DNA of 64,000 nt from Chitinivibrionales bacterium (GTDB lineage: Bacteria; Fibrobacterota; Chitinivibrionia; Chitinivibrionales; JANQEN01), in contig JANQEN010000240.1 in NCBI GenBank assembly GCA_028278335.1, forward strand, positions 1 to 64,000, in the 5' to 3' direction. The stretch's first letter is position 1. Each line of letters begins with the position of its first letter. Below, piece after piece: positions 1 to 64,000 of the stretch. A program made the position numbers and the translations under genes. The notes beneath the pieces are model-generated. The model was not told where the DNA came from, searched no databases, and saw nothing but the letters and a program-made list of their open reading frames with translations.

Positions 1-168
1 CTTTTTACCCAATGACCAACGCTTTTTACCCAATGACCAACGCTTTTTACCCAATGACCAACGCTTTTTACCCAATGACCAACGCTTTTTACCCTAAGAC
101 CAACGCTTTTTACCCTAAGACCAACGCTTTTTACCCTAAGACCAACGCTTTTTACCCTAAGACCAACG
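1..168. repeat. 21-bp tandem repeat array (8 units)
   Basis: Eight consecutive 21-bp units begin CTTTTTACCC and end GACCAACG with no spacers. Units 1-4 (1-84) carry AATGACC after the CCC and units 5-8 (85-168) carry TAAGACC, so each variant was amplified as a block. A degenerate ninth unit with a deletion follows at 169-183. The array probably extends left of the window. It lies about 200 bp upstream of a TIGR02147/propeller gene pair. A 23-bp array of related sequence lies beside the second such pair at 47.4 kb. Confidence 0.97.
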
Positions 169-183
169 CTTCGCCCTAAAGAG

Positions 184-370
184 TAAAATTAATATATATC
201 GTATCCACAAACAACCATTCAATATACACAAGAATGCCTATTATAACTCATTATTTACATATTTCGTATCCAAAATGAATACATTTATTTTATTTGGGGA
301 CAGCAAAGAGCAAAATTCTAGATTATATTTCTAATAACATAACAATATGAGAGGATGAGGAACAATTTTA
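184..370. promoter_or_regulatory. AT-rich leader of the TIGR02147 operon
   Basis: This stretch between the tandem array and the first gene is strongly AT-rich and holds no ORF. It ends in a purine-rich segment (gagaggatgagg at about 350-361) that can serve as ribosome binding site for the ATG at 371. A promoter is expected here, but I could not choose a single -35/-10 pair. Confidence 0.4.
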
Positions 371-1207
371 ATGAAATCAATTTTCGAATACATTGATTAT
401 CGAAGATTTCTTCTCGATTACTACACAGAGAGTAAGCAAAACAAACCTTACTTCTCATATCGCTTTTTTTCATCCCGGGCAGGTATAAAATCACCGGTCT
501 TTTTGAAACTGGTTATTGAGTGCAAGCGAAATCTTACCCGCCCCATGATAGAAAAATTTGCAAAAGCACTTTCATTCAGTGATAAAGAGTCGATCTACTT
601 CAAGCATCTGGTGCTTTTTAACCAGGGAAAAACATCTCAGGAAAAGCAGGAACACTACCTTGTCCTTAAATCTATGGTCGGTTTGGTTAAAGAGAATATT
701 ATTGAATCAGATTTATATGAATACTATGATAAATGGTATACCAGCGTGATCAGAGAGTTGGTATGCCAGCATGATTTTAAGAATCAGTATGAATCAATTG
801 CTGCAAAGATCTTTCCAAAAATCACACCGGGCCAGGCAAAAGCTGCTTTAGAATTGTTGTTAAAACTTCGCCTTCTGGTAAAAAAGAGTGATGGCACCTA
901 TGAACAGACAAACAGAGCAATCTCTTCTGGCTCTTCTATAACGGCACTGGCTATTCGTAACTTTAACCGACAAATGGTGCGCTTGGCAGAAAAGGCTTTG
1001 GAAAGTGTACCTGTGGAAAAGCGACATGTGTCTGGAATTACCATGGGCATTTCAGAAGAGGGGTACCATGTCCTGATCTCTGAAATTGAAGCCTTTAAAG
1101 AACGGATTGTGAATATTGTTAATGCCGATACCAAAAGCGAGAAGGTATACCAGTTCAATGTTCAATTGTTCCCCGTGACCAAGATTACTGGAGGGACCAA
1201 TGGTTAG
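371..1207 (+). CDS. TIGR02147 family protein (putative regulator)
   Basis: The 278-residue cytoplasmic protein has the family's typical N-terminus (IFEYIDYRRFLLDYY), a helix-turn-helix-like segment with YFSYRFFSSRAGI (about residues 27-40), and the characteristic middle Y-x-x-W-Y-x-x-V-I-R-E-L (about 118-130). There is no signal peptide or membrane segment. TIGR02147 was defined on a large paralog family in Fibrobacter succinogenes, and its function is not established. A DNA-binding role is my inference from the winged-helix-like N-terminal half. Its stop overlaps the start of the lipoprotein gene by 8 bp, so the two are translationally coupled. A full paralog pair lies at 47777-50217 in the opposite orientation. 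Confidence 0.9.
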   Translation: MKSIFEYIDYRRFLLDYYTESKQNKPYFSYRFFSSRAGIKSPVFLKLVIECKRNLTRPMIEKFAKALSFSDKESIYFKHLVLFNQGKTSQEKQEHYLVLKSMVGLVKENIIESDLYEYYDKWYTSVIRELVCQHDFKNQYESIAAKIFPKITPGQAKAALELLLKLRLLVKKSDGTYEQTNRAISSGSSITALAIRNFNRQMVRLAEKALESVPVEKRHVSGITMGISEEGYHVLISEIEAFKERIVNIVNADTKSEKVYQFNVQLFPVTKITGGTNG

Positions 1208-2774
1208 ATTGCTTTCTCTGACTATCACATTTTCGATCCTTTTGGTATATATCTCCTGTTCAAACCAATCAATCACTGGTGGAACCAGTACCACCGGTAA
1301 TTCGATTATTACCGGACTCACCTTAGATATCAATGGGAATGTAAAAACTGGCACCATTGTCACTTTGCTCCCCATTGATTTTAATCCGGCAATTGAAAGT
1401 GCACTCCCAGACTCTCTCATTGACACAACAGATCATGCAGGAGCCTTTACCTTTGCCCTATCACATTCAGGGACCTATAATATTCAGGCCCTTCACCCAA
1501 CCGAAGAGACAGAGTTTCTCTTTTCAGACCTCTCTATTCAACATGGTGATACCATCAGCGACCTCTTTGGTGTCTTAAAAAAACCTGGTTTCGTAAAAAT
1601 CTTTTGTGCTGACACCATTGATACGATTAATGGATACCTCTGTTTTCTTGGCACAACCTTATTCCGCAACCTTGACGAAGCTGTATCTATAAACGACTCA
1701 GCCTTTGAAATTGACTTTCCCTCTGTTCCAGCCATGCGTAATAGCACCATCTCCTATGGAAAACGAAATGGTCCAACGCTGTCTGTTACCTATGCTCAAG
1801 CCTTTGATGTGATTTCCAATGACACCGTAATTCTCGATTTCTTAAAATGGGTCAACTTTACAACTCAAAATTCCGAGATTTTAAGCGATATGATTAACGA
1901 TGTTGCCTATAATAAATTTAATCAAACCCTATGGATTGCTACCAATAGTGGCATCTGTGGCATTGACAAATCAAAAGAGGCTTGGTTTTCCTATACAAAA
2001 GACAACTCGCCGCTCCCCTCAAATCGCGTCAAAAGTATAACAGCGCCAGAAACACCAACTCCCTCCTTTGGCACCCTCTGGTTTGCCACTGATAGGGGTG
2101 CTGCCTGTTTAAAGAACGGCCAATGGACTCTTTATACAACCAGCTCTGGACTGCCATCTAACCAGGTAACAAGTATTGCCGTACACAGAAAAACTGGTAC
2201 ATGGTTTAGTACGATGGATGCAGGCTGTGCTCTTTTGCATGAATCAACATGGATTCTTTACGATACAACCCATGGTTTGCCTTCAAACACCGTTCTCCAA
2301 ATAGATACTGATAATGATGGTGTAACCTGGTGTGCAACTAACCGGGGAGCGGCTCGTTTTGACGGCAATACATGGCAACCCTTTACAACAGAAAACTCAG
2401 CGATATTATCGAACACGGTGTTCTCTGTAGTAATTGACAAAAACGCCATAGTCTGGTTCGGCTGTAAAGATGGTGTCTCTCGATTTGATGGGAACACCTG
2501 GACCAATTTTACTGCACAAAACACATCTCCCATTCTTAACGATACCATACATACTGTATACTTACTTCCTGGTACTAACACTCTCTTTGTTGGGACATCC
2601 AAGGGACTTACCAAATTTGATGGAAAAGAGTGGTTTGACTATAGTGGTGCCCGGTACACCAAGCTTGAAAACAAGCAGATTAGAGCAGTAACCTTTGATC
2701 TATTTCGAACAATGTGGGCAGGAACCACTGTGCATGGGTTAATAGGATCTGGTTTTAGGATAAGAGAGGATTAA
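1200..2774 (+). CDS. Lipoprotein with two-component-regulator propeller repeats
   Basis: The 524-residue exported protein starts with a hydrophobic signal ending in a lipobox-like YISC (Cys at about residue 20), so it is probably lipid-anchored. Residues about 30-130 resemble a carboxypeptidase-regulatory/Ig-like fold (ITGLTLDINGNVKTG, then DTTDHAGAFTFALSHSG). From about residue 235 to the end there are six or so propeller blades of the two-component-regulator type, each with a variant of TLWFATDRGAA, G-x-W-x-x-Y/F-T and LPSNxVxSI. Such propellers bind ligands extracellularly. The gene overlaps the TIGR02147 gene by 8 bp. The paralog at 47777-49360 has the same domain order. Pairing of a cytoplasmic regulator with a surface sensor is inference. 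Confidence 0.85.
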   Translation: MVRLLSLTITFSILLVYISCSNQSITGGTSTTGNSIITGLTLDINGNVKTGTIVTLLPIDFNPAIESALPDSLIDTTDHAGAFTFALSHSGTYNIQALHPTEETEFLFSDLSIQHGDTISDLFGVLKKPGFVKIFCADTIDTINGYLCFLGTTLFRNLDEAVSINDSAFEIDFPSVPAMRNSTISYGKRNGPTLSVTYAQAFDVISNDTVILDFLKWVNFTTQNSEILSDMINDVAYNKFNQTLWIATNSGICGIDKSKEAWFSYTKDNSPLPSNRVKSITAPETPTPSFGTLWFATDRGAACLKNGQWTLYTTSSGLPSNQVTSIAVHRKTGTWFSTMDAGCALLHESTWILYDTTHGLPSNTVLQIDTDNDGVTWCATNRGAARFDGNTWQPFTTENSAILSNTVFSVVIDKNAIVWFGCKDGVSRFDGNTWTNFTAQNTSPILNDTIHTVYLLPGTNTLFVGTSKGLTKFDGKEWFDYSGARYTKLENKQIRAVTFDLFRTMWAGTTVHGLIGSGFRIRED

Positions 2775-2949
2775 CAAAACATACTACTATAAGTAATAAA
2801 AATTAAAAAGGACTATAGAGAGAATATCACGTTCCAATCAGCGCTCAACCAGGGGAACAGGATAACTTTATGCCCTATAGCCCTTGCTATATCTAATCAA
2901 TAAATTAATACCAAAATAAAAATGTATCAAAGTGAAAGGATACATTCAA

Positions 2950-5835
2950 ATGGGACAATATAAAAACTTTAACCGTGGAGGAATGATGCGTAACATGCTT
3001 ACCATCCTACTAGTTCTCTTTATGTCATCTGTGCATGCCCATAAAATTTCATTGGAGCTTGCCGAAATTCTAAGTACCGCAGCACCCAATGACAAAATTG
3101 ACTGCATTGTGTATATGAAAGAACGCTATCCCCTCAAGTCAATGAAGTACAGCACCGTATTAGATAGGATTTACACATTCAGAAGCATTGCCAGGCAAAG
3201 TCAAGAGCCACTTCTTGCAACTCTTTCCAAACGAACCGAGGCAGTGGAAAAGGTGAAACAGTTCTGGGTGATCAATGGACTTCATGTAAAAGCAACCCCT
3301 GCGGTTATCAAGGAAATTGCCTCTCGCAATGATGTTGCCCGAATTTTGGATGATGCTATTGTCACGATCAATCCAATCATCCCCTCTGACAAAACAGCAA
3401 CAGCCAAGGGTATTGAGTGGGGCATAACAAAAATCCAGGCAGATAAATGCTGGGAGATTGGTATTACTGGTGAAGGTGTTCTTATTGGCGTTGTTGATAC
3501 TGGCGTCGATTTTGAACATCCTGCACTCAAAGACAAATGGTCCGGACATTGGTATGATGCGGTAGGTGGCAGTGAAAAACCCCGTGACGGTCATGGTCAT
3601 GGCACTCACTGTGCTGGCACTATATTGGGTGGCGATGGACCGGGAAGCTTTGAGCATGATATTGGTGTGGCACCCGGTGCCAAGTATGCTGCAGCAAAGG
3701 GGCTCAATGACCAAGGGTCTGGTTCCAGCTCGCAATTAATTGAGTGCTTGCAATTTATGGCTAATATTAAGGAAAAGGATGATATCAAGGCGGTTTCAAA
3801 CTCCTGGGGTGGTTCTAGTGGTGAATACTACTGGGAAGTGTTCAAGACATTGCGGGCGATTGACATTGTACCGCTTGTGGCTAATGGTAACAACGGTAGC
3901 CAAGGAAGCGGCTCTGTCTCCTCTCCCGGTGATTATCCTCATGTTATTGGTGTAGGCGCAACAGATAATAGTGATAAGCGAGCAGCCTTTTCAAGTCTGG
4001 GGCCCGCACCAGAGAAAGCGCCTTGGAATGATCGTTCTTTTTGGTTTCGCGATGATTGGAATTATGTAAAGCCAAACATTTCCGCACCGGGTAAAGATAT
4101 CAATTCTTGTATTCCCGGTGGTGATTATAAACTCATGAGCGGAACCTCAATGGCCACTCCCCATATGTGTGGTGTTGTGGCACTTCTGTTTCAGAAAAAC
4201 AGGAACCTAACCTCTGAAATGGTGTATAGTTTATTACTTGATAATGGTGATGAGGTGCCAGCCTATACAACCTACCCCAACCAGGAACTGGGCTGGGGAC
4301 GGGTCAATGCATTAAAATCGGTTAATGCAACCCCCCAAATGAACCAACCCTGGATTAGTGTATTAAAAAAGAACCTACCCGAGCTTGAACCAGGAAAGAG
4401 TGTTGATTTTTCCATCGTTGCTAAAAACCTTGGTGGAGCAGACGCAAAGAATACCACAATCAAATGTATTTCATTAAACAACTATGTTACCATATCGAAT
4501 ACTGGCTTTTCCGTAGGTGATTTAAAGCCTAACGAAGAAGCTGGCAATAGTAGCAGTCCCTTTAAAGTGGCTGTCCATGCAAAGACACCACAGGGACACC
4601 GGGGAAAAATTGGCTTGGTTCTTCATGCTGACGGACCCCATGACACACTCGATTTTGATGATACCATTTCTATTTCTTTTATGGTTGGTACACCACCACC
4701 ACCCTTTGAAATCTATAATGAGGATTTCGAGTATACCGGAAGCGTTGATAGTTTTGCCCTTATATGGGACGTTAGTGGTAATTGGCATAGAACAGATCAG
4801 GTAGCGCAATCTCCTACCCATGCAGCATACAGTGGTAAAGCGGTTGACGGAGAGACTCAATTGACTATGAAAGCGCCAATAGACCTCTCTGAGGTAAAAA
4901 ATCATCGACTCTATTTCTCCTACAAACATAAATACCATATCCAGAGGATCATGATGTCCAAGTTGAGATTGGATATCTCCTCCGATGGCGGAAGCAGTTG
5001 GGAGCCACTTTGGAATCCTCGTTTTATCTTTGGAGATAGTTCTGATTGGGTTAGTGCTGGTCATGAAATTGCGCCCTATATCAGTGATAAGGTGGCCTTT
5101 CGTTTCTCTCTATCAACAAGAGCCATGATGCAAACCTATGCCGACTGGTATATCGACGATTTATCGATCTTTGTGGATACCGACAACCAACCCCCATACT
5201 TTGATCAGGCAACCCTCTGGTCCAACACGGATAAAACCGGCCCCTTTAATGTAGAGGCAACAATCACCGACATGTCTGGCATCAAGGAGGCCCATCTCAA
5301 TTATCGAGTCGGCACAGGATCATGGCAGAAGGTTGCCTTGACGACCTCAGGGCAGGATTTATACAAAGCTTCAATTCCTGCTCAGACCGGCACTGATAAG
5401 ATTGACTACTATTTAGAAGCAGTAGATAAGTGGGAGCTGACCGGCTCCCCTAATGCGGGCACCTTTCCCATTGGCGCAGATCAAAAAAGAGATTTTCACT
5501 CCTTTATTTATGGCACAACCGCTATTATAAATGGACACTCAGGATCGCAGTTTAGCCTATCCAATTTCCATAACAAAGGGAATTTGAACATGCGCTTTTA
5601 TATGCCAACTGCTATGCACATAAGCATGTCTCTTGTTGATGTTATGGGAAGAAAGGTAGCCACACTTCTCAATAATCGCATGACCAAAGGGAGTCATACT
5701 TTGGTATGGAATCGTAAGGGAAAGGATAGAATCGCTTCGGGTATATACTTTCTCAAGGTGGAAGCGAAACCAGTAAAGAAGGGCACTATGATCAAAGCAA
5801 TTAAGAAGATCGAACGATTTGTACTGATGGATTAG
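2950..5835 (+). CDS. Secreted subtilisin-family (S8) serine protease with C-terminal sorting-like domain
   Basis: I chose the ATG at 2950 because AAAGGA lies 9 nt upstream. A GTG at 2932 and ATGs at 2983/2986 (GGAGG just upstream) are alternatives. A signal peptide (MLTILLVLFMSS) ends at VHA. From the 2950 start the S8 triad is Asp183 (VVDTG), His217 (HGTHCAG) and Ser400 (GTSMATPH), with oxyanion Asn314. A prodomain-like region (about residues 30-140) precedes it. After the protease come a CARDB-like segment, a jelly-roll region with a YIDDLSI motif, and a C-terminus (VDVMGRKVATLL, then GIYFLKVEA) resembling FlgD-like/type IX sorting domains. The enzyme is probably exported for protein degradation or processing. 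It ends at a bidirectional terminator shared with the convergent response-regulator gene. Confidence 0.92.
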   Translation: MGQYKNFNRGGMMRNMLTILLVLFMSSVHAHKISLELAEILSTAAPNDKIDCIVYMKERYPLKSMKYSTVLDRIYTFRSIARQSQEPLLATLSKRTEAVEKVKQFWVINGLHVKATPAVIKEIASRNDVARILDDAIVTINPIIPSDKTATAKGIEWGITKIQADKCWEIGITGEGVLIGVVDTGVDFEHPALKDKWSGHWYDAVGGSEKPRDGHGHGTHCAGTILGGDGPGSFEHDIGVAPGAKYAAAKGLNDQGSGSSSQLIECLQFMANIKEKDDIKAVSNSWGGSSGEYYWEVFKTLRAIDIVPLVANGNNGSQGSGSVSSPGDYPHVIGVGATDNSDKRAAFSSLGPAPEKAPWNDRSFWFRDDWNYVKPNISAPGKDINSCIPGGDYKLMSGTSMATPHMCGVVALLFQKNRNLTSEMVYSLLLDNGDEVPAYTTYPNQELGWGRVNALKSVNATPQMNQPWISVLKKNLPELEPGKSVDFSIVAKNLGGADAKNTTIKCISLNNYVTISNTGFSVGDLKPNEEAGNSSSPFKVAVHAKTPQGHRGKIGLVLHADGPHDTLDFDDTISISFMVGTPPPPFEIYNEDFEYTGSVDSFALIWDVSGNWHRTDQVAQSPTHAAYSGKAVDGETQLTMKAPIDLSEVKNHRLYFSYKHKYHIQRIMMSKLRLDISSDGGSSWEPLWNPRFIFGDSSDWVSAGHEIAPYISDKVAFRFSLSTRAMMQTYADWYIDDLSIFVDTDNQPPYFDQATLWSNTDKTGPFNVEATITDMSGIKEAHLNYRVGTGSWQKVALTTSGQDLYKASIPAQTGTDKIDYYLEAVDKWELTGSPNAGTFPIGADQKRDFHSFIYGTTAIINGHSGSQFSLSNFHNKGNLNMRFYMPTAMHISMSLVDVMGRKVATLLNNRMTKGSHTLVWNRKGKDRIASGIYFLKVEAKPVKKGTMIKAIKKIERFVLMD

Positions 5836-5867
5836 TACTTTTGTACGTGAATAAAAAACAAGAAGGT

Positions 5868-5892
5868 AAAGCTCCTGAATATCAGGAGCTTT
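5868..5892. terminator. Bidirectional terminator hairpin
   Basis: Perfect 11-bp arms AAAGCTCCTGA (5868-5878) and TCAGGAGCTTT (5882-5892) enclose an ATA loop, followed by a T-rich stretch on the plus strand and A-derived U residues on the minus strand. It lies between the convergent protease and response-regulator genes and can serve both. Confidence 0.85.
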
Positions 5893-5914
5893 GCTCTTTT
5901 ACCATAGGAATCTC

Positions 5915-6364
5915 TTAATTGTCTCTTCTTTTGGGTAACCGAGCGACCCCAAACCAAAACTTCTCTATCTCCTCTGCTAATTTTAAGAACTCATAGATAT
6001 CAACCGGCTTAGTGATAAAACAGTTGGCATGATTTTGATAGCTTTTTCTAATATCATCATCATCACTGGAGGTAGTTAATACAATAACCGGAATATCGGT
6101 TAAGGCTGTATCTTCCCGGATCTCCTTTAGTACTTCGATACCCGACTTTTTTGGAAGATTAAGATCAAGCAAAATAAGATCGGGTTTTTTAGCATCCTTA
6201 TACTCATCTTCCTTGCGCAGATACTTCATTGCCTCTACCCCATCAGTGGCTACCTGCATTGTATTCATTAGTTTACTTTTAGAAAATGCCTCCTTAGAGA
6301 AAAAAGCATCATCAGGACTATCTTCAACCAAAAGGATTTCCATTCTTTGTTTCTCTTCTTCCAT
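5915..6364 (-). CDS. Single-domain response regulator (Rcp1-like)
   Basis: This 149-residue receiver domain has acidic residues in LLVEDSPDD (residues 11-19), the phosphoacceptor Asp67 in LLDLNLP, the T in VLTTSSDD, and the conserved Lys in FITKPVD. No output domain is present. Receivers of this length class, with the DSPDD and long 60-65 loop, are usually partners of phytochrome-like or membrane histidine kinases. It is the last gene of a three-gene operon (STAS-like protein, kinase, regulator) and starts 52 bp after the kinase stop. An internal ATG at codon 8 is an alternative start. Confidence 0.93.
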   Translation of the reverse strand: MEEEKQRMEILLVEDSPDDAFFSKEAFSKSKLMNTMQVATDGVEAMKYLRKEDEYKDAKKPDLILLDLNLPKKSGIEVLKEIREDTALTDIPVIVLTTSSDDDDIRKSYQNHANCFITKPVDIYEFLKLAEEIEKFWFGVARLPKRRDN

Positions 6365-6416
6365 TTCAACAACCCTCTCTTTTCAATAATCTATATTCAC
6401 AATAATTATATCATAT

Positions 6417-8132
6417 CTACGCTAAATTCTCACTCAAAGTGAAGAAAAAAGTCGATCCCTTACCCAACTCTGATTCTACCCAAATTTTGCCCCCATGACG
6501 TTCAACTATTTTTTTGCACATGGCAAGTCCAAGTCCGGTGCCCTCATATTTCCCTCTTCCATGGAGCCGCTGAAACAATTCAAATATTTTTTCTTTGTAC
6601 TCACCTTCAATCCCTATTCCATTGTCTTTAATGGAAAAAAGCCATCCACCATTATCCTGTTTTGCAGAAATGGTTACGGTTGCCATATCTTTGTCACAAT
6701 ATTTTAAAGCGTTTCCTATGAGGTTTAAAAAAAGACGATGAATCTGCTCTTTGTCAATAACCATGATAGGTAATTCATCGTAGTTGACTGTCGCCTTTTT
6801 TGTTTGTATTAAGGTATCCATATCCTCAAGTACTGTTTGGATGATCTCTTTTGTATTGCACGATGAAAAGGGATTTCCTCGCGTAGAAATACGTGAGTAG
6901 GAGAGAAGGCTTTGAATCATGGCCTGCATTCGCTTTGCCGCATTAATCGATCTACTGATAAAGTTTTTACCCTTTTCGTCAAGTCCTTCCAGGTACAAGT
7001 GTTCTAAAAATTGCAAATAGCTTACAATCACCCTCAAAGGTTCTTGCAGATCATGAGACGCCGCATAGGCAAACTGTTCCAGTTCCTGGTTTGAGTGATG
7101 CAACTCCTTTGTGGTATGTTCAAGTTCTCGATTACGGTCTTCTAAGTGCTCCTTAGCAGAGTGCAGTTTTCTCATTGTGTTTTCAATGTCATCACCCATC
7201 ATGTTGACACCCATTCCCAGAGCATCAAATTGATCATTGTTATCCGTGAGTGTGCAGTTTTGATTATGGTCGCCCTGTGCATAGGCATAGACGACCTCTA
7301 AAATGTCAGCAATGCGTTTCATGGCATAATCAGCCGCAATCGTGGAATTACGCAGGTCCAGCTCTGCTTTACGCATAAGAAATAAGGCATTTACAAAGAC
7401 AAGTAAAAATGCCAGGAATCTATAGAAATGCCATAGCCACCAAGAATAATCCCAAGGGGTTGATAACTGAAAGGTAGATCCAGCAGCACCAAAAAGGAGA
7501 CAGAGGTTAAGGAAAAATACGCTTTCAAGCGTTGGCTTTTTTATAATTCTTACCCCAAACCAAATAGCTGCCAGGAAATAAAAGAGGCCACTATAGACAT
7601 TAACCATGATAGCAAAATAGCTAAAGATATTTTTTTCAACTTGATTAGCTGTTTCTGTCATAGTTGGAAGTATATCTGACAATAAAAGTGACGCACACAC
7701 AAATAGTATTGACAATATGGGTGTAGCAAAAACCAGTAATGATTTAGTCTGCTTATTAACCTTACGCGACGGTATCCATACCAGACTGATAAGTATGCCC
7801 CCAATAGTAGGTGCGGCACTGTGTAACCAAACAGAGGTGTTTTCTAGATGGAGACTCCCATGAAAGAGATCGATTATCCCCATTGACATAAAGCTTGCAA
7901 TCACCCAGAATCGCCAGGCTGGAGTGTTATCATTTCTTTGCATGATATAAAAGAGTGCCAGTAAAATAGCACAAAAGGCTCCGCAGACCTCAATAACCGT
8001 ATGCAATGGTTCATGTTCCCAGATACGCCCTTGAAAGTTGCTGGTAATCACAATACTTATTAGTATGGGTAATAGCAAACTCACCACAAGACTAATACTC
8101 ATCTGAGAAAGAGATTTCTTAGAAATGGTCAT
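6417..8132 (-). CDS. Membrane histidine kinase
   Basis: The 571-residue sensor kinase has an N-terminal integral-membrane sensor of about seven or eight helices (residues 1-255). It contains GIIDLFHGSL and resembles MASE3-type membrane sensors; that subtype is tentative. A HAMP-like linker and coiled coil follow (about 262-350). The H-box is ASHDLQEPLRV with phosphorylated His360. The N-box (NLIGNALKY), G1 (DNGIGI), F and G2 (GTGLGLAMCKKIV) boxes are all intact, so it should be active. The H-box class (FAYAASHDLQEPL) is the type commonly paired with stand-alone Rcp1-like receivers, matching the downstream gene. The upstream STAS-like gene ends 22 bp before its start. Confidence 0.93.
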   Translation of the reverse strand: MTISKKSLSQMSISLVVSLLLPILISIVITSNFQGRIWEHEPLHTVIEVCGAFCAILLALFYIMQRNDNTPAWRFWVIASFMSMGIIDLFHGSLHLENTSVWLHSAAPTIGGILISLVWIPSRKVNKQTKSLLVFATPILSILFVCASLLLSDILPTMTETANQVEKNIFSYFAIMVNVYSGLFYFLAAIWFGVRIIKKPTLESVFFLNLCLLFGAAGSTFQLSTPWDYSWWLWHFYRFLAFLLVFVNALFLMRKAELDLRNSTIAADYAMKRIADILEVVYAYAQGDHNQNCTLTDNNDQFDALGMGVNMMGDDIENTMRKLHSAKEHLEDRNRELEHTTKELHHSNQELEQFAYAASHDLQEPLRVIVSYLQFLEHLYLEGLDEKGKNFISRSINAAKRMQAMIQSLLSYSRISTRGNPFSSCNTKEIIQTVLEDMDTLIQTKKATVNYDELPIMVIDKEQIHRLFLNLIGNALKYCDKDMATVTISAKQDNGGWLFSIKDNGIGIEGEYKEKIFELFQRLHGRGKYEGTGLGLAMCKKIVERHGGKIWVESELGKGSTFFFTLSENLA

Positions 8133-8154
8133 TGCGTGGGCTTTCCTAAAAAAG

Positions 8155-8550
8155 TTATTCCTGTTTTAACCAAGAGAGCGCCTCTTCTTCAGTTTTAAAG
8201 AATTGCATCTTTGCACCAAGCAATTTACCAATAAAAAAATTTGCAATTGTCCGAGCAACTACGTGACTACCATGGATGGAAAATTTGCCTGTTTTTTCAT
8301 GCTTTAGAATGCTTTTTTGAAAAATCTCCCTGGCCTCTGCTGAAGGTTTTCCTGCTTGATTGGCATCAACAATAACCAATGCTTTATGATCAAGCAGCGA
8401 TACTAACTGTGCATAGGCCTTGGCCATGCCATCGGCAATAGCAACGTCTTTAATACCAACCGAATGGATATAAATAATATTATCATCACCTAAATAAAGG
8501 TGGTTGTCTCCAACACGATACTCCTTCTCTCCAATTTGTTTGAATGCCAT
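8155..8550 (-). CDS. STAS-like domain protein
   Basis: This 131-residue soluble protein has the alternating beta/alpha pattern of SpoIIAA/STAS-like folds. It has an N-terminal beta region (YRVGDNHLYLGDDNIIYI), the segment ALVIVDANQAGKPSAEAREI, and a C-terminal F-x-T-E-E-E-A-L-S-W-L typical of STAS/SEC14-like small proteins (compare DUF7793). No catalytic residues are evident. It is the first gene of the operon with the membrane histidine kinase and response regulator, and starts just after a GGTGG ribosome-binding site. A role as a protein-interaction partner in the same signalling pathway is inferred from position only. Confidence 0.7.
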   Translation of the reverse strand: MAFKQIGEKEYRVGDNHLYLGDDNIIYIHSVGIKDVAIADGMAKAYAQLVSLLDHKALVIVDANQAGKPSAEAREIFQKSILKHEKTGKFSIHGSHVVARTIANFFIGKLLGAKMQFFKTEEEALSWLKQE

Positions 8551-8843
8551 TGGCTAGCCACCTTTTTTATGAGAGCATTTGTAAAAGGGATTTTTAAACA
8601 AAGGGGTATGATCGTGGTGCAGGAATCCTTTTATAATTTTTGGTTTTAAAATTCTAGTGGTGTTACCTAGTGTAACAACATGGCATTTTATTGTCAACAA
8701 TCCCGTTTTCTTTGTGATATTATTAGAATTACTATATCATTATAATAGAGACATTACTTGCAAGAAGTAAAGCAATGCTGTAAAATAGAGATGATGAGAC
8801 TTTTAGTAGATATCGCTGTTATCATGTATACTTAATAATAATT
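8551..8843. promoter_or_regulatory. Divergent intergenic region with an inverted repeat
   Basis: This region separates the divergent signalling operon and beta-helix gene. It is AT-rich, with no ORF. A small inverted repeat TGTTAC (8661-8666) and GTAACA (8672-8677) with a 5-nt gap could be an operator. Several TATAAT-like stretches around 8730-8750 are possible -10 elements. Confidence 0.4.
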
Positions 8844-11150
8844 ATGACCTACTTATCAAAAAAACAGTTTAGACTGTGCTCTGCACTTATACTCCCTTTA
8901 TTAGTACCGACTCTACTGTTTAGCACTACCTATTATGTGGCAAATTCAGGGGACAACCAGCATGATGGCTTGAGCCCAAGTAAGGCATTTAAAACTTTAT
9001 CACATTCTGGAACAATACTTAAAGCCCGTGATACGTTACTACTCAATCGTGGTGATACTTTTAGAGATTCCATGAACCTATCGAAAGTGTCGTCTCCGGT
9101 TATTACCCATTATGGAAACACTGCTCTTCCCAAACCAATGGTCTGTGCCAGTGTGGCTCTATCATCCTGGCGAGTCCACAATGGGTCTATCTGGGTTGCT
9201 TCTTGTGACAAAAAAATTGAAAAACTTTTTGTCGATGGTGTTGTCCAACCCCTTGCACGATACCCTGATACTGGTTGGTTACGTATTGATACGCTTATCG
9301 AAAATTCCGATGGCACGAATTCTATCATACATATTGCTGCTTTAACCAGTCATCCTAATAACGCTTCTGGATATTGGAACAACGCTCAGATACGATGGCG
9401 TCGTTGGAGTTGGTGGTTCGAAACACGACGTATTTCCAGCTATGCTCCCTCTGGTGTTTTAAAGCTTGAAGGAAAGAGTATTATTTCGATAAAGCAATCT
9501 TCCCGAGGGTGGGGGTTTTACATTGACAATAAGTTGGAAGAGCTTGATGCCCCTGGTGAGTGGTATTATGATAATAATGCCAAGAAAGTCTACTTCTATC
9601 CACCCAACAATGGTAATCCCAATAATATGCTTGTTGAGGGAGCTTACCTTTCAAAGGGTATTGAACTTGCAGGCGGCACAGTAACCAATATATGGTTTAA
9701 ACATCAACTACGTTATGGTCTGTCAATTGCAAAAACCAGTTTCATTTCCAATTGTCGATTTGAGGGAATTGGCAGTGACTCTGGTGGAACCGCTTTGCGG
9801 GCAACCTGGGATATCGCTGGCTCACATATCCATGACAATCGTTTTGAAAACAATTTTAATATTGGGATATCATGGTACCAGAATTCTGGGCGACAGGGCA
9901 AGTCAATCATTGAGAATGATACGCTAATAAATACGGGCACCTTTCCAGGGTATGGTGGTAGTGGTCCCTGGCACGCTGTGGGTATCTTGGTGCATCTGAG
10001 TAAAAATGTTCGTGTGCAAAACAACTATATAGAAAAAACAGGGTATGCAGGGATACTTTTAGGAAGCGATAGTAATTTTGTGGAACGCAACATCATTAAA
10101 AAAGCTATGTGGACTCTGAATGACGGTGGGGGTATCTATACAAACTGTAATAAAAGTTTTATCCGCAACAACATTATTTTAAACACTCACGGTAACCTCG
10201 AATCTTGTGGTCCCTGGTATCCACTCAGCCATGGTATCTGGCTTGAATACCTGGGGGATTTCCGTGAAAGTGTTGTAGAAAATAACACCATTGTGGGAAG
10301 TGGCGCTAATGGAATCTATTTACCGAATAACTTTTCTTGTATCATTAAAAACAATACTCTCTTTGATAATACAGTTGCGCAATTGAAGCTTGACGGAGAG
10401 AAGGGCTCCACACTTCCTCAAGGCAACCAGTTTTCTGGTAACATATGCTATGCAAACTCAAAGGAACAAAAAAGTCTTCTCTATAGACCAGAATACAACT
10501 ATGGTTCAATGCAGGATAACTACTTTTGCAACCCCTATACCGATTCAGTGGTATCCGGATATGGAACTGGAAATAACCAATGGACCATTTATAATTATAC
10601 TCTTGCTCATTGGCAGTCTTTAGTCAACTGGGCAGACAATTCACCAAAATCAGATCCTATCAAACGACCGAATAATGTAAGTCCACAAAATCATTATGGT
10701 CTACCAAAGATATTTATCAACAAAACAACCTCAGCAAAAATCTTCTCTTTAGGTTCAATCGCTTATAAAAGCCTTGACAATAATGATATCACAGGCTCAA
10801 TAACCGTCCCTCCCTTTTCATCAAAAATTTTGGTTCAAGCTGACAGTGTTATCAACATTAAAAATATCAATCCCATAAATGAAATCATCATTCTTTGTAG
10901 AAGAAATATGTCTCTTCGCTACCAGCTCATGAAAAAATCTACCACCTCTTTAGCAGTCTATGATGGATCAGGTAGAAAGGTATATTTTCTACCGCCGCAT
11001 AGACAACAGGCTGGCACATATACAGTTAACTTCCTAACTTTACCCTCTCCTGGCAAGAGACTTGCCAATGGCGTGTATACCTATCTTTTTACAATCACGA
11101 CTAAAGAGCATACCCACCCGATTATGGGAAGAATCGTGTTAGTCAATTGA
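8844..11150 (+). CDS. Secreted right-handed parallel beta-helix protein
   Basis: The 768-residue protein begins with a signal peptide (LILPLLVPTLLFS) followed by TYYVANSGDNQHDGLSP, the usual N-terminus of secreted pectate-lyase-like beta-helix proteins. The middle (about residues 270-570) has repeated beta-helix rungs (VRVQNNYIEKTGYAGIL, FIRNNIILNTHG, VVENNTIVGSGANGIYL). The C-terminus (LAVYDGSGRKVYFL, then GVYTYLFTITT) resembles a FlgD-like/type IX sorting domain. The family includes polysaccharide lyases and hydrolases; the substrate cannot be read from sequence. No strong Shine-Dalgarno site precedes the ATG. A heavily deleted relative follows at 11208. Confidence 0.87.
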   Translation: MTYLSKKQFRLCSALILPLLVPTLLFSTTYYVANSGDNQHDGLSPSKAFKTLSHSGTILKARDTLLLNRGDTFRDSMNLSKVSSPVITHYGNTALPKPMVCASVALSSWRVHNGSIWVASCDKKIEKLFVDGVVQPLARYPDTGWLRIDTLIENSDGTNSIIHIAALTSHPNNASGYWNNAQIRWRRWSWWFETRRISSYAPSGVLKLEGKSIISIKQSSRGWGFYIDNKLEELDAPGEWYYDNNAKKVYFYPPNNGNPNNMLVEGAYLSKGIELAGGTVTNIWFKHQLRYGLSIAKTSFISNCRFEGIGSDSGGTALRATWDIAGSHIHDNRFENNFNIGISWYQNSGRQGKSIIENDTLINTGTFPGYGGSGPWHAVGILVHLSKNVRVQNNYIEKTGYAGILLGSDSNFVERNIIKKAMWTLNDGGGIYTNCNKSFIRNNIILNTHGNLESCGPWYPLSHGIWLEYLGDFRESVVENNTIVGSGANGIYLPNNFSCIIKNNTLFDNTVAQLKLDGEKGSTLPQGNQFSGNICYANSKEQKSLLYRPEYNYGSMQDNYFCNPYTDSVVSGYGTGNNQWTIYNYTLAHWQSLVNWADNSPKSDPIKRPNNVSPQNHYGLPKIFINKTTSAKIFSLGSIAYKSLDNNDITGSITVPPFSSKILVQADSVINIKNINPINEIIILCRRNMSLRYQLMKKSTTSLAVYDGSGRKVYFLPPHRQQAGTYTVNFLTLPSPGKRLANGVYTYLFTITTKEHTHPIMGRIVLVN

Positions 11151-11207
11151 TAGCATGCATCAAATTTTGAATAAATGCTAAAGCATGAGATGTAGGAACC
11201 AAAGCAA

Positions 11208-11477
11208 ATGAAATGGAATAGATTAATTTTCATACTGCTATACTTCACTATTGTATTGATAGTCTTTGGAACAGAGGGCTCTCTTCCTATCACTTACTAC
11301 ATCAGCAGTGATGGCAATGATACCTGGGATGGTCTGGCTCCCTCTTTTCAATCAGGCACAAAGGGACCTAAAAAGAGTCTTGGTTTTGCGCTCCCCTCTC
11401 TTTCACAAGGAATCTATTATTTTCGCATTCACACTGAAAAGCAAGTGTTTTATCATTCTTGGGTGAAGAGGGACTAG
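11208..11477 (+). pseudogene. Internally deleted relative of a secreted beta-helix protein
   Basis: The 89-codon ORF joins the first and last parts of a beta-helix protein. A signal peptide is followed by TYYISSDGNDTWDGLAPSF and GTKGPKKSL, the same N-terminal pattern as the 768-residue neighbour. It then passes directly into SLSQGIYYFRIHTEKQVFYH, which looks like the last strands of a FlgD-like sorting domain. The whole central helix is missing while the frame is kept. It is most simply the remnant of an in-frame deletion. A short secreted product is still possible. Start and frame are intact, but no strong ribosome-binding site is seen. Confidence 0.65.
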
Positions 11478-11542
11478 TGGGGAACAACTAGGAGTTCCAA
11501 AAGAAACTCAACAAGGTGAGCATATCGATAATGGTGAAATTT

Positions 11543-11842
11543 CTAATAGTGAAAACGGCCCTGTAGGAAGTCAATCCTATTTTCAGAAACCATATATACA
11601 ATTCTATGCTCTTGTGTTAGGCGTCTTGACCAAACTCCCGGTGCTAAATGTTTTAACGGCTCAGGTTTACCTATTCCATCAAAAGGATCTCTTATAATTG
11701 CTTCTATTATATCGAAAGCTCTAAGCGCAGTTTTTCTATTCACCTTGATCCAGTATGTCAAGTCTTCACGAAACTCAGGTTGAAACACAGCTTCTAATTG
11801 AGCTGGTGCTATTTTTTTCTTTACCTGCTTCTTTTTACTCAA
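11543..11842 (-). CDS. yoeB: Txe/YoeB family toxin
   Basis: This 99-residue RelE-superfamily mRNA interferase has the YoeB signatures YWIKVNRKTALRAFDII, DPFDGIGKPEPLKHL, WSRRLTQEHRIVY and a C-terminal GRFHY. YoeB cleaves mRNA at the ribosomal A site. The catalytic Glu, Arg and C-terminal His/Tyr pattern is kept, so it is likely active. The N-terminal lysine-rich extension (MSKKKQVKKKIAPAQ) is longer than in E. coli YoeB. Its start overlaps the end of the antitoxin gene by 8 bp, the standard antitoxin-first order. Confidence 0.93.
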   Translation of the reverse strand: MSKKKQVKKKIAPAQLEAVFQPEFREDLTYWIKVNRKTALRAFDIIEAIIRDPFDGIGKPEPLKHLAPGVWSRRLTQEHRIVYMVSENRIDFLQGRFHY

Positions 11843-12113
11843 GCCCCAATTCCTGACGTACTTTACCTACAGAAGTTGGTTTTCCTTCTTTTCTTTGTGC
11901 TCTAACTAGAGCTGTGATTAATCTTGCTGCATTTTTAGGAGATTGTAACAAGTGAGCTGTTTCCATAAGACTTTCTAACTCATCTGCAGAAACTAATGCA
12001 ACATCTTCACCGTTTCGACGTTTTATTATAACTGGCTCCCGAGATGAAGTTACCTCATCACAAAGTTTTTTAAATTGAGCACGGGCTGCTGTATAAGTAG
12101 TTAATATTGACAT
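11835..12113 (-). CDS. yefM: YefM/Phd family antitoxin
   Basis: The antitoxin of the YoeB pair has the Phd/YefM N-terminal DNA-binding and dimerisation fold (TYTAARAQFKKLCDEV, PVIIKRRNGEDVALVSADELESL) and a C-terminal toxin-neutralising tail. I placed the start at the ATG at 12113 (92 residues), because GGAGG lies 4 nt upstream and the family starts at this point. A longer frame to 12149 adds 12 residues without support. The product is expected to bind its own promoter just upstream and repress the operon, with the toxin as corepressor. Confidence 0.92.
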   Translation of the reverse strand: MSILTTYTAARAQFKKLCDEVTSSREPVIIKRRNGEDVALVSADELESLMETAHLLQSPKNAARLITALVRAQRKEGKPTSVGKVRQELGLE

Positions 12114-12192
12114 TACACCTCCAATGACATGTACAGGTATAAGGTACATATATTTTTAATAAAAGTCAACATATAATTTTATGCTTTCTATC

Positions 12193-13026
12193 CTAATTCT
12201 CTCTCTTCCCCCCAAAACGGTAGCCAAAAACAATGGCGGGCATAGAGACAACACTGCTGAGATAATAGGCACCGACCGAATCTGAGGGATCGTCTATCTC
12301 TTTCCCAAAGGAAGCGCCCAGCACCGGCACCTTGAAACTTACGATCAATCCTTTAGCTGTGGTCAGATGGAAACCCACCCCTGCACCAATTGCATAGGCT
12401 AGATTACTCTCACTCTGATTTATATAACTGCCTGTTTGTGGATCCCACCGCTCCTCATAAGCACTAAACCAATCTGAATACAAAAGATTAAAATGACCAA
12501 AGAAATCAAAGCTCCATAAATTTCTTTTTCCTATTTTGTAGGTACCACCCACACCAACACTCCCAGAAGCGGCACTAAAATCAGTCATGAGCGGCAAAAG
12601 TACGGAAGTACTTAAATAGGAGTGGAACTTCTCCTTCTCGTATTCTACACCAATTATTCCTGGGCCAAATCCAAGATACATACCAAATCGGCGATCCATA
12701 TTTAAGAGTCGCGCTTCAGCCTGCTTTCGATTTTTTAAATACCGGAGCATGCCACCATGACCAGCCTCATCTGTTGCTGGTATTCCACGTAATTCAGCCA
12801 CGTCGTCCTTTTTGACCATTTCGACCTTGCCATCAACCTTCACGATGATCGCATTCTCCCCTTCTGCAGAGGCGAGTGTACCAACGACTTCACTGGTGTC
12901 CTTCATGACTAACACCACATCCATTCTTGTCAAGGCCTTCCAGAGCTCTTTTGAAGGAGAAGTCTCCTGGGCTATCAGGGTAAAGGTGTATAGTATCATG
13001 AACAGGGTTACCATTAGATATTTCAT
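12193..13026 (-). CDS. Outer-membrane beta-barrel protein of unknown function
   Basis: The 277-residue protein starts with a signal peptide (MKYLMVTLFMILYTFTLIAQ). Residues about 33-85 form a small beta-domain (MDVVLVMKDTSEVVGTLASA, then IIVKVDGKVEMVKKDDVAELRG) that resembles an Sm/SH3-like barrel. From about residue 110 the sequence alternates aromatic and glycine residues (MYLGFGPGIIGVEY, YAIGAGVGFHLT) and ends VFGYRFGG, the pattern of an eight-strand outer-membrane barrel. I do not recognise a specific family. It appears to be a single-gene transcript. Confidence 0.65.
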   Translation of the reverse strand: MKYLMVTLFMILYTFTLIAQETSPSKELWKALTRMDVVLVMKDTSEVVGTLASAEGENAIIVKVDGKVEMVKKDDVAELRGIPATDEAGHGGMLRYLKNRKQAEARLLNMDRRFGMYLGFGPGIIGVEYEKEKFHSYLSTSVLLPLMTDFSAASGSVGVGGTYKIGKRNLWSFDFFGHFNLLYSDWFSAYEERWDPQTGSYINQSESNLAYAIGAGVGFHLTTAKGLIVSFKVPVLGASFGKEIDDPSDSVGAYYLSSVVSMPAIVFGYRFGGKREN

Positions 13027-13175
13027 GTGACTCTCCTTTTTAATTTCGAGTTTCTATTGTGGTTTTAGCTGTTACATCAGAATTAATTGGCACAGGATTT
13101 ATCCCTAGATTGCTTTCCTTACCTCAAACTATTTAGGACATACCTTTCTTTAAAATTGACAAATTTAATTATATC

Positions 13176-13616
13176 TTACGGTTGCCTAAAGGGAAACAGT
13201 ATACCCTTCTCTGGGGGAAGCATATTAATGCGATAGACATTTAAAAGGGCACGCACCATTGTTATGAAAAAAAAGGCAATAAATCCAGCATGATAACTCA
13301 TAACTTTTATAAATGGCAAAACTACTGGAATCCACCAAATAAAATTGTATAAAATTAGCACTATCCTACTGGGTAGTTTGGATGCAAATGTGTGGTCAGA
13401 ATATTTAGTTTTACGGAGCCATGCGAACCGCATGGATGCATGCTGCTCTACGATAATTCAGTAAAATGCGCCTAAAATCACCATCCCGATGAAATCCCAA
13501 AATTCAGTAAATAGAGGTGACGAGAATCCTAGGACTCCTAAAACAAGCGTTGGCAATCCTAACGTAATGGAAAGGGCGTTATTCCATTTTGCACTAAGAA
13601 ACCTTTCTTTCTTCAT
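13176..13616 (-). CDS. Small membrane protein interrupted by in-frame TGA; candidate selenoprotein
   Basis: From the ATG at 13616 (GGAG 5 nt upstream) the frame runs 147 codons to 13176 but is crossed by one TGA (13458-13460, codon 53). Both sides are clearly one protein: a hydrophobic helix pair (ALSITLGLPTLVLGVLGF, WDFIGMVILGAFY), the TGA, IIVEQHASMRFAWLRKT, then two more helices. The frame is unchanged across the TGA. A hairpin CCATGCG-GTT-CGCATGG starts so that its loop lies 29 nt after the TGA, inside the 16-37 nt window usual for bacterial SECIS elements. With selD in the same window, selenocysteine is a real option. A plain nonsense mutation is the alternative. The protein family is not recognised; it faintly resembles DUF6653-type membrane proteins. 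Confidence 0.5.
13419..13435 (-). promoter_or_regulatory. Possible SECIS hairpin after TGA 13458
   Basis: Perfect 7-bp stem CCATGCG/CGCATGG with loop GTT on the minus-strand transcript. The loop begins 29 nt after the TGA codon and carries G at its first position, as bacterial SECIS models expect. It is the most stable local hairpin in this gene. Confidence 0.4.
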
Positions 13617-13685
13617 TAATTCTCCGATGTTGCCTTGTAGCAGTTTATCTGTTGGCAAGAAACACTAAAACGCTTTTAATCTTTT

Positions 13686-13796
13686 GCGTGAGCCAGGCGG
13701 AGGGTGGCCAAAGGCCAGTCCGATCCCGTAAAGCGGGAGAGGACCGACTGAAAGGTAGCCCAGAGCCACGGCGACCCCGCCAAAGCGGGGGCACGC
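13686..13796. repeat. GC-rich folded element (probable dispersed repeat)
   Basis: In an otherwise AT-rich intergenic region about 110 bp are strikingly GC-rich and fold into a closed multi-hairpin structure. An outer stem pairs GCGTG (13686-13690) with CACGC (13792-13796). Inside are TGGCC-AAA-GGCCA (13705-13717), GTCC-GA-TCCCG-TAAAG-CGGGA-GA-GGAC (13718-13744, with a symmetric tandem GA internal loop), and GGCG-A-CCCCG-CCAAAG-CGGGG-GCA-CGCC (13770-13797). It resembles the interspersed GGGCGTGCC-type repeats seen in Bacteroidetes-like genomes. It lies between the AhpD-like gene and the TGA-containing membrane protein gene. Confidence 0.6.
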
Positions 13797-13836
13797 CCAA
13801 ATATACAAATTATCTATAATTTACCAATAATTACTG

Positions 13837-14112
13837 CTAGGCTTTATAACGCTCCATATAATCACTATAGAACATTTTCACAGGCGCACCGCCAACAGCA
13901 ATGGCACACCAGGCTGCCTCTTCCAGCTCATCCTGGGTGATACCCATTTCAGCGACCTTTTTTAAATGAATTTTCATACAGGGTGTGCACCGGGCATGTA
14001 CTACCAAGGCAAAGGTGATCAACTCTTTTGTGCGTGCGTCAATTGATCCATCAGCAGCAGTGCTGCTCATCAATTTTCCAAAGGCAGCTAATGATTCTTG
14101 TGCATTGTTCAT
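13837..14112 (-). CDS. AhpD/carboxymuconolactone decarboxylase-like protein
   Basis: This 91-residue CMD-family protein has the AhpD-type redox motif: Cys42-Thr-Pro-Cys45 followed by M-K-I-H49, preceded by DARTKELITFAL. The C-terminal GVTxDELxEA-like segment (MGITQDELEEAAWCAI) is also typical. Family members act as thiol-disulfide reductases or peroxidase partners. The start lies 20 bp after the 866-residue dehydratase homolog, making it the third gene of that operon. The context suggests it keeps thiols or clusters of the oxygen-sensitive enzymes reduced; this is inference. Note that selenocysteine forms of this family are known, but here both positions are Cys. Confidence 0.9.
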   Translation of the reverse strand: MNNAQESLAAFGKLMSSTAADGSIDARTKELITFALVVHARCTPCMKIHLKKVAEMGITQDELEEAAWCAIAVGGAPVKMFYSDYMERYKA

Positions 14113-14132
14113 ATTTGATTCCTTTTTTGAAA

Positions 14133-16733
14133 TTAAGCAATTTCCAGTAATGTTTGAATTCTAACCCGCAGTTGTTCTTTGTCGGAGGTTGAGTAGTCAG
14201 TTTCGATTTTTAAATAGGGCATACCCAGCTTTTCCCTAGCAAAGCGTTCAATAAAGTAGGCTTCCACATTGTAGGTATGGCAGGCCTGCCAAACAAGATC
14301 CACTACCGCATTAGCTTGATACTCTTTGCTAAGCCGTTCGATGAGTTCTGTTCGCCCAGAGTTGGGGGTCATGCAGGAGCAGGGCAGGTTAAAGTGCTTA
14401 CGGGCGATAGCCTCTAAGGGATCACCGGCTTCGCTGACCATCTCCTCAATGGGTTTAATCCCGGAGCAGGCCTCCTGCACCACAACCACACCTCCACACT
14501 CTTCAATTATCTCAATCACCTTTTCCGTACCATGGGCAGTGGGACAGCCAGTAAGCAAAACACGAGGAGCATGGGAAGGTGCAACAGTAAAGCCAGATTT
14601 GGCTCGCTCTTCAACTTTTTCAATAAAACGCTCGATCATTCTGTGGTGACTGGGCATACCAGCAACGCGATAGCGCAGTAGTGCCAGCTCCTTTCCACTC
14701 ACAATAGAAGGCTTGCGCTGTCCCAATCGTTGAGCTTTGACTAGAAGCTGTCGCTCCTTATTCATAGCATGAATCGACTCACGCAACATCTCATCTGTAA
14801 TTGTTTTATTAAATTTTTGCTCCAATTTCTCCTTAAGGGATTGTACTTCCGAAAGCCAATGTTCAAAGGCTTTTTTGGTCTCAACCTTCTGGGTTAGCTC
14901 GAGTACATGGGTGTCTTTTTTCTCTGCAATAAGCTCAAACATTTTCTTTTTACCATCGCAGGTGGTCTCAGCAACAATTAGATCGCAGACAACATAAAAG
15001 GGGCAGCGATTAGTAAGAATATAGCCAAAGGAGGATTTGATAAGGGGGCAGAGATTGGCAGGTAGTACAGATTCGGCAGAGGCAACAGTCCGCTGGTTTG
15101 CGCCACAGAGGCAAACTGGAAGCGCGCCAGCTGCAAGGATCAGATCACGAGGGGTAAACTCGCAGTAGATACCCACAATACCTCGCCCTTTGCGTTGCTC
15201 GTCACGGACAAAGTCGGTCTCCAGGGACATGGAATTTTTAAAGTACTCAAAGGGATCCTGCATAGCTAAATAGGCTGGCTCCTCCTGGGGCATAGAGGTA
15301 AAGGAGATCGATTTTCCCCGAGAGGAATTGATCAACTCGATAAATCCCTGCACCCGATTGACCACCTGTTCGCTCAGTCGTCCTGGCGAGTAGGGCACAT
15401 CAAAGGCAAGCACCGGAAGGCCACACTCCTTGGTGACCATATCAGAGATGACTCGTTCCTCAAAGGCGCAGTGACTGGCACCGAATATCCCGGTGATCAT
15501 AACACCCTCGGCATTATATCGTTTCGCTTCTTCAATAATGCGTTGGGCTCGAAACTCACTGGAACCGATCATGGGATCATCCATGTAATTTTCAGCGATT
15601 GCCTGAAGTGGCGGTTTTGATTCGTCAAGTTCATAAAATGCGTGGGAGATCAAGTATTCGGTACCGGCCACACAACCACCTAGGTCATTGAGCAAAGTTA
15701 GAATAGCCGCATCAGTGGGTGGAGTCACACAAAATATGCGTGCCGGTTCACTTTCAAAGGGAGATTGATTTTTGTCAACTCGCTCCCGTGCACAGGCAAG
15801 TATATCATCTAATACCAGGTGAGACTCCTCAGGTTCACTGCAGTAATGAATAGCAAAAAACTCTGCTAAATAGGCTTCTAAACTGGGGAGTGGTGGCATA
15901 GGTGTGTTATAAACCAAATCGCGCAGCTCACGGACTCGCCTTCGCAATTGATTAAAACCTTTAACACTTTTTCTAAGAGCCTCTTCTGTTACTGGCTTTC
16001 CAGTCACCTCCTCTAGCTTTTTTACAATCCCCTCATATTGGCCTACCAAAAAGTCAACAGCACTAGTCTGATAGGATGAGTTAGCTGCAAAGCTTTTTGC
16101 AAACTCAGTCTTCTTTAAATGGTCTCCTGGAGTGAAGCGAGCTGGAATCTCCCACCAGTGAATCGGATGCTTTTGCCACTCAATTAGTTGCATGATAGCG
16201 GAAAAATCATCACAGCAGGCACCAACACCGGCAAAGGAGAGGTCTGGTTTGGGAAAGTAATCTAAAGTTTTATAGGCTCCCAAGGCCGCACGGATATAGC
16301 AGAGCTCCTCAGTTGCACCAAGTTTGGCTGCTTCATCCAAGAGATGGGGTTCCTCAGAAAAACAGGGTGCCCACCAAAGCTCATCCGCATAAAAGGTGAG
16401 TGTCTCAGGGACTGCATAGGAGATGATCGGTACCTGTCCCAGATCTTTCATTGCTGCAAAGATCTTCCACCCCTTCTCTTTTGCTAAAAAGAGTCGGTCC
16501 TTTTCGCTAAACACAAAAGACCAGAGCCTCAGTGCAGCAAGGCTGTTATCGAATTTTAAACGAGATAAAAGCTGGTCTCCCCGACAGGAGTATTCATGTG
16601 GACTATAGAGGTACTTCACTCCACCGGGTACACAGTTCCGTAAAAAGGTGCAGGAATCTTTATACTCCGCAGGAATATCGGCCATGCGGGCTTCCCACTC
16701 TTGCCCAGTAATTCGTTTTGGTTTTTCACTCAT
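14133..16733 (-). CDS. Fused two-module 2-hydroxyacyl-CoA dehydratase/benzoyl-CoA reductase-family protein
   Basis: The 866-residue protein contains two consecutive HgdB/BcrC-like modules. Module 1 (about 1-455) has SPHEYSCRGDQ, GVGACCDDFSAIMQLIEW and IHWWEIPARF, plus GIFGASHCAFEERVI. Module 2 (about 480-866) has VGIYCEFTPRDLILAAGA, NLCPLIKSSFGYILTNRCPFY (Cys577), AETTCDGKKKMFEL, and CSCMTPN followed by VWQACHTYNVEA. Family members carry [4Fe-4S] or double-cubane clusters and do ATP-driven low-potential reductions or dehydrations. Module 2 is the closest paralog in the window of the TGA-containing protein at 19651. No HgdC-type activating ATPase is encoded nearby. It overlaps the upstream gene by 4 bp. 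The substrate is unknown. Confidence 0.9.
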   Translation of the reverse strand: MSEKPKRITGQEWEARMADIPAEYKDSCTFLRNCVPGGVKYLYSPHEYSCRGDQLLSRLKFDNSLAALRLWSFVFSEKDRLFLAKEKGWKIFAAMKDLGQVPIISYAVPETLTFYADELWWAPCFSEEPHLLDEAAKLGATEELCYIRAALGAYKTLDYFPKPDLSFAGVGACCDDFSAIMQLIEWQKHPIHWWEIPARFTPGDHLKKTEFAKSFAANSSYQTSAVDFLVGQYEGIVKKLEEVTGKPVTEEALRKSVKGFNQLRRRVRELRDLVYNTPMPPLPSLEAYLAEFFAIHYCSEPEESHLVLDDILACARERVDKNQSPFESEPARIFCVTPPTDAAILTLLNDLGGCVAGTEYLISHAFYELDESKPPLQAIAENYMDDPMIGSSEFRAQRIIEEAKRYNAEGVMITGIFGASHCAFEERVISDMVTKECGLPVLAFDVPYSPGRLSEQVVNRVQGFIELINSSRGKSISFTSMPQEEPAYLAMQDPFEYFKNSMSLETDFVRDEQRKGRGIVGIYCEFTPRDLILAAGALPVCLCGANQRTVASAESVLPANLCPLIKSSFGYILTNRCPFYVVCDLIVAETTCDGKKKMFELIAEKKDTHVLELTQKVETKKAFEHWLSEVQSLKEKLEQKFNKTITDEMLRESIHAMNKERQLLVKAQRLGQRKPSIVSGKELALLRYRVAGMPSHHRMIERFIEKVEERAKSGFTVAPSHAPRVLLTGCPTAHGTEKVIEIIEECGGVVVVQEACSGIKPIEEMVSEAGDPLEAIARKHFNLPCSCMTPNSGRTELIERLSKEYQANAVVDLVWQACHTYNVEAYFIERFAREKLGMPYLKIETDYSTSDKEQLRVRIQTLLEIA

Positions 16734-17830
16734 GCTATAGTCTCCAAAAATGCTTCAATCCGTGTGGCTGTGCTGCCTTCGATACCTTCACCATACCCGG
16801 TATTTAATACTAAGGTTGGCAGAGGAAAGGATTTCTTAAGTCGCACCTTTTCAGTATACCAGAGGTCGCAAAAAAGAAGCGACTTTAAAATGATCCCTGT
16901 TACATCATAGGTGTCTATATAATATTGTATGCGTTCATAGACTGCTGAATTGGGCCGTGTACGAATACCAGCAGGTTGTTTAAAAATGTTGAATGCTAAA
17001 TGGGAAACCATTTGCTCATCGGCAACATCCTCTAATGGAGTGATCCCCTCAAATGCATTGAGCCCGGAAGAATTAAGCAACAAGGGAAAGACATGATGTT
17101 TAGAGAGCAGTTTCAGTATGGTATCATCCTCTTCACCCAACACACTGCCAAGAAGAATAATCTTTGAATGAGGTGTAAAGGTTTGGATTGAAGGAATAAG
17201 GTCGTTTAAAAATGCATTTAAGGATTGGGGACGTACCCAGGAAAAAAGCGTACCCAGTTTATGAAGAATAACTGGGTCAACATTCCCCTGTTGATATAGA
17301 GTCTTTAATAGTGATGCTGCATCAGCTCGATGCTGCTCATACTCGCGCACCTTTTCATAATCGATAGTGGCATTGGCAAAGGCCGCAATGTTTTCACATA
17401 CAGAGGAAACACCAGCACTATAGTACTCCTTTGATTCTTTAGATATAGTGGCCGGCATCTGCACAGGAAAAACAGGTTTACCAATATCAACGGAAATGCG
17501 CTCTAGGGTTCGACGCATTTGGTCACAGGGGATGAGCCCTACCACAATATCGGTGAGGGCATGCAAACCACTTTCACGAAGATAATTGCCCAGAATTGAT
17601 TTGCAAAAAGGGCAGGCATCAGGACGAATAAGTTGTTCACAGGCACTTTCCATCTCAATGGTAGTTCCAGAGACAATGCGAATTGGACGGTAACCCATTC
17701 CATAGAGAAGTGCTGGAGGAAAGAGTCGATTAAAGAGAGCTGCCACAGGTGTTCCCTGTTGCTTTTCCTCTTTTAAAACACTAACTTCCTTTTTTTTAAA
17801 TTCTTCGATTAATTGCACACACTCATTCAT
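16730..17830 (-). CDS. 2-hydroxyacyl-CoA dehydratase-family subunit (HgdB-like)
   Basis: The 366-residue single-module homolog of the dehydratase/benzoyl-CoA reductase family has the domain's Cys-containing segments in order: IRPDACPFCKSILGNYL (cluster region), VGLIPCDQMRRTLERI, and a C-terminal LLFCDLWYTEKVRL with Cys, followed by LPTLVLNTGYGEG. It is more divergent than the downstream 866-residue protein. The stop overlaps that protein's ATG (ATGA-type, 4 bp), implying tight coupling and probably a heteromeric complex. The operon (this gene, fused protein, AhpD-like) has a 238-bp leader with a TTTAGTGCACA element at about 17972. Reaction unknown. Confidence 0.82.
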   Translation of the reverse strand: MNECVQLIEEFKKKEVSVLKEEKQQGTPVAALFNRLFPPALLYGMGYRPIRIVSGTTIEMESACEQLIRPDACPFCKSILGNYLRESGLHALTDIVVGLIPCDQMRRTLERISVDIGKPVFPVQMPATISKESKEYYSAGVSSVCENIAAFANATIDYEKVREYEQHRADAASLLKTLYQQGNVDPVILHKLGTLFSWVRPQSLNAFLNDLIPSIQTFTPHSKIILLGSVLGEEDDTILKLLSKHHVFPLLLNSSGLNAFEGITPLEDVADEQMVSHLAFNIFKQPAGIRTRPNSAVYERIQYYIDTYDVTGIILKSLLFCDLWYTEKVRLKKSFPLPTLVLNTGYGEGIEGSTATRIEAFLETIA

Positions 17831-18012
17831 TTATTTATTCCTGTTTAACCAATATTGCACACTTTTTCTATCTTTTTTGAATTTATTTAATTAAAATGAC
17901 AAATTGTCCGCTTCTTCAACCATACATTTGAAATATATACAATTTATATCACAACAGCCCAAACTTTATTAATTTAGTGCACATTATTTGTTTTATTATT
18001 TTACGATTAAAA

Positions 18013-18040
18013 AAGGTCACTCTTCTTCAAGAGTGACCTT
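18013..18040 (-). terminator. Terminator of the methyltransferase gene
   Basis: Perfect 12-bp arms AAGGTCACTCTT (18013-18024) and AAGAGTGACCTT (18029-18040) with a 4-nt loop. On the minus strand it follows the methyltransferase stop by about 30 nt and is followed by a run of T residues, a classical intrinsic terminator. Confidence 0.88.
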
Positions 18041-18068
18041 ATCATTTTACTTGTATCGAGAAGTTTTA

Positions 18069-18878
18069 TTATTCCTTTACAGCAATCCAACGTCCACGAC
18101 TAAACTTTTTCGCATGAGCCATTTCAGACCAGAATCCCATTTCTGCACCCTTGGCTTGGAAGAATTCCATGTTATCGCCAACAATTTTTAGCGCATCATA
18201 GAGGAGCTGTTTGGTAAGATAAGCTATATAGAGGTCGATCATTTCGGCAAAGTGATCGTTTAAATCCTCTGAGGATTTGAGCGTTAGTCCATACTTTGCA
18301 ATAAGATCTTCATACCCCTTTACTGTTTCAAGATAGGGAAAGGTCATTCCCATCTGACTGTTACAAACTCGTTTTGCCTCTTCAGGGCTCAGTCCTGCAG
18401 ATCCTTCAATCCAATCGGAAAAAGCCAAAGTTCCGCCGGGCTTAAGTACACGGGCAGCTTCAGCAATAATTTTCTCTTTATCAGTAACATAGCACCAGGC
18501 ATCTTCGCCCCAAACTACATCAAAAGTGTTATCTTCCCAAGGGACGCTGCAAACATCACCAACTTTATACTGGATCTTATCAGCAAGACCTTCACCTTGG
18601 TCTAAAGCCACTGCTTGATCAACCATGTGTTGTGTACCGTCTAGACCGTAGCCCTCAACCTTAAAATTTTTTGCCAAAAAGCGTAAACCAGCACCTAAAG
18701 CACTGCAAAGATCTAAAACCTTATCCCCTTCTTTCACACCAGCTTTTTGAGCCAAAACCATTGATTCAGCAAATCCACCAATGTGGATCTGTTCACCCAT
18801 AACAAGTTTCCACAGATCTCCCTCTGCGCCAGAGTAGACCTTTTGCACATCGTTAAGACCAATATCTAATTTTTGCAT
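18069..18878 (-). CDS. Class I SAM-dependent methyltransferase
   Basis: The 269-residue enzyme has a Rossmann methyltransferase core: motif I VLDLCSALGAGLRFLAK (about 54-70), motif II YGLDGTQHMVDQAV, motif III VGDVCSVPWEDNTFDVVWGEDAW, and VLKPGGTLAFSDWI. The N-terminal GEQIHIGGFAES and overall layout resemble glycine/sarcosine/dimethylglycine N-methyltransferases, but the substrate is uncertain. A very strong ribosome-binding site (AGGAGG, 4 nt before ATG) precedes it. It is followed by an intrinsic terminator at 18013, so it is separate from the dehydratase operon downstream. It lies between two sets of dehydratase-family genes and may modify a related substrate; that is inference. Confidence 0.85.
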   Translation of the reverse strand: MQKLDIGLNDVQKVYSGAEGDLWKLVMGEQIHIGGFAESMVLAQKAGVKEGDKVLDLCSALGAGLRFLAKNFKVEGYGLDGTQHMVDQAVALDQGEGLADKIQYKVGDVCSVPWEDNTFDVVWGEDAWCYVTDKEKIIAEAARVLKPGGTLAFSDWIEGSAGLSPEEAKRVCNSQMGMTFPYLETVKGYEDLIAKYGLTLKSSEDLNDHFAEMIDLYIAYLTKQLLYDALKIVGDNMEFFQAKGAEMGFWSEMAHAKKFSRGRWIAVKE

Positions 18879-18962
18879 GCTGCCTCCTATGAAAAATTAA
18901 AGTTTTAGGTTAGTATTAAAGTAAAAACATTCAAAGACGAATTTATTTACTAGTAACAATAT

Positions 18963-19379
18963 TCATATTGACAAGAGCACAACTGCAACAATCGCAGAAA
19001 AGATACCACAGACATTTTTCCACGTTATAGGCTCTTTTAAAAAGAGTGCAACTAAAACGACTGAAACAATTACATAGAGAGATGTGATGGGAATGACGGC
19101 ACTGGCATTTCCCTTTGAAAGGGCACGATAAAAAAAGTAGCAACCCAGGCCACAGGATATCCCTGCAGCAAGACCATAAATGCAGTGTCTGCTTTGCCAG
19201 CACACCACAATCGATTTGGGTGAAATAATCAGAATCAATACTAGGACAGATACGCAGAACAGCGCATAGGTTGACTTCCAGTCTACATAATTTTCTGAGA
19301 GTTTCGAGAAGAATCCCCAGAGTCCCCAGGTGATTATTGCCATGACAGAGAGAAATCGCCAGTCATTCAGAAAGTTCAT
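18963..19379 (-). CDS. Single-domain EamA/DMT-family transporter
   Basis: The 138-residue protein has four to five transmembrane helices and the typical EamA half-domain sequence: an N-terminal ITWGLWGFFSKL, central YGLAAGISCGLGCYFFYRAL, GNASAVIPITSLYVIVSVVLVALFLKEP, and a final helix FSAIVAVVLLSI. Half-size members must dimerise to form a transporter. Substrates of the DMT superfamily are metabolites or drugs and are not predictable here. It lies upstream of the methyltransferase gene on the same strand with an 84-bp gap, and is divergent from the dehydratase selenoprotein candidate. Confidence 0.85.
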   Translation of the reverse strand: MNFLNDWRFLSVMAIITWGLWGFFSKLSENYVDWKSTYALFCVSVLVLILIISPKSIVVCWQSRHCIYGLAAGISCGLGCYFFYRALSKGNASAVIPITSLYVIVSVVLVALFLKEPITWKNVCGIFSAIVAVVLLSI

Positions 19380-19650
19380 TTGAACCTATTCTTAGTAAAT
19401 TCACAAATTTAGTTCACAATATCTACAATAATATAATAATAAGTTAAATTTAAAACTCACCTTTTTTGTAATCTAACTTTATTTTTAATTTCTTCCTTAT
19501 AAAAAATTAATAAAAGTCACATTTTATTCGCAAAATTAAAAATTTGTTCGATTTTTTTCCGAATGGCCCAGTTAAACATATTATTTTTTTATAAGATTAG
19601 TATATATTAAAATTTGGGGGTGCTATTCACCATTCACTAAGGAGGAGTAT
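19380..19650. promoter_or_regulatory. AT-rich divergent promoter region
   Basis: A very AT-rich stretch between the EamA gene and the TGA-containing dehydratase homolog. It ends in a strong ribosome-binding site (AAGGAGGAG at about 19639-19647) for the ATG at 19651. No conserved operator is obvious. Confidence 0.45.
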
Positions 19651-20934
19651 ATGTCCAAAGATTTTCGGCAATTATGGACCGATCTTGGCGTAAATCTCGA
19701 GCTCCACGACCAACTAATGGCCAACACAGCCAAGCTTCATGAGCGCACACATCTCTCTCAAAAAAATCGTCCCCGCTCCATGGAATACTTTGACCACTCT
19801 TTACACGCAAGCCATGCAGAGCGTGTTGCAGAGATCAAGGAGTATCGTGATCAGGGCGGTAAATCAATTGGAACCTTTTGTATTTATGTTCCTGATGAGA
19901 TCGCCTACGCAGCGGATGTTTTACCAATTCCACTTTGCGGAGGCTCGGGGTGGTCCGTTAACTATGCGGACAAAATGTTTCCCCGGGATATCTGTCCCTT
20001 GGTACGTTCAACCTTTGGAATGGCGCTCAGTGGTACCTGACCCTATAAGAAACTGAAAGATTTCGCAGTTGGCGAAACTACTTGTGATGCAAAGAAAAAA
20101 GCTTGGGACCTTTTAGGGTTAAAAGTGTTAGAGGTACCGCAAAGAAAAAGTGAACCTGATCAGGAACTCTGGCTAAAAGAGGTCTACCGTTTTAAAGAGA
20201 TGGTAGAAAATCTCTCCGGTGTTACTATTACACCTGAGAAGCTCAAGGAAAAAGTCAAACTGGTAAATAAAAAACGAACACTTATGCAGAAGATCAACGA
20301 GTTTCGGAAACTTGATAACCCTCCAATTTCAGGATTAGATGCCCTGCTTGTAGCACAGGTCTCTCTTAATCAGGACATTGAGGTATTTAACACCAAGTGC
20401 GAAGAGTTGATCGAGGAGCTGCAACAGCGGGTCAATGAGGGAATCTCTGCTTATGAGAAATCTGGCCCTCGTATTTTATTTGCTGGAACCCCATCGCCAT
20501 TGGGAAATGCAAAGGTTCACTATGTGGCAGAAGCATCGGGTATGCAAATAGTTGCCGATGAATCCTGTACTGGTCTTCGCTACTTTAGAGATCTTGTAGA
20601 TGAAACGCCCGAGGATATGGATGGGATGATTAGAGCTATTGCAGATCGATACATGAAAATTGACTGTTCCTGTTTTTCACCGAACACGGAACGTATTGAA
20701 AATATCGTTGAAGCTGTCAAAGAGTATCGTGCTGATGGCGTGGTGCACAACATACTCCAGTTCTGTCATGGATTCAATGTTGAAGCTAAGGCAATTGATA
20801 TGGCTTTAGAAAAAATCAATATACCCTCTATGAAGATAATCAGTGACTACTCTGATGAAGATATTGAACAGATTCGGGTACGAACAGAATCCTTTGCAGA
20901 AATAGTAGCAACAAACGAGGCTGCACCAAGTTAA
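19651..20934 (+). CDS. 2-hydroxyacyl-CoA dehydratase-family protein with in-frame TGA; candidate selenoprotein
   Basis: The reading frame from the ATG at 19651 to TAA at 20934 is 427 residues if the TGA at 20038-20040 (codon 130) is read through. The frame is continuous on both sides: CPLVRSTFGMALSGT, TGA, PYKKLKDFAVGETTCDAKKK. The paralog at 14133-16733 has CPLIKSSFGYILTNR, Cys577, PFYVVCDLIVAETTCDGKKK, so the TGA replaces a conserved Cys exactly. A hairpin TTTCGC-AGTTG-GCGAAA puts its loop 27 nt after the TGA. Other family Cys positions (DCSCFSPN, LQFCHGFNVEA) are intact. The family carries Fe-S or double-cubane clusters. A rhodanese lipoprotein and a barrel follow. Best reading: a selenoprotein reductase of unknown substrate. 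Alternative: a disabled gene. Confidence 0.75.
20061..20077 (+). promoter_or_regulatory. Possible SECIS hairpin after TGA 20038
   Basis: Stem TTTCGC (20061-20066) with GCGAAA (20072-20077) and loop AGTTG. The loop starts 27 nt after the TGA and has G at its second position, fitting bacterial SECIS models. A competing AACTG/CAGTT pairing is possible. Confidence 0.5.
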
Positions 20935-21117
20935 TTTTTTAACACTCAGGGGTGCTAAACCATCATCAAGTTTGGACACCCCTACCAGACTTGTGTGCAC
21001 TCCCTTTAGGGAACCTAGATTGACAGATGTTTTCATGGCACCCCCCCATGGGAACCAGCGTGTAAAACAGTTACACTCTCATCATAATTCTAACATTTAA
21101 ATTAATTTGGAGAAGAA

Positions 21118-22071
21118 ATGAAACACTATATCTATGGAATAGTTTTTTTATTGGTTTTGGTCTCGCTATTTACTAGTTGCGAAACAGTATCAAGTAATGT
21201 CCCGACAGATCCAATTGAGGATCTTATAGTTGATGCTTCTTGGCTTAACAGCAATCTATCAAATAGTAATTTAGTTTTAATTGATGCTCGTGGGTTCCCA
21301 CCAAAAAACGATAGCATTTATAAGGCGGGTCATATTAAGGGTGCTATAAACGCTACTTATACAACATTTATGCGCGCCTTTTCAAGTCCTAAAGTTCCTG
21401 GTTGGGGAAACATTCTACCCGCGGACAGCTTAAGTCCTAAACTGGCGACACTTGGATTAGATGCATCAAAGACCATTGTTGTTTATGGTGATAATGATGC
21501 CACTGACCCTGCCCGTTTTGGTCAGGAGGGTCGTTTGGTCTGGACTTTTTGGATGGCCGGATTAACAAATGCGAAGATGTTAGACGGTGGATTCCGTAAT
21601 TGGGTAGCACAGGGATATCCCACAGAAACAACGGTTAATACGCCAATCCCTTCCACCTTTTCAGTTGCCTCCTTAGATCAGAGTTTTACCACAACAACCG
21701 CATATGTCAAAAATCACCTAAATTCTTCAACTGTTATCATTGATTCCCGCACGAAGGATGAATATGATGGTGTTCCCATGTGGAATGCTCCACGGGATGG
21801 CCACTATCCTGGTGCGATCCATTTTTTCTTTGCCAATGTGCTCAATTCGGACAACACCTTTAAAACAGGTGATGCAATTGAAGCATTGCTGACTGCCTCT
21901 GGTATCAAGAAAACCGATGACATTGTCATTTACTGCACTTCAGGAATCCGCTCTGCCCATCTCACCATGGTCATGCGAATTTTAGGCTACACCAATGCCA
22001 AAAATCATGATGATTCATTTATGGTCTGGGCATCAGATCCAACACTACCATTAGAGACAAAGGATGAATAA
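21118..22071 (+). CDS. Rhodanese-type sulfurtransferase lipoprotein
   Basis: The 317-residue protein has a lipoprotein signal (VLVSLFTSC, Cys20) and two rhodanese modules. The N-terminal one (LVLIDARGFPPKND to MLDGGFRNWVAQGYP) has lost its Cys, as is usual in thiosulfate/mercaptopyruvate sulfurtransferases. The C-terminal one keeps the active loop Cys273-Thr-Ser-Gly-Ile-Arg followed by SAH. It should transfer sulfane sulfur (or selenium) in the periplasm or at the outer membrane. It starts 183 bp after the dehydratase-family selenoprotein candidate on the same strand. The gap contains weak hairpins (AGGGGTG 20948, CACCCCT 20977), so co-transcription is uncertain. A link to sulfur or selenium oxyanion metabolism is inference. 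Confidence 0.9.
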   Translation: MKHYIYGIVFLLVLVSLFTSCETVSSNVPTDPIEDLIVDASWLNSNLSNSNLVLIDARGFPPKNDSIYKAGHIKGAINATYTTFMRAFSSPKVPGWGNILPADSLSPKLATLGLDASKTIVVYGDNDATDPARFGQEGRLVWTFWMAGLTNAKMLDGGFRNWVAQGYPTETTVNTPIPSTFSVASLDQSFTTTTAYVKNHLNSSTVIIDSRTKDEYDGVPMWNAPRDGHYPGAIHFFFANVLNSDNTFKTGDAIEALLTASGIKKTDDIVIYCTSGIRSAHLTMVMRILGYTNAKNHDDSFMVWASDPTLPLETKDE

Positions 22072-22145
22072 TATTTGTGTTCAAACTCAATTAACTGTAT
22101 TTTTATTCTGTTTAAATTCAATCAACTATTTAAGGAGGGTTTTCC

Positions 22146-23348
22146 ATGCGTAAGATATTCACGCTTACCACACTTGCTGTTCTTTTAAGTTGTTCCTTTA
22201 TTTTGGCCGAGGGCGAGGCTAAAGCCAAAAAAAAGCAGAAACCAAAGGCGAAGGTTACCTTCAATGGTGATGTTCAGTATCGTTGGCGTTCAGAGATCTT
22301 TGATGGTGTTAAAAAAGATGGCACTGAATGGTCAAACAAAACTGGAGATTTTCAGCACATCTATGCTTTCAACTTTAAAATGAAGGCTGTTATGAGTGAC
22401 AATCTCTGCTTTGGTATGCGCCTTTCAAATCCAGCTGGTTATGCCGGTGATAATATCGTCGACAATGTCTCAAAAGTGATCGGCGGTGACGAAGGTGCTG
22501 CAAATAAAGTCCTTTCAATTCCAGAGATGTATTTCAAATGGAAATTGAATATGGTCTCTCTTGCTGGTGGTGTTATTCCTGTCAGTGGCAATACCGTACT
22601 TGACTTGGTTGCCTTTGAAGAAATGTGCTTTGGCAAAGGTGAAGATTGCTGGATTGGTAAAACATGGTGGAAAGTTGCCATGAACAATTCACAAAAGGGT
22701 TTGAGCCTTGGCTTGAATTTTGTAAAGACTAAAGAGGCCAGCTTTTCTCTTAACATTATGAACACTATTGCGGAAGGTGCGGGAAAAGGGAACCTGAGCG
22801 ATGCACTTAAAAAAGATCAGCTTCGCTTTATCTTCTCCTTACCTATTTCATTATTGGGTAAGAAGTTAGCTATTACACCAGTTATGCACCTACGAACCAA
22901 TATGTATCGCTCAGCTGATTTAGAAGAAGCAAACCATGCCTTAGCTGGTGGTATTGATATCAAGGTTGCTCCAGTAAAACAGCTGGCTATTATTGCTGGT
23001 ATTGCAGTTGATGGTTTCAAAAACAGTTCCCAGGAAAACGATCCTGGCTACGACACTACTAAAACAGCACCCTTCGGACTCCTGACCCAGCTTGCTTTTC
23101 GGGTAAAACCAGGGTATGGTAAGGGTATGCTTGATATTAAGTATGGTGCAAAAAAAGATCGTGAAGATGAGCCAGTTGTCGTGACAAGAAGCCTTTTCTA
23201 CTGGGATGCACGGTATGCCTTTCCAATCAAGGGTGGTTTAAAAATTATGCCCCGTGTCCGGGCATGGCATTTCTTTAACAATGACACAGACAACGATTAC
23301 AAAAAGGTGCATCTAAGACCAGCCCTTTATTTCATGGCCAGTTTCTAA
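22146..23348 (+). CDS. Outer-membrane porin-like barrel
   Basis: The 400-residue protein starts with a signal peptide (LAVLLSCSFILA) followed by a Lys/Ala-rich linker and VTFNGDVQYRWRSEIF, the usual first strand of a large outer-membrane barrel. Alternating amphipathic strands and short turns continue to a C-terminal aromatic residue (LYFMASF), the standard BAM signal. I do not recognise a specific family. A strong ribosome-binding site (AAGGAGGG) precedes it. The gap to the rhodanese gene is 74 bp, so the two may be co-transcribed. An intrinsic terminator follows at 23376. Confidence 0.75.
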   Translation: MRKIFTLTTLAVLLSCSFILAEGEAKAKKKQKPKAKVTFNGDVQYRWRSEIFDGVKKDGTEWSNKTGDFQHIYAFNFKMKAVMSDNLCFGMRLSNPAGYAGDNIVDNVSKVIGGDEGAANKVLSIPEMYFKWKLNMVSLAGGVIPVSGNTVLDLVAFEEMCFGKGEDCWIGKTWWKVAMNNSQKGLSLGLNFVKTKEASFSLNIMNTIAEGAGKGNLSDALKKDQLRFIFSLPISLLGKKLAITPVMHLRTNMYRSADLEEANHALAGGIDIKVAPVKQLAIIAGIAVDGFKNSSQENDPGYDTTKTAPFGLLTQLAFRVKPGYGKGMLDIKYGAKKDREDEPVVVTRSLFYWDARYAFPIKGGLKIMPRVRAWHFFNNDTDNDYKKVHLRPALYFMASF

Positions 23349-23375
23349 GCACAGTATAGAAACACTTTTTTTTAC

Positions 23376-23401
23376 AAGGGAGAATAGCTCTATTCTCCCT
23401 T
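23376..23401 (+). terminator. Terminator of the porin gene
   Basis: Arms AAGGGAGAATA (23376-23386) and TATTCTCCCTT (23391-23401) with a 4-nt loop, followed by a T-rich run. It ends the rhodanese/porin transcription unit. Confidence 0.88.
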
Positions 23402-23519
23402 TTTCTTTCGTTCATATCCATCAATATGTTGTTATATACAAATTTCATATTGATTCCCCTTTAGCATATTATTTTAAAGTAATCTCAGTTTGACTTTATT
23501 TTAACAGGAAACCAACTCT

Positions 23520-24263
23520 ATGCACTGTACCATTATTGGTAGCGGTACCAGCATTATTTCTACGCAAAGAAGCTCTCCAGCCACCTATATAAAAATTGGA
23601 TCGACCCAACTTCTTGTTGATTGTGGTGCTGGTACATTACGTCAACTTTGCAAAGCTGGTATCCCCTACCAGGATATTGACATGGTTTGTATCTCTCACT
23701 ATCATATGGACCATCTTTCTGATCTCTTTGCCCTAATTTGGGCATTACAATGGCCACACTTTAATCGCACCAAGGAGTTAATCTTTATCGGTCCGACAGG
23801 GTTTACCCGATTCTTTAATGAACATGTGGCACCACTGGTTTGGAAAACACCCTCAAAATATTTTACCATTGAAATACGTGAGATCGAGGATAAAATAATC
23901 TTTGATGATTTTATCATTGCAGCTCTGTCAACCAATCATACAGAGGAGAGTCTTGCCTACAAAATTACAGAAGAGAATCGTTCGTTAGTGATATCAGGCG
24001 ATACGGATTACTCCCAGGAGTTGATCTCTTTTGCTACAGAAGCAGATCTTTTAATTTTGGAATGCTCCGGAAGCAATGAAGCAAAAGCATCGGGGCATCT
24101 TATATCAAAGGAGTGTGGAACCATTGCACAGAAGGCAAAGGTGAGAAAACTTGTACTGACTCATCTCTACCCAGACTCCTCCGATTCACTCAGACTTGAG
24201 GAAACACAACAGGTTTTCTCTAATACCATTCTTGCAGAAGATTTAATGAGCTTTGCGGTATAA
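23520..24263 (+). CDS. MBL-fold metallo-hydrolase (RNase Z-like)
   Basis: The 247-residue metallo-beta-lactamase-fold hydrolase has the ribonuclease Z/ElaC-like start (IIGSGTSIISTQRSSP), metal-binding motif His60-Tyr-His62-Met-Asp64-His65, a further His in STNHTEESLAY, the bridging Asp in VISGDTDYS, and the last His in LTHLYP. All metal ligands are kept, so it should be an active phosphodiesterase or hydrolase. It lacks the exosite arm of true tRNase Z, so tRNA processing is not assured. The NCS2 permease gene begins 20 bp downstream and is probably co-transcribed. Confidence 0.88.
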   Translation: MHCTIIGSGTSIISTQRSSPATYIKIGSTQLLVDCGAGTLRQLCKAGIPYQDIDMVCISHYHMDHLSDLFALIWALQWPHFNRTKELIFIGPTGFTRFFNEHVAPLVWKTPSKYFTIEIREIEDKIIFDDFIIAALSTNHTEESLAYKITEENRSLVISGDTDYSQELISFATEADLLILECSGSNEAKASGHLISKECGTIAQKAKVRKLVLTHLYPDSSDSLRLEETQQVFSNTILAEDLMSFAV

Positions 24264-24283
24264 TTATAAGCAAAGGAAATTCA

Positions 24284-25588
24284 GTGGATACTTTTTTCAA
24301 GATTTCTCAGCAAAACAGCACTGTTAAAACTGAAATTGTAGCAGGTGTTACCAGTTTCTTAACAACCATGTATATCATTATTGTAAATCCTGCAATTATT
24401 AGTACGACTGGCATGCCCTTTTCCGGGGTTTTAACTGCTACAATACTGGTGAGCGCATTCTCCAGCATATTAATGGGCGTCTATGCAAAAAATCCCATTA
24501 TCATTGCACCCGGTATGGGTATCAATGCGTTCTTTACTTATACTGTTGTCATTGGTATGAAAGTACCCTGGGAGACTGCTCTGGGAGCTGTTTTCTGGTC
24601 GGGAATGTTTTTCCTATTGCTCTCTGTTTTAAATGTACGCACAAAAATTGTGAAAGCAGTTCCCAAGCAGATCCGCTTTGGCATTGCTGGTGGTATCGGG
24701 ATCTTTATCTGTTTTATCGGACTGAACAATGCAGGATTTATTGTATCCAATCCAGCAACGCTCATAGGACTAGGAAAGCTAAATGGTGCAACCCTCACCT
24801 TTTTAGTCGGCTTCATTATCACCGCAGTTTTAGTTGTTTATCGAGTTAAGGGAGCTCTCATTTTGGGAATCTTAATAACGACAATTCTTTCAATTCCCCT
24901 CGGAAGGATATGGGGTGGTGATGAGATTATGGTGAATTGGAAAGGATTTCTTGCAGTGCCCGACTTTTCGCTTCTGTTTAAGCTCAACCTTTTCGCGTCG
25001 CTAAAACTGTCTCTCATACCGGTCGTCTTTGCCTTGCTCTTTACTGATCTCTTTGATAGTCTTTCCACCTTTGTGGGAGTTGCTGAAGCAGCAGACCTCA
25101 AAGATGACAAGGGAGAACCTCGTCATGTCAAGGAGTCTTTGATAGTCGACTCTATTGCCACAGTCATATCAGGACTCTTTGGAACCAGTTCCGGAACAAG
25201 CTATATAGAGTCCGCCACAGGTATTGAACAGGGTGGCCGAACTGGTCTTACCGCCATTGTTGCGGGTGTCTTATTTCTTCCTTTCATCTTCTTCTCCCCA
25301 CTTCTTTCAGTGGTTCCCTCCATTGCTACGGCTCCAGTGCTTGTTCTTGTGGGCGTATTTATGATGAAGCCGGTCATGAAAATCAACTGGGACCAGCTTG
25401 ATGATGCCATACCCGCCTTTTTAGCCCTCATACTTATTCCACTAACCTACTCAATTACCCAAGGGATTATCTGGGGGTTTCTCAGTTGGACAATCATCAA
25501 AGTTGCTTTAGGTAAGTTTAAGGAGGTGCCGCTTATGCTTTTACTCATTGACTTCTTTGCCCTTCTTGCATTATTAAATCATTTATAA
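24284..25588 (+). CDS. NCS2-family purine/xanthine permease
   Basis: The 434-residue permease of the AzgA/PurP branch of NCS2 begins at a GTG with AAAGGAA 6 nt upstream. Typical segments are VAGVTSFLTTMYIIIVNP, MGVYAKNPIIIAPGMGINAFFTY, FGIAGGIGIFICFIGLNNAG, ALLFTDLFDSLSTFVGVAE (the family's substrate-site Asp/Glu), and FGTSSGTSYIESATGIEQGGRTG. About 12 helices are expected. It imports nucleobases such as adenine, guanine or hypoxanthine by proton symport. No purine riboswitch is seen upstream, because it is closely linked to the MBL gene (20-bp gap). Confidence 0.93.
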   Translation: MDTFFKISQQNSTVKTEIVAGVTSFLTTMYIIIVNPAIISTTGMPFSGVLTATILVSAFSSILMGVYAKNPIIIAPGMGINAFFTYTVVIGMKVPWETALGAVFWSGMFFLLLSVLNVRTKIVKAVPKQIRFGIAGGIGIFICFIGLNNAGFIVSNPATLIGLGKLNGATLTFLVGFIITAVLVVYRVKGALILGILITTILSIPLGRIWGGDEIMVNWKGFLAVPDFSLLFKLNLFASLKLSLIPVVFALLFTDLFDSLSTFVGVAEAADLKDDKGEPRHVKESLIVDSIATVISGLFGTSSGTSYIESATGIEQGGRTGLTAIVAGVLFLPFIFFSPLLSVVPSIATAPVLVLVGVFMMKPVMKINWDQLDDAIPAFLALILIPLTYSITQGIIWGFLSWTIIKVALGKFKEVPLMLLLIDFFALLALLNHL

Positions 25589-25714
25589 TTCAGGCTTGTC
25601 AAGCAACTCAGTAATTCTATACACTCTATTTTATGTAGCTTCTGTAAGGGCGCAGCACTGGTCCGAATATATTTTAGAGGAAAGAAATCTATTACATATA
25701 ACGGATTTGAAATA

Positions 25715-27577
25715 ATGGACCTAGTCTATATACGGATTATTGTCTCCTCCTTACTCATTGTGGTGGGACTTTACACCTATTTAAAAAATCGGAATTCTCC
25801 ACGGTCAATAGTGCTCTCCTTGCTCCTTCTTATTTTAGCAATTGTCGTGTACTTTCACATACCATTGCTTTCTTATACGGTTATCATTCTTTTTGTATTA
25901 ACCGCTACCTTTCCCCGTTCGCAAATTGAGAGATATACTTCGCTGGATGCTCAAGATTTTATTACCAGCATAAATGACCTTCCCTTAAATTCACTCTTTT
26001 TAGATCCTGAGGGTACTATTACTGTGGCAAGTTCAGCGACCACGAACCTTTTGAGCTACAGAGGAGAGGAGCTGATTGGAATAAAATTCAATACCTTAGT
26101 AACTGGTAAAAACAAACCAGAATTCTTGATCGATGACTTTTTAGCTGGTGCCAAAGTAAAGGAGATTTCCTGCACCCTCAAGAAAAAGGATAAAACCTTT
26201 TTACCGATTCAACTATCTATAACACCAATAAGAAAGGTCGACACCAGCCAATCGGGATATCTGTGTATTCTTTCAAATCAACCGGTTGCCTTAACTGAAT
26301 TGGAGTCTTTAAAAAAACAGCTGCAAGAGCGAACAAAGAATCTTACCCAGGCCAACCTTAATCTTGAAAAGGTAATCGAGGAGCATAAAAAAACCGAATT
26401 CCAATTAAAGCAATCAATGGAAAAACTTCGAATTTCAGAGCGATTAAAGGCCCTTGGCCAATTGGCTGGCGGTGTAGCCCATGATTTTAAAAATCAACTT
26501 TTTGGAATTGCAGCAAATGCTCGCCTAATTAAGGGTCGAAGTCGGGACAATGAAAAGGTCCTTGGTTTTGCTGATAATATTATCAACGCCACCCATCACT
26601 CTTCTGATCTTACGAAGCAACTGCTGGCCTTTGCCCGTAAAGGAACATATCAATGCGTTGCCATTGCGGTTCCACCAATGATCACCAACCTTATCACCCT
26701 TTTAGAGCGCACCTTGGACAAAAAAATAAGGATAACAAGTCAGATATTAGAGCCCAAAGCAACCATTATTGGCGATCCTAGTCAGATAGAGAATGCATTG
26801 CTTAATTGCGCATTCAATGGTCGCGATGCCATGCCAAAGGGTGGCGAGCTCTCATTTATTGTCGAAACGGTCCACCTGGATGAATCCTATTGTAAAAAAA
26901 GTGATTATGACATAACCCCGGGAGACTTTATTCATATCGGGATAAAGGATACTGGCGGTGGAATTGAAAAGGAAAATATTGGCCAAATCTTTGAACCCTT
27001 CTTTACAACAAAGGATTTCGGACATGGTCTTGGTCTTGCAGCCGTGTATGGCACAATCAAGGAACACAATGGTGCAATCACTATTCAATCTGAATTACAA
27101 CAGGGTACCTTGATAAGTCTCTATATTCCTTCATCACAGGTGGAGGTACCAAAGAGAGAGAGGACCCGTGAATTGGATCACCTAACCCATCCTGTATCCC
27201 TCCTTGTTATCGAAGATGAGGTGGTCGTTCGGAACGCAACAAACAATACATTACAGGAGTTAGGTTTTACTGTTCATACCAAATCCAACGGCACAGAGGC
27301 ACTTACGTTTTATTCAGAAAACCATAGTTCCATTAACATGGTCCTTCTTGACATGATGCTTCCTGATTATGATGTGGAAGAGCTTTTTGATGCACTCATG
27401 TCAATTAACTCAGAGAGCCACATTATTCTGTGGTCAGCTCATACTGCTCCAAACACAATCGCTTCGCTCAAGCAAAAAGGCGCTCGAGCATTTATTGATA
27501 AAGGAACTGACATTCCTCAGTTTAAAGAAATAATGCTAGATTTAGTAGAAGAGCTGGAACCTAAGATTCACTCGTGA
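25715..27577 (+). CDS. Hybrid sensor histidine kinase with PAS and receiver domains
   Basis: The 620-residue protein has two or three N-terminal membrane helices (about 5-70), a PAS domain (about 82-195, with LFLDPEGTITVASSATTNLL), a coiled coil, a histidine kinase core with phosphorylated His256 (GGVAHDFKNQL), N-box (NALLNCAFNGRDAM), G1 (DTGGGI) and G2 (GHGLGLAAVYGTI), and a C-terminal receiver whose phosphoacceptor is Asp546 (LLDMMLPD) with Lys in FIDKG. The H-box is of the PAS-NtrB-like hybrid type. Its stop overlaps the end of the convergent response-regulator gene by 17 bp, which suggests, but does not prove, that the two work together. Confidence 0.93.
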   Translation: MDLVYIRIIVSSLLIVVGLYTYLKNRNSPRSIVLSLLLLILAIVVYFHIPLLSYTVIILFVLTATFPRSQIERYTSLDAQDFITSINDLPLNSLFLDPEGTITVASSATTNLLSYRGEELIGIKFNTLVTGKNKPEFLIDDFLAGAKVKEISCTLKKKDKTFLPIQLSITPIRKVDTSQSGYLCILSNQPVALTELESLKKQLQERTKNLTQANLNLEKVIEEHKKTEFQLKQSMEKLRISERLKALGQLAGGVAHDFKNQLFGIAANARLIKGRSRDNEKVLGFADNIINATHHSSDLTKQLLAFARKGTYQCVAIAVPPMITNLITLLERTLDKKIRITSQILEPKATIIGDPSQIENALLNCAFNGRDAMPKGGELSFIVETVHLDESYCKKSDYDITPGDFIHIGIKDTGGGIEKENIGQIFEPFFTTKDFGHGLGLAAVYGTIKEHNGAITIQSELQQGTLISLYIPSSQVEVPKRERTRELDHLTHPVSLLVIEDEVVVRNATNNTLQELGFTVHTKSNGTEALTFYSENHSSINMVLLDMMLPDYDVEELFDALMSINSESHIILWSAHTAPNTIASLKQKGARAFIDKGTDIPQFKEIMLDLVEELEPKIHS

Positions 27578-28325
27578 CATTATCCTTCTTGAGGATTACC
27601 TCTTCGTAGCGAGAAAAGTTCTTTTCAACAAACTCTATCTGTTGCTTGTAAAATGCCTGTAAGTGAGGATCTGAGTCATCCCTCGTAAAATCATATTCTG
27701 GAGCAATAAGCTCTTTGCTTAATGAAAGGACATAGTACAATGTATAGTAGAGAGGTATGGTAAAGCGCGGAGTAAAGGGTGAATGGGAGACACAGATTCT
27801 TTCTAAATTTCTCTTTGACATATAGCCTTGATCTGCCCACACAGATGCATCGGGAATAAGATTACTTTTTAGTAAATAATAGGTATTTATATGTTTCGTA
27901 CCCTTCCCATTAAGGATAAATCCCAAAGAGGAGGCTTTACATACATCATCAAACAGAAGTTCCTGTGATTCGGGACTCTTGTCAAAAACCTTCATAGCTC
28001 CCTGCTCTAAAGCTTCTGTGGCAATTGTCATGGAACCTAATCCTGAAAGCATCACCACAAAGGGAAAATGAGGATAGCGTTGCAAGATATCAAAACCACT
28101 CTCCTCTTTACCGATAGTAATGTCCAAAATCCAGCAATGCCAAGGGTTGTTTGATTCTTCAATAATTTTATAGGCCTCTTGCACCGTATCAGTGGTATGG
28201 AGATTAATCAAGGGAGAGCAAAACATATCCCTGACAACATTGAGAACAACCGATTCGTCATCCACAACTAAAATATTAATACGGTTTTCAAATAGATCGT
28301 ATATCTCTTGTGCTATGTGAATCAT
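27561..28325 (-). CDS. Response regulator with uncharacterised C-terminal domain
   Basis: The 254-residue protein has an N-terminal receiver (about 15-130) with acidic residues VVDDESV, Asp68 in WILDITIG, S in VVMLSGLGS and the Lys in VFDKSPES. The C-terminal half has no recognisable output family. It has a helical segment with ASVWADQGYMSKRNLERIC that could be a helix-turn-helix, and a Trp-free tail. Its 3' end overlaps the convergent hybrid kinase by 17 bp. A copy of a dispersed element (28384-28483) lies about 60 bp upstream of its start. Confidence 0.85.
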   Translation of the reverse strand: MIHIAQEIYDLFENRINILVVDDESVVLNVVRDMFCSPLINLHTTDTVQEAYKIIEESNNPWHCWILDITIGKEESGFDILQRYPHFPFVVMLSGLGSMTIATEALEQGAMKVFDKSPESQELLFDDVCKASSLGFILNGKGTKHINTYYLLKSNLIPDASVWADQGYMSKRNLERICVSHSPFTPRFTIPLYYTLYYVLSLSKELIAPEYDFTRDDSDPHLQAFYKQQIEFVEKNFSRYEEVILKKDNVTSES

Positions 28326-28383
28326 ATACCCTGTCTATACTGCTATCTTCATGAAATCGTGTAAGCTAGTCAGCACTAAGTTT

Positions 28384-28483
28384 GTTAACTATTTCTTGAA
28401 TTATGAGGCAACTACTCTTGCCGGGCACATGCTTCATATTAGGGCTTTAACGTCGGGTATACGTTAGTAACACTAATAGGTGA
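28384..28483. repeat. Dispersed element, copy A
   Basis: The segment starts GTTAACTATTTC and ends ACACTAATAGGTGAAG. It matches the element at 57687-57756 (GCTAACTATTACC to TACTAATAGGTGCGC), including GGTATACGTTAGTA against GGTTACGTCAGTA. Internal pairings GGCAA/TTGCC and AACGT/ACGTT are present. The terminal CTATT and AATAG can pair. It may be a short mobile element relic or a structured RNA. Confidence 0.55.
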
Positions 28484-28580
28484 AGAACCATTAATATACA
28501 TTATCGAAATGGAAAAAGAATAATCAAATTGTATGGTCCAGCCAAACAAGAGGGGTTAGCAAAGACCACACAAAATAAAT

Positions 28581-29753
28581 CTATTTGCTTAAAGCGCGAA
28601 CCATCACAACGCCATCAATAGTGCGGATTTTATCCAACAAGTTAGTGGTAACATCACTGTCTGTGTCAATTATTGTATAAGCATAGTCGCTTTTATGTTT
28701 GTTGAGCATCTCTGCAATATTGATCTTACTTTCCGCCAACATAGAGGTTATTTGGCCAACCATATTAGGAATATTTTTGTTTGCAATCAACAATCTCGTG
28801 GTATCCTTGCTTCGCTCAACCCGACAGTCGGGAAAATTCACTGAGTTTTTAATATTGCCATTCTCGATAAAGTCACGGAGTTGCTTAACTGCCATAACAG
28901 CACAGTTTTCCTCAGACTCAAAGGTTGATGCACCTAGGTGAGGAAAGGCCATGACCTTATCGGTCTTTAACTGGGCTTCATTAGGAAAATCAGTAATATA
29001 CACAGAGAGCTGATCATTATTTAGGGACTCAATAAGATCGGCGCTATTCACCAGTTCACCACGGGAGAAGTTTAAAAGACGGGTGCCTTTTTTTGCTTTG
29101 GATAGCAATGATTTATCCAACATACCTCGGGTATGTTCATTAAGTGGTACATGCAGGGTTATGTAATCTGATTCTGCCACAAGCTTTTCCAAACTCTCGG
29201 CTCGTTTAACACTCCGCGACAATCCCCAGGCCGCTTCAACAGAGATATAGGGATCAAATCCACATACTTCCATACCCAACGCCATGGCATCATTAGCCAC
29301 CATAACGCCTATTGCACCAAGCCCAACGACACCAAGCTTCTTCCCCTTGATTTCAGGACCAACAAACTGCTTTTTTCCTTCCTCAATCAATTTGGGAACT
29401 TTGTCACCCTCTCCAACAAGATCCTTAGTCCATACCATACTATTGAAAATTCTTCTGGAAGAGATAAAGAGTGCCGCAAGCACCAACTCCTTGACAGCGT
29501 TTGCATTGGCTCCAGGCGTATTAAAAACAACAATACCTCGCTCGGTATATTGAGCTATGGGAATATTGTTTACACCAGCACCAGCACGGGCTACACCAAG
29601 AACCGACTCCTCGATTGCCATGTCGTGCATATTATAACTACGGAGTAGAATACCATCGGGGTTTTCTACTTCTGTACCAATGGTATAGTCTTCATTAGGG
29701 AAATAAACCAGTCCCTTGTCGGATATTTTATTGAGGGTTTGAATTGTATACAT
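28581..29753 (-). CDS. serA: D-3-phosphoglycerate dehydrogenase
   Basis: The 390-residue enzyme has the D-isomer-specific 2-hydroxyacid dehydrogenase fold: NAD motif GKKLGVVGLGAIGVMVAND, FDPYISVEAAW, catalytic Arg in LLNFSRGELVN, Glu in DFPNEAQL and His in MAFPHLGAST. The C-terminal ACT domain (about 325-390, LIANKNIPNMVGQITSML) can sense serine. It oxidises 3-phosphoglycerate in serine synthesis, and it is the short ACT-containing form without the intervening ASB domain. The ATG at 29753 has GGGAG 6 nt upstream. It is a stand-alone gene; no serC neighbour is seen. Confidence 0.96.
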   Translation of the reverse strand: MYTIQTLNKISDKGLVYFPNEDYTIGTEVENPDGILLRSYNMHDMAIEESVLGVARAGAGVNNIPIAQYTERGIVVFNTPGANANAVKELVLAALFISSRRIFNSMVWTKDLVGEGDKVPKLIEEGKKQFVGPEIKGKKLGVVGLGAIGVMVANDAMALGMEVCGFDPYISVEAAWGLSRSVKRAESLEKLVAESDYITLHVPLNEHTRGMLDKSLLSKAKKGTRLLNFSRGELVNSADLIESLNNDQLSVYITDFPNEAQLKTDKVMAFPHLGASTFESEENCAVMAVKQLRDFIENGNIKNSVNFPDCRVERSKDTTRLLIANKNIPNMVGQITSMLAESKINIAEMLNKHKSDYAYTIIDTDSDVTTNLLDKIRTIDGVVMVRALSK

Positions 29754-30040
29754 TGTATGCTCCCACTACAATAGTATTAATGTTTGTATAAAATTAGGGG
29801 TATAAAATAACTTATGATTGGGATAAAGGATACAGTGAATATATTATTTCAATAGAAAGTTCACTGGATTTTGAGCCAATAGCTGACGAGAAAATAAAAT
29901 CCACTGTTGATGAACAGTAACAATAATAGTATACTAAGCTCATGAGATTACTGTGAATAGGAAGTAAGGACATCGAATTCTTGCTGGCATTGTTACATTC
30001 TCACAAAACACCTTTGCCAAGGATCAATTAATTAAGTTAT
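29754..30040. promoter_or_regulatory. Divergent region between serA and the DUF2225 gene
   Basis: This AT-rich 287-bp intergenic region has no ORF. It contains an inverted repeat CAGTGAA (about 29832-29838) and TTCACTG (about 29859-29865) that may form a hairpin or operator. No known riboswitch was recognised. Confidence 0.4.
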
Positions 30041-30052
30041 GTGGAATATACT

Positions 30053-31030
30053 ATGGCGATAAATGTTGCGGATGTAAAAAAACGACTACTAGCCTTGATT
30101 AATGACCCCAATTTGGTAAACGAATATATCCGATCCTATGGTCCAAAAATTGACATAAAAAACATCAAAGCTATCAAGGAGAAAAAATCCCAATCCATTC
30201 TTATTGAAGAGGAGGGAGAGGGTATTGATCCCATCTTTGAGCTGCAATTGCAGTGTCCAGTCTGTAATCAACATGATATAGTCTGCTATGAATTAAAGGC
30301 TAAGAGTCAACAGATAATCTACAATAAATTTATCGTCCCCACCTATAAAGGCGCCTCAGGTCATAGGACAATCAACTATACCATAATTTATACTACAGTT
30401 TGCCCCCGGTGTCTCTTTGCATCACCCGACAAAAATGACTTTAATCGATCAGGGCACTCAGGTGTAGGGAGTGGCAAATCTCAACTCAGTAATAACATCA
30501 TCATGATGCTTCAGGAAAAAATTGGTGAGCGCAAGGCTCTTCTAAAAAGTGTCACTGATTATGAACAATTTTTCGAACGTCCTCGCACCTTTGAAGCTGC
30601 TATCACAAGCCTTCGCCTTTCAATGCTTCGTGCTCATGTTGAAGCTTGGTTTGAGTCACCCTACAGCTATTATAAACTCTGCTCTTACTCCTTACGGATT
30701 GCCAAGATTATTAAGGATTCCGGTGGTGATAATCGCGAAGTGCTTCGTGAGGCTTTGGGATTTGCAGAAGAGTCATTTAGAACCTCCAACAATCCTTCTG
30801 AGGAGATCGAGATGCAGGTGGTCTATCTTATCTTCTCGCTTTACTTAAAATTGGGTGACCAGAGAAATGCCAACTCCTATCTCCAGGTCTTTTCCAATCT
30901 TAAAAACACTCGATTGGCTGAAATGAAAAGCGACGCTAAGCTCAACACTGTCTCAATAGACAAGTGGGAAGGCAAGGCAAAGTTTCTTTGGGAGGATCGA
31001 GATCTGGAAGATCTTTTTAAAGAAGAGTAG
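30053..31030 (+). CDS. DUF2225 zinc-ribbon protein
   Basis: I prefer the ATG at 30053 (MAINVADVKKRL, GTGGA 7 nt upstream) over the GTG at 30041. The 325-residue protein has two Cys pairs, CPVC (about residue 72) and CPRC (about 122), that form the zinc site of DUF2225. After them come RPRTFEAAITSLRLSMLRA and TPR-like helices (YKLCSYSLRIAKII, EMQVVYLIFSLYLKLGDQ). The function of DUF2225 is unknown; it is frequent in Firmicutes and spirochaetes. It is a monocistronic gene between serA and the MoxR pair. Confidence 0.8.
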   Translation: MAINVADVKKRLLALINDPNLVNEYIRSYGPKIDIKNIKAIKEKKSQSILIEEEGEGIDPIFELQLQCPVCNQHDIVCYELKAKSQQIIYNKFIVPTYKGASGHRTINYTIIYTTVCPRCLFASPDKNDFNRSGHSGVGSGKSQLSNNIIMMLQEKIGERKALLKSVTDYEQFFERPRTFEAAITSLRLSMLRAHVEAWFESPYSYYKLCSYSLRIAKIIKDSGGDNREVLREALGFAEESFRTSNNPSEEIEMQVVYLIFSLYLKLGDQRNANSYLQVFSNLKNTRLAEMKSDAKLNTVSIDKWEGKAKFLWEDRDLEDLFKEE

Positions 31031-31188
31031 ATCTTGGCCATTCGATCTCAAATCTATCTTACAATTATCTTACAGAATTTCCGGACATCATCAAACACAC
31101 CACGTAGCTAAGAGTATCATGCAATAGAGTTATTTATTATATTTGCCATTACATAAATTCAAAATATTTTAACCGAGGATAGAGAGAG

Positions 31189-32136
31189 ATGAAAACAATC
31201 TCAATCGATAATGTGGAGCTTCACCTGTCACATCCACATGCTAAAAGTGCACAGTGGATTGGTCAAGAAGAGGCTCAACGGCAATTACTTGCCTGCTGGT
31301 TAACCGTTGATGAGCGCGATCTACCCCTGGTACCTCGTATCATTGGTCATCCTGGTGTTGGAAAAACGACCTTGGCCATAGCAACGGCACAAGAACGAAA
31401 ACAGGATATTTACATCATGCAATGTACTGCAGATACTCGCCCTGAAGACCTCTTAGTAACACCGGTTCTATCAGAGCAGGGTGCCATCTCCTATCATGCC
31501 AGTCCCCTACTATCGGCGGTTATCACCGGTGGTGTTGCTGTGCTTGACGAGGGAAACCGAATGTCCGAAAAATCCTGGGCCTCTTTGGCTGGTCTATTTG
31601 ATTACCGCCGAACAGTTGAATCGATAATCGCAGGAATTACTATCACAGCCCACTCAGAGTTTCGCGCTGCGGTAACTATGAATGAGGATGAATCAACTTT
31701 TGAAATTCCCGATTACATCATGTCACGCCTTCAGCCAGGTATTGAGGTTGGCTTCCCCTCTCGAGAAGATGAACTACAAATTTTATCTTACAATATCCCC
31801 TTTTGCAAAGAAGAACTACTCAATCTTTGCGTTGACTTCTTACAGCAGGCTCATGGTTATGATTTGCCCTACTCTATTCGTGATGGTATCAATGCCATCC
31901 GCTACACTTTAAAACAAAAGAAGCAACAGCCCCAGGAGGAGGACAAAAAACTCTTCGAAAATGCAATCAAGCAGATCCTCGGCAATGAAGCCTTAGATTT
32001 AGATTCAATAGCTGAAAAGAGAAAGGCCTCACAAAATCAATCTCCCTACGATGACATTCCTGATGTTAATCTGGGTAACCTCTTTTTCCCAGATAACGAC
32101 TTGCTTAATCCCGACTCTCCGGAGGAGCCGGAGTAG
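31189..32136 (+). CDS. MoxR-like AAA+ ATPase
   Basis: The 315-residue AAA+ protein has Walker A GHPGVGKTT (Lys59), Walker B VAVLDEGNRM, Sensor 1 AAVTMNEDE, and arginine-finger and sensor-2-like MSRLQPGIEVGFPSR. MoxR family ATPases usually assemble or remodel protein complexes together with a VWA-domain partner. Here the next gene, overlapping by 1 nt, is a 607-residue DUF5682-like protein instead. The C-terminal tail is acidic (DNDLLNPDSPEEPE). A good ribosome-binding site (GAGAGAG) precedes it. Confidence 0.88.
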   Translation: MKTISIDNVELHLSHPHAKSAQWIGQEEAQRQLLACWLTVDERDLPLVPRIIGHPGVGKTTLAIATAQERKQDIYIMQCTADTRPEDLLVTPVLSEQGAISYHASPLLSAVITGGVAVLDEGNRMSEKSWASLAGLFDYRRTVESIIAGITITAHSEFRAAVTMNEDESTFEIPDYIMSRLQPGIEVGFPSREDELQILSYNIPFCKEELLNLCVDFLQQAHGYDLPYSIRDGINAIRYTLKQKKQQPQEEDKKLFENAIKQILGNEALDLDSIAEKRKASQNQSPYDDIPDVNLGNLFFPDNDLLNPDSPEEPE

Positions 32137-33959
32137 TGAAACTATCACCGGAAATAACTCTGGTACCAATTCTTCATGGCAAGCTTGCCATGAGCAGTTA
32201 CGTGCGACAACTATGCAACACAAACAGCTTTGATTGTATTGTCCTTGACCTTCCCGAACCCTTGGAAGAACATCTCTCCACGACAGTATCAAAGCTCCCC
32301 TACATTTCTGCCATTACCTTACAAAGTATGGATAGCCAAGATGGGTCACTCTTCTTTCTCCCGACAGATCCCTGTGACCCTGCAATTGAAGGAGTAAGGC
32401 AAGCCCAGCAAAACCGCCTTCCCTGTGTTTGCATAGGATACCCAGAGCTTTTTTCCGAAAAGCCGCTCCCCCCCTTACCTGATGCCCATGTCATTGACAA
32501 CATGGGCTTTGAAGAGTACGCAACACTCTGTCTCTCAGCACTCAAAGAGAGGACCTGCTCACCAACTGAAGAGCGCTCAGCCCAATACAGCGCGTATAAA
32601 CTCCATCAATTACGAAGCACCTATTCGAACATCCTTGCACTGGTACACTTTCGTCATATCATACCTCTCTGTAAGCATTTTAATATGGAGAAGACTCACA
32701 ACCTCACCTTTCCAGTGATGCAGTCCTATCGTGTTCACCAACATATCATCAACCCTGACCACCTCTATTTTGCCCTTGGTGAGCTTCCTTTTATCACTGG
32801 TATTTCAGAGAGTGAGCGATATGATCCTTTTGCACAACGAGTCACTATCAATCAAGCAATTAAAGATCTCTTCTGTCAAACACGGGATAATTATTTTGAG
32901 ACAAAAGAGGATACCTTGCACCTATCTCCGGTCCGTATTCAACGGGGATTGACCTTTCTTAGAAATCTATCCATTATGGATAAGTCGCTCTCACCAACGC
33001 TCTTTGATATTATCACAACCGCAAAAGGCATCGGTGGAAATCAGTATGCCCTAAACATTCTAAAATGTGCCAAATACTATCCCTATCTTCCCATTGAAGA
33101 GAGCAATGACTACCTCTCTATTGGTATTGACAAAATCATCTTTCCTCAGGAAAACGAGGCCCTACCTGCAATTAACATTCTAAAGGATTATGATGTTGTA
33201 TGGAAAACAATTTCTATAAAACCAGACCCTTCGGAATTACGAAAAAAAAAGTATCGCTACGCTTGGAATCCTTTTGGTATGTGTTCTCATCTACCGGAGG
33301 ATAGAAAAATTGAACTTTTTAATACCCATGTACGAGCCAAAGCTCAGCGTGCATTAAGTGAGGATTTAATAAAAACTGAGAAATTCGAATCCTCAGTAAA
33401 AGATGGCGTGGATATGAGAGAAACAATTCGAAACTGGCATACCGGAAATATCTATGTAAAAGAGATCCCACCCTCCCGGGGCACATTGGACACGGTGGTT
33501 ATCATTTTTGATGATGGCCACGATGAAAACTACCCACAACATGCAACCTGGTATGCCGAACATAACGAAGAATCAACTCTCACCTTCTATAGCACCGATC
33601 CTTTTTCGGATATGATCGGCCCAGGAATTGCACGATGTACCTACGGTGGTTTGTCCCTACTCTTTCCGCCCCGACCAATCCCCTGTGCTTTTGAGTTAAG
33701 TAAAAACATAGCTATGAAAAAGTTGTCCCATCGCTTGACGTACGGAGCACTGCTTTTTTCAAAGGAGCGTACAATTGCTTACATCGCTGAAAAAAAGCCA
33801 GACCTCTTTATTAAACGGATGGCTGCTAAGCTAAAAAAACGAATTGTCTGGGTACCGATGGCAAGCTTTAGTGCCGAAACCATTCGTAAGCTTCGTCGAT
33901 TTCATGTTCTTAATGGTAAAGAAGTACGATCCTGGGCCTCTCGATTTATTGGTGAATGA
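32136..33959 (+). CDS. Large unknown protein paired with MoxR ATPase (DUF5682-like)
   Basis: The 607-residue protein begins at a GTG that overlaps the MoxR stop by 1 nt. The N-terminal region resembles DUF5682/Tiki-like proteins: ITLVPILHGKLAMSSYVRQL, FDCIVLDLPEPLEEHL, PYISAITLQS, then FFLPTDPCDPAIEGVRQAQ and LPCVCIGYPELF. That order and spacing fit DUF5682, which is often linked to MoxR/VWA systems; the assignment is tentative. No VWA or catalytic motif is seen elsewhere. There are no signal peptide or membrane helices. It may be the substrate-recognition partner of the ATPase. Confidence 0.6.
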   Translation: MKLSPEITLVPILHGKLAMSSYVRQLCNTNSFDCIVLDLPEPLEEHLSTTVSKLPYISAITLQSMDSQDGSLFFLPTDPCDPAIEGVRQAQQNRLPCVCIGYPELFSEKPLPPLPDAHVIDNMGFEEYATLCLSALKERTCSPTEERSAQYSAYKLHQLRSTYSNILALVHFRHIIPLCKHFNMEKTHNLTFPVMQSYRVHQHIINPDHLYFALGELPFITGISESERYDPFAQRVTINQAIKDLFCQTRDNYFETKEDTLHLSPVRIQRGLTFLRNLSIMDKSLSPTLFDIITTAKGIGGNQYALNILKCAKYYPYLPIEESNDYLSIGIDKIIFPQENEALPAINILKDYDVVWKTISIKPDPSELRKKKYRYAWNPFGMCSHLPEDRKIELFNTHVRAKAQRALSEDLIKTEKFESSVKDGVDMRETIRNWHTGNIYVKEIPPSRGTLDTVVIIFDDGHDENYPQHATWYAEHNEESTLTFYSTDPFSDMIGPGIARCTYGGLSLLFPPRPIPCAFELSKNIAMKKLSHRLTYGALLFSKERTIAYIAEKKPDLFIKRMAAKLKKRIVWVPMASFSAETIRKLRRFHVLNGKEVRSWASRFIGE

Positions 33960-34050
33960 ACCAGTACTCTTTTTGTCGATAATCCCTCTATACAATTATA
34001 TAATATAAAGAGGCTAAAAGACTATAACAAATCCCTTTACACTTGTGCCT

Positions 34051-34965
34051 ATGAATATATTTATTAATCCATTGATACTACTTAAACACTTTTCTAAGTG
34101 CAAATTACTATTATTGACTCTAAGCCACACCCTCCTTACTTTTTCACAACCCTATGAACAGCAAGATGGCTTCTTCAATGAGCTTGAAAAGTCTTTGCTA
34201 CAGGAATACACCCTATGCACTGGTGACTCAAGCAATTCGAATATCGACAAAGTACTTTTATGGAAAAAGGGAATCAACCAACAGACTGCCCAACCCGAAT
34301 ATCAGAAGATGTTAAAAGAGTTTATTCTTCACACAGGAATCATCAAAGACATAATCCCCTGTCAAGTGTTAAATTGGTATAGAGACCGAACCCACTATTT
34401 GCATAGTCATGAGTCCTCTATTTCAAAGGTGCTCCTTTCTACATCAGACTCTCTATTAGACTCGGTAGGTATAGCAAAAGCTTTGGCTAATTGCCCGCCT
34501 TCACCCTTTGATTTTGAACCAATCCCCTTTGGACTCCCTCAGGTAATTTTCCAAAGGCTATATCATCAAACTTTTTCAATACCGCTACAGAACATGAGAA
34601 AATGTCTTATTGCAGAACATTTTCCCCTCCGTGGTTCCTACTACACCATCACCTTTTATGTCACAAAAAAGAGACCCTTTTTTCAATATGACATACAAGG
34701 ATATACCTATCCTGGCGATTCGCTTGATCAAAAAGTACGAGCCCAGGCAGACCAATTATTAGAATTCTTTTCGGAAAAAGCAGGTAAACCAGACCAACAC
34801 AACAGAATTGGATTTTTTGATATAAAGAAAGATACACTTGCCTCAGTAGCCCAATGGAATCGAGAACATCACCTTGCCACAATTAGTATTGGCCTCTCCC
34901 AGGGACGATATTACACCAAAGTATCGGTTGTTGACAATAAGGTGTTAGGTCGTCATAAGAGATAG
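34051..34965 (+). CDS. Secreted protein of unknown function
   Basis: The ORF has an N-terminal hydrophobic segment (CKLLLLTLSHTLLTFS) compatible with a signal peptide, so the 304-residue product is probably exported. Either the ATG at 34051 or the GTG at 34045 can be the start. The rest is rich in Gln, His and Tyr, without repeats or recognisable domains. The motif DRTHYLHSHESS and the C-terminal NREHHLATISIGLSQGRYY were noted. It lies 91 bp after the DUF5682-like gene on the same strand, and convergent to the ABC transporter genes. I cannot assign a function. Confidence 0.55.
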   Translation: MNIFINPLILLKHFSKCKLLLLTLSHTLLTFSQPYEQQDGFFNELEKSLLQEYTLCTGDSSNSNIDKVLLWKKGINQQTAQPEYQKMLKEFILHTGIIKDIIPCQVLNWYRDRTHYLHSHESSISKVLLSTSDSLLDSVGIAKALANCPPSPFDFEPIPFGLPQVIFQRLYHQTFSIPLQNMRKCLIAEHFPLRGSYYTITFYVTKKRPFFQYDIQGYTYPGDSLDQKVRAQADQLLEFFSEKAGKPDQHNRIGFFDIKKDTLASVAQWNREHHLATISIGLSQGRYYTKVSVVDNKVLGRHKR

Positions 34966-34997
34966 AACTCTCCAGAATATTTGCTTTTGTTCCATCG

Positions 34998-35672
34998 TTA
35001 ATACACTAAGGGCTGTAACACTCGTTCACTATTAAAATCCCTAAGAGCAAACAGATAGAATATCAAACCCACAAAGGTCATGACCATTGAAAGAGACCAA
35101 AGAGACAGACCAATTTTATATGACAATAGTTCGTGAGATACTACAATAATCCCTAAAACCATCAAATTAACAAAGGGTAGCAATCGCGGGCTTTTTACCC
35201 TTACTGACAACCATGCCCCACAGGTTGCGTTTAAAAAACAGGCGGAGGCATAGAGAAGTATTATCTTCCATAGTGGTATTAATCGGATAAGCACCTGGAA
35301 AGAATCCCCCTTTGCGGTACGAACTCCTAAAGCTATAAAATAACAAAGCGTCCCCATAATAGTTGACATAATTACAATAAAGAAGATTTTGCCTAACACA
35401 ATTGATTTACGCGATAAGCCAGAGGTCAATAGGATTTCCAACGCTCCAGACATGCGCTCCGCAACAAAGGCCGTATTAGAAAAGTTACCACTAATAATCA
35501 CTGAAAAAAAGGCTAGCCACAGGGCCCCCGTCTTTGATGAAAGAGAGTGCATATTATTGGAAATGAGAAATCCCCACGCACAAATGAGTATCCCATAAAT
35601 GAGAAATATCCATTTATCACTTTTAATAAACCCTACCCACTCTTTGCTAATTATCAAGAGGATCTGTTTCAT
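34998..35672 (-). CDS. ABC-2 type transporter permease
   Basis: The 224-residue membrane protein has six predicted helices and the pattern of ABC-2/NatB-like exporters: LLIISKEWVGFIKSDKW, GALWLAFFSVIISGNFSNTAFVAERMSGALEILLTSGLSRKSIVLGKI (an amphipathic coupling region with ERMSGALEILLTSG), and C-terminal helices. The ATP-binding gene ends 4 bp inside its start, so the two form one exporter. The substrate is unknown; small-molecule export or membrane-modification roles are usual. Confidence 0.85.
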   Translation of the reverse strand: MKQILLIISKEWVGFIKSDKWIFLIYGILICAWGFLISNNMHSLSSKTGALWLAFFSVIISGNFSNTAFVAERMSGALEILLTSGLSRKSIVLGKIFFIVIMSTIMGTLCYFIALGVRTAKGDSFQVLIRLIPLWKIILLYASACFLNATCGAWLSVRVKSPRLLPFVNLMVLGIIVVSHELLSYKIGLSLWSLSMVMTFVGLIFYLFALRDFNSERVLQPLVY

Positions 35673-36592
35673 TTTTTCTCATCATAGTATTGTTGTATTG
35701 AGTCTCGAAAGCTCATCTTGTCAAGCTTTACCTCTTTAATTAAACAGCCCATACTCACTAACGTGGAAACCAACTCGGGCACCACATTTTCTGAATCCTT
35801 GGCAATGACCAATTGCCATTTTTCATTTTTATAGTAGGTCGGATACCCAGTGACCTCTTCAATGACTTTTTTAACGTTATCATTACATTCTGTTTTAATT
35901 GTCCACTGCTCTCTGCTCTTCTTTTTTTCCAACTCTTGAACTATGGTGAGAACACCCTTTTCCAAGATACCCACAGAAGTGCACAACTCCTCAATGGTAT
36001 CCAACTGATGAGAGCTAATCAATATGGTGGCATTCTTTGTTTGTGCCACTTTTACTAAGTCGCAAAACTTTCTATAAGCCTCCATATCAAGGGCAACAAC
36101 CGGCTCATCAAAAAAGTATACCTCAGGAAAACCAAGAAAGGCGCGGCACAGAGCACACTGCATCCTTTGACCACGGGAGAAGTATTTTACCGGGCGATTG
36201 TCTTTGCCAATATCGGTCTCTTGCCAGTATTTTTCAAAATAGGTATGAAGCTCACTCTCAGAAACATCACGGGCTTTTGCAAAAAAGTGGAGATTCTCCA
36301 TGACCGACAAATTGCTAAAAAAACCATTATGTTCTAAAACAACGCCGGCCCTTTTATACAATAATGGTGAGTGAGAGCTTGGATTGATACCAAGAATTGA
36401 ACAACTTCCACGATCAGGATTCAACAACCCAAGAAGCAGCCGAATAAATGTTGTTTTCCCTGCTCCATTTAATCCAACAAGACCAAAAATAGTTTTCTCT
36501 TTGAGCTCCAGGTTTACACCATTGAGCACTCGTTTATCACCAAATCGTTTATAGAGGTCTTGAACAAAGATACTTTTACTTGAAGTTGTCAT
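35669..36592 (-). CDS. ABC transporter ATP-binding protein
   Basis: The 307-residue ATPase has Walker A GLNGAGKTT (Lys46), Q-loop region near residue 90, Walker B VYFFDEPV, H-loop in ISSHQL, and a C-terminal accessory domain after residue 215. The signature loop is YFSRGQRMQ rather than LSGGQ. It is a DrrA/CcmA-like ABC-2 exporter ATPase. The gene overlaps the permease by 4 bp. The signature variant keeps the Ser and Gln, so activity is expected. Confidence 0.9.
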   Translation of the reverse strand: MTTSSKSIFVQDLYKRFGDKRVLNGVNLELKEKTIFGLVGLNGAGKTTFIRLLLGLLNPDRGSCSILGINPSSHSPLLYKRAGVVLEHNGFFSNLSVMENLHFFAKARDVSESELHTYFEKYWQETDIGKDNRPVKYFSRGQRMQCALCRAFLGFPEVYFFDEPVVALDMEAYRKFCDLVKVAQTKNATILISSHQLDTIEELCTSVGILEKGVLTIVQELEKKKSREQWTIKTECNDNVKKVIEEVTGYPTYYKNEKWQLVIAKDSENVVPELVSTLVSMGCLIKEVKLDKMSFRDSIQQYYDEKK

Positions 36593-36999
36593 AGTTTTAG
36601 TGCAAAAAAGCCATTTCGTAAAAGAATTTAATCTCTACAATTATACAATATGTGCGCTCATATTTAAAACATTCTGCTCTGTAAATTAATTATTGAACCT
36701 TTTTTAAAACTACTTCGACTTTTATAGAAAAGACAATCTACATTGAAAATTAACAATTATTGATTAAATCAAACCTTCAATGTATTTTGTTTTTAAGAAT
36801 CACTGACACCCTAAATAACCCTTTTTTAAAATAGCCACCAGGGTTTAGTTAGGAAGGTAAATTAATTACTTTCAAAGGGAGGCTATTTTGTATGCATTTA
36901 AAATGTAATAAGAAAAGTATACAACATTTTTATTTCATTTTTGGTTTCCAATTAAGAATTAAAAAACAGTTACCGTTCATCTTTGAAAGAGAGGAATAA
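36593..36999. promoter_or_regulatory. Intergenic region upstream of VWA gene
   Basis: This 407-bp AT-rich region separates the divergent ABC and VWA genes. It holds an inverted repeat AAAATAGCC (36828-36836) and GGCTATTTT (36881-36889) with a 44-nt spacer, which could fold into a leader hairpin. A ribosome-binding site GAGAGGA lies before the ATG at 37000. No ORF or known riboswitch was recognised. Confidence 0.4.
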
Positions 37000-38787
37000 A
37001 TGAAGAGTTATCGTATAAGTATAATTTTTATTTTTGTGATTGGTTCACTTGCTCTAAAAACAATTGGAAAAGCCCCCTACCATGACTCTCTCTGCACATT
37101 ACAATCTCCCTATATTATTCCCTGTGATAGTTTTGCCTGTATTTTCCAAACTAATTATAATGGAATTGTTAAATCCATACCATTGAATGTATCTCGATTC
37201 CCTCGTGATTACTTCTCTTTTTGTAAACAGTCCTATGTAACAATAAAACCAACCGCAATTATTTATATCATGGATCTTTCTGGTAGTATGTATAGGTACA
37301 ATGGGCAAACTGTCCAATATCCTGATCCAGGCTGGGAGAACGTTGGAGATCCCTATCGACTTCGTGATGATGCTTTAGAGTGTGGATTTTCAACCCAACA
37401 AGAAAAAATGCCCCATTCCTTGGCTGGGTATATTGGTTTCGGTAGTAATGTTATCCTAGATAATCCTAGGTTTCGTGGAAACCACGTTCTTCCATTAACA
37501 GATGTAACAGACAGTGTGTCAAAATTTAAGGAAATTGTCACCCTGTTAAAAAATGATTTAGAGTCGGGTCCTGAAGGAACAAACTATTTAGCCCCTCTCA
37601 ACTATGCAATAGAATGGTTTAAGGAGCTTCAAGAGAATTATATTAAGGCAATAGTCTTCATTTCTGATGGTGAACCAAATTCTGGGCTTGAACCATCATC
37701 AGGACAGATAGATACACTTATTAATAATAAAATCGTCGTTCATGGAATCCATTTAGGGACAGGTACGTCAAATATATTATCTAATTTGTGTACTGCGACT
37801 AATGGGACATACAGTCTCGTAACCCCTAATAATATGGAGTATATCTCACAAGTTGTTGAACGCATTGTAGTTACAACTTCTGAACCTTTGAGATTAAAAT
37901 CTGCCTCTGTTTTAAACAAATCACTTAAACCGTCAATGAGCTCGAGCTTATCTTTTATTGAAGAAATTAATGACAGCATGTCACAGGTTTACCTAAACAA
38001 TTTTATCCCTCTCCAAATTGGTCCAAATGAAATGGTCATTAATGCAGCATTTGAAACGGAAAGTGGAAGCTTTGACACATCGCGGGCTGATTTTTTCTAT
38101 ATTGACGTCTCCAATGATGAACCTCCATGTTCATGTCATAAATGCTGGCATCGGGCAGGGATACAATTATTAGATAGCAATACTGCTATTGACACTTTAA
38201 CAACTAATATAAATGCCTATACAATAGACCTCGCTTACTATGCAAATGATACTTTACCAACAACCAAAGTAATTGTTAAAACAGTAAGTAAAGGTGATTG
38301 TGATACTATTTCAATTCAAAACAGTGGCTGGGATGGAGAAAAATGGATCTTTTCTGGTATAGTGCCCTTTACAGTTACCACTACAGCCCCAATACTTGGC
38401 AATAAACAAACTGAGTCAAGCAACAATGATTTGATTATGCTTTCCTGGACACATCCGCGAGATATTCGTGATACTGCAGCGGATACAATTATCGTCAATG
38501 TGGACAATACTTCTCTCAATGCTCAAAGTCCTCTGGTAAAGGGTGATATAAAAATTCATGCACAAAACAAACTATATGGACTTTTTATTAGAATACAATT
38601 CCCAACAATCGTTGACAATGTGGAAGCGTCGCTGGTCTCTCTTGATGGAAGAGTAATGTGTACTAAGCAGGGGATCAAAACAAATCGTCTACACTTAACA
38701 TCTAATAATATCTCAAACGGAATGTATCTGATTCGAATTAATAGTAAAGATCAGGTTGTTTACAAAAAGATCTGTCTTATACAGTAG
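37000..38787 (+). CDS. Secreted von Willebrand factor A domain protein (short paralog)
   Basis: The 595-residue protein has an N-terminal hydrophobic segment (IIFIFVIGSLALKTIG), a Cys-rich start, and a VWA domain with intact MIDAS: Asp92-Leu-Ser94-Gly-Ser96, Thr in GPEGTNYLAPL and Asp in FISDGEPNSG. After it come Ig-like segments with SCHKCWHRAG and SWTHPRDIRDTA, and a C-terminal sorting-like tail (ASLVSLDGRVMCTKQGI, then GMYLIRINSKD). The 1476-residue protein at 42924 is a close paralog with the same N-terminal 480 residues. Adhesion or surface assembly is likely. Its stop is directly adjacent to the end of the convergent PKD/FGE gene. Confidence 0.85.
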   Translation: MKSYRISIIFIFVIGSLALKTIGKAPYHDSLCTLQSPYIIPCDSFACIFQTNYNGIVKSIPLNVSRFPRDYFSFCKQSYVTIKPTAIIYIMDLSGSMYRYNGQTVQYPDPGWENVGDPYRLRDDALECGFSTQQEKMPHSLAGYIGFGSNVILDNPRFRGNHVLPLTDVTDSVSKFKEIVTLLKNDLESGPEGTNYLAPLNYAIEWFKELQENYIKAIVFISDGEPNSGLEPSSGQIDTLINNKIVVHGIHLGTGTSNILSNLCTATNGTYSLVTPNNMEYISQVVERIVVTTSEPLRLKSASVLNKSLKPSMSSSLSFIEEINDSMSQVYLNNFIPLQIGPNEMVINAAFETESGSFDTSRADFFYIDVSNDEPPCSCHKCWHRAGIQLLDSNTAIDTLTTNINAYTIDLAYYANDTLPTTKVIVKTVSKGDCDTISIQNSGWDGEKWIFSGIVPFTVTTTAPILGNKQTESSNNDLIMLSWTHPRDIRDTAADTIIVNVDNTSLNAQSPLVKGDIKIHAQNKLYGLFIRIQFPTIVDNVEASLVSLDGRVMCTKQGIKTNRLHLTSNNISNGMYLIRINSKDQVVYKKICLIQ

Positions 38788-40827
38788 CTATTTGATAGGT
38801 AAGACAACTCGAAAGCCTGGTGTTAATTCATAGCCGGCATAAGCAGGAAATCGAAAAGCCGATCTTCCGCGATTAGACTCTTCAAAGGCATTGCCACCAC
38901 GGAGGACTCGCATGCTACCATTTTCAGGACCAATTGGATCAACTGCAACAGAGTCACCATAGGTGTCCTGCCAATCATTGATCCATTCAAACACATTCCC
39001 GCACATGTCATACAATCCATAGCGATTTGGTTTTTTGCGAGCAGTAATATTTGTTGTGTGATCACTATTGCTTTTAAACCAAGCGTAATCATTGTGACTT
39101 GCAGATCCCCAATAAAACTGTGAGGTTGTTCCTCCTCGGCAGGCATATTCCCACTCAGCCTCAGTAGGAAGACGATACCCATTTGCTTCCATGGTAATAG
39201 AAAGGCCTCGAAGTTTACAGGCATGGCCAATCTGTCCAGAAATTGAGGTATAGGCATAGAGCGTATCAAGCCCTCTGGCTTTACTAAGGGCATTGCAGTA
39301 AAGTACAGCATCGTGCCAATTAATATGATACGCGGGATAGGTATCGCCAGTACCATACTTGGACCAATCAGGAGTTTGATAGGTAGTATAGCCAGCTTTC
39401 ATGACACCATCATACTCTTTTTGTGTCACCTCAGTAGAATCTATCCAAAAGTCATAGGTAAAGCGCACCCGGTGAACAGGCTTTTCAATTGCCTCACCTT
39501 GATTGCTCCCCATGGAAAAGCCATACCCCTTCCCCATTACCTTGACCATTTTTCCCTTTCTTTCCAGAGGGCCAGAGGGAATCCAAGGATCAAAACTGAT
39601 ACTATTGACTGTCACGGTTAATGAGTCAAAGGCAACAGCCTCTCTGTTGTCTTTAACCCGTAAAACACAAAGAATCTGTTGAGCAGTTGAAGGTGCTACC
39701 ACATTGGTGTCCCCATTAGAACAGGGTTGCCAACCGCTGCCGCCAATTTTCCAAGCATATTCAACAATAGAACCATCAGGATCATTTCCAACACCACGCA
39801 ATCGAATCGTATCATTGACAGAGAGGGAGGTGTCATTGCCAGCCTCTGCTGTCGGTGGAATGTTTGTTGTATCTTCCTTAACTGTTACCAAGATAGAATC
39901 AAAGCCAAAGGCGCCATCATTATCTTTAACGCGAAAGGCAAAGGTTTCTGTTCTGGCCGGTGCTACCGCAACGAGCGTTGTGTCACCGGTTGAGGTGACT
40001 GCCCAACTTTGACCAACCCCCATTCTCCAGGCATACTCAACAATCCTACCGTCACTATCACTACCCACGCCACGTAATTGGATTTGTTCATCCACCATCA
40101 CGACAACATCTTGGCCGGCATCTGCAGTTGGTGGCACATTAGGGATACTATCCTCTTTAATGGTCACAACAACAGAATCATACCCCAGTTGTTCTTCACC
40201 ATCTTTGACACGAATCACAAAGGTATCTATCCGGGCAGTGGAAGCGGCCTTTACAATTGTGTCACCGGTTGAGGTAATGACCCAATCCTGAGACAACCCA
40301 AATTTCCAAGCAAACTCCTTGATATCACCATAATCATCGCTTCCGCGACCATGTAAATGGATAGCACCATTCACTTGTACCGTGGTATCTCTTCCAGCAT
40401 ATCCTCGTGGAGGTTGCGTTCGTATGGTAATTTTGCATGAGTCATAGGCAACATTATCATCATCATCGGTTACCCGAAATACAAAATATTTCGATCCTGG
40501 TGGCGGTTCGACAATAAAAGAGGTGTCTCCTGAAGAGGTAATAATCCATTCAGGATAGGGGCCAAAACGCCAGGCATATTCAATTATGTGACCATCCTCA
40601 TCAGAGGCGGTCCCCCGTAATTGCAGAGTCTGACCAAGAAACACCGTAGCATCATTACCAGCATCTGCCTTTGGGGGGAAATTTGTGCCCGGATTAACAG
40701 GTGCTTCAACAGGCACTTTACATGAAAGGTGCAACAGTAGTCCAATGATACTTAATACAATTGGGCTACGTTTAAAAAGCAAATTTCTGTAATGCCTAAT
40801 AAAATTCAATTTTTCGACAGTTCTCAT
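38788..40827 (-). CDS. Lipoprotein with four PKD-like repeats and an FGE/SUMF1 domain
   Basis: The 679-residue protein has a hydrophobic N-terminus ending LLLHLSC, a lipobox-like site. Four tandem Ig/PKD-like repeats of about 90 residues follow (about 50-410), each with PPxADAGNDxxVxLGxTLxLRGxxSDxDGxIxEYAW. The C-terminal domain (about 420-679) is a formylglycine-generating-enzyme fold: FWIDSTEVTQKEYDGVMKAG, YPAYHINWHDAVLYCNALSK, YRLPTEAEWEYACRGG, YDMCGNVFEWINDW, MRVLRGGNAFE. SUMF1 family members either modify sulfatases or bind ligands. Lacking a sulfatase neighbour, a binding role is more likely. Its end is immediately adjacent to the convergent VWA gene stop. Confidence 0.88.
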   Translation of the reverse strand: MRTVEKLNFIRHYRNLLFKRSPIVLSIIGLLLHLSCKVPVEAPVNPGTNFPPKADAGNDATVFLGQTLQLRGTASDEDGHIIEYAWRFGPYPEWIITSSGDTSFIVEPPPGSKYFVFRVTDDDDNVAYDSCKITIRTQPPRGYAGRDTTVQVNGAIHLHGRGSDDYGDIKEFAWKFGLSQDWVITSTGDTIVKAASTARIDTFVIRVKDGEEQLGYDSVVVTIKEDSIPNVPPTADAGQDVVVMVDEQIQLRGVGSDSDGRIVEYAWRMGVGQSWAVTSTGDTTLVAVAPARTETFAFRVKDNDGAFGFDSILVTVKEDTTNIPPTAEAGNDTSLSVNDTIRLRGVGNDPDGSIVEYAWKIGGSGWQPCSNGDTNVVAPSTAQQILCVLRVKDNREAVAFDSLTVTVNSISFDPWIPSGPLERKGKMVKVMGKGYGFSMGSNQGEAIEKPVHRVRFTYDFWIDSTEVTQKEYDGVMKAGYTTYQTPDWSKYGTGDTYPAYHINWHDAVLYCNALSKARGLDTLYAYTSISGQIGHACKLRGLSITMEANGYRLPTEAEWEYACRGGTTSQFYWGSASHNDYAWFKSNSDHTTNITARKKPNRYGLYDMCGNVFEWINDWQDTYGDSVAVDPIGPENGSMRVLRGGNAFEESNRGRSAFRFPAYAGYELTPGFRVVLPIK

Positions 40828-40937
40828 AATTTAACTATAAAATAACATAAAAAATGACCCAAATACCACATTTTATAAATAGGATGTTCGCACTTTTTAT
40901 AACTCTTTGAAAAATAATCCTGTTATATTTTTGTATA

Positions 40938-42716
40938 ATGAAGATTACAATTGCAAAAACCGCCGGATTCTGCATGGGGGTGCAACGGGTAGTTAATCTT
41001 GCTGTAGAAAAAACTGCCAAGCCTGACAGCACCATCTATTCGTTGGGGCCAATTATTCACAACAATCAAACCTTGGATATGCTTAAGGAACGAGGCGTGG
41101 AGATGTTTAATGAACAATCTCCGCCAAACAAAGATTCTACGGTCCTTATTCGTGCCCATGGCATTCCTCCCAAAACACAGGAAAAATATACCACTGGTTG
41201 TTATGACATAATTGACGGAACCTGCCCCAAAGTAAAGACTGTTCACAAGGTTATTGAGAAGTATCGAAAGCAGGGCTTTAGCATTATCATCACCGGTGAT
41301 GAAGGGCATGCAGAAGTGATTGGCTTGATGGGCTATGCCGGTGATGCAGGGCATCTCATTCAATCAATTGACGATGTAAAGAGGCTTCCTGATTTTAACA
41401 AAATATGTGTTGTAGCACAAACAACCTTTAGCAGACAAGCCTTTGACACGATCTCCAACGCTATCATTGCACAATACCCCAAGGCAGAGGTTGCAGTAAA
41501 AAAGACAATTTGCTCGGCAACTGATAAACGGCAAAAAGAGGTCATCAATCTTTCCAAAGCGGTAGATTGCATGATTGTGGTTGGTGGAAAGAATAGCGCA
41601 AACACCCTCCGGTTGGCTAAAATTTCTCAGGAAAATGGTACACCCACTTTTCATATTGAAACTGAAGAGGAGATCTCCTGGGACTCTATCAAAGATCATA
41701 ATCATATTGGCATTACAGCCGGCGCCTCTACCCCAGCCTGGATGATAAAGCGGGTCACCGATCACCTTCTTATTCTCAATAGAAAAAACAACAAAACTGT
41801 TCCTGCTCGATTAGCGCAGCTTTTAGAAGTTTTTGCTAACCTCAATTTTTTTGTTGCAGCTGGGGGAGTAGCTATGTATTACCTATCCAGCACGTTTCAG
41901 GAACTTCCCTTTACACTCACCGGTGGCTCTATTGCTTTCCTCTATCTTATGTCGATTTATCTCTTTAATAGCCTTGCGGTCATAGAAAAAAATAAACACC
42001 TTGATGTCAGCCGATATCGTTTTTATAACGCTAATAAATCGAAATTGTATTTATTGACCTTTTCCTGTATCGGCTTTCTTCTCCTTACAAGCCTTTTACA
42101 TAACCTGGCACTTTTTCTTTTTATGCTCCTGCCGACCTTTGCAGGAATCATCTACCATTTCAGCATAGTCCCTCCCCCGCTCCGCAAGTATGTCAAATAC
42201 AGCAATCTTAAAGACATTCCAACCTCCCGGGACCTCTTTGCAGCGTTGGCCTGGGCTGTTTTAGTGACCTTTATACCTCAAGCTATAGCCAATATTTTTG
42301 TCATAACACCAACAACAATTGCAGTCTTCCTTTGGACCTTTTATCTTTCCTATCTCCGTTCTCTCATATTTGATCTTCGTGATATTGAAGGTGATAGAAT
42401 TATGGGACGGGAGACGCTCATTACTATTATTGGTGAAAAACAGGTTAAACAGCTTATTTTTTCAACGTTGATGTTCTCCTTTATCACCTTTATTGGATTA
42501 ACATTTTTATCGCTCTTTCCCAAATACCGATTTAGTAATGCACCCTTTTATACTTTTTTACTACAGCTACCTGTTTTAAGCCACATATGGCTCTTTATGA
42601 AATGGCAACACCTCTTAAAAAATCGACTGACCGCACTTTTTAACCTTCTGGCAAATGGCCAATTTTACATTGCCGGTCTTGGAGCCTGGCTTATTTCAAT
42701 CTTTTTATATATCTAA
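40938..42716 (+). CDS. ispH: Fusion of 4-hydroxy-3-methylbut-2-enyl diphosphate reductase (IspH) and a UbiA-like prenyltransferase
   Basis: The 592-residue protein has an N-terminal IspH domain (about 1-282): Fe-S ligands Cys12 (GFCMGVQR), Cys96 (DGTCPKVK) and Cys192 (TICSATDKRQ), plus HGI and EVIG motifs. This is the last MEP-pathway step, making IPP and DMAPP. Residues about 290-592 contain about eight membrane helices and a UbiA-like acidic motif FDLRDIEGDRIMGRET, with a possible first motif near KYSNLKDIPTSRDL. UbiA enzymes attach prenyl chains to aromatic acceptors. The fusion would channel an isoprenoid product at the membrane. No Shine-Dalgarno site is obvious. I have not seen this fusion described. 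Confidence 0.85.
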   Translation: MKITIAKTAGFCMGVQRVVNLAVEKTAKPDSTIYSLGPIIHNNQTLDMLKERGVEMFNEQSPPNKDSTVLIRAHGIPPKTQEKYTTGCYDIIDGTCPKVKTVHKVIEKYRKQGFSIIITGDEGHAEVIGLMGYAGDAGHLIQSIDDVKRLPDFNKICVVAQTTFSRQAFDTISNAIIAQYPKAEVAVKKTICSATDKRQKEVINLSKAVDCMIVVGGKNSANTLRLAKISQENGTPTFHIETEEEISWDSIKDHNHIGITAGASTPAWMIKRVTDHLLILNRKNNKTVPARLAQLLEVFANLNFFVAAGGVAMYYLSSTFQELPFTLTGGSIAFLYLMSIYLFNSLAVIEKNKHLDVSRYRFYNANKSKLYLLTFSCIGFLLLTSLLHNLALFLFMLLPTFAGIIYHFSIVPPPLRKYVKYSNLKDIPTSRDLFAALAWAVLVTFIPQAIANIFVITPTTIAVFLWTFYLSYLRSLIFDLRDIEGDRIMGRETLITIIGEKQVKQLIFSTLMFSFITFIGLTFLSLFPKYRFSNAPFYTFLLQLPVLSHIWLFMKWQHLLKNRLTALFNLLANGQFYIAGLGAWLISIFLYI

Positions 42717-42766
42717 AATAATATATAAAAATTTGAACCCCCCCTATTCACCCTGCGACTATATAT

Positions 42767-42788
42767 GGTACTATTTATAATAGTAACC
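42767..42788. promoter_or_regulatory. Imperfect palindrome upstream of large VWA gene
   Basis: GGTACTATT and AATAGTAACC flank a TAT centre in the AT-rich 207-bp gap before the large VWA gene. One unpaired A interrupts the symmetry. It could be an operator for this gene or a weak terminator for ispH. Confidence 0.35.
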
Positions 42789-42923
42789 AAATTTTTATTC
42801 AATTTTTTTCGATTTTAAAGTATATTAATCATACATGATTCTATATAATAGAAGTAGCAATGACTCCAATTTCGAAAAACACAAAAATTATAATAAAAAC
42901 CATTAAGTGGAGGTCTACCAGTT

Positions 42924-45900
42924 ATGTGTAAAAGATTGGGCTTTCTAACTCCTTTTACTGTTTTGTTTACTCTATTGGCATTTATGCTGCCTACTCATGC
43001 TCAAGATCCCTATGAAGACTCACTCTGTGCCTATACCTGGCAAAGTGATATCAATGATTGTGACTCAGCGATCGAATGTATTGATCTTGATGAGTGGAAT
43101 ACACTGGTAAAACCGGTCCCCTTTAATATTTCTCGCATTTCGCCAGATTCATTAAAGCTCTGTATGGGTGATTTTGAATTTGTACAACCAACTGCCATTG
43201 TGTATATCATAGATTTATCGGGTAGTATGTATCGATATAATGGACGAACTGTTCAATACCCAGACCCTAACTGGGAAGAAGTTGGTGACCCCTACCGGTT
43301 GCGAGATGATGCATTAGAAGCAGGATTTGACACGCAAAGAGATGTTCTTCCCCATTCCCTAGCTGGATATATAGGGTTTGGATCAAATATTATTCAAAAC
43401 AATTCAAGGTTCAATGGTGATCATTTACAAAGACCTATTGATGTTTCCGATAATGTTGCAACCTTAGATGACCTTGTAGACCTTCTACAAAGCGACCTTG
43501 AATCTGGACCAGAAGGTACTAATTATCAACAACCTCTAGACCAAGCAATTCAATGGCTGCAGAATACCAACATTGTACCGGCAGATCATAAAAAAGCCAT
43601 CATTTTCATTTCTGACGGTGCACCTAATACTGGATTAAACTATACCACAGCCCAAGTAAATGCACTGCAAGCATTGGAAGCTCCTGTGCATGGTGTGTTT
43701 TTAGGTGATGGCTCTGCAGGTGAACTAACTAATCTTGCCGATGACACAGATGGTTCCATGGCTGTAGTAGGGCCCCAAAGTATGGCTAACTTTACACAGG
43801 TTATTAAAAATATCGTTAATAATTTAGTCGAACCCATTATTGCTCAATCTGTTTCAATTGAAAACAAATCTCTTAATCCTCCGGTTATTGCCAATTCAAT
43901 CTTCACAGACTCTGTTAACGACACAATTTGGGCGGTCAAGCTCAATAGATTTCTTCCACTTAAAATTGGTCCAAATAATATTGAAGTTCTTTCAACCTTT
44001 GCAACTCAGAGCAACTCTCATGATACTACCCTTAACTTTAACTTCTATTTGGATATTACCGAAGATGAACGCTATACCAATGAATGTTTTTACTGTTGGC
44101 ACAAGGCCAATATCGAGGTATATCGGGAGGGACAAACCGATCCAACAGACACCTTGACCTGGCAGGATCAAACCTATCGCCTTAAATTCTTTTACTTTGG
44201 CGAAGACACCATTCCGCAAGTAAAAATTAAGATGAACACTGCTAACAAAAAGGATGCCGAAGAGTACACCCTTACCAATGGACAATGGATAGGTGATAGA
44301 TGGGTCTTTGAAAAGGGTAATATACCCTTTGAGGTAACCTTAGATCCTCCGGCAACTGGTGATGACACCACAGAGGCAGATTTTACCGATCTTGTTTACT
44401 TTGAATGGACCCATCCTGCAGACCTTCGGGATAGTGCCTTTGACACGGTGATTGTCAGCTCACCACCAAACAACATTCTTATGTATGACCAGGCCGGTGA
44501 CCCTTCAAGCTTAACTCCCTACAAAAATCGCCCTGACTCCAATGTAATACGGGCAGGTATTAATGTTGATCTCTATGCCAAAGTCTTTGCAAACACCAAG
44601 TGGCTTGAAAAATATGAAACAGATCAGAATCTGGCCAATAAACTTACCTGGTCAATTGTTGACGCGGTGACAAACCAACCCAATCCTGACATTGCCGAGC
44701 TGACTGGTGGCACCAATGGCAATAATAATGTGCTCTATCCAAAACAGGCCCGTAAAAGCGTTGATGTAACAGTCAAGCTTGTGGATCCTGCATTACCGGT
44801 AAATCCAGAAAGGACATGTCGGTTTTATATTATTCCAGGGTTAGCAGATTCGATTTACATCGAAGCAACAAATGATAGTACCATTGCAAACCTTGTTGAT
44901 CCACAACCCTGGGACCCCATTCGCATTTTAGCAAATGAGACAACAAAAATCGCCTATGGTATTATTCGCGACAAAGAGGGTAACTGGATTCGCCCAGCAA
45001 CCCAAGCAACCTGGAATAGTGATAACACGCAGGTTGTAACGGTCTCTCCCGGTCCCAGTGATGAAGTCACCATCACCAAGGGTACTCTTAGCACTGGAAG
45101 TACTTACATCCATGCTACAGAGGATACTTTATCGGGAACCACCAAAGTCGAAACTGTGGACTACGATATAATTGCCATTCGAATTACCTCGCGGATTGCT
45201 TCGGACACTGCTGGTATTGTAATGGAAAACCTTGCTATGGAAACTGATCCGGATACAACCATATTTGCCTTAGGTCAACGGTCAGATACAAAGCAGTGGA
45301 TTGAACTCAGTGTTAAATGGGCAATGGACCCACTTGCCACCAACAGTACGCCTCCAACAAGTAATTCTCGATGGACCTTTAGCCCAAGCCGACCAGATAC
45401 AGGGATTATTCATATTGTTTATGACACCTGCTATGATACTTGCGACTATCAATTTGTTGCCTCAGGGCCAAGCAATGTGGTATTTAAGATTATTACTCCC
45501 GAAGCACAGCGGATTGCCGGTCAAGTTTTTAAGGGTGAAGTTAAGATCTCCAACAAAGATGGCTTAGTGCCCGGTATTTGGAAATATCAAGGAAATGACG
45601 AGGCGAGCTACCGTGATACTTTAGGTCAGGGCAATACTCTTTTTGGTCCTCCACCACTTCCCTTTGGTATAACTACCTTTTCAACAAACGGAATTGATAC
45701 GGCACAACTCAATCGCAATGCCCTTTTAGAACAGTGGTTTGTTGGTGGTATTGACACTCTGGACTTTGTGCTTTACTGGGCTGCAACACAGAAAAATCAG
45801 CCCCAGAAAAAACATAAACTCACGGTCAAGCTTAAGAATCTTTCTGCCTCAACAAAGGATTTCTTCTTGCATCCAGGACCAATGGATTCTATAGTCATGA

Positions 45901-47354
45901 CACCACCCAGTGTTCCTAAGCTCACACCAAAAAGTAACTCCTTCCAAATTATCTCTGATGGATATGACGAGTATGGTAATTACATTGATACAGAGCAATA
46001 TAAATGGAGCGATTCTGGACTTGTTGATTATAGCAATTTTCCTGAACGAACCGATGTCATCATATTTGATCCGAGCTTAGCCAAGGTTTCTCAGAAGGGT
46101 AAAGTCATTTCAACCTATATGAATGACAATACTGTTTCGAATTTTGTTGATATAGAGATCGAGGTAAAGCCGGGCATGTCCTTTGCCTACACTCGTGATT
46201 ACAGTGGCAATGGTCTTTTAGATGCGATTGTAGTGTACTTAGATCGAAAGTTTGTTTTAGATCCTAACTATACACCAGACAATATTCTTGTAGAGAAAAA
46301 CCCTTACTCCTTTACGGTTGACTCAATTGTTTCGGGCAATCCAAATGACAGTTGCGATAGTTTAGTCCTCTATCTTGGAGAAATTGAACCTACTCAACCG
46401 CAGACCTCATGGAGGCCGGAGTTGACCTTAGAGGACCTTCCAACGATTGACTCGATTTCCGGTTACCAGGTTCAGGATGGAGCATCCCCAGTTATTTGGG
46501 AAGTCCTTAAGGAGGTAAAGGTTCCCAATGATCGAAAACAGGATGTTGTGACCGTTACAGTGTCTGAGAATTTCTCCTACCTTAATGATGCACCCTTTGT
46601 TGCAAATGCTAAGCCAGAGGTTCACATCAATGCGTGGACTCGAGATAGCAGCAATACCTTTACTCCAAACTTGGTGCTTAAAGGTATTACTCAGTTCGAT
46701 GACCAGCAAAACAGCTGGACCAAGTTCAGAATGCTCAATGGCAATGATCTTAATAGTAGCCATTGGTTTAACTTTAACCATCTCAAGGGTAGTGTGGGAG
46801 TTTCAGACAAATTTAACAACTTACCCCACGCACTCAACCAAAAAGTACAGATTAAAGTAAAAGGTAGCCAAGGTGATATTAATATTGGACCAAACCCTTT
46901 CCAAATTAATTTTAATTACTATAATATTCATAAGCCTAATCTGGTTTTCATTATACCTTTTAAAGAACTCTACAATTGGATTTACAACCAAAACCAAGGT
47001 GGCACCATCATCGAGATTACCGTAATTGGTGGGCCTGATATTGTGAAAAAGGGTATCAAGGTTATGATTATAGTTTTTGATGCTGTTGGCAATTTGGTGA
47101 CTCAAAGGGTTAACCCTAACATCCTTGATAAGAGTAATTACCCAGACACCGAAGCTGGCCGCAAGGGCTGGGCTGATGTACAGAGTAAGATTAAGCTCCT
47201 TGAGCTTGGGCACACCGTTAAATTCACCTTCTACTATGAGGGTATGAATGATAATGGTATGCGCTGTGCACCTGGTGTTTATAGAATGATGGTATACCAG
47301 ATTATTGGTACAAGCCGTTCTAAGAACACTGAGGTAATTGCTATTGGTAGATAA
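42924..47354 (+). CDS. Giant secreted von Willebrand factor A domain protein
   Basis: The 1476-residue protein has a signal peptide (LFTLLAFMLPTHA), then PYEDSLCAYTWQ and a VWA domain with intact MIDAS: Asp97-Leu-Ser99-Gly-Ser101, Thr in GPEGTNYQQPL, Asp in ISDGAPNTG. The first 480 residues parallel the 595-residue protein at 37000 (including CFYCWHKANIE and EWTHPADLRDSA). The remaining 1000 residues are Ig-like beta-domains (bacterial Ig repeats with a RYTN-like pattern), ending in a sorting-like tail (KVMIIVFDAVGNLVTQRV, then GVYRMMVYQIIG). A GGAGG lies 10 nt before the ATG. It is a likely adhesin or surface-complex component. Confidence 0.88.
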   Translation: MCKRLGFLTPFTVLFTLLAFMLPTHAQDPYEDSLCAYTWQSDINDCDSAIECIDLDEWNTLVKPVPFNISRISPDSLKLCMGDFEFVQPTAIVYIIDLSGSMYRYNGRTVQYPDPNWEEVGDPYRLRDDALEAGFDTQRDVLPHSLAGYIGFGSNIIQNNSRFNGDHLQRPIDVSDNVATLDDLVDLLQSDLESGPEGTNYQQPLDQAIQWLQNTNIVPADHKKAIIFISDGAPNTGLNYTTAQVNALQALEAPVHGVFLGDGSAGELTNLADDTDGSMAVVGPQSMANFTQVIKNIVNNLVEPIIAQSVSIENKSLNPPVIANSIFTDSVNDTIWAVKLNRFLPLKIGPNNIEVLSTFATQSNSHDTTLNFNFYLDITEDERYTNECFYCWHKANIEVYREGQTDPTDTLTWQDQTYRLKFFYFGEDTIPQVKIKMNTANKKDAEEYTLTNGQWIGDRWVFEKGNIPFEVTLDPPATGDDTTEADFTDLVYFEWTHPADLRDSAFDTVIVSSPPNNILMYDQAGDPSSLTPYKNRPDSNVIRAGINVDLYAKVFANTKWLEKYETDQNLANKLTWSIVDAVTNQPNPDIAELTGGTNGNNNVLYPKQARKSVDVTVKLVDPALPVNPERTCRFYIIPGLADSIYIEATNDSTIANLVDPQPWDPIRILANETTKIAYGIIRDKEGNWIRPATQATWNSDNTQVVTVSPGPSDEVTITKGTLSTGSTYIHATEDTLSGTTKVETVDYDIIAIRITSRIASDTAGIVMENLAMETDPDTTIFALGQRSDTKQWIELSVKWAMDPLATNSTPPTSNSRWTFSPSRPDTGIIHIVYDTCYDTCDYQFVASGPSNVVFKIITPEAQRIAGQVFKGEVKISNKDGLVPGIWKYQGNDEASYRDTLGQGNTLFGPPPLPFGITTFSTNGIDTAQLNRNALLEQWFVGGIDTLDFVLYWAATQKNQPQKKHKLTVKLKNLSASTKDFFLHPGPMDSIVMTPPSVPKLTPKSNSFQIISDGYDEYGNYIDTEQYKWSDSGLVDYSNFPERTDVIIFDPSLAKVSQKGKVISTYMNDNTVSNFVDIEIEVKPGMSFAYTRDYSGNGLLDAIVVYLDRKFVLDPNYTPDNILVEKNPYSFTVDSIVSGNPNDSCDSLVLYLGEIEPTQPQTSWRPELTLEDLPTIDSISGYQVQDGASPVIWEVLKEVKVPNDRKQDVVTVTVSENFSYLNDAPFVANAKPEVHINAWTRDSSNTFTPNLVLKGITQFDDQQNSWTKFRMLNGNDLNSSHWFNFNHLKGSVGVSDKFNNLPHALNQKVQIKVKGSQGDINIGPNPFQINFNYYNIHKPNLVFIIPFKELYNWIYNQNQGGTIIEITVIGGPDIVKKGIKVMIIVFDAVGNLVTQRVNPNILDKSNYPDTEAGRKGWADVQSKIKLLELGHTVKFTFYYEGMNDNGMRCAPGVYRMMVYQIIGTSRSKNTEVIAIGR

Positions 47355-47379
47355 TTTTTAGATATTACAATTCCTATAA

Positions 47380-47412
47380 AAAGAGAGGTCTCTTAGGCCT
47401 CTCTTTTTTTTC
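47380..47412 (+). terminator. Terminator of the giant VWA gene
   Basis: AGAGAGG and CCTCTCT arms flank a TCTCTTAGG loop region and are followed by a run of eight T residues, just after the VWA stop. Confidence 0.85.
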
Positions 47413-47416
47413 GCCA

Positions 47417-47577
47417 GAGTTTATGACCCAAAGTCGTAAGAGTTTATGACTCAAAATCGTAGGAGTTTATGACTCAAAATCGTAGGAGTTTATGACTCAA
47501 AATCGTAGGAGTTTATAGCCAAAAATCGTAAGAGTTTATGATTCAACGATCTTAGGAGTCTGTGATTCAAAATTATA
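47417..47577. repeat. 23-bp tandem repeat array
   Basis: About six and a half units of 23-24 bp begin GAGTTTATGACTC and end AATCGTAG, starting at 47417, 47440, 47463, 47486, 47509, 47532 and 47556. The first unit (GAGTTTATGACCC, then AAGTCGTAA) aligns with the 21-bp units at 1-168 (TTTTTACCC, then AAGACCAACG), so both arrays appear to belong to one repeat family. The array lies downstream of the second TIGR02147/propeller pair. Confidence 0.93.
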
Positions 47578-47618
47578 CCGCTTCTCAATAATTATGTCCT
47601 ATGTTGTGTTGCGGCATG

Positions 47619-47672
47619 ACTGTTTCTCAAAAGTTTTGTCATAACCATGGGACAAAACTTTTGAGAAACAGT
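47619..47672. repeat. Long perfect inverted repeat
   Basis: Arms of 22 bp (47619-47640, starting ACTGTTTCTC, and 47651-47672, ending GAGAAACAGT) enclose a 10-nt loop. A stem of this length is longer than a normal terminator and is not followed by a T-run on the plus strand. It may be a MITE-like relic. Confidence 0.85.
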
Positions 47673-47693
47673 ATATAAGAGTCTAAAAAAAAC

Positions 47694-47762
47694 GTCACAG
47701 GAAAGGGATTTGCTGGGGGGGCGATGACCCAATCCTGTGACTATGTCGGGGTAAATCCCCGA
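47694..47762. repeat. Further inverted repeats near convergent gene ends
   Basis: GTCACAGGA (47694-47702) pairs with TCCTGTGAC (47733-47741), followed by TCGGGG-TAAAT-CCCCGA (47746-47762). The latter can serve as a terminator-like hairpin for the minus-strand propeller gene, although no T-tract follows. Confidence 0.6.
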
Positions 47763-47776
47763 TTTATTCTATTGTA

Positions 47777-49360
47777 TTAATAGGCTTTGTTTCCAAATAC
47801 AACAATACCCTCATACTCTGTGGCGGTCCAAACATTATCATGGGCATCAATCTCTATATCATTAATTGAACCGCATAAAAAGGGTATATGCGAATTGTAG
47901 CAGGAAAAACTTCGCCATTGGTGACCATCATATCGTGTTAAAATGCCATTACTTGTGCCACACCACAGATTATTTTTTGAATCAAAGGTGATCGAGCGAA
48001 CAATATGCCCACTTAATGATGAGTTGGTTGTATCAAAAACCTGCCAATCGCTTAATCGTACTATTTGCCCACTAAAGGTACCTGCCCACACAATACCTTC
48101 CTTATCTACAGCCAAGGAGAATATGGTATCGCAGGGTAGAGCCGAATTTCCTTTATGATAATTTGTCCACTGTCCATAGCCAATTTTTGTGATACCACCA
48201 CGAGAACCAATCCACTTGTCACCATGCCCATCTACGGTAATGGCATAGACAAAATCAGAGGGAAGCCGAGAGTTAAAGTAGTTGTACTCTATCCAACGGT
48301 GACCATTATGATGAACAACACCGCCAGTTCGATTATAGTGCTGGGGATACTTGGAAAACCATTTTCCGTTACTTGAGTCAAAGGCAATCGAGTAAACATT
48401 GCTAAAGGGAATGCCCCCGGTGGAGTGCTCGTTGTAGATTTGCCAATATTGACCATTATATCTAACAATCTCAAAGGCACTGCCACTCCAAACTGAGTTA
48501 TACTTATCAATTTCAATTGAATATACCGGTGGATTATTGAGAAAGATGTTGTGGTAGGTAGCCCACTTTTCCCCGGTGAAATAGCTGATTAATCCATTAC
48601 GAAGTCCTATCCAAACAGTTCCCTTTCGATTAATGGCCAAAGACTGGATACTGTTGTTGTATAGCGAGGAGTTGCTGGAATTATAAACAGCATCAAAGGA
48701 GTAGGTGCCAATCAAAGAAGTGTCACCGGGTTGAACAGTGAACTCATCGGATAAACGTATTGTGTCAGTAATGTTTTCTTCCCGGGCAAAATAGAGGGCT
48801 GGTAGCTCCGATGAGGGAAGATCTTTAAGGTGCACCTCATATTTTCCTGGGATGTGATTAACATTGTTATGTAGCTTTAGATAAAAGAGTGTCCCTGGCA
48901 GGTAGAGATAACTATTGGTGATATCAACATCATCATCAATAGCAACGGTAACAGCCCCTGGTTCGTTTAAGGGAGCCAAATGAACTGTGTTGACAGCATT
49001 ATTAACGACAACATTTTGGGTAAAGGATTGATATGAATTTGTCGCACTTCGGCTATAAACATTATATATAGCTCCACTCTCAGAAAAGGTAAATTCAAAT
49101 TGTCCCTGGTTATCTGTTGTGTCGACTAATACAACATCACCCTGTTCCTCAATTGCTGGATTGTACCCATGGGGAATGAGAAAGACAGCAGTTTGCGTAG
49201 CAGGTTTCCCCTGCTCGTTTAATAAGGTGCCTACCACTTTCGCATTCCCCGTGCTGGTACCACTTCCAGCAACATCTATGCTACAGGAGTTGAGCAACAG
49301 GCTATAGAGCACTACCACCATTCCAAGGAAGAGATGTCTACGCTTCAACGATTGAATCAT
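47777..49360 (-). CDS. Lipoprotein with propeller repeats (second copy)
   Basis: The 527-residue protein has a lipobox LLLNSC (Cys26), then an Ig-like region (GTLLNEQGKPATQTAVFL, DTTDNQGQFEFTFSESG) and C-terminal propeller blades (SLAINRKGTVWIGLRNGLISYF, SIEIDKYNSVWSGSAFEIV, AITVDGHGDKWIGSRGG, SLAVDKEGIVWAGTFSG). This matches the organisation of the protein at 1200-2774. It overlaps the upstream TIGR02147 gene by 4 bp. The recurrence of the same pair twice indicates a functional cassette. Confidence 0.87.
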   Translation of the reverse strand: MIQSLKRRHLFLGMVVVLYSLLLNSCSIDVAGSGTSTGNAKVVGTLLNEQGKPATQTAVFLIPHGYNPAIEEQGDVVLVDTTDNQGQFEFTFSESGAIYNVYSRSATNSYQSFTQNVVVNNAVNTVHLAPLNEPGAVTVAIDDDVDITNSYLYLPGTLFYLKLHNNVNHIPGKYEVHLKDLPSSELPALYFAREENITDTIRLSDEFTVQPGDTSLIGTYSFDAVYNSSNSSLYNNSIQSLAINRKGTVWIGLRNGLISYFTGEKWATYHNIFLNNPPVYSIEIDKYNSVWSGSAFEIVRYNGQYWQIYNEHSTGGIPFSNVYSIAFDSSNGKWFSKYPQHYNRTGGVVHHNGHRWIEYNYFNSRLPSDFVYAITVDGHGDKWIGSRGGITKIGYGQWTNYHKGNSALPCDTIFSLAVDKEGIVWAGTFSGQIVRLSDWQVFDTTNSSLSGHIVRSITFDSKNNLWCGTSNGILTRYDGHQWRSFSCYNSHIPFLCGSINDIEIDAHDNVWTATEYEGIVVFGNKAY

Positions 49361-50217
49361 TTGCCCACCCCCCGCTCATGTTGCCAGTTCTTCCGTAAAA
49401 CGGGGAAAAATTGAAAATTCAACTGATAAACCTCTTCCGAGGGAGAGGTTTCCTGTACAATATCATTAAGAACTTCATCCTTGAATTTCTGTATCTTATC
49501 TTTTATTTCTTTAAACTTAGTTTTGGAAACACTCAGTGTCATGCTACTGATTTCCCTCTGTTGCGGTTCTATCTTCTCAATAGCATCCCCTGACAGGGCA
49601 ATCATTTTTCTATTAAAATTTCTTATGGAGAGCGATTCAACTTCCGGAGCAGTTTTAATGATTGAATCATTTTGAATCCATTTCCCAGAAGCATCCTGTT
49701 TCACCAATCCAATATCCTTTAAAAGCAAGAGAGATTTTTTCACCTGCGTTGCTGTTAAGGGTGGCGAAAAGGCTCGTGCAATTTTTTCGTAATTATCGGT
49801 AATCTCTACAAAATCCAACATCTCTCTGATTATAACATGATGCCATTCACTGTAAATTGTATATTGCATTTCACTTAGTTTTTTTACTTTTGAGCCTTTT
49901 TTATACTGAGACATCTCTTTAAATAGTTCATTCTTCTCATTCTCAAATTTGGATTGATTAAAAAGGACCATAAGCCGGAAGTAGTCACACTCCCTGGGGG
50001 TTAAATTGAGTGCTCTGCAAAATTTACCGATACTATTGTAGGCAATATTTCGCTCACCATTTATTACCTGTTTTAACACATTGTGCGATGAAAAACCAGC
50101 TTTGTTTGAAAAATATCGATATGAGAAATACCGTGTTTCTCTCTTCTGAAGGTCATAATAGTCCTTCAAAAAGAGACGAAAGTCCACATATCCAAAGATA
50201 TTCAATTTCATAGCCAA
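49357..50217 (-). CDS. TIGR02147 family protein (second copy)
   Basis: The 286-residue cytoplasmic paralog of the protein at 371-1207 has IFGYVDFRLFLKDYYDLQ, YFSYRYFSNKAGFSSHNVLKQVI (helix-turn-helix-like), YSEWHHVIIREML, and a C-terminal SVSKTKFKEIKDKIQKFKDEV. It starts at ATG 50217 or the ATG two codons later. Its stop overlaps the lipoprotein start by 4 bp. It lies divergent from the receiver-like gene at 50549. Confidence 0.9.
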   Translation of the reverse strand: MAMKLNIFGYVDFRLFLKDYYDLQKRETRYFSYRYFSNKAGFSSHNVLKQVINGERNIAYNSIGKFCRALNLTPRECDYFRLMVLFNQSKFENEKNELFKEMSQYKKGSKVKKLSEMQYTIYSEWHHVIIREMLDFVEITDNYEKIARAFSPPLTATQVKKSLLLLKDIGLVKQDASGKWIQNDSIIKTAPEVESLSIRNFNRKMIALSGDAIEKIEPQQREISSMTLSVSKTKFKEIKDKIQKFKDEVLNDIVQETSPSEEVYQLNFQFFPVLRKNWQHERGVGK

Positions 50218-50548
50218 TTCATTGCACCTTTTACGTAAGCGAAGCTGATTGTGTAATGGGTAAGTATCACTAAATTAACTCATAAATAGCCACATTGCCA
50301 TATTTAAGTGACCAAAAGCATTATTTTTGTACACTATCAGTGCACATAATTATCTATAACATATTGATTTTAAAAATAATGTAATACCAATTATGGATTT
50401 TTATGATTTATTCAGTGCACACCCTGGATGATAAAATCATTGATGCAATTTTATAGATGTTTTTATAGAACAATTGGAGCCGAAATTATATCCTTATAAT
50501 AGGCCTTTGGAAGTGAATTTTTCATATACTTGCAACGAATTGATTATT
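50218..50548. promoter_or_regulatory. Divergent region with TCAGTGCACA direct repeat
   Basis: The 331-bp AT-rich region carries TCAGTGCACA at 50337-50346 and again at 50412-50421, 75 bp apart. A related TTTAGTGCACA occurs at about 17972 upstream of the dehydratase operon. These could be binding sites for a shared regulator. Confidence 0.4.
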
Positions 50549-51058
50549 ATGAACTTGGAACATAAAAAAAGAGAGGTGTTAGAACAACTCTCCCAGATGC
50601 AAAAGGAGAAACGCCGATCTCGCAGAGCGATAAAGGATACAGGTAAAAAGAAGAGTCCTCAGGAGATCGAATCGTATGTTAGTGTTCAAAAAGAGAAACA
50701 GATTCTCCTTATCTATGGTGCAAAGAGCTTTTTTATAAAGGGATTAATGCAATCCCTTAAAAATGTCTTTGAACTTATTCACTGCACTGACTCCGAAGAG
50801 GCCTGTGCCATCTGTATGGAAAAAGATATACCCTTTATTTTATTAGATATGGATCACCCAACAGATTGGAAAAAGTCTACCGATATATTCACCAATGTCA
50901 ACATGATTAGTCAAGAGACCCTTTTCTTCTTGGCAACCAAAAAGGTCAACTCCCATGAGGTCCAGACCTTGGTAAGCCAAGGTGGGATTGTGACTGAGAA
51001 ACCGATAAACATCAAAGACATCACAGACCACACCACCACAGGATCTGATACAGAATAA
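50549..51058 (+). CDS. Receiver-like (degenerate response regulator) protein
   Basis: I placed the start at the ATG at 50549 (169 residues); the longer frame would need a TTG at 50474. The N-terminus is a charged coiled coil (LEHKKREVLEQLSQMQKEKRRSRRAI). From about residue 50 a receiver-like domain appears: ILLIYGAKSFFIKGLMQSL, ACAICMEKDIPFILLDMDHP, LFFLATKKV, GGIVTEKPI. The acidic pocket of true receivers is lost (IYGAKS instead of VDDE), but the LLDMDH Asp and the final Lys remain. A phosphorylation-independent scaffold is likely. It ends at a terminator beside tRNA-Ala. Confidence 0.65.
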   Translation: MNLEHKKREVLEQLSQMQKEKRRSRRAIKDTGKKKSPQEIESYVSVQKEKQILLIYGAKSFFIKGLMQSLKNVFELIHCTDSEEACAICMEKDIPFILLDMDHPTDWKKSTDIFTNVNMISQETLFFLATKKVNSHEVQTLVSQGGIVTEKPINIKDITDHTTTGSDTE

Positions 51059-51059
51059 A

Positions 51060-51091
51060 AAAGGTCCCACGACATAATGCGTGAGACCTTT
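51060..51091. terminator. Terminator between receiver-like gene and tRNA-Ala
   Basis: AAAGGTC (51060-51066) and CACG (51068-51071) pair with CGTG (51080-51083) and GACCTTT (51085-51091) around an 8-nt loop. It can terminate the plus-strand gene and the minus-strand tRNA. Confidence 0.75.
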
Positions 51092-51092
51092 A

Positions 51093-51165
51093 TGGAGCTG
51101 AGGGGGCTCGAACCCCTGACCCCAACGCTGCCAGCGTTGTGCTCTCCCAGCTGAGCTACAGCCCC
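51093..51165 (-). tRNA. tRNA-Ala (GGC)
   Basis: The minus strand reads as a full cloverleaf of 73 nt: acceptor GGGGCTG paired with CAGCTCC, D-arm with TAGCTCAGCTGGGAGAGC, anticodon loop CTGGCAG (anticodon GGC), T-loop GGTTCGAGCC, discriminator A. The 3' CCA is not encoded. No intron is present. Confidence 0.98.
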
Positions 51166-51218
51166 GAATAATATGGTGTACAAATTTAAATTATTTTGAC
51201 TAATTAGTCAAATCTCTT

Positions 51219-52916
51219 CTACTTTTTCTGTTGCTTTTGGATTTTTGCCCAGGTGTCTCGCAGAGTTACCGTGCGGTTAAATACCTTTTTCTCCTCTGTA
51301 GTATAATTGGTGTCTACACAAAAATACCCCATTCGCTCAAACTGAAAACGTTCTCCAGGTTTTGCATTATTTAGGCTAGGTTCAACTTTACAGGATGTGA
51401 GTACCTCTAAGGAGTTGGGATTAAGATTATTTTTCCAATCCTGTCCTTCTTCTACATTGCTAGGATCCGGCGTACTAAAAAGAGCGTCATACAACCGCAC
51501 CTCAGCATCAATTGCATGCTTTGCAGAAACCCAGTGCAAGGTAGCTTTGACCTTACGACCATCCGGTGCATTGCCGCCACGACTTTCAGGATCGTACGTA
51601 CAGTGTACTTCGAGAATATCCCCACTTTTTGGGTCCTTTACAACATCGACACACTTGATAAAATAGGCATAGCGTAATCGTACTTCACGTCCTGGTGCTA
51701 AACGAAAGAATTTCTTTGGGGGATCTTCGGCAAAGTCTTCTTGCTCAATATAGAGCACCTTGGAAAAGGGGACTTTTCTGGTTCCCATGGCTTGATCTTC
51801 CGGACTATTAACAGCTTCCATCTCTTCAACCTGGTCTTCGGGATAGTTATCAATAACCACTTTAAGCGGTTTGAGTACGGACATTACCCGGGGAACCCGC
51901 TTATTAAGATCTTCACGTACACAAAACTCTAACAGGGCCATATCAACGGTGCTTTCCCGTTTGGCAACCCCAATACGCTCACAAAAATTTCGTATCGACT
52001 CTGGAGTATATCCTCGCCGACGCATTCCAGAGAGGGTTGGCATTCGTGGATCATCCCACCCGTCAACGCAGCCTTCACTGACAAGCTCCAATAGCTTCCG
52101 TTTACTCATTACCGTATAGGTAATATTCAGTCGAGCAAACTCAATCTGTTGAGGATGGTAGATACCCAGTTGATCTAAAAACCAATCATACAGCGGTCGG
52201 TGATCCTCGAATTCCAAAGAGCACATCGAATGGGTGATACCTTCGATGGAATCTTCCAAACCATGGGCCCAATCATACATGGGATAGACATTCCACTTAT
52301 TCCCTTGGCGATAGTGGGACATTTTGAGAATTCGATACATTACCGGATCACGCATATTCATATTTGGTGATTTCATATCAATCTTTGCCCGCAAGACTCG
52401 CGAGCCATTTTCAAATTCTCCAGCCTCCATCCTCGTAAAAAGATCGAGGTTTTCATCCACCGAACGATTGCGAAAGGGACTCTCTGTTCCCGGTTCAGTA
52501 AGAGTTCCTCGATTTATTCGGATCTCTTCGGCGCTTTGATCATCCACATAGGCTTTTTGGGCCTTGATAAGTTCAACAGCCCAGGCATACATTTTATCAA
52601 AATAGTCCGAAGCATAGTATTCATGCTCGCCCCAATCAAAACCAAGCCAAGAAACATCCTTTTTTATTGCATCGATATACTCGGTCTCTTCTTTGCTGGG
52701 ATTGGTATCATCAAAGCGAAGATGATAGGTGCCTTTAAACTCCTCAGCCAATCCATAATCTATACAGATTGCTTTGGCATGACCGATATGAAGATAGCCA
52801 TTGGGCTCGGGTGGAAATCGTGTTACCACACGCCCATCCCACTTGTTTGTCTTCATATCTTCCTTAATAATCTCCTGCAAAAAATTGGGAGCCTGTTTTA
52901 TTTCATTATTTGACAT
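51219..52916 (-). CDS. glnS: Glutaminyl-tRNA synthetase
   Basis: The 565-residue class I synthetase has a HIGH motif in [16 protein letters not shown], the KMSKS-like VMSKRKL, the FDDTNPSKE motif, and an anticodon-binding C-terminal region. It charges tRNA-Gln directly, so Gln-tRNA transamidation is not required for this amino acid. It lies 16 bp downstream of gltX in the same orientation, probably one operon. Confidence 0.97.
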
Positions 52917-52932
52917 GAATCATGTTTCCCTG

Positions 52933-54426
52933 TTAAGAGTTCTTTTCTTTCTGAAAATTATCTAACCACAATACCGCATTTTTCATACGACGTACCACAG
53001 TCTCTTGACCAATGAGTTCTAACATCTCATACAATCCCGGCCCAAAGCTCACCCCCGAAACCGCAAGTCTCGTTGGATGTATCAACTTTCCTAAGGAGAG
53101 TTCCTTTTTTTGGGCATAATCATTAAAGGCATCCTCCAAGCTCTGCTGGCTAAAGTTGGACATACTTTCAAAGAGAGAAGTAAGGGATTGCAACACAGTA
53201 AGTGCATCACCTTTCCATCTCTTTTTTACTGCCTTCTCCTCGTAGGAATTTGGATCATTAAAAAAGTAGAAACTGTTTGTCGCTAATTCTTTAAGCGTTT
53301 TCGATCTATCCTTTAGCAAGCCAATTACCTGAGAAAGATAAGCCATGTCTTTGAGTTGCTCATGGGAGACTTCTCCCGCTTCCTTCCATACAAGGTGCGC
53401 CTCCTCAAGCAAGGAACCCACACTTCTCTCTTGCATGTAAAGGCCATTCATCCACTCAAGCTTCTGCTCATCAAAGACCGATGCCTTAGGTGAAACTCGC
53501 TCCAGAGTAAAGAGATCAACAAGCTCCTGAGATGACATCTTTTCCTGGTCATTACCGGGAGCCCATCCAAGGAGCGCCAAAAAGTTTACCAACCCCTCCG
53601 GAAGATAGCCAGCTCGTTTATAGTCCAGGACAGAGGCTGCCCCTTTGCGCTTTGACAATTTTCCTCCTCCAGGAGCCAAAATAACTGGCAAATGAGCAAA
53701 TACGGGAAGATCCCACCCAAAGGCTTCATACAATAATACATGCCTTGGTGTTGAGGCGATCCACTCATCGCCGCGCATTACATGGGTGATCCCCATGAGA
53801 TGGTCATCAACAACATTGGCCAAGTGATAGGTGGGAAACCCATCGGATTTTAATAGAACCAAATCATCGAGAGTCTCACTCTTGTACTCTATTTCACCTC
53901 TGATCATATCGGTAAAAGAGACAATCCTATTATCGGGGATTTTTAATCGATACACATGTGGCTCATTCTGACTAATTCGCTTTGTAACCTCATCCTGGGA
54001 AAGATTGCGACAATGCCTATCATACCCTGAGACATGGGCAAGCTTTGCCTTTTCCTGCTCCTCTCGAAGCTTTTGTAGTCGTTGTGATGAGCAGAAACAG
54101 GGATAGGCATGGCCCGATTCCACTAAAGCATCTACCTTTTCTCGGTACAGAGATGTTCGTTCTGATTGAAAATAGGGACCACAGCTGCCTTCAATCTCGG
54201 GCCCTTCGTCCCAGGTAAGCCCCAACCAACGAAGGCTGGTAAAGATTTCGTCGAGAGCATCACTTTGATAGCGAGTACGATCAGTGTCCTCTATCCTTAG
54301 AATAAAGGAGCCACCATGATGTTTGGCAAAAAGGTAATTAAAGAGAGCTGTCCGCGCTCCACCAACGTGAAGATACCCTGTTGGTGACGGAGCAAAACGA
54401 ACACGAACCTCAGATGACATAGACAT
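52933..54426 (-). CDS. gltX: Glutamyl-tRNA synthetase
   Basis: The 497-residue enzyme is a class I synthetase with HIGH-like GYLHVGGARTALFNYL, KMSKS-like KLSKRKGA, FILRIEDTDRTR, and YPCFCSSQRL with zinc-type Cys residues. It charges tRNA-Glu and forms a two-gene unit with glnS. The two share a common ancestor, visible in the catalytic core. Confidence 0.97.
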   Translation of the reverse strand: MSMSSEVRVRFAPSPTGYLHVGGARTALFNYLFAKHHGGSFILRIEDTDRTRYQSDALDEIFTSLRWLGLTWDEGPEIEGSCGPYFQSERTSLYREKVDALVESGHAYPCFCSSQRLQKLREEQEKAKLAHVSGYDRHCRNLSQDEVTKRISQNEPHVYRLKIPDNRIVSFTDMIRGEIEYKSETLDDLVLLKSDGFPTYHLANVVDDHLMGITHVMRGDEWIASTPRHVLLYEAFGWDLPVFAHLPVILAPGGGKLSKRKGAASVLDYKRAGYLPEGLVNFLALLGWAPGNDQEKMSSQELVDLFTLERVSPKASVFDEQKLEWMNGLYMQERSVGSLLEEAHLVWKEAGEVSHEQLKDMAYLSQVIGLLKDRSKTLKELATNSFYFFNDPNSYEEKAVKKRWKGDALTVLQSLTSLFESMSNFSQQSLEDAFNDYAQKKELSLGKLIHPTRLAVSGVSFGPGLYEMLELIGQETVVRRMKNAVLWLDNFQKEKNS

Positions 54427-54560
54427 TTCCTTTCAATACTGGCATTAAATTCAGGATAAAAAAATATGTTATGTGCTATAGATTAGGAGTTGCTTATCAG
54501 TATATAATTTTGATTGAGAACCAGTATCAGAGTTGGTTGTGTAGTATTGTATTTTAATGT

Positions 54561-55247
54561 ATGCTCAACATAATCGATGAAAGAGATGACTTTTTTGTAG
54601 TTGATAAACCAGCCGGTGTAGCCTTTCATAGTGATATTCATGGGGATGGTTTTTTCTCCCAGGTAAAAAAAAAGCTAAACCGTTCTCAGCTTTTTGCTGT
54701 GCATCGATTAGATGCAGTTTCCTCAGGTTTGCTCCTTTTAGCAAAAAATCGAGAGGCTGCCCAACAGTTGGGAAGACTTTTTCAGAGTCGGTCCATTGAA
54801 AAATTCTACTGTGCTCTCTCCGACAAGAAGCCAAAAAAGAAACAGGGTACACTCAAAGGAACTATGATACGAGCAAGAAAGGGAGCATGGAAATTGGTCC
54901 GATCTCTTGATCGACCAGCCATCACTCAATTCTTTAGTACTGCAGTATCACCGGGTATTCGACTCTTTTTGATTAAACCGCTTACTGGACGAACGCACCA
55001 AATCCGAGTGGCCCTTAAGAGTCTTGGCTCCCCCATTTGCGGTGATCCGCTCTATCATCAAAAAATTCCTCATATGTCCTATGATCGTACCTATTTACAC
55101 GCCTATGCTTTAAAATTCTCCCTCAATCAAAAACAGTATCACTATATCTGTCCTCCCAAATTCGGAGCACTCTTTACAACTAATACGTTTGAAGAAAAAA
55201 TCGAACAGTGGGCTAATCCCTGGAATCTCAAATGGCCTACTGTTTAG
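54561..55247 (+). CDS. RluA-family pseudouridine synthase
   Basis: The 228-residue protein has the RluA catalytic HRLD motif (Asp51 in VHRLDAVSSGLLLLAK), the DKPAGV segment, and a late TGRTHQIRVALKSLGSPICGDPLY motif. It lacks the N-terminal S4 domain and is closest to the TIGR01621-type Rlu-related proteins. It isomerises uridine in rRNA or tRNA; the target position is not predictable. Divergent from gltX. Confidence 0.92.
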   Translation: MLNIIDERDDFFVVDKPAGVAFHSDIHGDGFFSQVKKKLNRSQLFAVHRLDAVSSGLLLLAKNREAAQQLGRLFQSRSIEKFYCALSDKKPKKKQGTLKGTMIRARKGAWKLVRSLDRPAITQFFSTAVSPGIRLFLIKPLTGRTHQIRVALKSLGSPICGDPLYHQKIPHMSYDRTYLHAYALKFSLNQKQYHYICPPKFGALFTTNTFEEKIEQWANPWNLKWPTV

Positions 55248-55518
55248 CTCTTTAGAGCTATAAGTAAAGAAGATCTCCCCAATCCCAATCTTTATAAATT
55301 ACGAATAAGCGCATCCCTATTGCCATCCCTTTGGGGCTCCCCTTTTTTATTGACACCCTTTTATAGGGCATGATATAATCAGGATATAGATTGTAACGGA
55401 AAAAGCATCTATATTCCAACAATATCACCTCATTCAAGGGATCCAACAGTAGGTATATGGGTGATATAGTCGGAGTGGCATATGCTTTTTTGGGTTTGCT
55501 AGGGATGTTTGATTTTTT
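55248..55518. promoter_or_regulatory. Promoter region of the HD-GYP gene
   Basis: A 271-bp gene-free region after the pseudouridine synthase. A small AGCTCT/AGAGCT palindrome sits at its left end (55246-55259). The promoter at 55350-55379 leaves a leader of about 130 nt before the HD-GYP gene, with no known riboswitch recognised. Confidence 0.5.
55350..55379 (+). promoter_or_regulatory. Sigma-70-type promoter
   Basis: TTGACA (55350-55355) and TATAAT (55374-55379) separated by 18 nt, with an extended -10 TG at 55371-55372. Both hexamers are perfect consensus. It points toward the HD-GYP gene. Confidence 0.8.
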
Positions 55519-56772
55519 TTGATTACACTAAACGAGAATGGTATACCCTTGGCACAGAACGATGACAAATTTATACGCCGACTGGACATCAATGATGTAA
55601 AAGTGGGTATGTACCTGGAGGATATTTTCGACCATAAGGGTACGTTACTCCTATCCAGTAAAGAGCCTATTGTCAGCATGGAAAAAATTGAAATTCTGAA
55701 AAATAGAGGTATCACGAGTGTCCTTATCAATGAGAAACGAAAGAATAATTACAAATTTCTTATTGAACCCATTGAAAAGAAAAAAGCCCCACCCATTGAA
55801 AATAACCGTGAGGCGCGCTACTACAAAGAACTTACTAAAGCTGTCTCTATCCATAAAGATGGTGTTGTAAAAGCTGCTGAGGTCCTTAAAGCTGTGCGCA
55901 ACTCTCAGTCCTTTAATCTGGCTGGTATCCAAGCAACAGCAGAGGAGATTGTAAGAAGTCTTGTGAGAAATCCCGATGCGCTGGTTAGCCTAAGTCAACT
56001 TAAGGGGTATGATGACTACACCTTTGTCCATTCCGTAAATGTTGCGGTACTTGTCACTTCTTTAGCACAATCCATGGGATATCCTGATGATAAGCTTCTG
56101 GAAATTGGTATTGGTGGTCTACTCCATGACATCGGCAAAATGAAGATACCCGAGCAGATCTTAAATAAACCTAGTAAATTAACCGACACAGAGTTTGCAA
56201 TTATCAAAAGACACCCCGAGTTAGGTGTGGAACAGATACTTGGCAAAAAGGGAATATCGGATATTTCAAAAAAAATAATTCTCCAGCATCATGAGCGATA
56301 CAATGGAACTGGATATCCCCTGGGCTTGACTGGTGAGCGAATTCATGAAGTTGGTCTTATAAGCGCAGTGGCAGATGTATACGATGCCCTGACCTCTGAT
56401 CGTGTTTACAAGGCGGCCTGGACGCCGCAAAAGGCATTAATCCTCATTTTTAAAGGGTGCGACAAGGACTACTCCCGGAGGATCGTCGAGCTCTTTATGA
56501 AACATATGGGAATCTACCCTGTCGGTAGTTTTGTAAAGCTTGGCACCAATGAATTGGGCGTTGTTGTGAAGGTTAACAAGGGAGAACTTCTTGCTCCGGA
56601 GGTATTGTTGCTCATTGACCATGATGGTCGACGATTGGCAGAACCGATCCCAGTAAAATTGTCGGAGAAGCAGAAGGAGGCCAATGGCCATCGCTATAAA
56701 ATTTTGGTCTCTCTTAATCCTAAGGCATTCAATGTAAATGTGAATGAATATATTCAACATCAATTGCATTAA
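55519..56772 (+). CDS. HD-GYP domain cyclic-di-GMP phosphodiesterase
   Basis: The 417-residue protein starts at a TTG at 55519, or less likely further in. Residues about 18-110 form the DUF3391-like N-terminal domain (IRRLDINDVKVGMYLED). The HD-GYP core has HDIGK (His203, Asp204), FAIIKRHPELG, LQHHERYNGTGYPLGL (GYP motif) and ADVYDALTSDRVYK. It hydrolyses cyclic di-GMP. All metal ligands are kept. A consensus promoter precedes it. Confidence 0.92.
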   Translation: MITLNENGIPLAQNDDKFIRRLDINDVKVGMYLEDIFDHKGTLLLSSKEPIVSMEKIEILKNRGITSVLINEKRKNNYKFLIEPIEKKKAPPIENNREARYYKELTKAVSIHKDGVVKAAEVLKAVRNSQSFNLAGIQATAEEIVRSLVRNPDALVSLSQLKGYDDYTFVHSVNVAVLVTSLAQSMGYPDDKLLEIGIGGLLHDIGKMKIPEQILNKPSKLTDTEFAIIKRHPELGVEQILGKKGISDISKKIILQHHERYNGTGYPLGLTGERIHEVGLISAVADVYDALTSDRVYKAAWTPQKALILIFKGCDKDYSRRIVELFMKHMGIYPVGSFVKLGTNELGVVVKVNKGELLAPEVLLLIDHDGRRLAEPIPVKLSEKQKEANGHRYKILVSLNPKAFNVNVNEYIQHQLH

Positions 56773-56894
56773 GATAGCAAGTATCATCAATAAAAATTTA
56801 ATAAAGAATAAAATAAGTATTGATTTACCAGTCTAAAAAAGGATACAATTAATTACCTAAGCTGCATACTCACTTTGGAACTAAAGGCACAGGA

Positions 56895-57089
56895 ATGGGA
56901 AACCACTGCAGACTATACGACGAGAACTTAGTACGGAATATAATGATTTCAACTGCCGTCTCGATACTTGAATATGTCAAACAAAATCGGCAGGTGAATG
57001 TTGAAGATATATGTGAATTTATTGAGTTCAATGCCGATGATATTATTGATGAAACAATAAGTAACCTCAATTGTGAAGATGAGGAGTAG
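56895..57089 (+). CDS. Small acidic protein of unknown function
   Basis: The 64-residue ORF has an AAAGG site 7 nt upstream of its ATG and codon use similar to its neighbours. The product is acidic, helical (VRNIMISTAVSILEYVKQ, DICEFIEFNADDIIDETISNL), with no recognised family. It sits between the HD-GYP gene and tRNA-Leu. Confidence 0.5.
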   Translation: MGNHCRLYDENLVRNIMISTAVSILEYVKQNRQVNVEDICEFIEFNADDIIDETISNLNCEDEE

Positions 57090-57251
57090 CCGGTACGTCG
57101 ATCCTCACATTTTAAGAGCCAACTATCTGAGACTGTTGTATCCAGTTTTATATGACACTATAGACATCATTGCCATTTCTCTAATTAATAGAGCCTTGTC
57201 ATTACAAAGTACATAACGTAATTTTAAGCACCACTCTTTGGATTATTTAAT

Positions 57252-57335
57252 GCCGAAGTGGTGAAACTGGTAGACGCGCTGGACTCAAAATCCAGTGGGG
57301 GCGACCTCGTGCCGGTTCGAGTCCGGCCTTCGGTA
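57252..57335 (+). tRNA. tRNA-Leu (CAA)
   Basis: The 84-nt sequence folds as a class II tRNA: acceptor GCCGAAG with CTTCGGT, D-arm GGTGAAACTGGTAGACGC, anticodon loop CTCAAAA with anticodon CAA, a long variable arm, T-loop GGTTCGAGTCC, and discriminator A. The first acceptor pair is G-T. The 3' CCA is not encoded. A terminator follows. Confidence 0.97.
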
Positions 57336-57345
57336 TTATATATAT

Positions 57346-57379
57346 AAAAAGCTCTCTTTCTATACAAAGAGAGCTTTTT
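57346..57379 (+). terminator. Terminator after tRNA-Leu
   Basis: Perfect 14-bp arms AAAAAGCTCTCTTT (57346-57359) and AAAGAGAGCTTTTT (57366-57379) enclose a 6-nt loop, with T residues after. Confidence 0.93.
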
Positions 57380-57493
57380 TTGTTTGCAACTTGTCCTAAC
57401 CCTTTAATTTGGTTACTGCAGTTGGAGACAAAGTACAATTGAATTTTTAAAAGTCATCCTGATGATATACCACACATTTATTAAAAAAAATAT

Positions 57494-57522
57494 TTTACAT
57501 CATAAAAATTCTATTATTATAT
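57494..57522 (+). promoter_or_regulatory. Possible promoter of an sRNA
   Basis: TTTACA (57494-57499), 17-nt spacer, TTATAT (57517-57522). The expected start is near 57530, leaving a transcript of about 130 nt to the terminator at 57615-57660. No ORF lies between. Confidence 0.45.
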
Positions 57523-57529
57523 TAAATTT

Positions 57530-57660
57530 ATTGGGATGGAATATTCTTTAATTCCTCCTTAAACTACCTTCTTAAAACACATTACCTCCTCTTTTTGGAG
57601 TGTTGTACGTTGATGCCCTTATCTATTGAATTTGGCCCCCTAATAGATAAGGGCCTTTTC
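57530..57660 (+). ncRNA. Candidate small RNA
   Basis: A gene-free segment with an upstream promoter-like pair and a strong terminator. It contains two CCTCC motifs (57554-57558 and 57595-57599) that could pair with Shine-Dalgarno sequences, one next to a small CTCC/GGAG hairpin. The 3' end is a 13-bp hairpin followed by TTTTC. It matches no RNA family I know. Confidence 0.4.
57615..57658 (+). terminator. Strong intrinsic terminator
   Basis: Perfect 13-bp arms GCCCTTATCTATT (57615-57627) and AATAGATAAGGGC (57642-57654) with a 14-nt loop and a following CTTTTC. No annotated gene precedes it on this strand except tRNA-Leu, which has its own terminator. Confidence 0.85.
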
Positions 57661-57685
57661 TGTATCCCCATTTCCCTTACATCGC

Positions 57686-57756
57686 GCTAACTATTACCTA
57701 AATTGAGTGATTGCTTTGCGGAAAGGTTACGTCAGTAGTGCTACTAATAGGTGCGC
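57686..57756. repeat. Dispersed element, copy B
   Basis: It starts GCGCTAACTATTACC and ends ACTAATAGGTGCGC. The ends pair: GCGC with GCGC and CTATTA with TAATAG. It matches copy A at 28384-28483 over both ends and in the GGTTACGTCAGTA segment, with a shorter middle. A neighbouring CTTAACCT-GCA-AGGTTAAG hairpin is at 57768-57786. It is about 190 bp upstream of ugd. Confidence 0.55.
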
Positions 57757-57949
57757 TAAAAACGGAGCTTAACCTGCAAGGTTAAGTGAGTATTTAAAGA
57801 ATCCCAGGAGCAGTGCGGATGACGTGAGATTTACCAAATAAAATCTCTCATTTTAGGTATTAAATTTTCTCATAGATATAACTTCCCGAAATAACATATT
57901 TTAAGAAATTCTAAGCGATTATATAGTCTTTTACAGGAGAAATTGGATA

Positions 57950-59335
57950 ATGTCTAAAGGGACAGAAAAGAAACAGATCCTCTGTATTGGTGCGGGATAT
58001 GTGGGTGGACCAACTATGGCAATGATTGCAGCACGATGTCCACAACACGATGTCACCGTGGTTGATATCAATGCGCAGCGTATTAAAGCCTGGCAATCCG
58101 ATGATCTTCCCATTTACGAACCTAAGCTATTGGAGGTAGTTAAAGAGGCACGGAATCGTAACCTGTTCTTTTCCACAGAAATTGATGAGAACATTAAAAA
58201 GGCTGATATCATTTTTGTCTCTGTTAATACACCGACAAAGACCTTTGGTGTAGGTGCGGGAAAGGCTGCAGACCTGCAGTATTGGGAAAAGACAGCTCGC
58301 AATATTGTACAAGCCTCAGAGAGTGACAAAATCATTGTTGAAAAAAGTACGCTCCCCGTGCGCACTGCTCGAGCTATGGAACGTATACTCAATGCCAATG
58401 ACAAGGGATTACACTTTGAGGTGCTCTCCAACCCAGAATTTCTTGCAGAGGGCACTGCCATTCAAGACCTTGAGCAACCTGACCGTGTGCTTATCGGATC
58501 GCAGGAGACTGAGAGTGGTATTGCTGCTCGTCAACAGCTTGTGGATATCTATGCCAATTGGGTTTCTAAAGAAAAGATTGTAACCAGCAACATTTGGAGT
58601 GCGGAGCTCTCTAAATTGGTGGCCAACGCCTTTTTAGCTCAACGAATATCATCAATAAACAGCATCTCCGCCCTCTGTGAAAAAACTGAGGCTAATGTGA
58701 GTGAAGTAGCACGCGCTATTGGTATGGACAGTCGAATTGGTGCTAAGTTTCTGAATGCCAGTGTTGGTTTTGGTGGTTCCTGTTTTAAAAAGGACATTCT
58801 TAATTTAGTTTACATAGCAGAAAACTATGGACTTACCGAAGTAGCTCGCTACTGGGAAAGCGTCATAGCTATCAATGAATATCAGGAACAGCGCTTTGTC
58901 CGTCAAATGATCAAGGTGATGTTTAACACCGTAGCTGGCAAAAAAATCACCCTCTTTGGCTTTGCCTTCAAAAAAGACACGGGAGACACACGAGAATCAC
59001 CGGCTATTTATATTGCCAAAAGACTCTTAGAAGAGAAGGCCCAGGTGGTAATCTCTGATCCAAAGGCCCTAGTCAATGCAAAAAATGACCTGGCAGAATT
59101 TGGCAGTGAAGTTATTTTTGAAGAAGACCCCTATAAAGCGAGCAAAGATGCCCATGCTATCGCGGTATTGACAGAGTGGGATTCCTTTACTACTCTCGAT
59201 TACGATAAAATCTATCGGTCAATGGTAAAGCCAGCCTTTGTATTTGATGGAAGAAATATCTTAGACCACGATGCGCTTTTTAAGATCGGCTTTAGCGTTT
59301 TTAGAATTGGCAGACCATCGCTACGCCACTTTTAA
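57950..59335 (+). CDS. ugd: UDP-glucose 6-dehydrogenase
   Basis: The 461-residue enzyme has an NAD fold ([16 protein letters not shown]), catalytic Cys278 in [14 protein letters not shown], and the conserved [13 protein letters not shown] and [11 protein letters not shown] motifs. With the length, the YVGGP variant and the [16 protein letters not shown] segment it belongs to the eukaryote-like UGDH branch. It makes UDP-glucuronate for cell-surface polysaccharides. AGGAG lies 11 nt upstream of the ATG. No glycosyltransferases are adjacent. Confidence 0.95.
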
Positions 59336-59370
59336 GCCTCGACTATTCAGCGTAGCATGATATAGCGCGA

Positions 59371-60426
59371 TTAAGAAAGTACTTCAATGCCTTTTCCCTC
59401 GTGCACCTCTCCAATAACCCAGAGAGATTCCTTTTGCGCAGCAAAATCTTTTTGCAGCTGGGATAATCGATCTTTCGGAATAGCAGCTAAGAGTCCACCG
59501 GAAGTCTCTGGTGTATACAAAAGCATCCGCATCTCTTTTTCTATAGAGTCAGCAAAGGTAATTTCCTTTTGGTAACAGTGCTCATTTTTATTTGATCCTG
59601 CTGGAAAGAGCCAATTTTTAGCATACTCACAGGCGCCATTTAAAAAGGGAATCTGCTCAAGTGTGATCTGTATATTGACACCGCTCTTTTCAGCCATTTC
59701 ATGGGTATGCCCCAAAAGTGCAAATCCAGTAATGTCAGTGCAGGCATGTACCTCGCCAGCTTGCAACAATTGCGCAGCCGATTTATTAAGCTTTTTCATA
59801 CTGATCACAGCCTGTTCCATATGATTTTTCTGTGCTTGATCAGCTTTCAATGCAGTCGTTATAATACCAACTCCTAAGGGCTTGGTTAATATCAAAAGGT
59901 CACCTGGTTGCGCACCGGATTTTGTTAAAATCTTTTGGGGATGCACAACACCCATAACAGAGAGTCCAAATTTTGGTTCCTTATCATCCACTGTATGGCC
60001 GCCAGCCAGTATAGCTCCAGCTTCGGCCATTTTTTCAGCGCCGCCCTTTAAGATGGTGCTAATTACCTCTGTTGGTAAACTACAGGGGAAGCCGCAAATA
60101 TTCAAAGCTAAAAGCACCTCTCCACCCATAGCATAAACGTCACTCATTGAGTTGGCCGCGGCAATAGCACCAAAATCATAGGGATCATCCACAATAGGGG
60201 TGAAAAAGTCTAATGTTTGAATAATAGCTTTATCTTCACTAACCTGATACACTGCTGCATCATCGCTAATGTCCAAGCCGATTAAAAGCTCAGGACAGGA
60301 GATGTTGGCAAACACGTTTCTGAGAGGCTGCAGAACCTGCGCCAGGGTCTCAGGACCCATTTTCGATGCTCAACCAGCAGCACTGGCCATTGTCGTAAGC
60401 CTGATAGGTGCTTTGTCGTTACTCAT
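59371..60426 (-). CDS. selD: Selenide, water dikinase (selenocysteine-containing)
   Basis: With the start at ATG 60426 (RBS AGAGGA 5 nt upstream) the frame is 351 residues, including an in-frame TGA at 60370-60372 (codon 19). The sequence around it, MASAAG-Sec-ASK, matches the catalytic motif of SelD, where Cys17 and Lys20 of E. coli align with Sec19 and Lys22. The rest is typical: GLDISDDAAVYQ, TPIVDDPYDFGAIAAANSMSDVYAMGG, AGGHTVDDKEPKFG, ACTDITGFALLGH. SelD makes selenophosphate from selenide and ATP. Sec-containing SelD is a known natural variant. Hairpin GGGTC-CTGA-GACCC lies after the TGA (loop 16 nt downstream). Confidence 0.95.
60345..60358 (-). promoter_or_regulatory. Possible SECIS hairpin after selD TGA
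   Basis: On the minus strand GGGTC-CTGA-GACCC forms a 5-bp stem with a 4-nt loop, the loop starting 17 nt after the TGA. The spacing fits the lower end of the bacterial SECIS range. Confidence 0.5.
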
Positions 60427-60604
60427 ACAGTCCTCTTTTGTCTAAATCCAGATTATGCAATAGCAAGCAGCGCAGAAGTACACCACGACTTTGAACGGAT
60501 GTACGCTTGGGAAGTAGCTTGTAATCCTATACTCATTAAAACTTTCAAGTCTTACTAAATCATTACCTTGCACTTCTGCATATACTCCTACTGTATAATC
60601 TGTG

Positions 60605-60832
60605 TTAAATCTGGTAAATTCCATCAATGGTAATATTTTTTTCTTCCAAAATTTTCTTTGCTACCGCAACATCTTTACGTAGCAGCCGCAAACAGACACC
60701 GCAATCAGAGCTGATATGCCGTGGGACTGGTATTAACCGTACGGCAAACCCCTCTTTTTTCAGCAGTTTTTCAGCTCGTAAGGCATGGCTGGTCGCATGG
60801 AGAACGATTACGGAAAATTCTTTATCAGCCAT
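60605..60832 (-). CDS. DUF3343 protein
   Basis: The 75-residue protein has the DUF3343 layout: VIVLHATSHALRAEKLLKKEGFAVRLIPVPRHISSDCGVCLRL. The CGVC pair is the only cysteine pair. DUF3343 proteins commonly accompany selD and a class V aminotransferase and are thought to help selenium or sulfur mobilisation; the exact role is not established. Its stop lies 178 bp from selD and its start 11 bp after the aminotransferase stop, consistent with one operon. Confidence 0.88.
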   Translation of the reverse strand: MADKEFSVIVLHATSHALRAEKLLKKEGFAVRLIPVPRHISSDCGVCLRLLRKDVAVAKKILEEKNITIDGIYQI

Positions 60833-60843
60833 TAGATCTTTTC

Positions 60844-62004
60844 TTAATTCCCCTGTTTAGAATGCGATATTCTTTCAATAGCATCAACCACTTTATCCAC
60901 CTCTTCTGATGCATTAAAGTAGCCAAAACCAAGTCTTACCGTTCCCTCTGGAAAGGTACCAAGTGTTTTATGAGTCGCCGGGGAGCAATGCAATCCTACT
61001 CTGCAAAGAATATCATACTCCTCATCTAACCGCAAGCCCAGTTCAGCAACATTCAAATCCTGTACAGTAAAAGAGACATTTCCAGTTTGCAAAGAAGCAT
61101 CCTGGGGACCATTCAGTGTCACCCCCTCAATGTTTTGTAAACCTGTAAGTGTCTGGGTAACGAGACTCATCTCCTTATGTCTAATAGCACCCATACCAAC
61201 CTCCTCAATCCAGGAGATTCCTGCATGTAAACCGGCAAGTCCCACAACATTAGGTGTGCCACACTCTAAAAGATCCGGTAAAAAGGCTGGCATCTCCTCA
61301 TGCTGTGATCGGCTGCCAGTTCCACCCCGTAAAAGCGGCCTAAAAGCTTCTTCCGACACCCGTTGTCCAATCAAAAGTCCGCCGGTTCCCATAGGACCAT
61401 ACAGTGCTTTGTGCCCAGTAAATCCTAATAGGTCAATACAACAGCTCTCCATATCCACTGATATTACTCCAGCACTTTGAGCAGCATCAACTAAGAAGAG
61501 GCAATCCATCTCTCGCACCCATTGTCCAATCTCGAAAATGGGTTGGATGGTCCCTGTTACATTAGAAACATGGTTTATCGCCACTAAGTGAGTGTTACTT
61601 TTGCATGCTTTTCTCACATCATCGGGATTGATAAGCCCAGCTGAAGAGCAGGGAACTACTGATAACTCCACACCTTGGTGTTCCAAATCACGGAGAGGAC
61701 GCATGATCGCATTATGCTCCATGCTGCTGGTGACCACATGATCACCGGGCCTTAATAATCCATACAGGGCAAGGTTAATTGCCTCGGTGACATTTTTAGT
61801 AAATACGGTCCGTAAAGGATCGATGGCACCAAAAAAGTCACTGACAAGCTCCCGGGTATCATCGACCACATGACCAGCTTCATTGGCAAGACTATGTCCA
61901 GCTCGACCGGGATTTCCCCCAATTTCATTGAGATAGTGGACCATAGCCTTTGCAACCGGCTCCGGTTTTGGCCATGATGTTGCAGCATTATCAAGGTATA
62001 TCAT
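60844..62004 (-). CDS. Class V aminotransferase (cysteine desulfurase-like, selenium-linked)
   Basis: The 386-residue PLP enzyme starts IYLDNAATSWPKP, has PLP Lys199 in GFTGHKALYGPMG, and a C-terminal active-site loop CRVGLHCSPATH. It fits the TIGR01977-type subfamily (CsdB-like proteins with DUF3343 and selD). Such enzymes release sulfur or selenium from Cys/Sec for SelD. It is the first gene of a cluster that includes DUF3343 and selD. The DUF2914 gene lies 55 bp upstream. Confidence 0.92.
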   Translation of the reverse strand: MIYLDNAATSWPKPEPVAKAMVHYLNEIGGNPGRAGHSLANEAGHVVDDTRELVSDFFGAIDPLRTVFTKNVTEAINLALYGLLRPGDHVVTSSMEHNAIMRPLRDLEHQGVELSVVPCSSAGLINPDDVRKACKSNTHLVAINHVSNVTGTIQPIFEIGQWVREMDCLFLVDAAQSAGVISVDMESCCIDLLGFTGHKALYGPMGTGGLLIGQRVSEEAFRPLLRGGTGSRSQHEEMPAFLPDLLECGTPNVVGLAGLHAGISWIEEVGMGAIRHKEMSLVTQTLTGLQNIEGVTLNGPQDASLQTGNVSFTVQDLNVAELGLRLDEEYDILCRVGLHCSPATHKTLGTFPEGTVRLGFGYFNASEEVDKVVDAIERISHSKQGN

Positions 62005-62059
62005 GGACCTAAAATATGTTATGAGGAAAGAGCATATGGATAAATTGTCCTGGCTGCAA

Positions 62060-63139
62060 CTAGTAGACTACCTGCTTCATTTTTATCTCTTTCTGAGAAT
62101 CTCTGGGAATTATAGTAAAGCGAATAACACCGAGTGTCTTGTTATCATCGGTTTTAATAGCAACCTTCCATTGTCCTTTTTGTAAATGCTTCTTATAGGT
62201 ATAGCCTCGATACCCCTTTGCTCTTCCTCCATTGAGTTTATAACCCAACTTATCGGTTTGTGTAAACTTTCTGTTCTTCTCATTTCGGTGATACCAACAA
62301 TGAAATATTTTTTTAGATAAGCGGGTGGGTGCAAAAATTGATGAGAAGCAGAAAACTGAGTCACCTGGAGCATAATAAAAATTATTTTCCGACTCTTTCC
62401 AAAAGGAATACCATGGTGGGCTCTCCAAAGTGCAATAGTAACTATTTTCCCTTTTATCAACAGAGCGATAAATGCCCATCTCCTTTTTCGCAAGCGGAAC
62501 TGGTGGAATAATATTAAAAAAGTAGGCCAGTATCAGCATCCCATAGACTACAATAATCGGTTTTGCCGAGATTTGAGCCTTAGTTGCTAAAGCGCGAATT
62601 GCCATAAAGAGACCAAAGGCAGAGGCGATTGCCAAAAGAAATATTCCAGCATGCATGACTCTAAATAGTACTGGTAAGATTGCATTGAGATACATAAAAC
62701 TGGCAATTGCATAGAGCGTTGCCGAGAAGGTAACATCATGCAATTTTTTCTCAATAAATTCATTTCCCACTAAAAGAACCAAAAGGAAAAACATGAAGAG
62801 TAAGGTTGGCAAAGAGGATGCACTTTTAAAGTAATACACCACAAAAGAGCTGAATAACCCACCAAAGAAAAACTGCACCGCCATAGGAAGAAACTGTGAA
62901 AATTTAAAGGATACCTTTCGCCCAATCAGAACAATCACTATCCCCACCAATATGATATAAACACCAAAGATAATCATATCCAGGGTATTGTCAATTCTTC
63001 TCAAGGTGAGGTTATCCCATGTAAAGCCACAGAAAAAACAGATCGCTGGAAGATAGGGTTTTATAGTATTAAATTTTCTTTGTGCCTTTGAAACCAATGA
63101 GTTTTTTTTAGTTTCATTGATGGTTTGTTCACTACTCAA
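62060..63139 (-). CDS. DUF2914 membrane protein
   Basis: The 359-residue protein has seven or so N-terminal membrane helices (about 28-215) and a soluble C-terminal domain (about 220-359) with CWYHRNEKN and GQWKVAIKTDDNKTLGVIRF, typical of DUF2914. DUF2914 is of unknown function and often follows an integral-membrane region. Its end is 55 bp upstream of the aminotransferase gene, so it may share the selenium-cluster transcript, though that may only be positional. Confidence 0.82.
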   Translation of the reverse strand: MSSEQTINETKKNSLVSKAQRKFNTIKPYLPAICFFCGFTWDNLTLRRIDNTLDMIIFGVYIILVGIVIVLIGRKVSFKFSQFLPMAVQFFFGGLFSSFVVYYFKSASSLPTLLFMFFLLVLLVGNEFIEKKLHDVTFSATLYAIASFMYLNAILPVLFRVMHAGIFLLAIASAFGLFMAIRALATKAQISAKPIIVVYGMLILAYFFNIIPPVPLAKKEMGIYRSVDKRENSYYCTLESPPWYSFWKESENNFYYAPGDSVFCFSSIFAPTRLSKKIFHCWYHRNEKNRKFTQTDKLGYKLNGGRAKGYRGYTYKKHLQKGQWKVAIKTDDNKTLGVIRFTIIPRDSQKEIKMKQVVY

Positions 63140-63252
63140 ATTGGCTCTCTCCCACTGATTATGGTTGACCTCTATTTTGCGATACAGTATGATTTAATAT
63201 AGTAAAAATGTGGGATAATTAATTATGGGAATCTTAATTAAATAAAGTGACA

Positions 63253-64000
63253 ATGCAACCACATCGAAAAAAACGAAACAATCTTCAGCGGAGTTCTTTT
63301 AAAAAGCTCTGCGAATTGGTAATGGACTACGCCTACTCCTATGAAGACCTGGCAGAGCTTATCGAAGATAAAGGATATGAAGAGTGTCACCAGGGTAAGG
63401 ATGGCCAAGTCATTGAGGGACTTTCCAAACTCTCCCGCTTTTTTGAGGAGATGGAGAACAAAAATGACGAAAACATCCGAGATTTATCTGATGTGTACCT
63501 TTTAGCAGGCGAATTTCTTCAGAGTGTGGAAAAATATAAACAGAGCATTATCTGGTTTGAAAAGGCAATCATTGCCGATAATTTCTATGATGCCCCCTAC
63601 CATAGCTTAGCTTTCTCTCATATGCAATTAGATCAGATAGACAAGGCTGCCAAATGCCTTGAGGAGGAGATCAATATTGCTCCAGGTAATTACTATTCGT
63701 ACCTGCTCCTTGTTGATGTATATGAAAAGCTTCAACGTTTTGATGACATCGAAGATGTATTGAAAAACCTACTTTCCCGTGATGCTAGCAATATTCAAGG
63801 ACTACATAAGCTGATATGTTTTTATGAAAAACGTAAACCCGAGCTGGATGTAGAATTCTTACGCCGAAGGCTTCTGGGAGCTGACAAAGCGCTTGTTAAG
63901 TTAGAGCTTATTATTTGGACCTATCACATGTGTAAAGAGGGTAAGTATGATGAGGCCATTCGATTTCTTAATGAGCGGGAGATCGAATCAGTCAAAATTT
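63253..64000 (+). CDS. TPR-repeat protein (truncated by window end)
   Basis: The ORF starts at ATG 63253 and has no stop before the window end, giving at least 249 codons. The N-terminus is basic (MQPHRKKRNNLQRSSFKKL). From about residue 75 tetratricopeptide-like repeats appear: LAGEFLQSVEKYKQSIIWFEKAI, YHSLAFSHMQLDQIDKAAKCLEEEI, YLLLVDVYEKLQRFDDIEDVL. It is divergent from the DUF2914 gene. No signal peptide is present. It is likely a protein-interaction scaffold. Confidence 0.85.
   Translation, partial: MQPHRKKRNNLQRSSFKKLCELVMDYAYSYEDLAELIEDKGYEECHQGKDGQVIEGLSKLSRFFEEMENKNDENIRDLSDVYLLAGEFLQSVEKYKQSIIWFEKAIIADNFYDAPYHSLAFSHMQLDQIDKAAKCLEEEINIAPGNYYSYLLLVDVYEKLQRFDDIEDVLKNLLSRDASNIQGLHKLICFYEKRKPELDVEFLRRRLLGADKALVKLELIIWTYHMCKEGKYDEAIRFLNEREIESVKI

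Follow-up and report, generated by a model that had tools for sequence, protein, structure and literature searches.

A predicted selenocysteine-containing DCCP in Fibrobacterota and its possible ties to selenium metabolism

The window analysed here, a stretch of 64,000 nucleotides from a Chitinivibrionales (Fibrobacterota) genome, carries a gene of the double-cubane (DCCP) family in which an in-frame TGA would encode selenocysteine in place of the usual cysteine. The explanation that we propose, and that as a whole we consider very probable, is that of a Sec-DCCP in which a near-invariant, non-ligand cysteine at column 130 would have been replaced by selenocysteine, inserted at UGA by SelB and tRNA-Sec and probably aided by a hairpin a short distance downstream. 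An [8Fe-9S] cluster, predicted to be held by Cys77, 115, 145, 306, 339 and 372, would receive electrons, through ATP hydrolysis, from a reductase of the acyl-CoA dehydratase activase type, as the family suggests, and a gene for this likely partner of the DCCP lies on another contig of the same genome (C9); the cluster would then, again to judge from the family, reduce a small substrate. Such a protein would add one family to the selenoproteome. The features concerned are collected in Table 1.

Table 1. Features of the window that bear on the predicted Sec-DCCP and on selenium use
Feature	Position	Strand	Remarks
Shine-Dalgarno-like AGGAGGAG	19640..19647	+	recognised in the sequence by eye
Predicted Sec-DCCP coding sequence	19651..20934	+	427 residues with U130; single in-frame TGA
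TGA predicted to be decoded as selenocysteine (U130)	20038..20040	+	codon 130; TGA likewise in G034 and G167
SECIS-like hairpin, TTTCGC / AGTTG loop / GCGAAA	20061..20077	+	complementary stem in all three Sec genes
SelD (selenide, water dikinase)	59371..60426	-	own in-frame TGA (U19) at 60370-60372; would supply selenophosphate
Cysteine desulfurase family protein	60844..62004	-	scores above the TIGR01977 cut-off; match to the selenocysteine lyase SclA model under its cut-off

By its sequence, the readthrough product is a DCCP of the 2-hydroxyacyl-CoA dehydratase superfamily. With a cysteine placed at position 130 it matches NF040772 (double-cubane-cluster-containing anaerobic reductase) over its full length at 414.6 bits, the cut-off being 350, and PF06050, also full-length, at 5.1e-104, which bears out the 2-hydroxyacyl-CoA dehydratase / double-cubane family named in the first-pass annotation. 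Within NCBIfam 20.0 this general DCCP model is the sole one above its cut-off; the HadC, BzdN and BcrC models stay far under theirs (125.6 against 700, 91.5 against 453.8 and 67.5 against 421.15 bits, respectively). The nearest solved structures are the DCCP entries 6eno and 7yyl. An AlphaFold2 model (mean pLDDT 90), for which 25 family sequences were used and position 130 was set to Cys, superposes on 6eno, 7yzm and 7yyl with a TM-score of 0.94-0.95 and an rmsd of 1.4-1.6, so that a DCCP fold is predicted. These three entries, which we take to be the DCCP of Carboxydothermus hydrogenoformans, resemble the window protein in matching it over the full length (41% identity in the structure alignment) and in carrying cysteine at the six ligand columns, and differ from it in having cysteine at column 130 where the window protein would have selenocysteine.

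A search of 167 Fibrobacterota genomes, that of the window included (G000, in 301 contigs), revealed a TGA at the identical codon in G034, a metagenome-assembled genome of the same family whose record is entitled Fibrobacterota bacterium CSMAG_2808. Moreover, a collection of 84,980 species was scanned for TGA followed by Pro-Tyr/Phe and, at a fixed spacing, by Glu-Thr/Asn/Lys-Thr-Cys-Asp. Five loci were obtained, two of them DCCPs: that of G034 and L043, in the GC-rich metagenome-assembled genome G167; the other three (L042, L044 and L045) are chance matches. As the pattern requires both Pro-Tyr/Phe after the TGA and the downstream Cys motif, other Sec forms may escape it. The contig of L043 is entitled Candidatus Kuenenia stuttgartiensis, a label that its GC content of 61% makes doubtful. 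The G034 and G167 proteins are 77% and 65% identical to that of the window, and a TGA common to codon 130 of three genomes, of which two are metagenome-assembled by their titles and the third is the window's own, goes beyond chance.

Family sequence continues in frame both before and after the TGA, as had been noted from the window alone. Between the window and G034, the residues ahead of the TGA agree at 110 of 129 positions and those that follow it at 218 of 296, and the codons differ at first, second and third positions 21, 6 and 83 times upstream and 61, 33 and 177 times along the 296 codons downstream; this third-position bias on both sides points to selection at the protein level on both sides. 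The column of the TGA holds cysteine in 24 of the 25 non-Sec family rows, three of which are of the fused-paralog type, and tyrosine in the remaining one (L038); in the 866-residue paralog encoded in the window the alignment places Cys577 there, in agreement with the first reading of the sequence. (The partial L057, with a stop at 312, is in this column table and was left out of the tree; L037 is in neither.) In the tree, the three Sec proteins form a single clade with support of 100/100, and their nearest relatives are two Cys proteins, from G451 and G402, which belong to the phylum of G167.

That the TGA is instead a true stop, whether through pseudogenization, a sequencing error or the existence of two polypeptides (129 residues and a 269-residue product of a GTG-start frame), would agree with the list of open reading frames, which gives two of them (19651-20040 and 20125-20934), and with the use of TGA as terminator in 7 of the 36 window ORFs counted. 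Nevertheless, we hold it to be very improbable: codon 130 is TGA in two further genomes, with third-position-biased change on either side, the cysteine of ligand column 145 (20083-20085) would fall in neither of the listed frames, and the hairpin sequence that follows is conserved.

The Sec form was sought in wider groups as well. Within the class of G168 (record title Fonticella), which we take to be Clostridia, 42 of 391 genomes carry a DCCP at E <= 1e-90, and none of the listed matches has an internal stop. In the phylum of G167, 392 genomes gave five DCCP matches in four genomes at the same threshold, with a TGA in G167 only; its order comprises two genomes in the collection. The search for further Sec-DCCPs returned nothing among viral contigs and, among plasmids, 24 records, every one below 60% identity.

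A hairpin had been reported 27 nt past the TGA. It is upheld: the structure spans 21-37 nt past the TGA, its loop begins at 27 nt, and all three Sec genes keep its arms in this position, the sole difference within the G167 hairpin being an A to C change that adds a C-G pair. Over the 60 nt that start at the TGA, mean column identity among these genes is 91%. The local energy of the 21-nt hairpin is -5.8, -5.8 and -8.0 kcal/mol in them and ranges from 0 to -6.3 in 25 non-Sec genes, the GC-rich Cys gene L056 being as stable at this position (-6.3). When codon usage is taken into account genome by genome, the four codons needed for the stem would be chosen with probabilities of 0.014, 0.10 and 0.016, from usage tables that are small (4 hand-picked ORFs for G034 and 8 for G167); their product, 2e-5, assumes an independence that is not fully true of related genes. 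In the GC-rich G167, the required GAT and GAA are minority codons (0.17 and 0.21). Against the hairpin, the minimum-energy structure of the 60-nt fold of G034 is a different pairing, 8.7% of synonymous recodings of the window gene alone yield an equally stable hairpin, the best three-way conserved codon block over the whole gene is not significant (permutation P 0.097), and at gathering scores Rfam finds no SECIS family in the window. We regard the hairpin as evidence that supports selenocysteine without proving it.

Concerning the machinery, a tRNA-Sec scores above the gathering threshold in G000, G034 and G167, and selA and selB were found in G000, which thus holds all three of the genes whose presence the first-pass annotation had left to be looked for; SelB was not found in G034, a genome that is 68% complete. 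The selD gene that had been seen in the window is confirmed there. It contains a TGA of its own (context SAAGUASKMG), past which the ORF list begins the gene, and so the genome holds a second, long-known Sec gene; the SelD of G451 presents cysteine in the equivalent motif, SAGCASK. The two window genes are alike in that both would depend on UGA recoding in one genome, and unlike in that SelD with selenocysteine belongs to the selenoprotein families already verified (PMC13188914, Table 1). The cysteine desulfurase family protein encoded beside selD is a possible selenium donor; section 7 of PMC13188914 describes the natural donor route to SelD as incompletely elucidated. Altogether, the TGA conserved in three genomes, the cysteine of the homologs, the hairpin and the presence of selA, selB, selD and tRNA-Sec sustain the selenoprotein reading made at first sight.

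Two selA-selB-tRNA-Sec sets exist in G000, at C6:8636-12088 (L072) and C244:31447-35026 (L073), their SelA proteins being 38.5% and their SelB proteins 32% identical, and G000 is alone among the 167 Fibrobacterota genomes in giving two SelB matches at E <= 1e-60. The tRNA-Sec of C6 resembles that of G034 (80/93) and the copy of C244 that of G167 (75/95). The second set could be either an acquired second system or contamination. In G451 (C32), L074 is a SelD that carries an AhpD-like domain at its C-terminus and lies beside the Cys-DCCP and selB.

Where residue 130 sits can be approached through BzdN, whose [8Fe-9S] cluster has Cys36, 73, 100, 263, 293 and 327 as ligands according to a passage of PMC11971306. 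In a sequence alignment that assumes a small indel for Cys100, these columns correspond to the six cysteines named above for the window protein; among 28 family rows they hold only cysteine, one row being gapped at 77, and column 130 is not one of them. In the model, helix 116-127 begins beside ligand Cys115, residue 130 lies beyond the far end of that helix, and strand 138-142 returns towards Cys145. Judged from this secondary structure, in a model in which the cluster itself is absent and in which 10-residue mean confidence near the site is moderate (75, 58, 75 and 81 for residues 91-130), Sec130 is probably about the length of a helix away from the cluster.

The first-pass annotation had imagined a selenocysteine at or near an Fe-S or double-cubane cluster, as a ligand or close neighbour that might tune a very low potential. 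Column 130 does have a ligand column on either side of it in the sequence (115 and 145), selenium can plausibly ligate clusters on chemical grounds, and the confidence of the model around the residue is only moderate. The data nevertheless do not support this idea, which we consider unlikely: six other constant cysteines align with the ligands of BzdN, BzdN itself holds its cluster with phenylalanine at column 130, and in the model a helix separates residue 130 from ligand 115.

BzdN, HadC and MbdN (class I benzoyl-CoA reductases and 2-hydroxyacyl-CoA dehydratases) share superfamily and fold with the window protein and, for BzdN, the cluster type expected here, as described in a passage of PMC11971306. 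They differ from it in having neither Cys nor Sec at column 130, where BzdN presents Phe, MbdN Ile and HadC a gap. With cysteine in all the sampled DCCPs except L038, the column looks specific to DCCPs, and the Sec form flags it as worth testing. A pair formed by Sec130 and Cys96 beside the cluster was also considered, as both are lost in L038 and BzdN, and was rejected: MbdN retains Cys96 without Cys130, and the model sets the two residues at opposite ends of the domain.

At the level of whole genomes, DCCPs and SelB go together in two bacterial groups, which leads to a testable claim on the function of the family. Long-form DCCPs are found in 10 and SelB in 14 of the 167 Fibrobacterota genomes; SelB is present in 9 of the 10 genomes with a long-form DCCP and in 5 of the other 157 (Fisher 9e-11, phylogeny ignored), and the tenth DCCP genome, G034, has a tRNA-Sec. 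Two genomes with other subtypes, G001 (L036, without SelB) and G031 (L038, with SelB), were left out of this count by hand, and G039, with the partial gene L037, was counted; including the former two, SelB is present in 10 of 12. Among the 391 Clostridia genomes, DCCPs of any form (E <= 1e-90) occur in 42, SelB in 60 and both in 34, that is, SelB accompanies 34 of 42 genomes with a DCCP against 26 of 349 without (Fisher 4e-25, phylogeny likewise ignored), the exceptions being 8 DCCP genomes without SelB and 26 SelB genomes without DCCP.

The genomic neighbourhoods point in the same direction. In G167 the Sec-DCCP adjoins the gene of a putative selenium transporter, seleno_YedE; the Cys-DCCP of G451 has selB 3.5 kb away on one side and selD 0.8 kb away on the other, and that of G402 comes after an activase. 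The activase on contig C9, one small stand-alone activase in G000, has YedE at a distance of 0.9 kb and YedF at 2 kb; the stretches examined of G000, G034 and G167 show no activase next to the Sec gene.

A genuine but nearly neutral Sec130 would give these observations another meaning: an opportunistic exchange of Cys for Sec, the co-occurrence with selenium genes reflecting a shared anaerobic life. The Cys form prevails in relatives, G167 retains a Cys paralog (L058), DCCPs and selenocysteine use are each common in anaerobes, and the co-occurrence tests take no account of phylogeny. Even so, we find this account rather improbable, for each of the three clade members retains selenocysteine, the other two being 65-77% identical to the window's, and yedE, yedF, selB or selD are neighbours of a DCCP or an activase in G167, G000 and G451.

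Returning to a functional selenocysteine, the genomic context suggests an enzyme of selenium assimilation that would reduce a selenium compound in the direction of the selenide that SelD uses, and the selenol of Sec130 would act off-cluster as a redox or selenium-carrying group; this we advance as a tentative proposal that could well prove wrong. More doubtful is the broader idea that DCCP and activase together are the ATP-driven reductase so far missing from bacterial selenium assimilation, an enzyme that in the Sec clade would itself be a selenoprotein. Were it true, selenium in oxidised, elemental or methylated form would be turned into selenide for SelD, and the loop would be closed, the cell spending selenocysteine to acquire selenium.

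A family-level link between DCCPs and selenium is already partly known, and two leads, from the portions of the sources concerned, agree on it. Table 1 of PMC5322559 lists for Slackia a CoA-enzyme activase alongside YedE, YedF and DUF3343, as well as subunits of 2-hydroxyglutaryl-CoA dehydratase alongside the LysR-like gene and YedF; a passage of PMC10418091 provisionally ties DCCP to selenium metabolism. The biological role of DCCPs is stated to be unknown in a passage of PMC11971306. What is new here is the Sec form of DCCP and the DCCP-SelB counts. In the full-text search, no report of a Sec-containing DCCP or hydroxyacyl-/hydroxyglutaryl-CoA dehydratase was recognised among the papers listed, most of which were judged by their list entry; the terms dehydratase and cubane, looked up in PMC9312934, PMC12013277 and PMC1794560, gave no hit; and in the 2026 inventory (PMC13188914), with its 119 families and subfamilies, no row of Table 1 is for PF06050 or a DCCP.

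A further comparison concerns DUF523, which we take to be the thiouridine-desulfidase family. A passage of PMC11971306 counts the latter in part within the DCCP superfamily. The DUF523 selenoprotein of deep-Sep (PMC12013277, in part; PMC13188914, Table 1) is, like the window protein, a predicted selenoprotein; unlike it, it carries its selenocysteine in the motif SxSUG and is not a DCCP, and the portion of PMC12013277 concerned mentions no TGA homolog of it elsewhere.

As for the surroundings of the gene, a rhodanese (3-mercaptopyruvate sulfurtransferase-like) protein is encoded directly after the Sec-DCCP, at 21118-22071 (+). This lipoprotein and the barrel that follows had been read as hints of a sulfur/selenium or reductive pathway; the selenium link stands on the other evidence given above, and the two genes are weak hints, as the stretches available for G034 and G167 show no homologs of them next to the Sec gene. 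In G034, genes for a MATE transporter and an aminotransferase lie downstream of the Sec-DCCP, and the contig ends just upstream of it; in G167, YedE is located upstream and the rhodanese model is absent from the downstream ORFs scanned. The window rhodanese protein was directly compared with just one G034 gene. A conserved operon of Sec-DCCP, rhodanese and barrel was rejected on these two neighbourhoods.

On the other side of the gene, the minus strand of the window carries at 14133-18878 a block composed of a methyltransferase, an HGD-D protein of 366 residues and the double HGD-D protein of 866 residues. Judged by size, order and sequence starts, with a weak model match in the case of the methyltransferase, this block seems to recur in G167 (L091, C44), with an adjoining activase gene.
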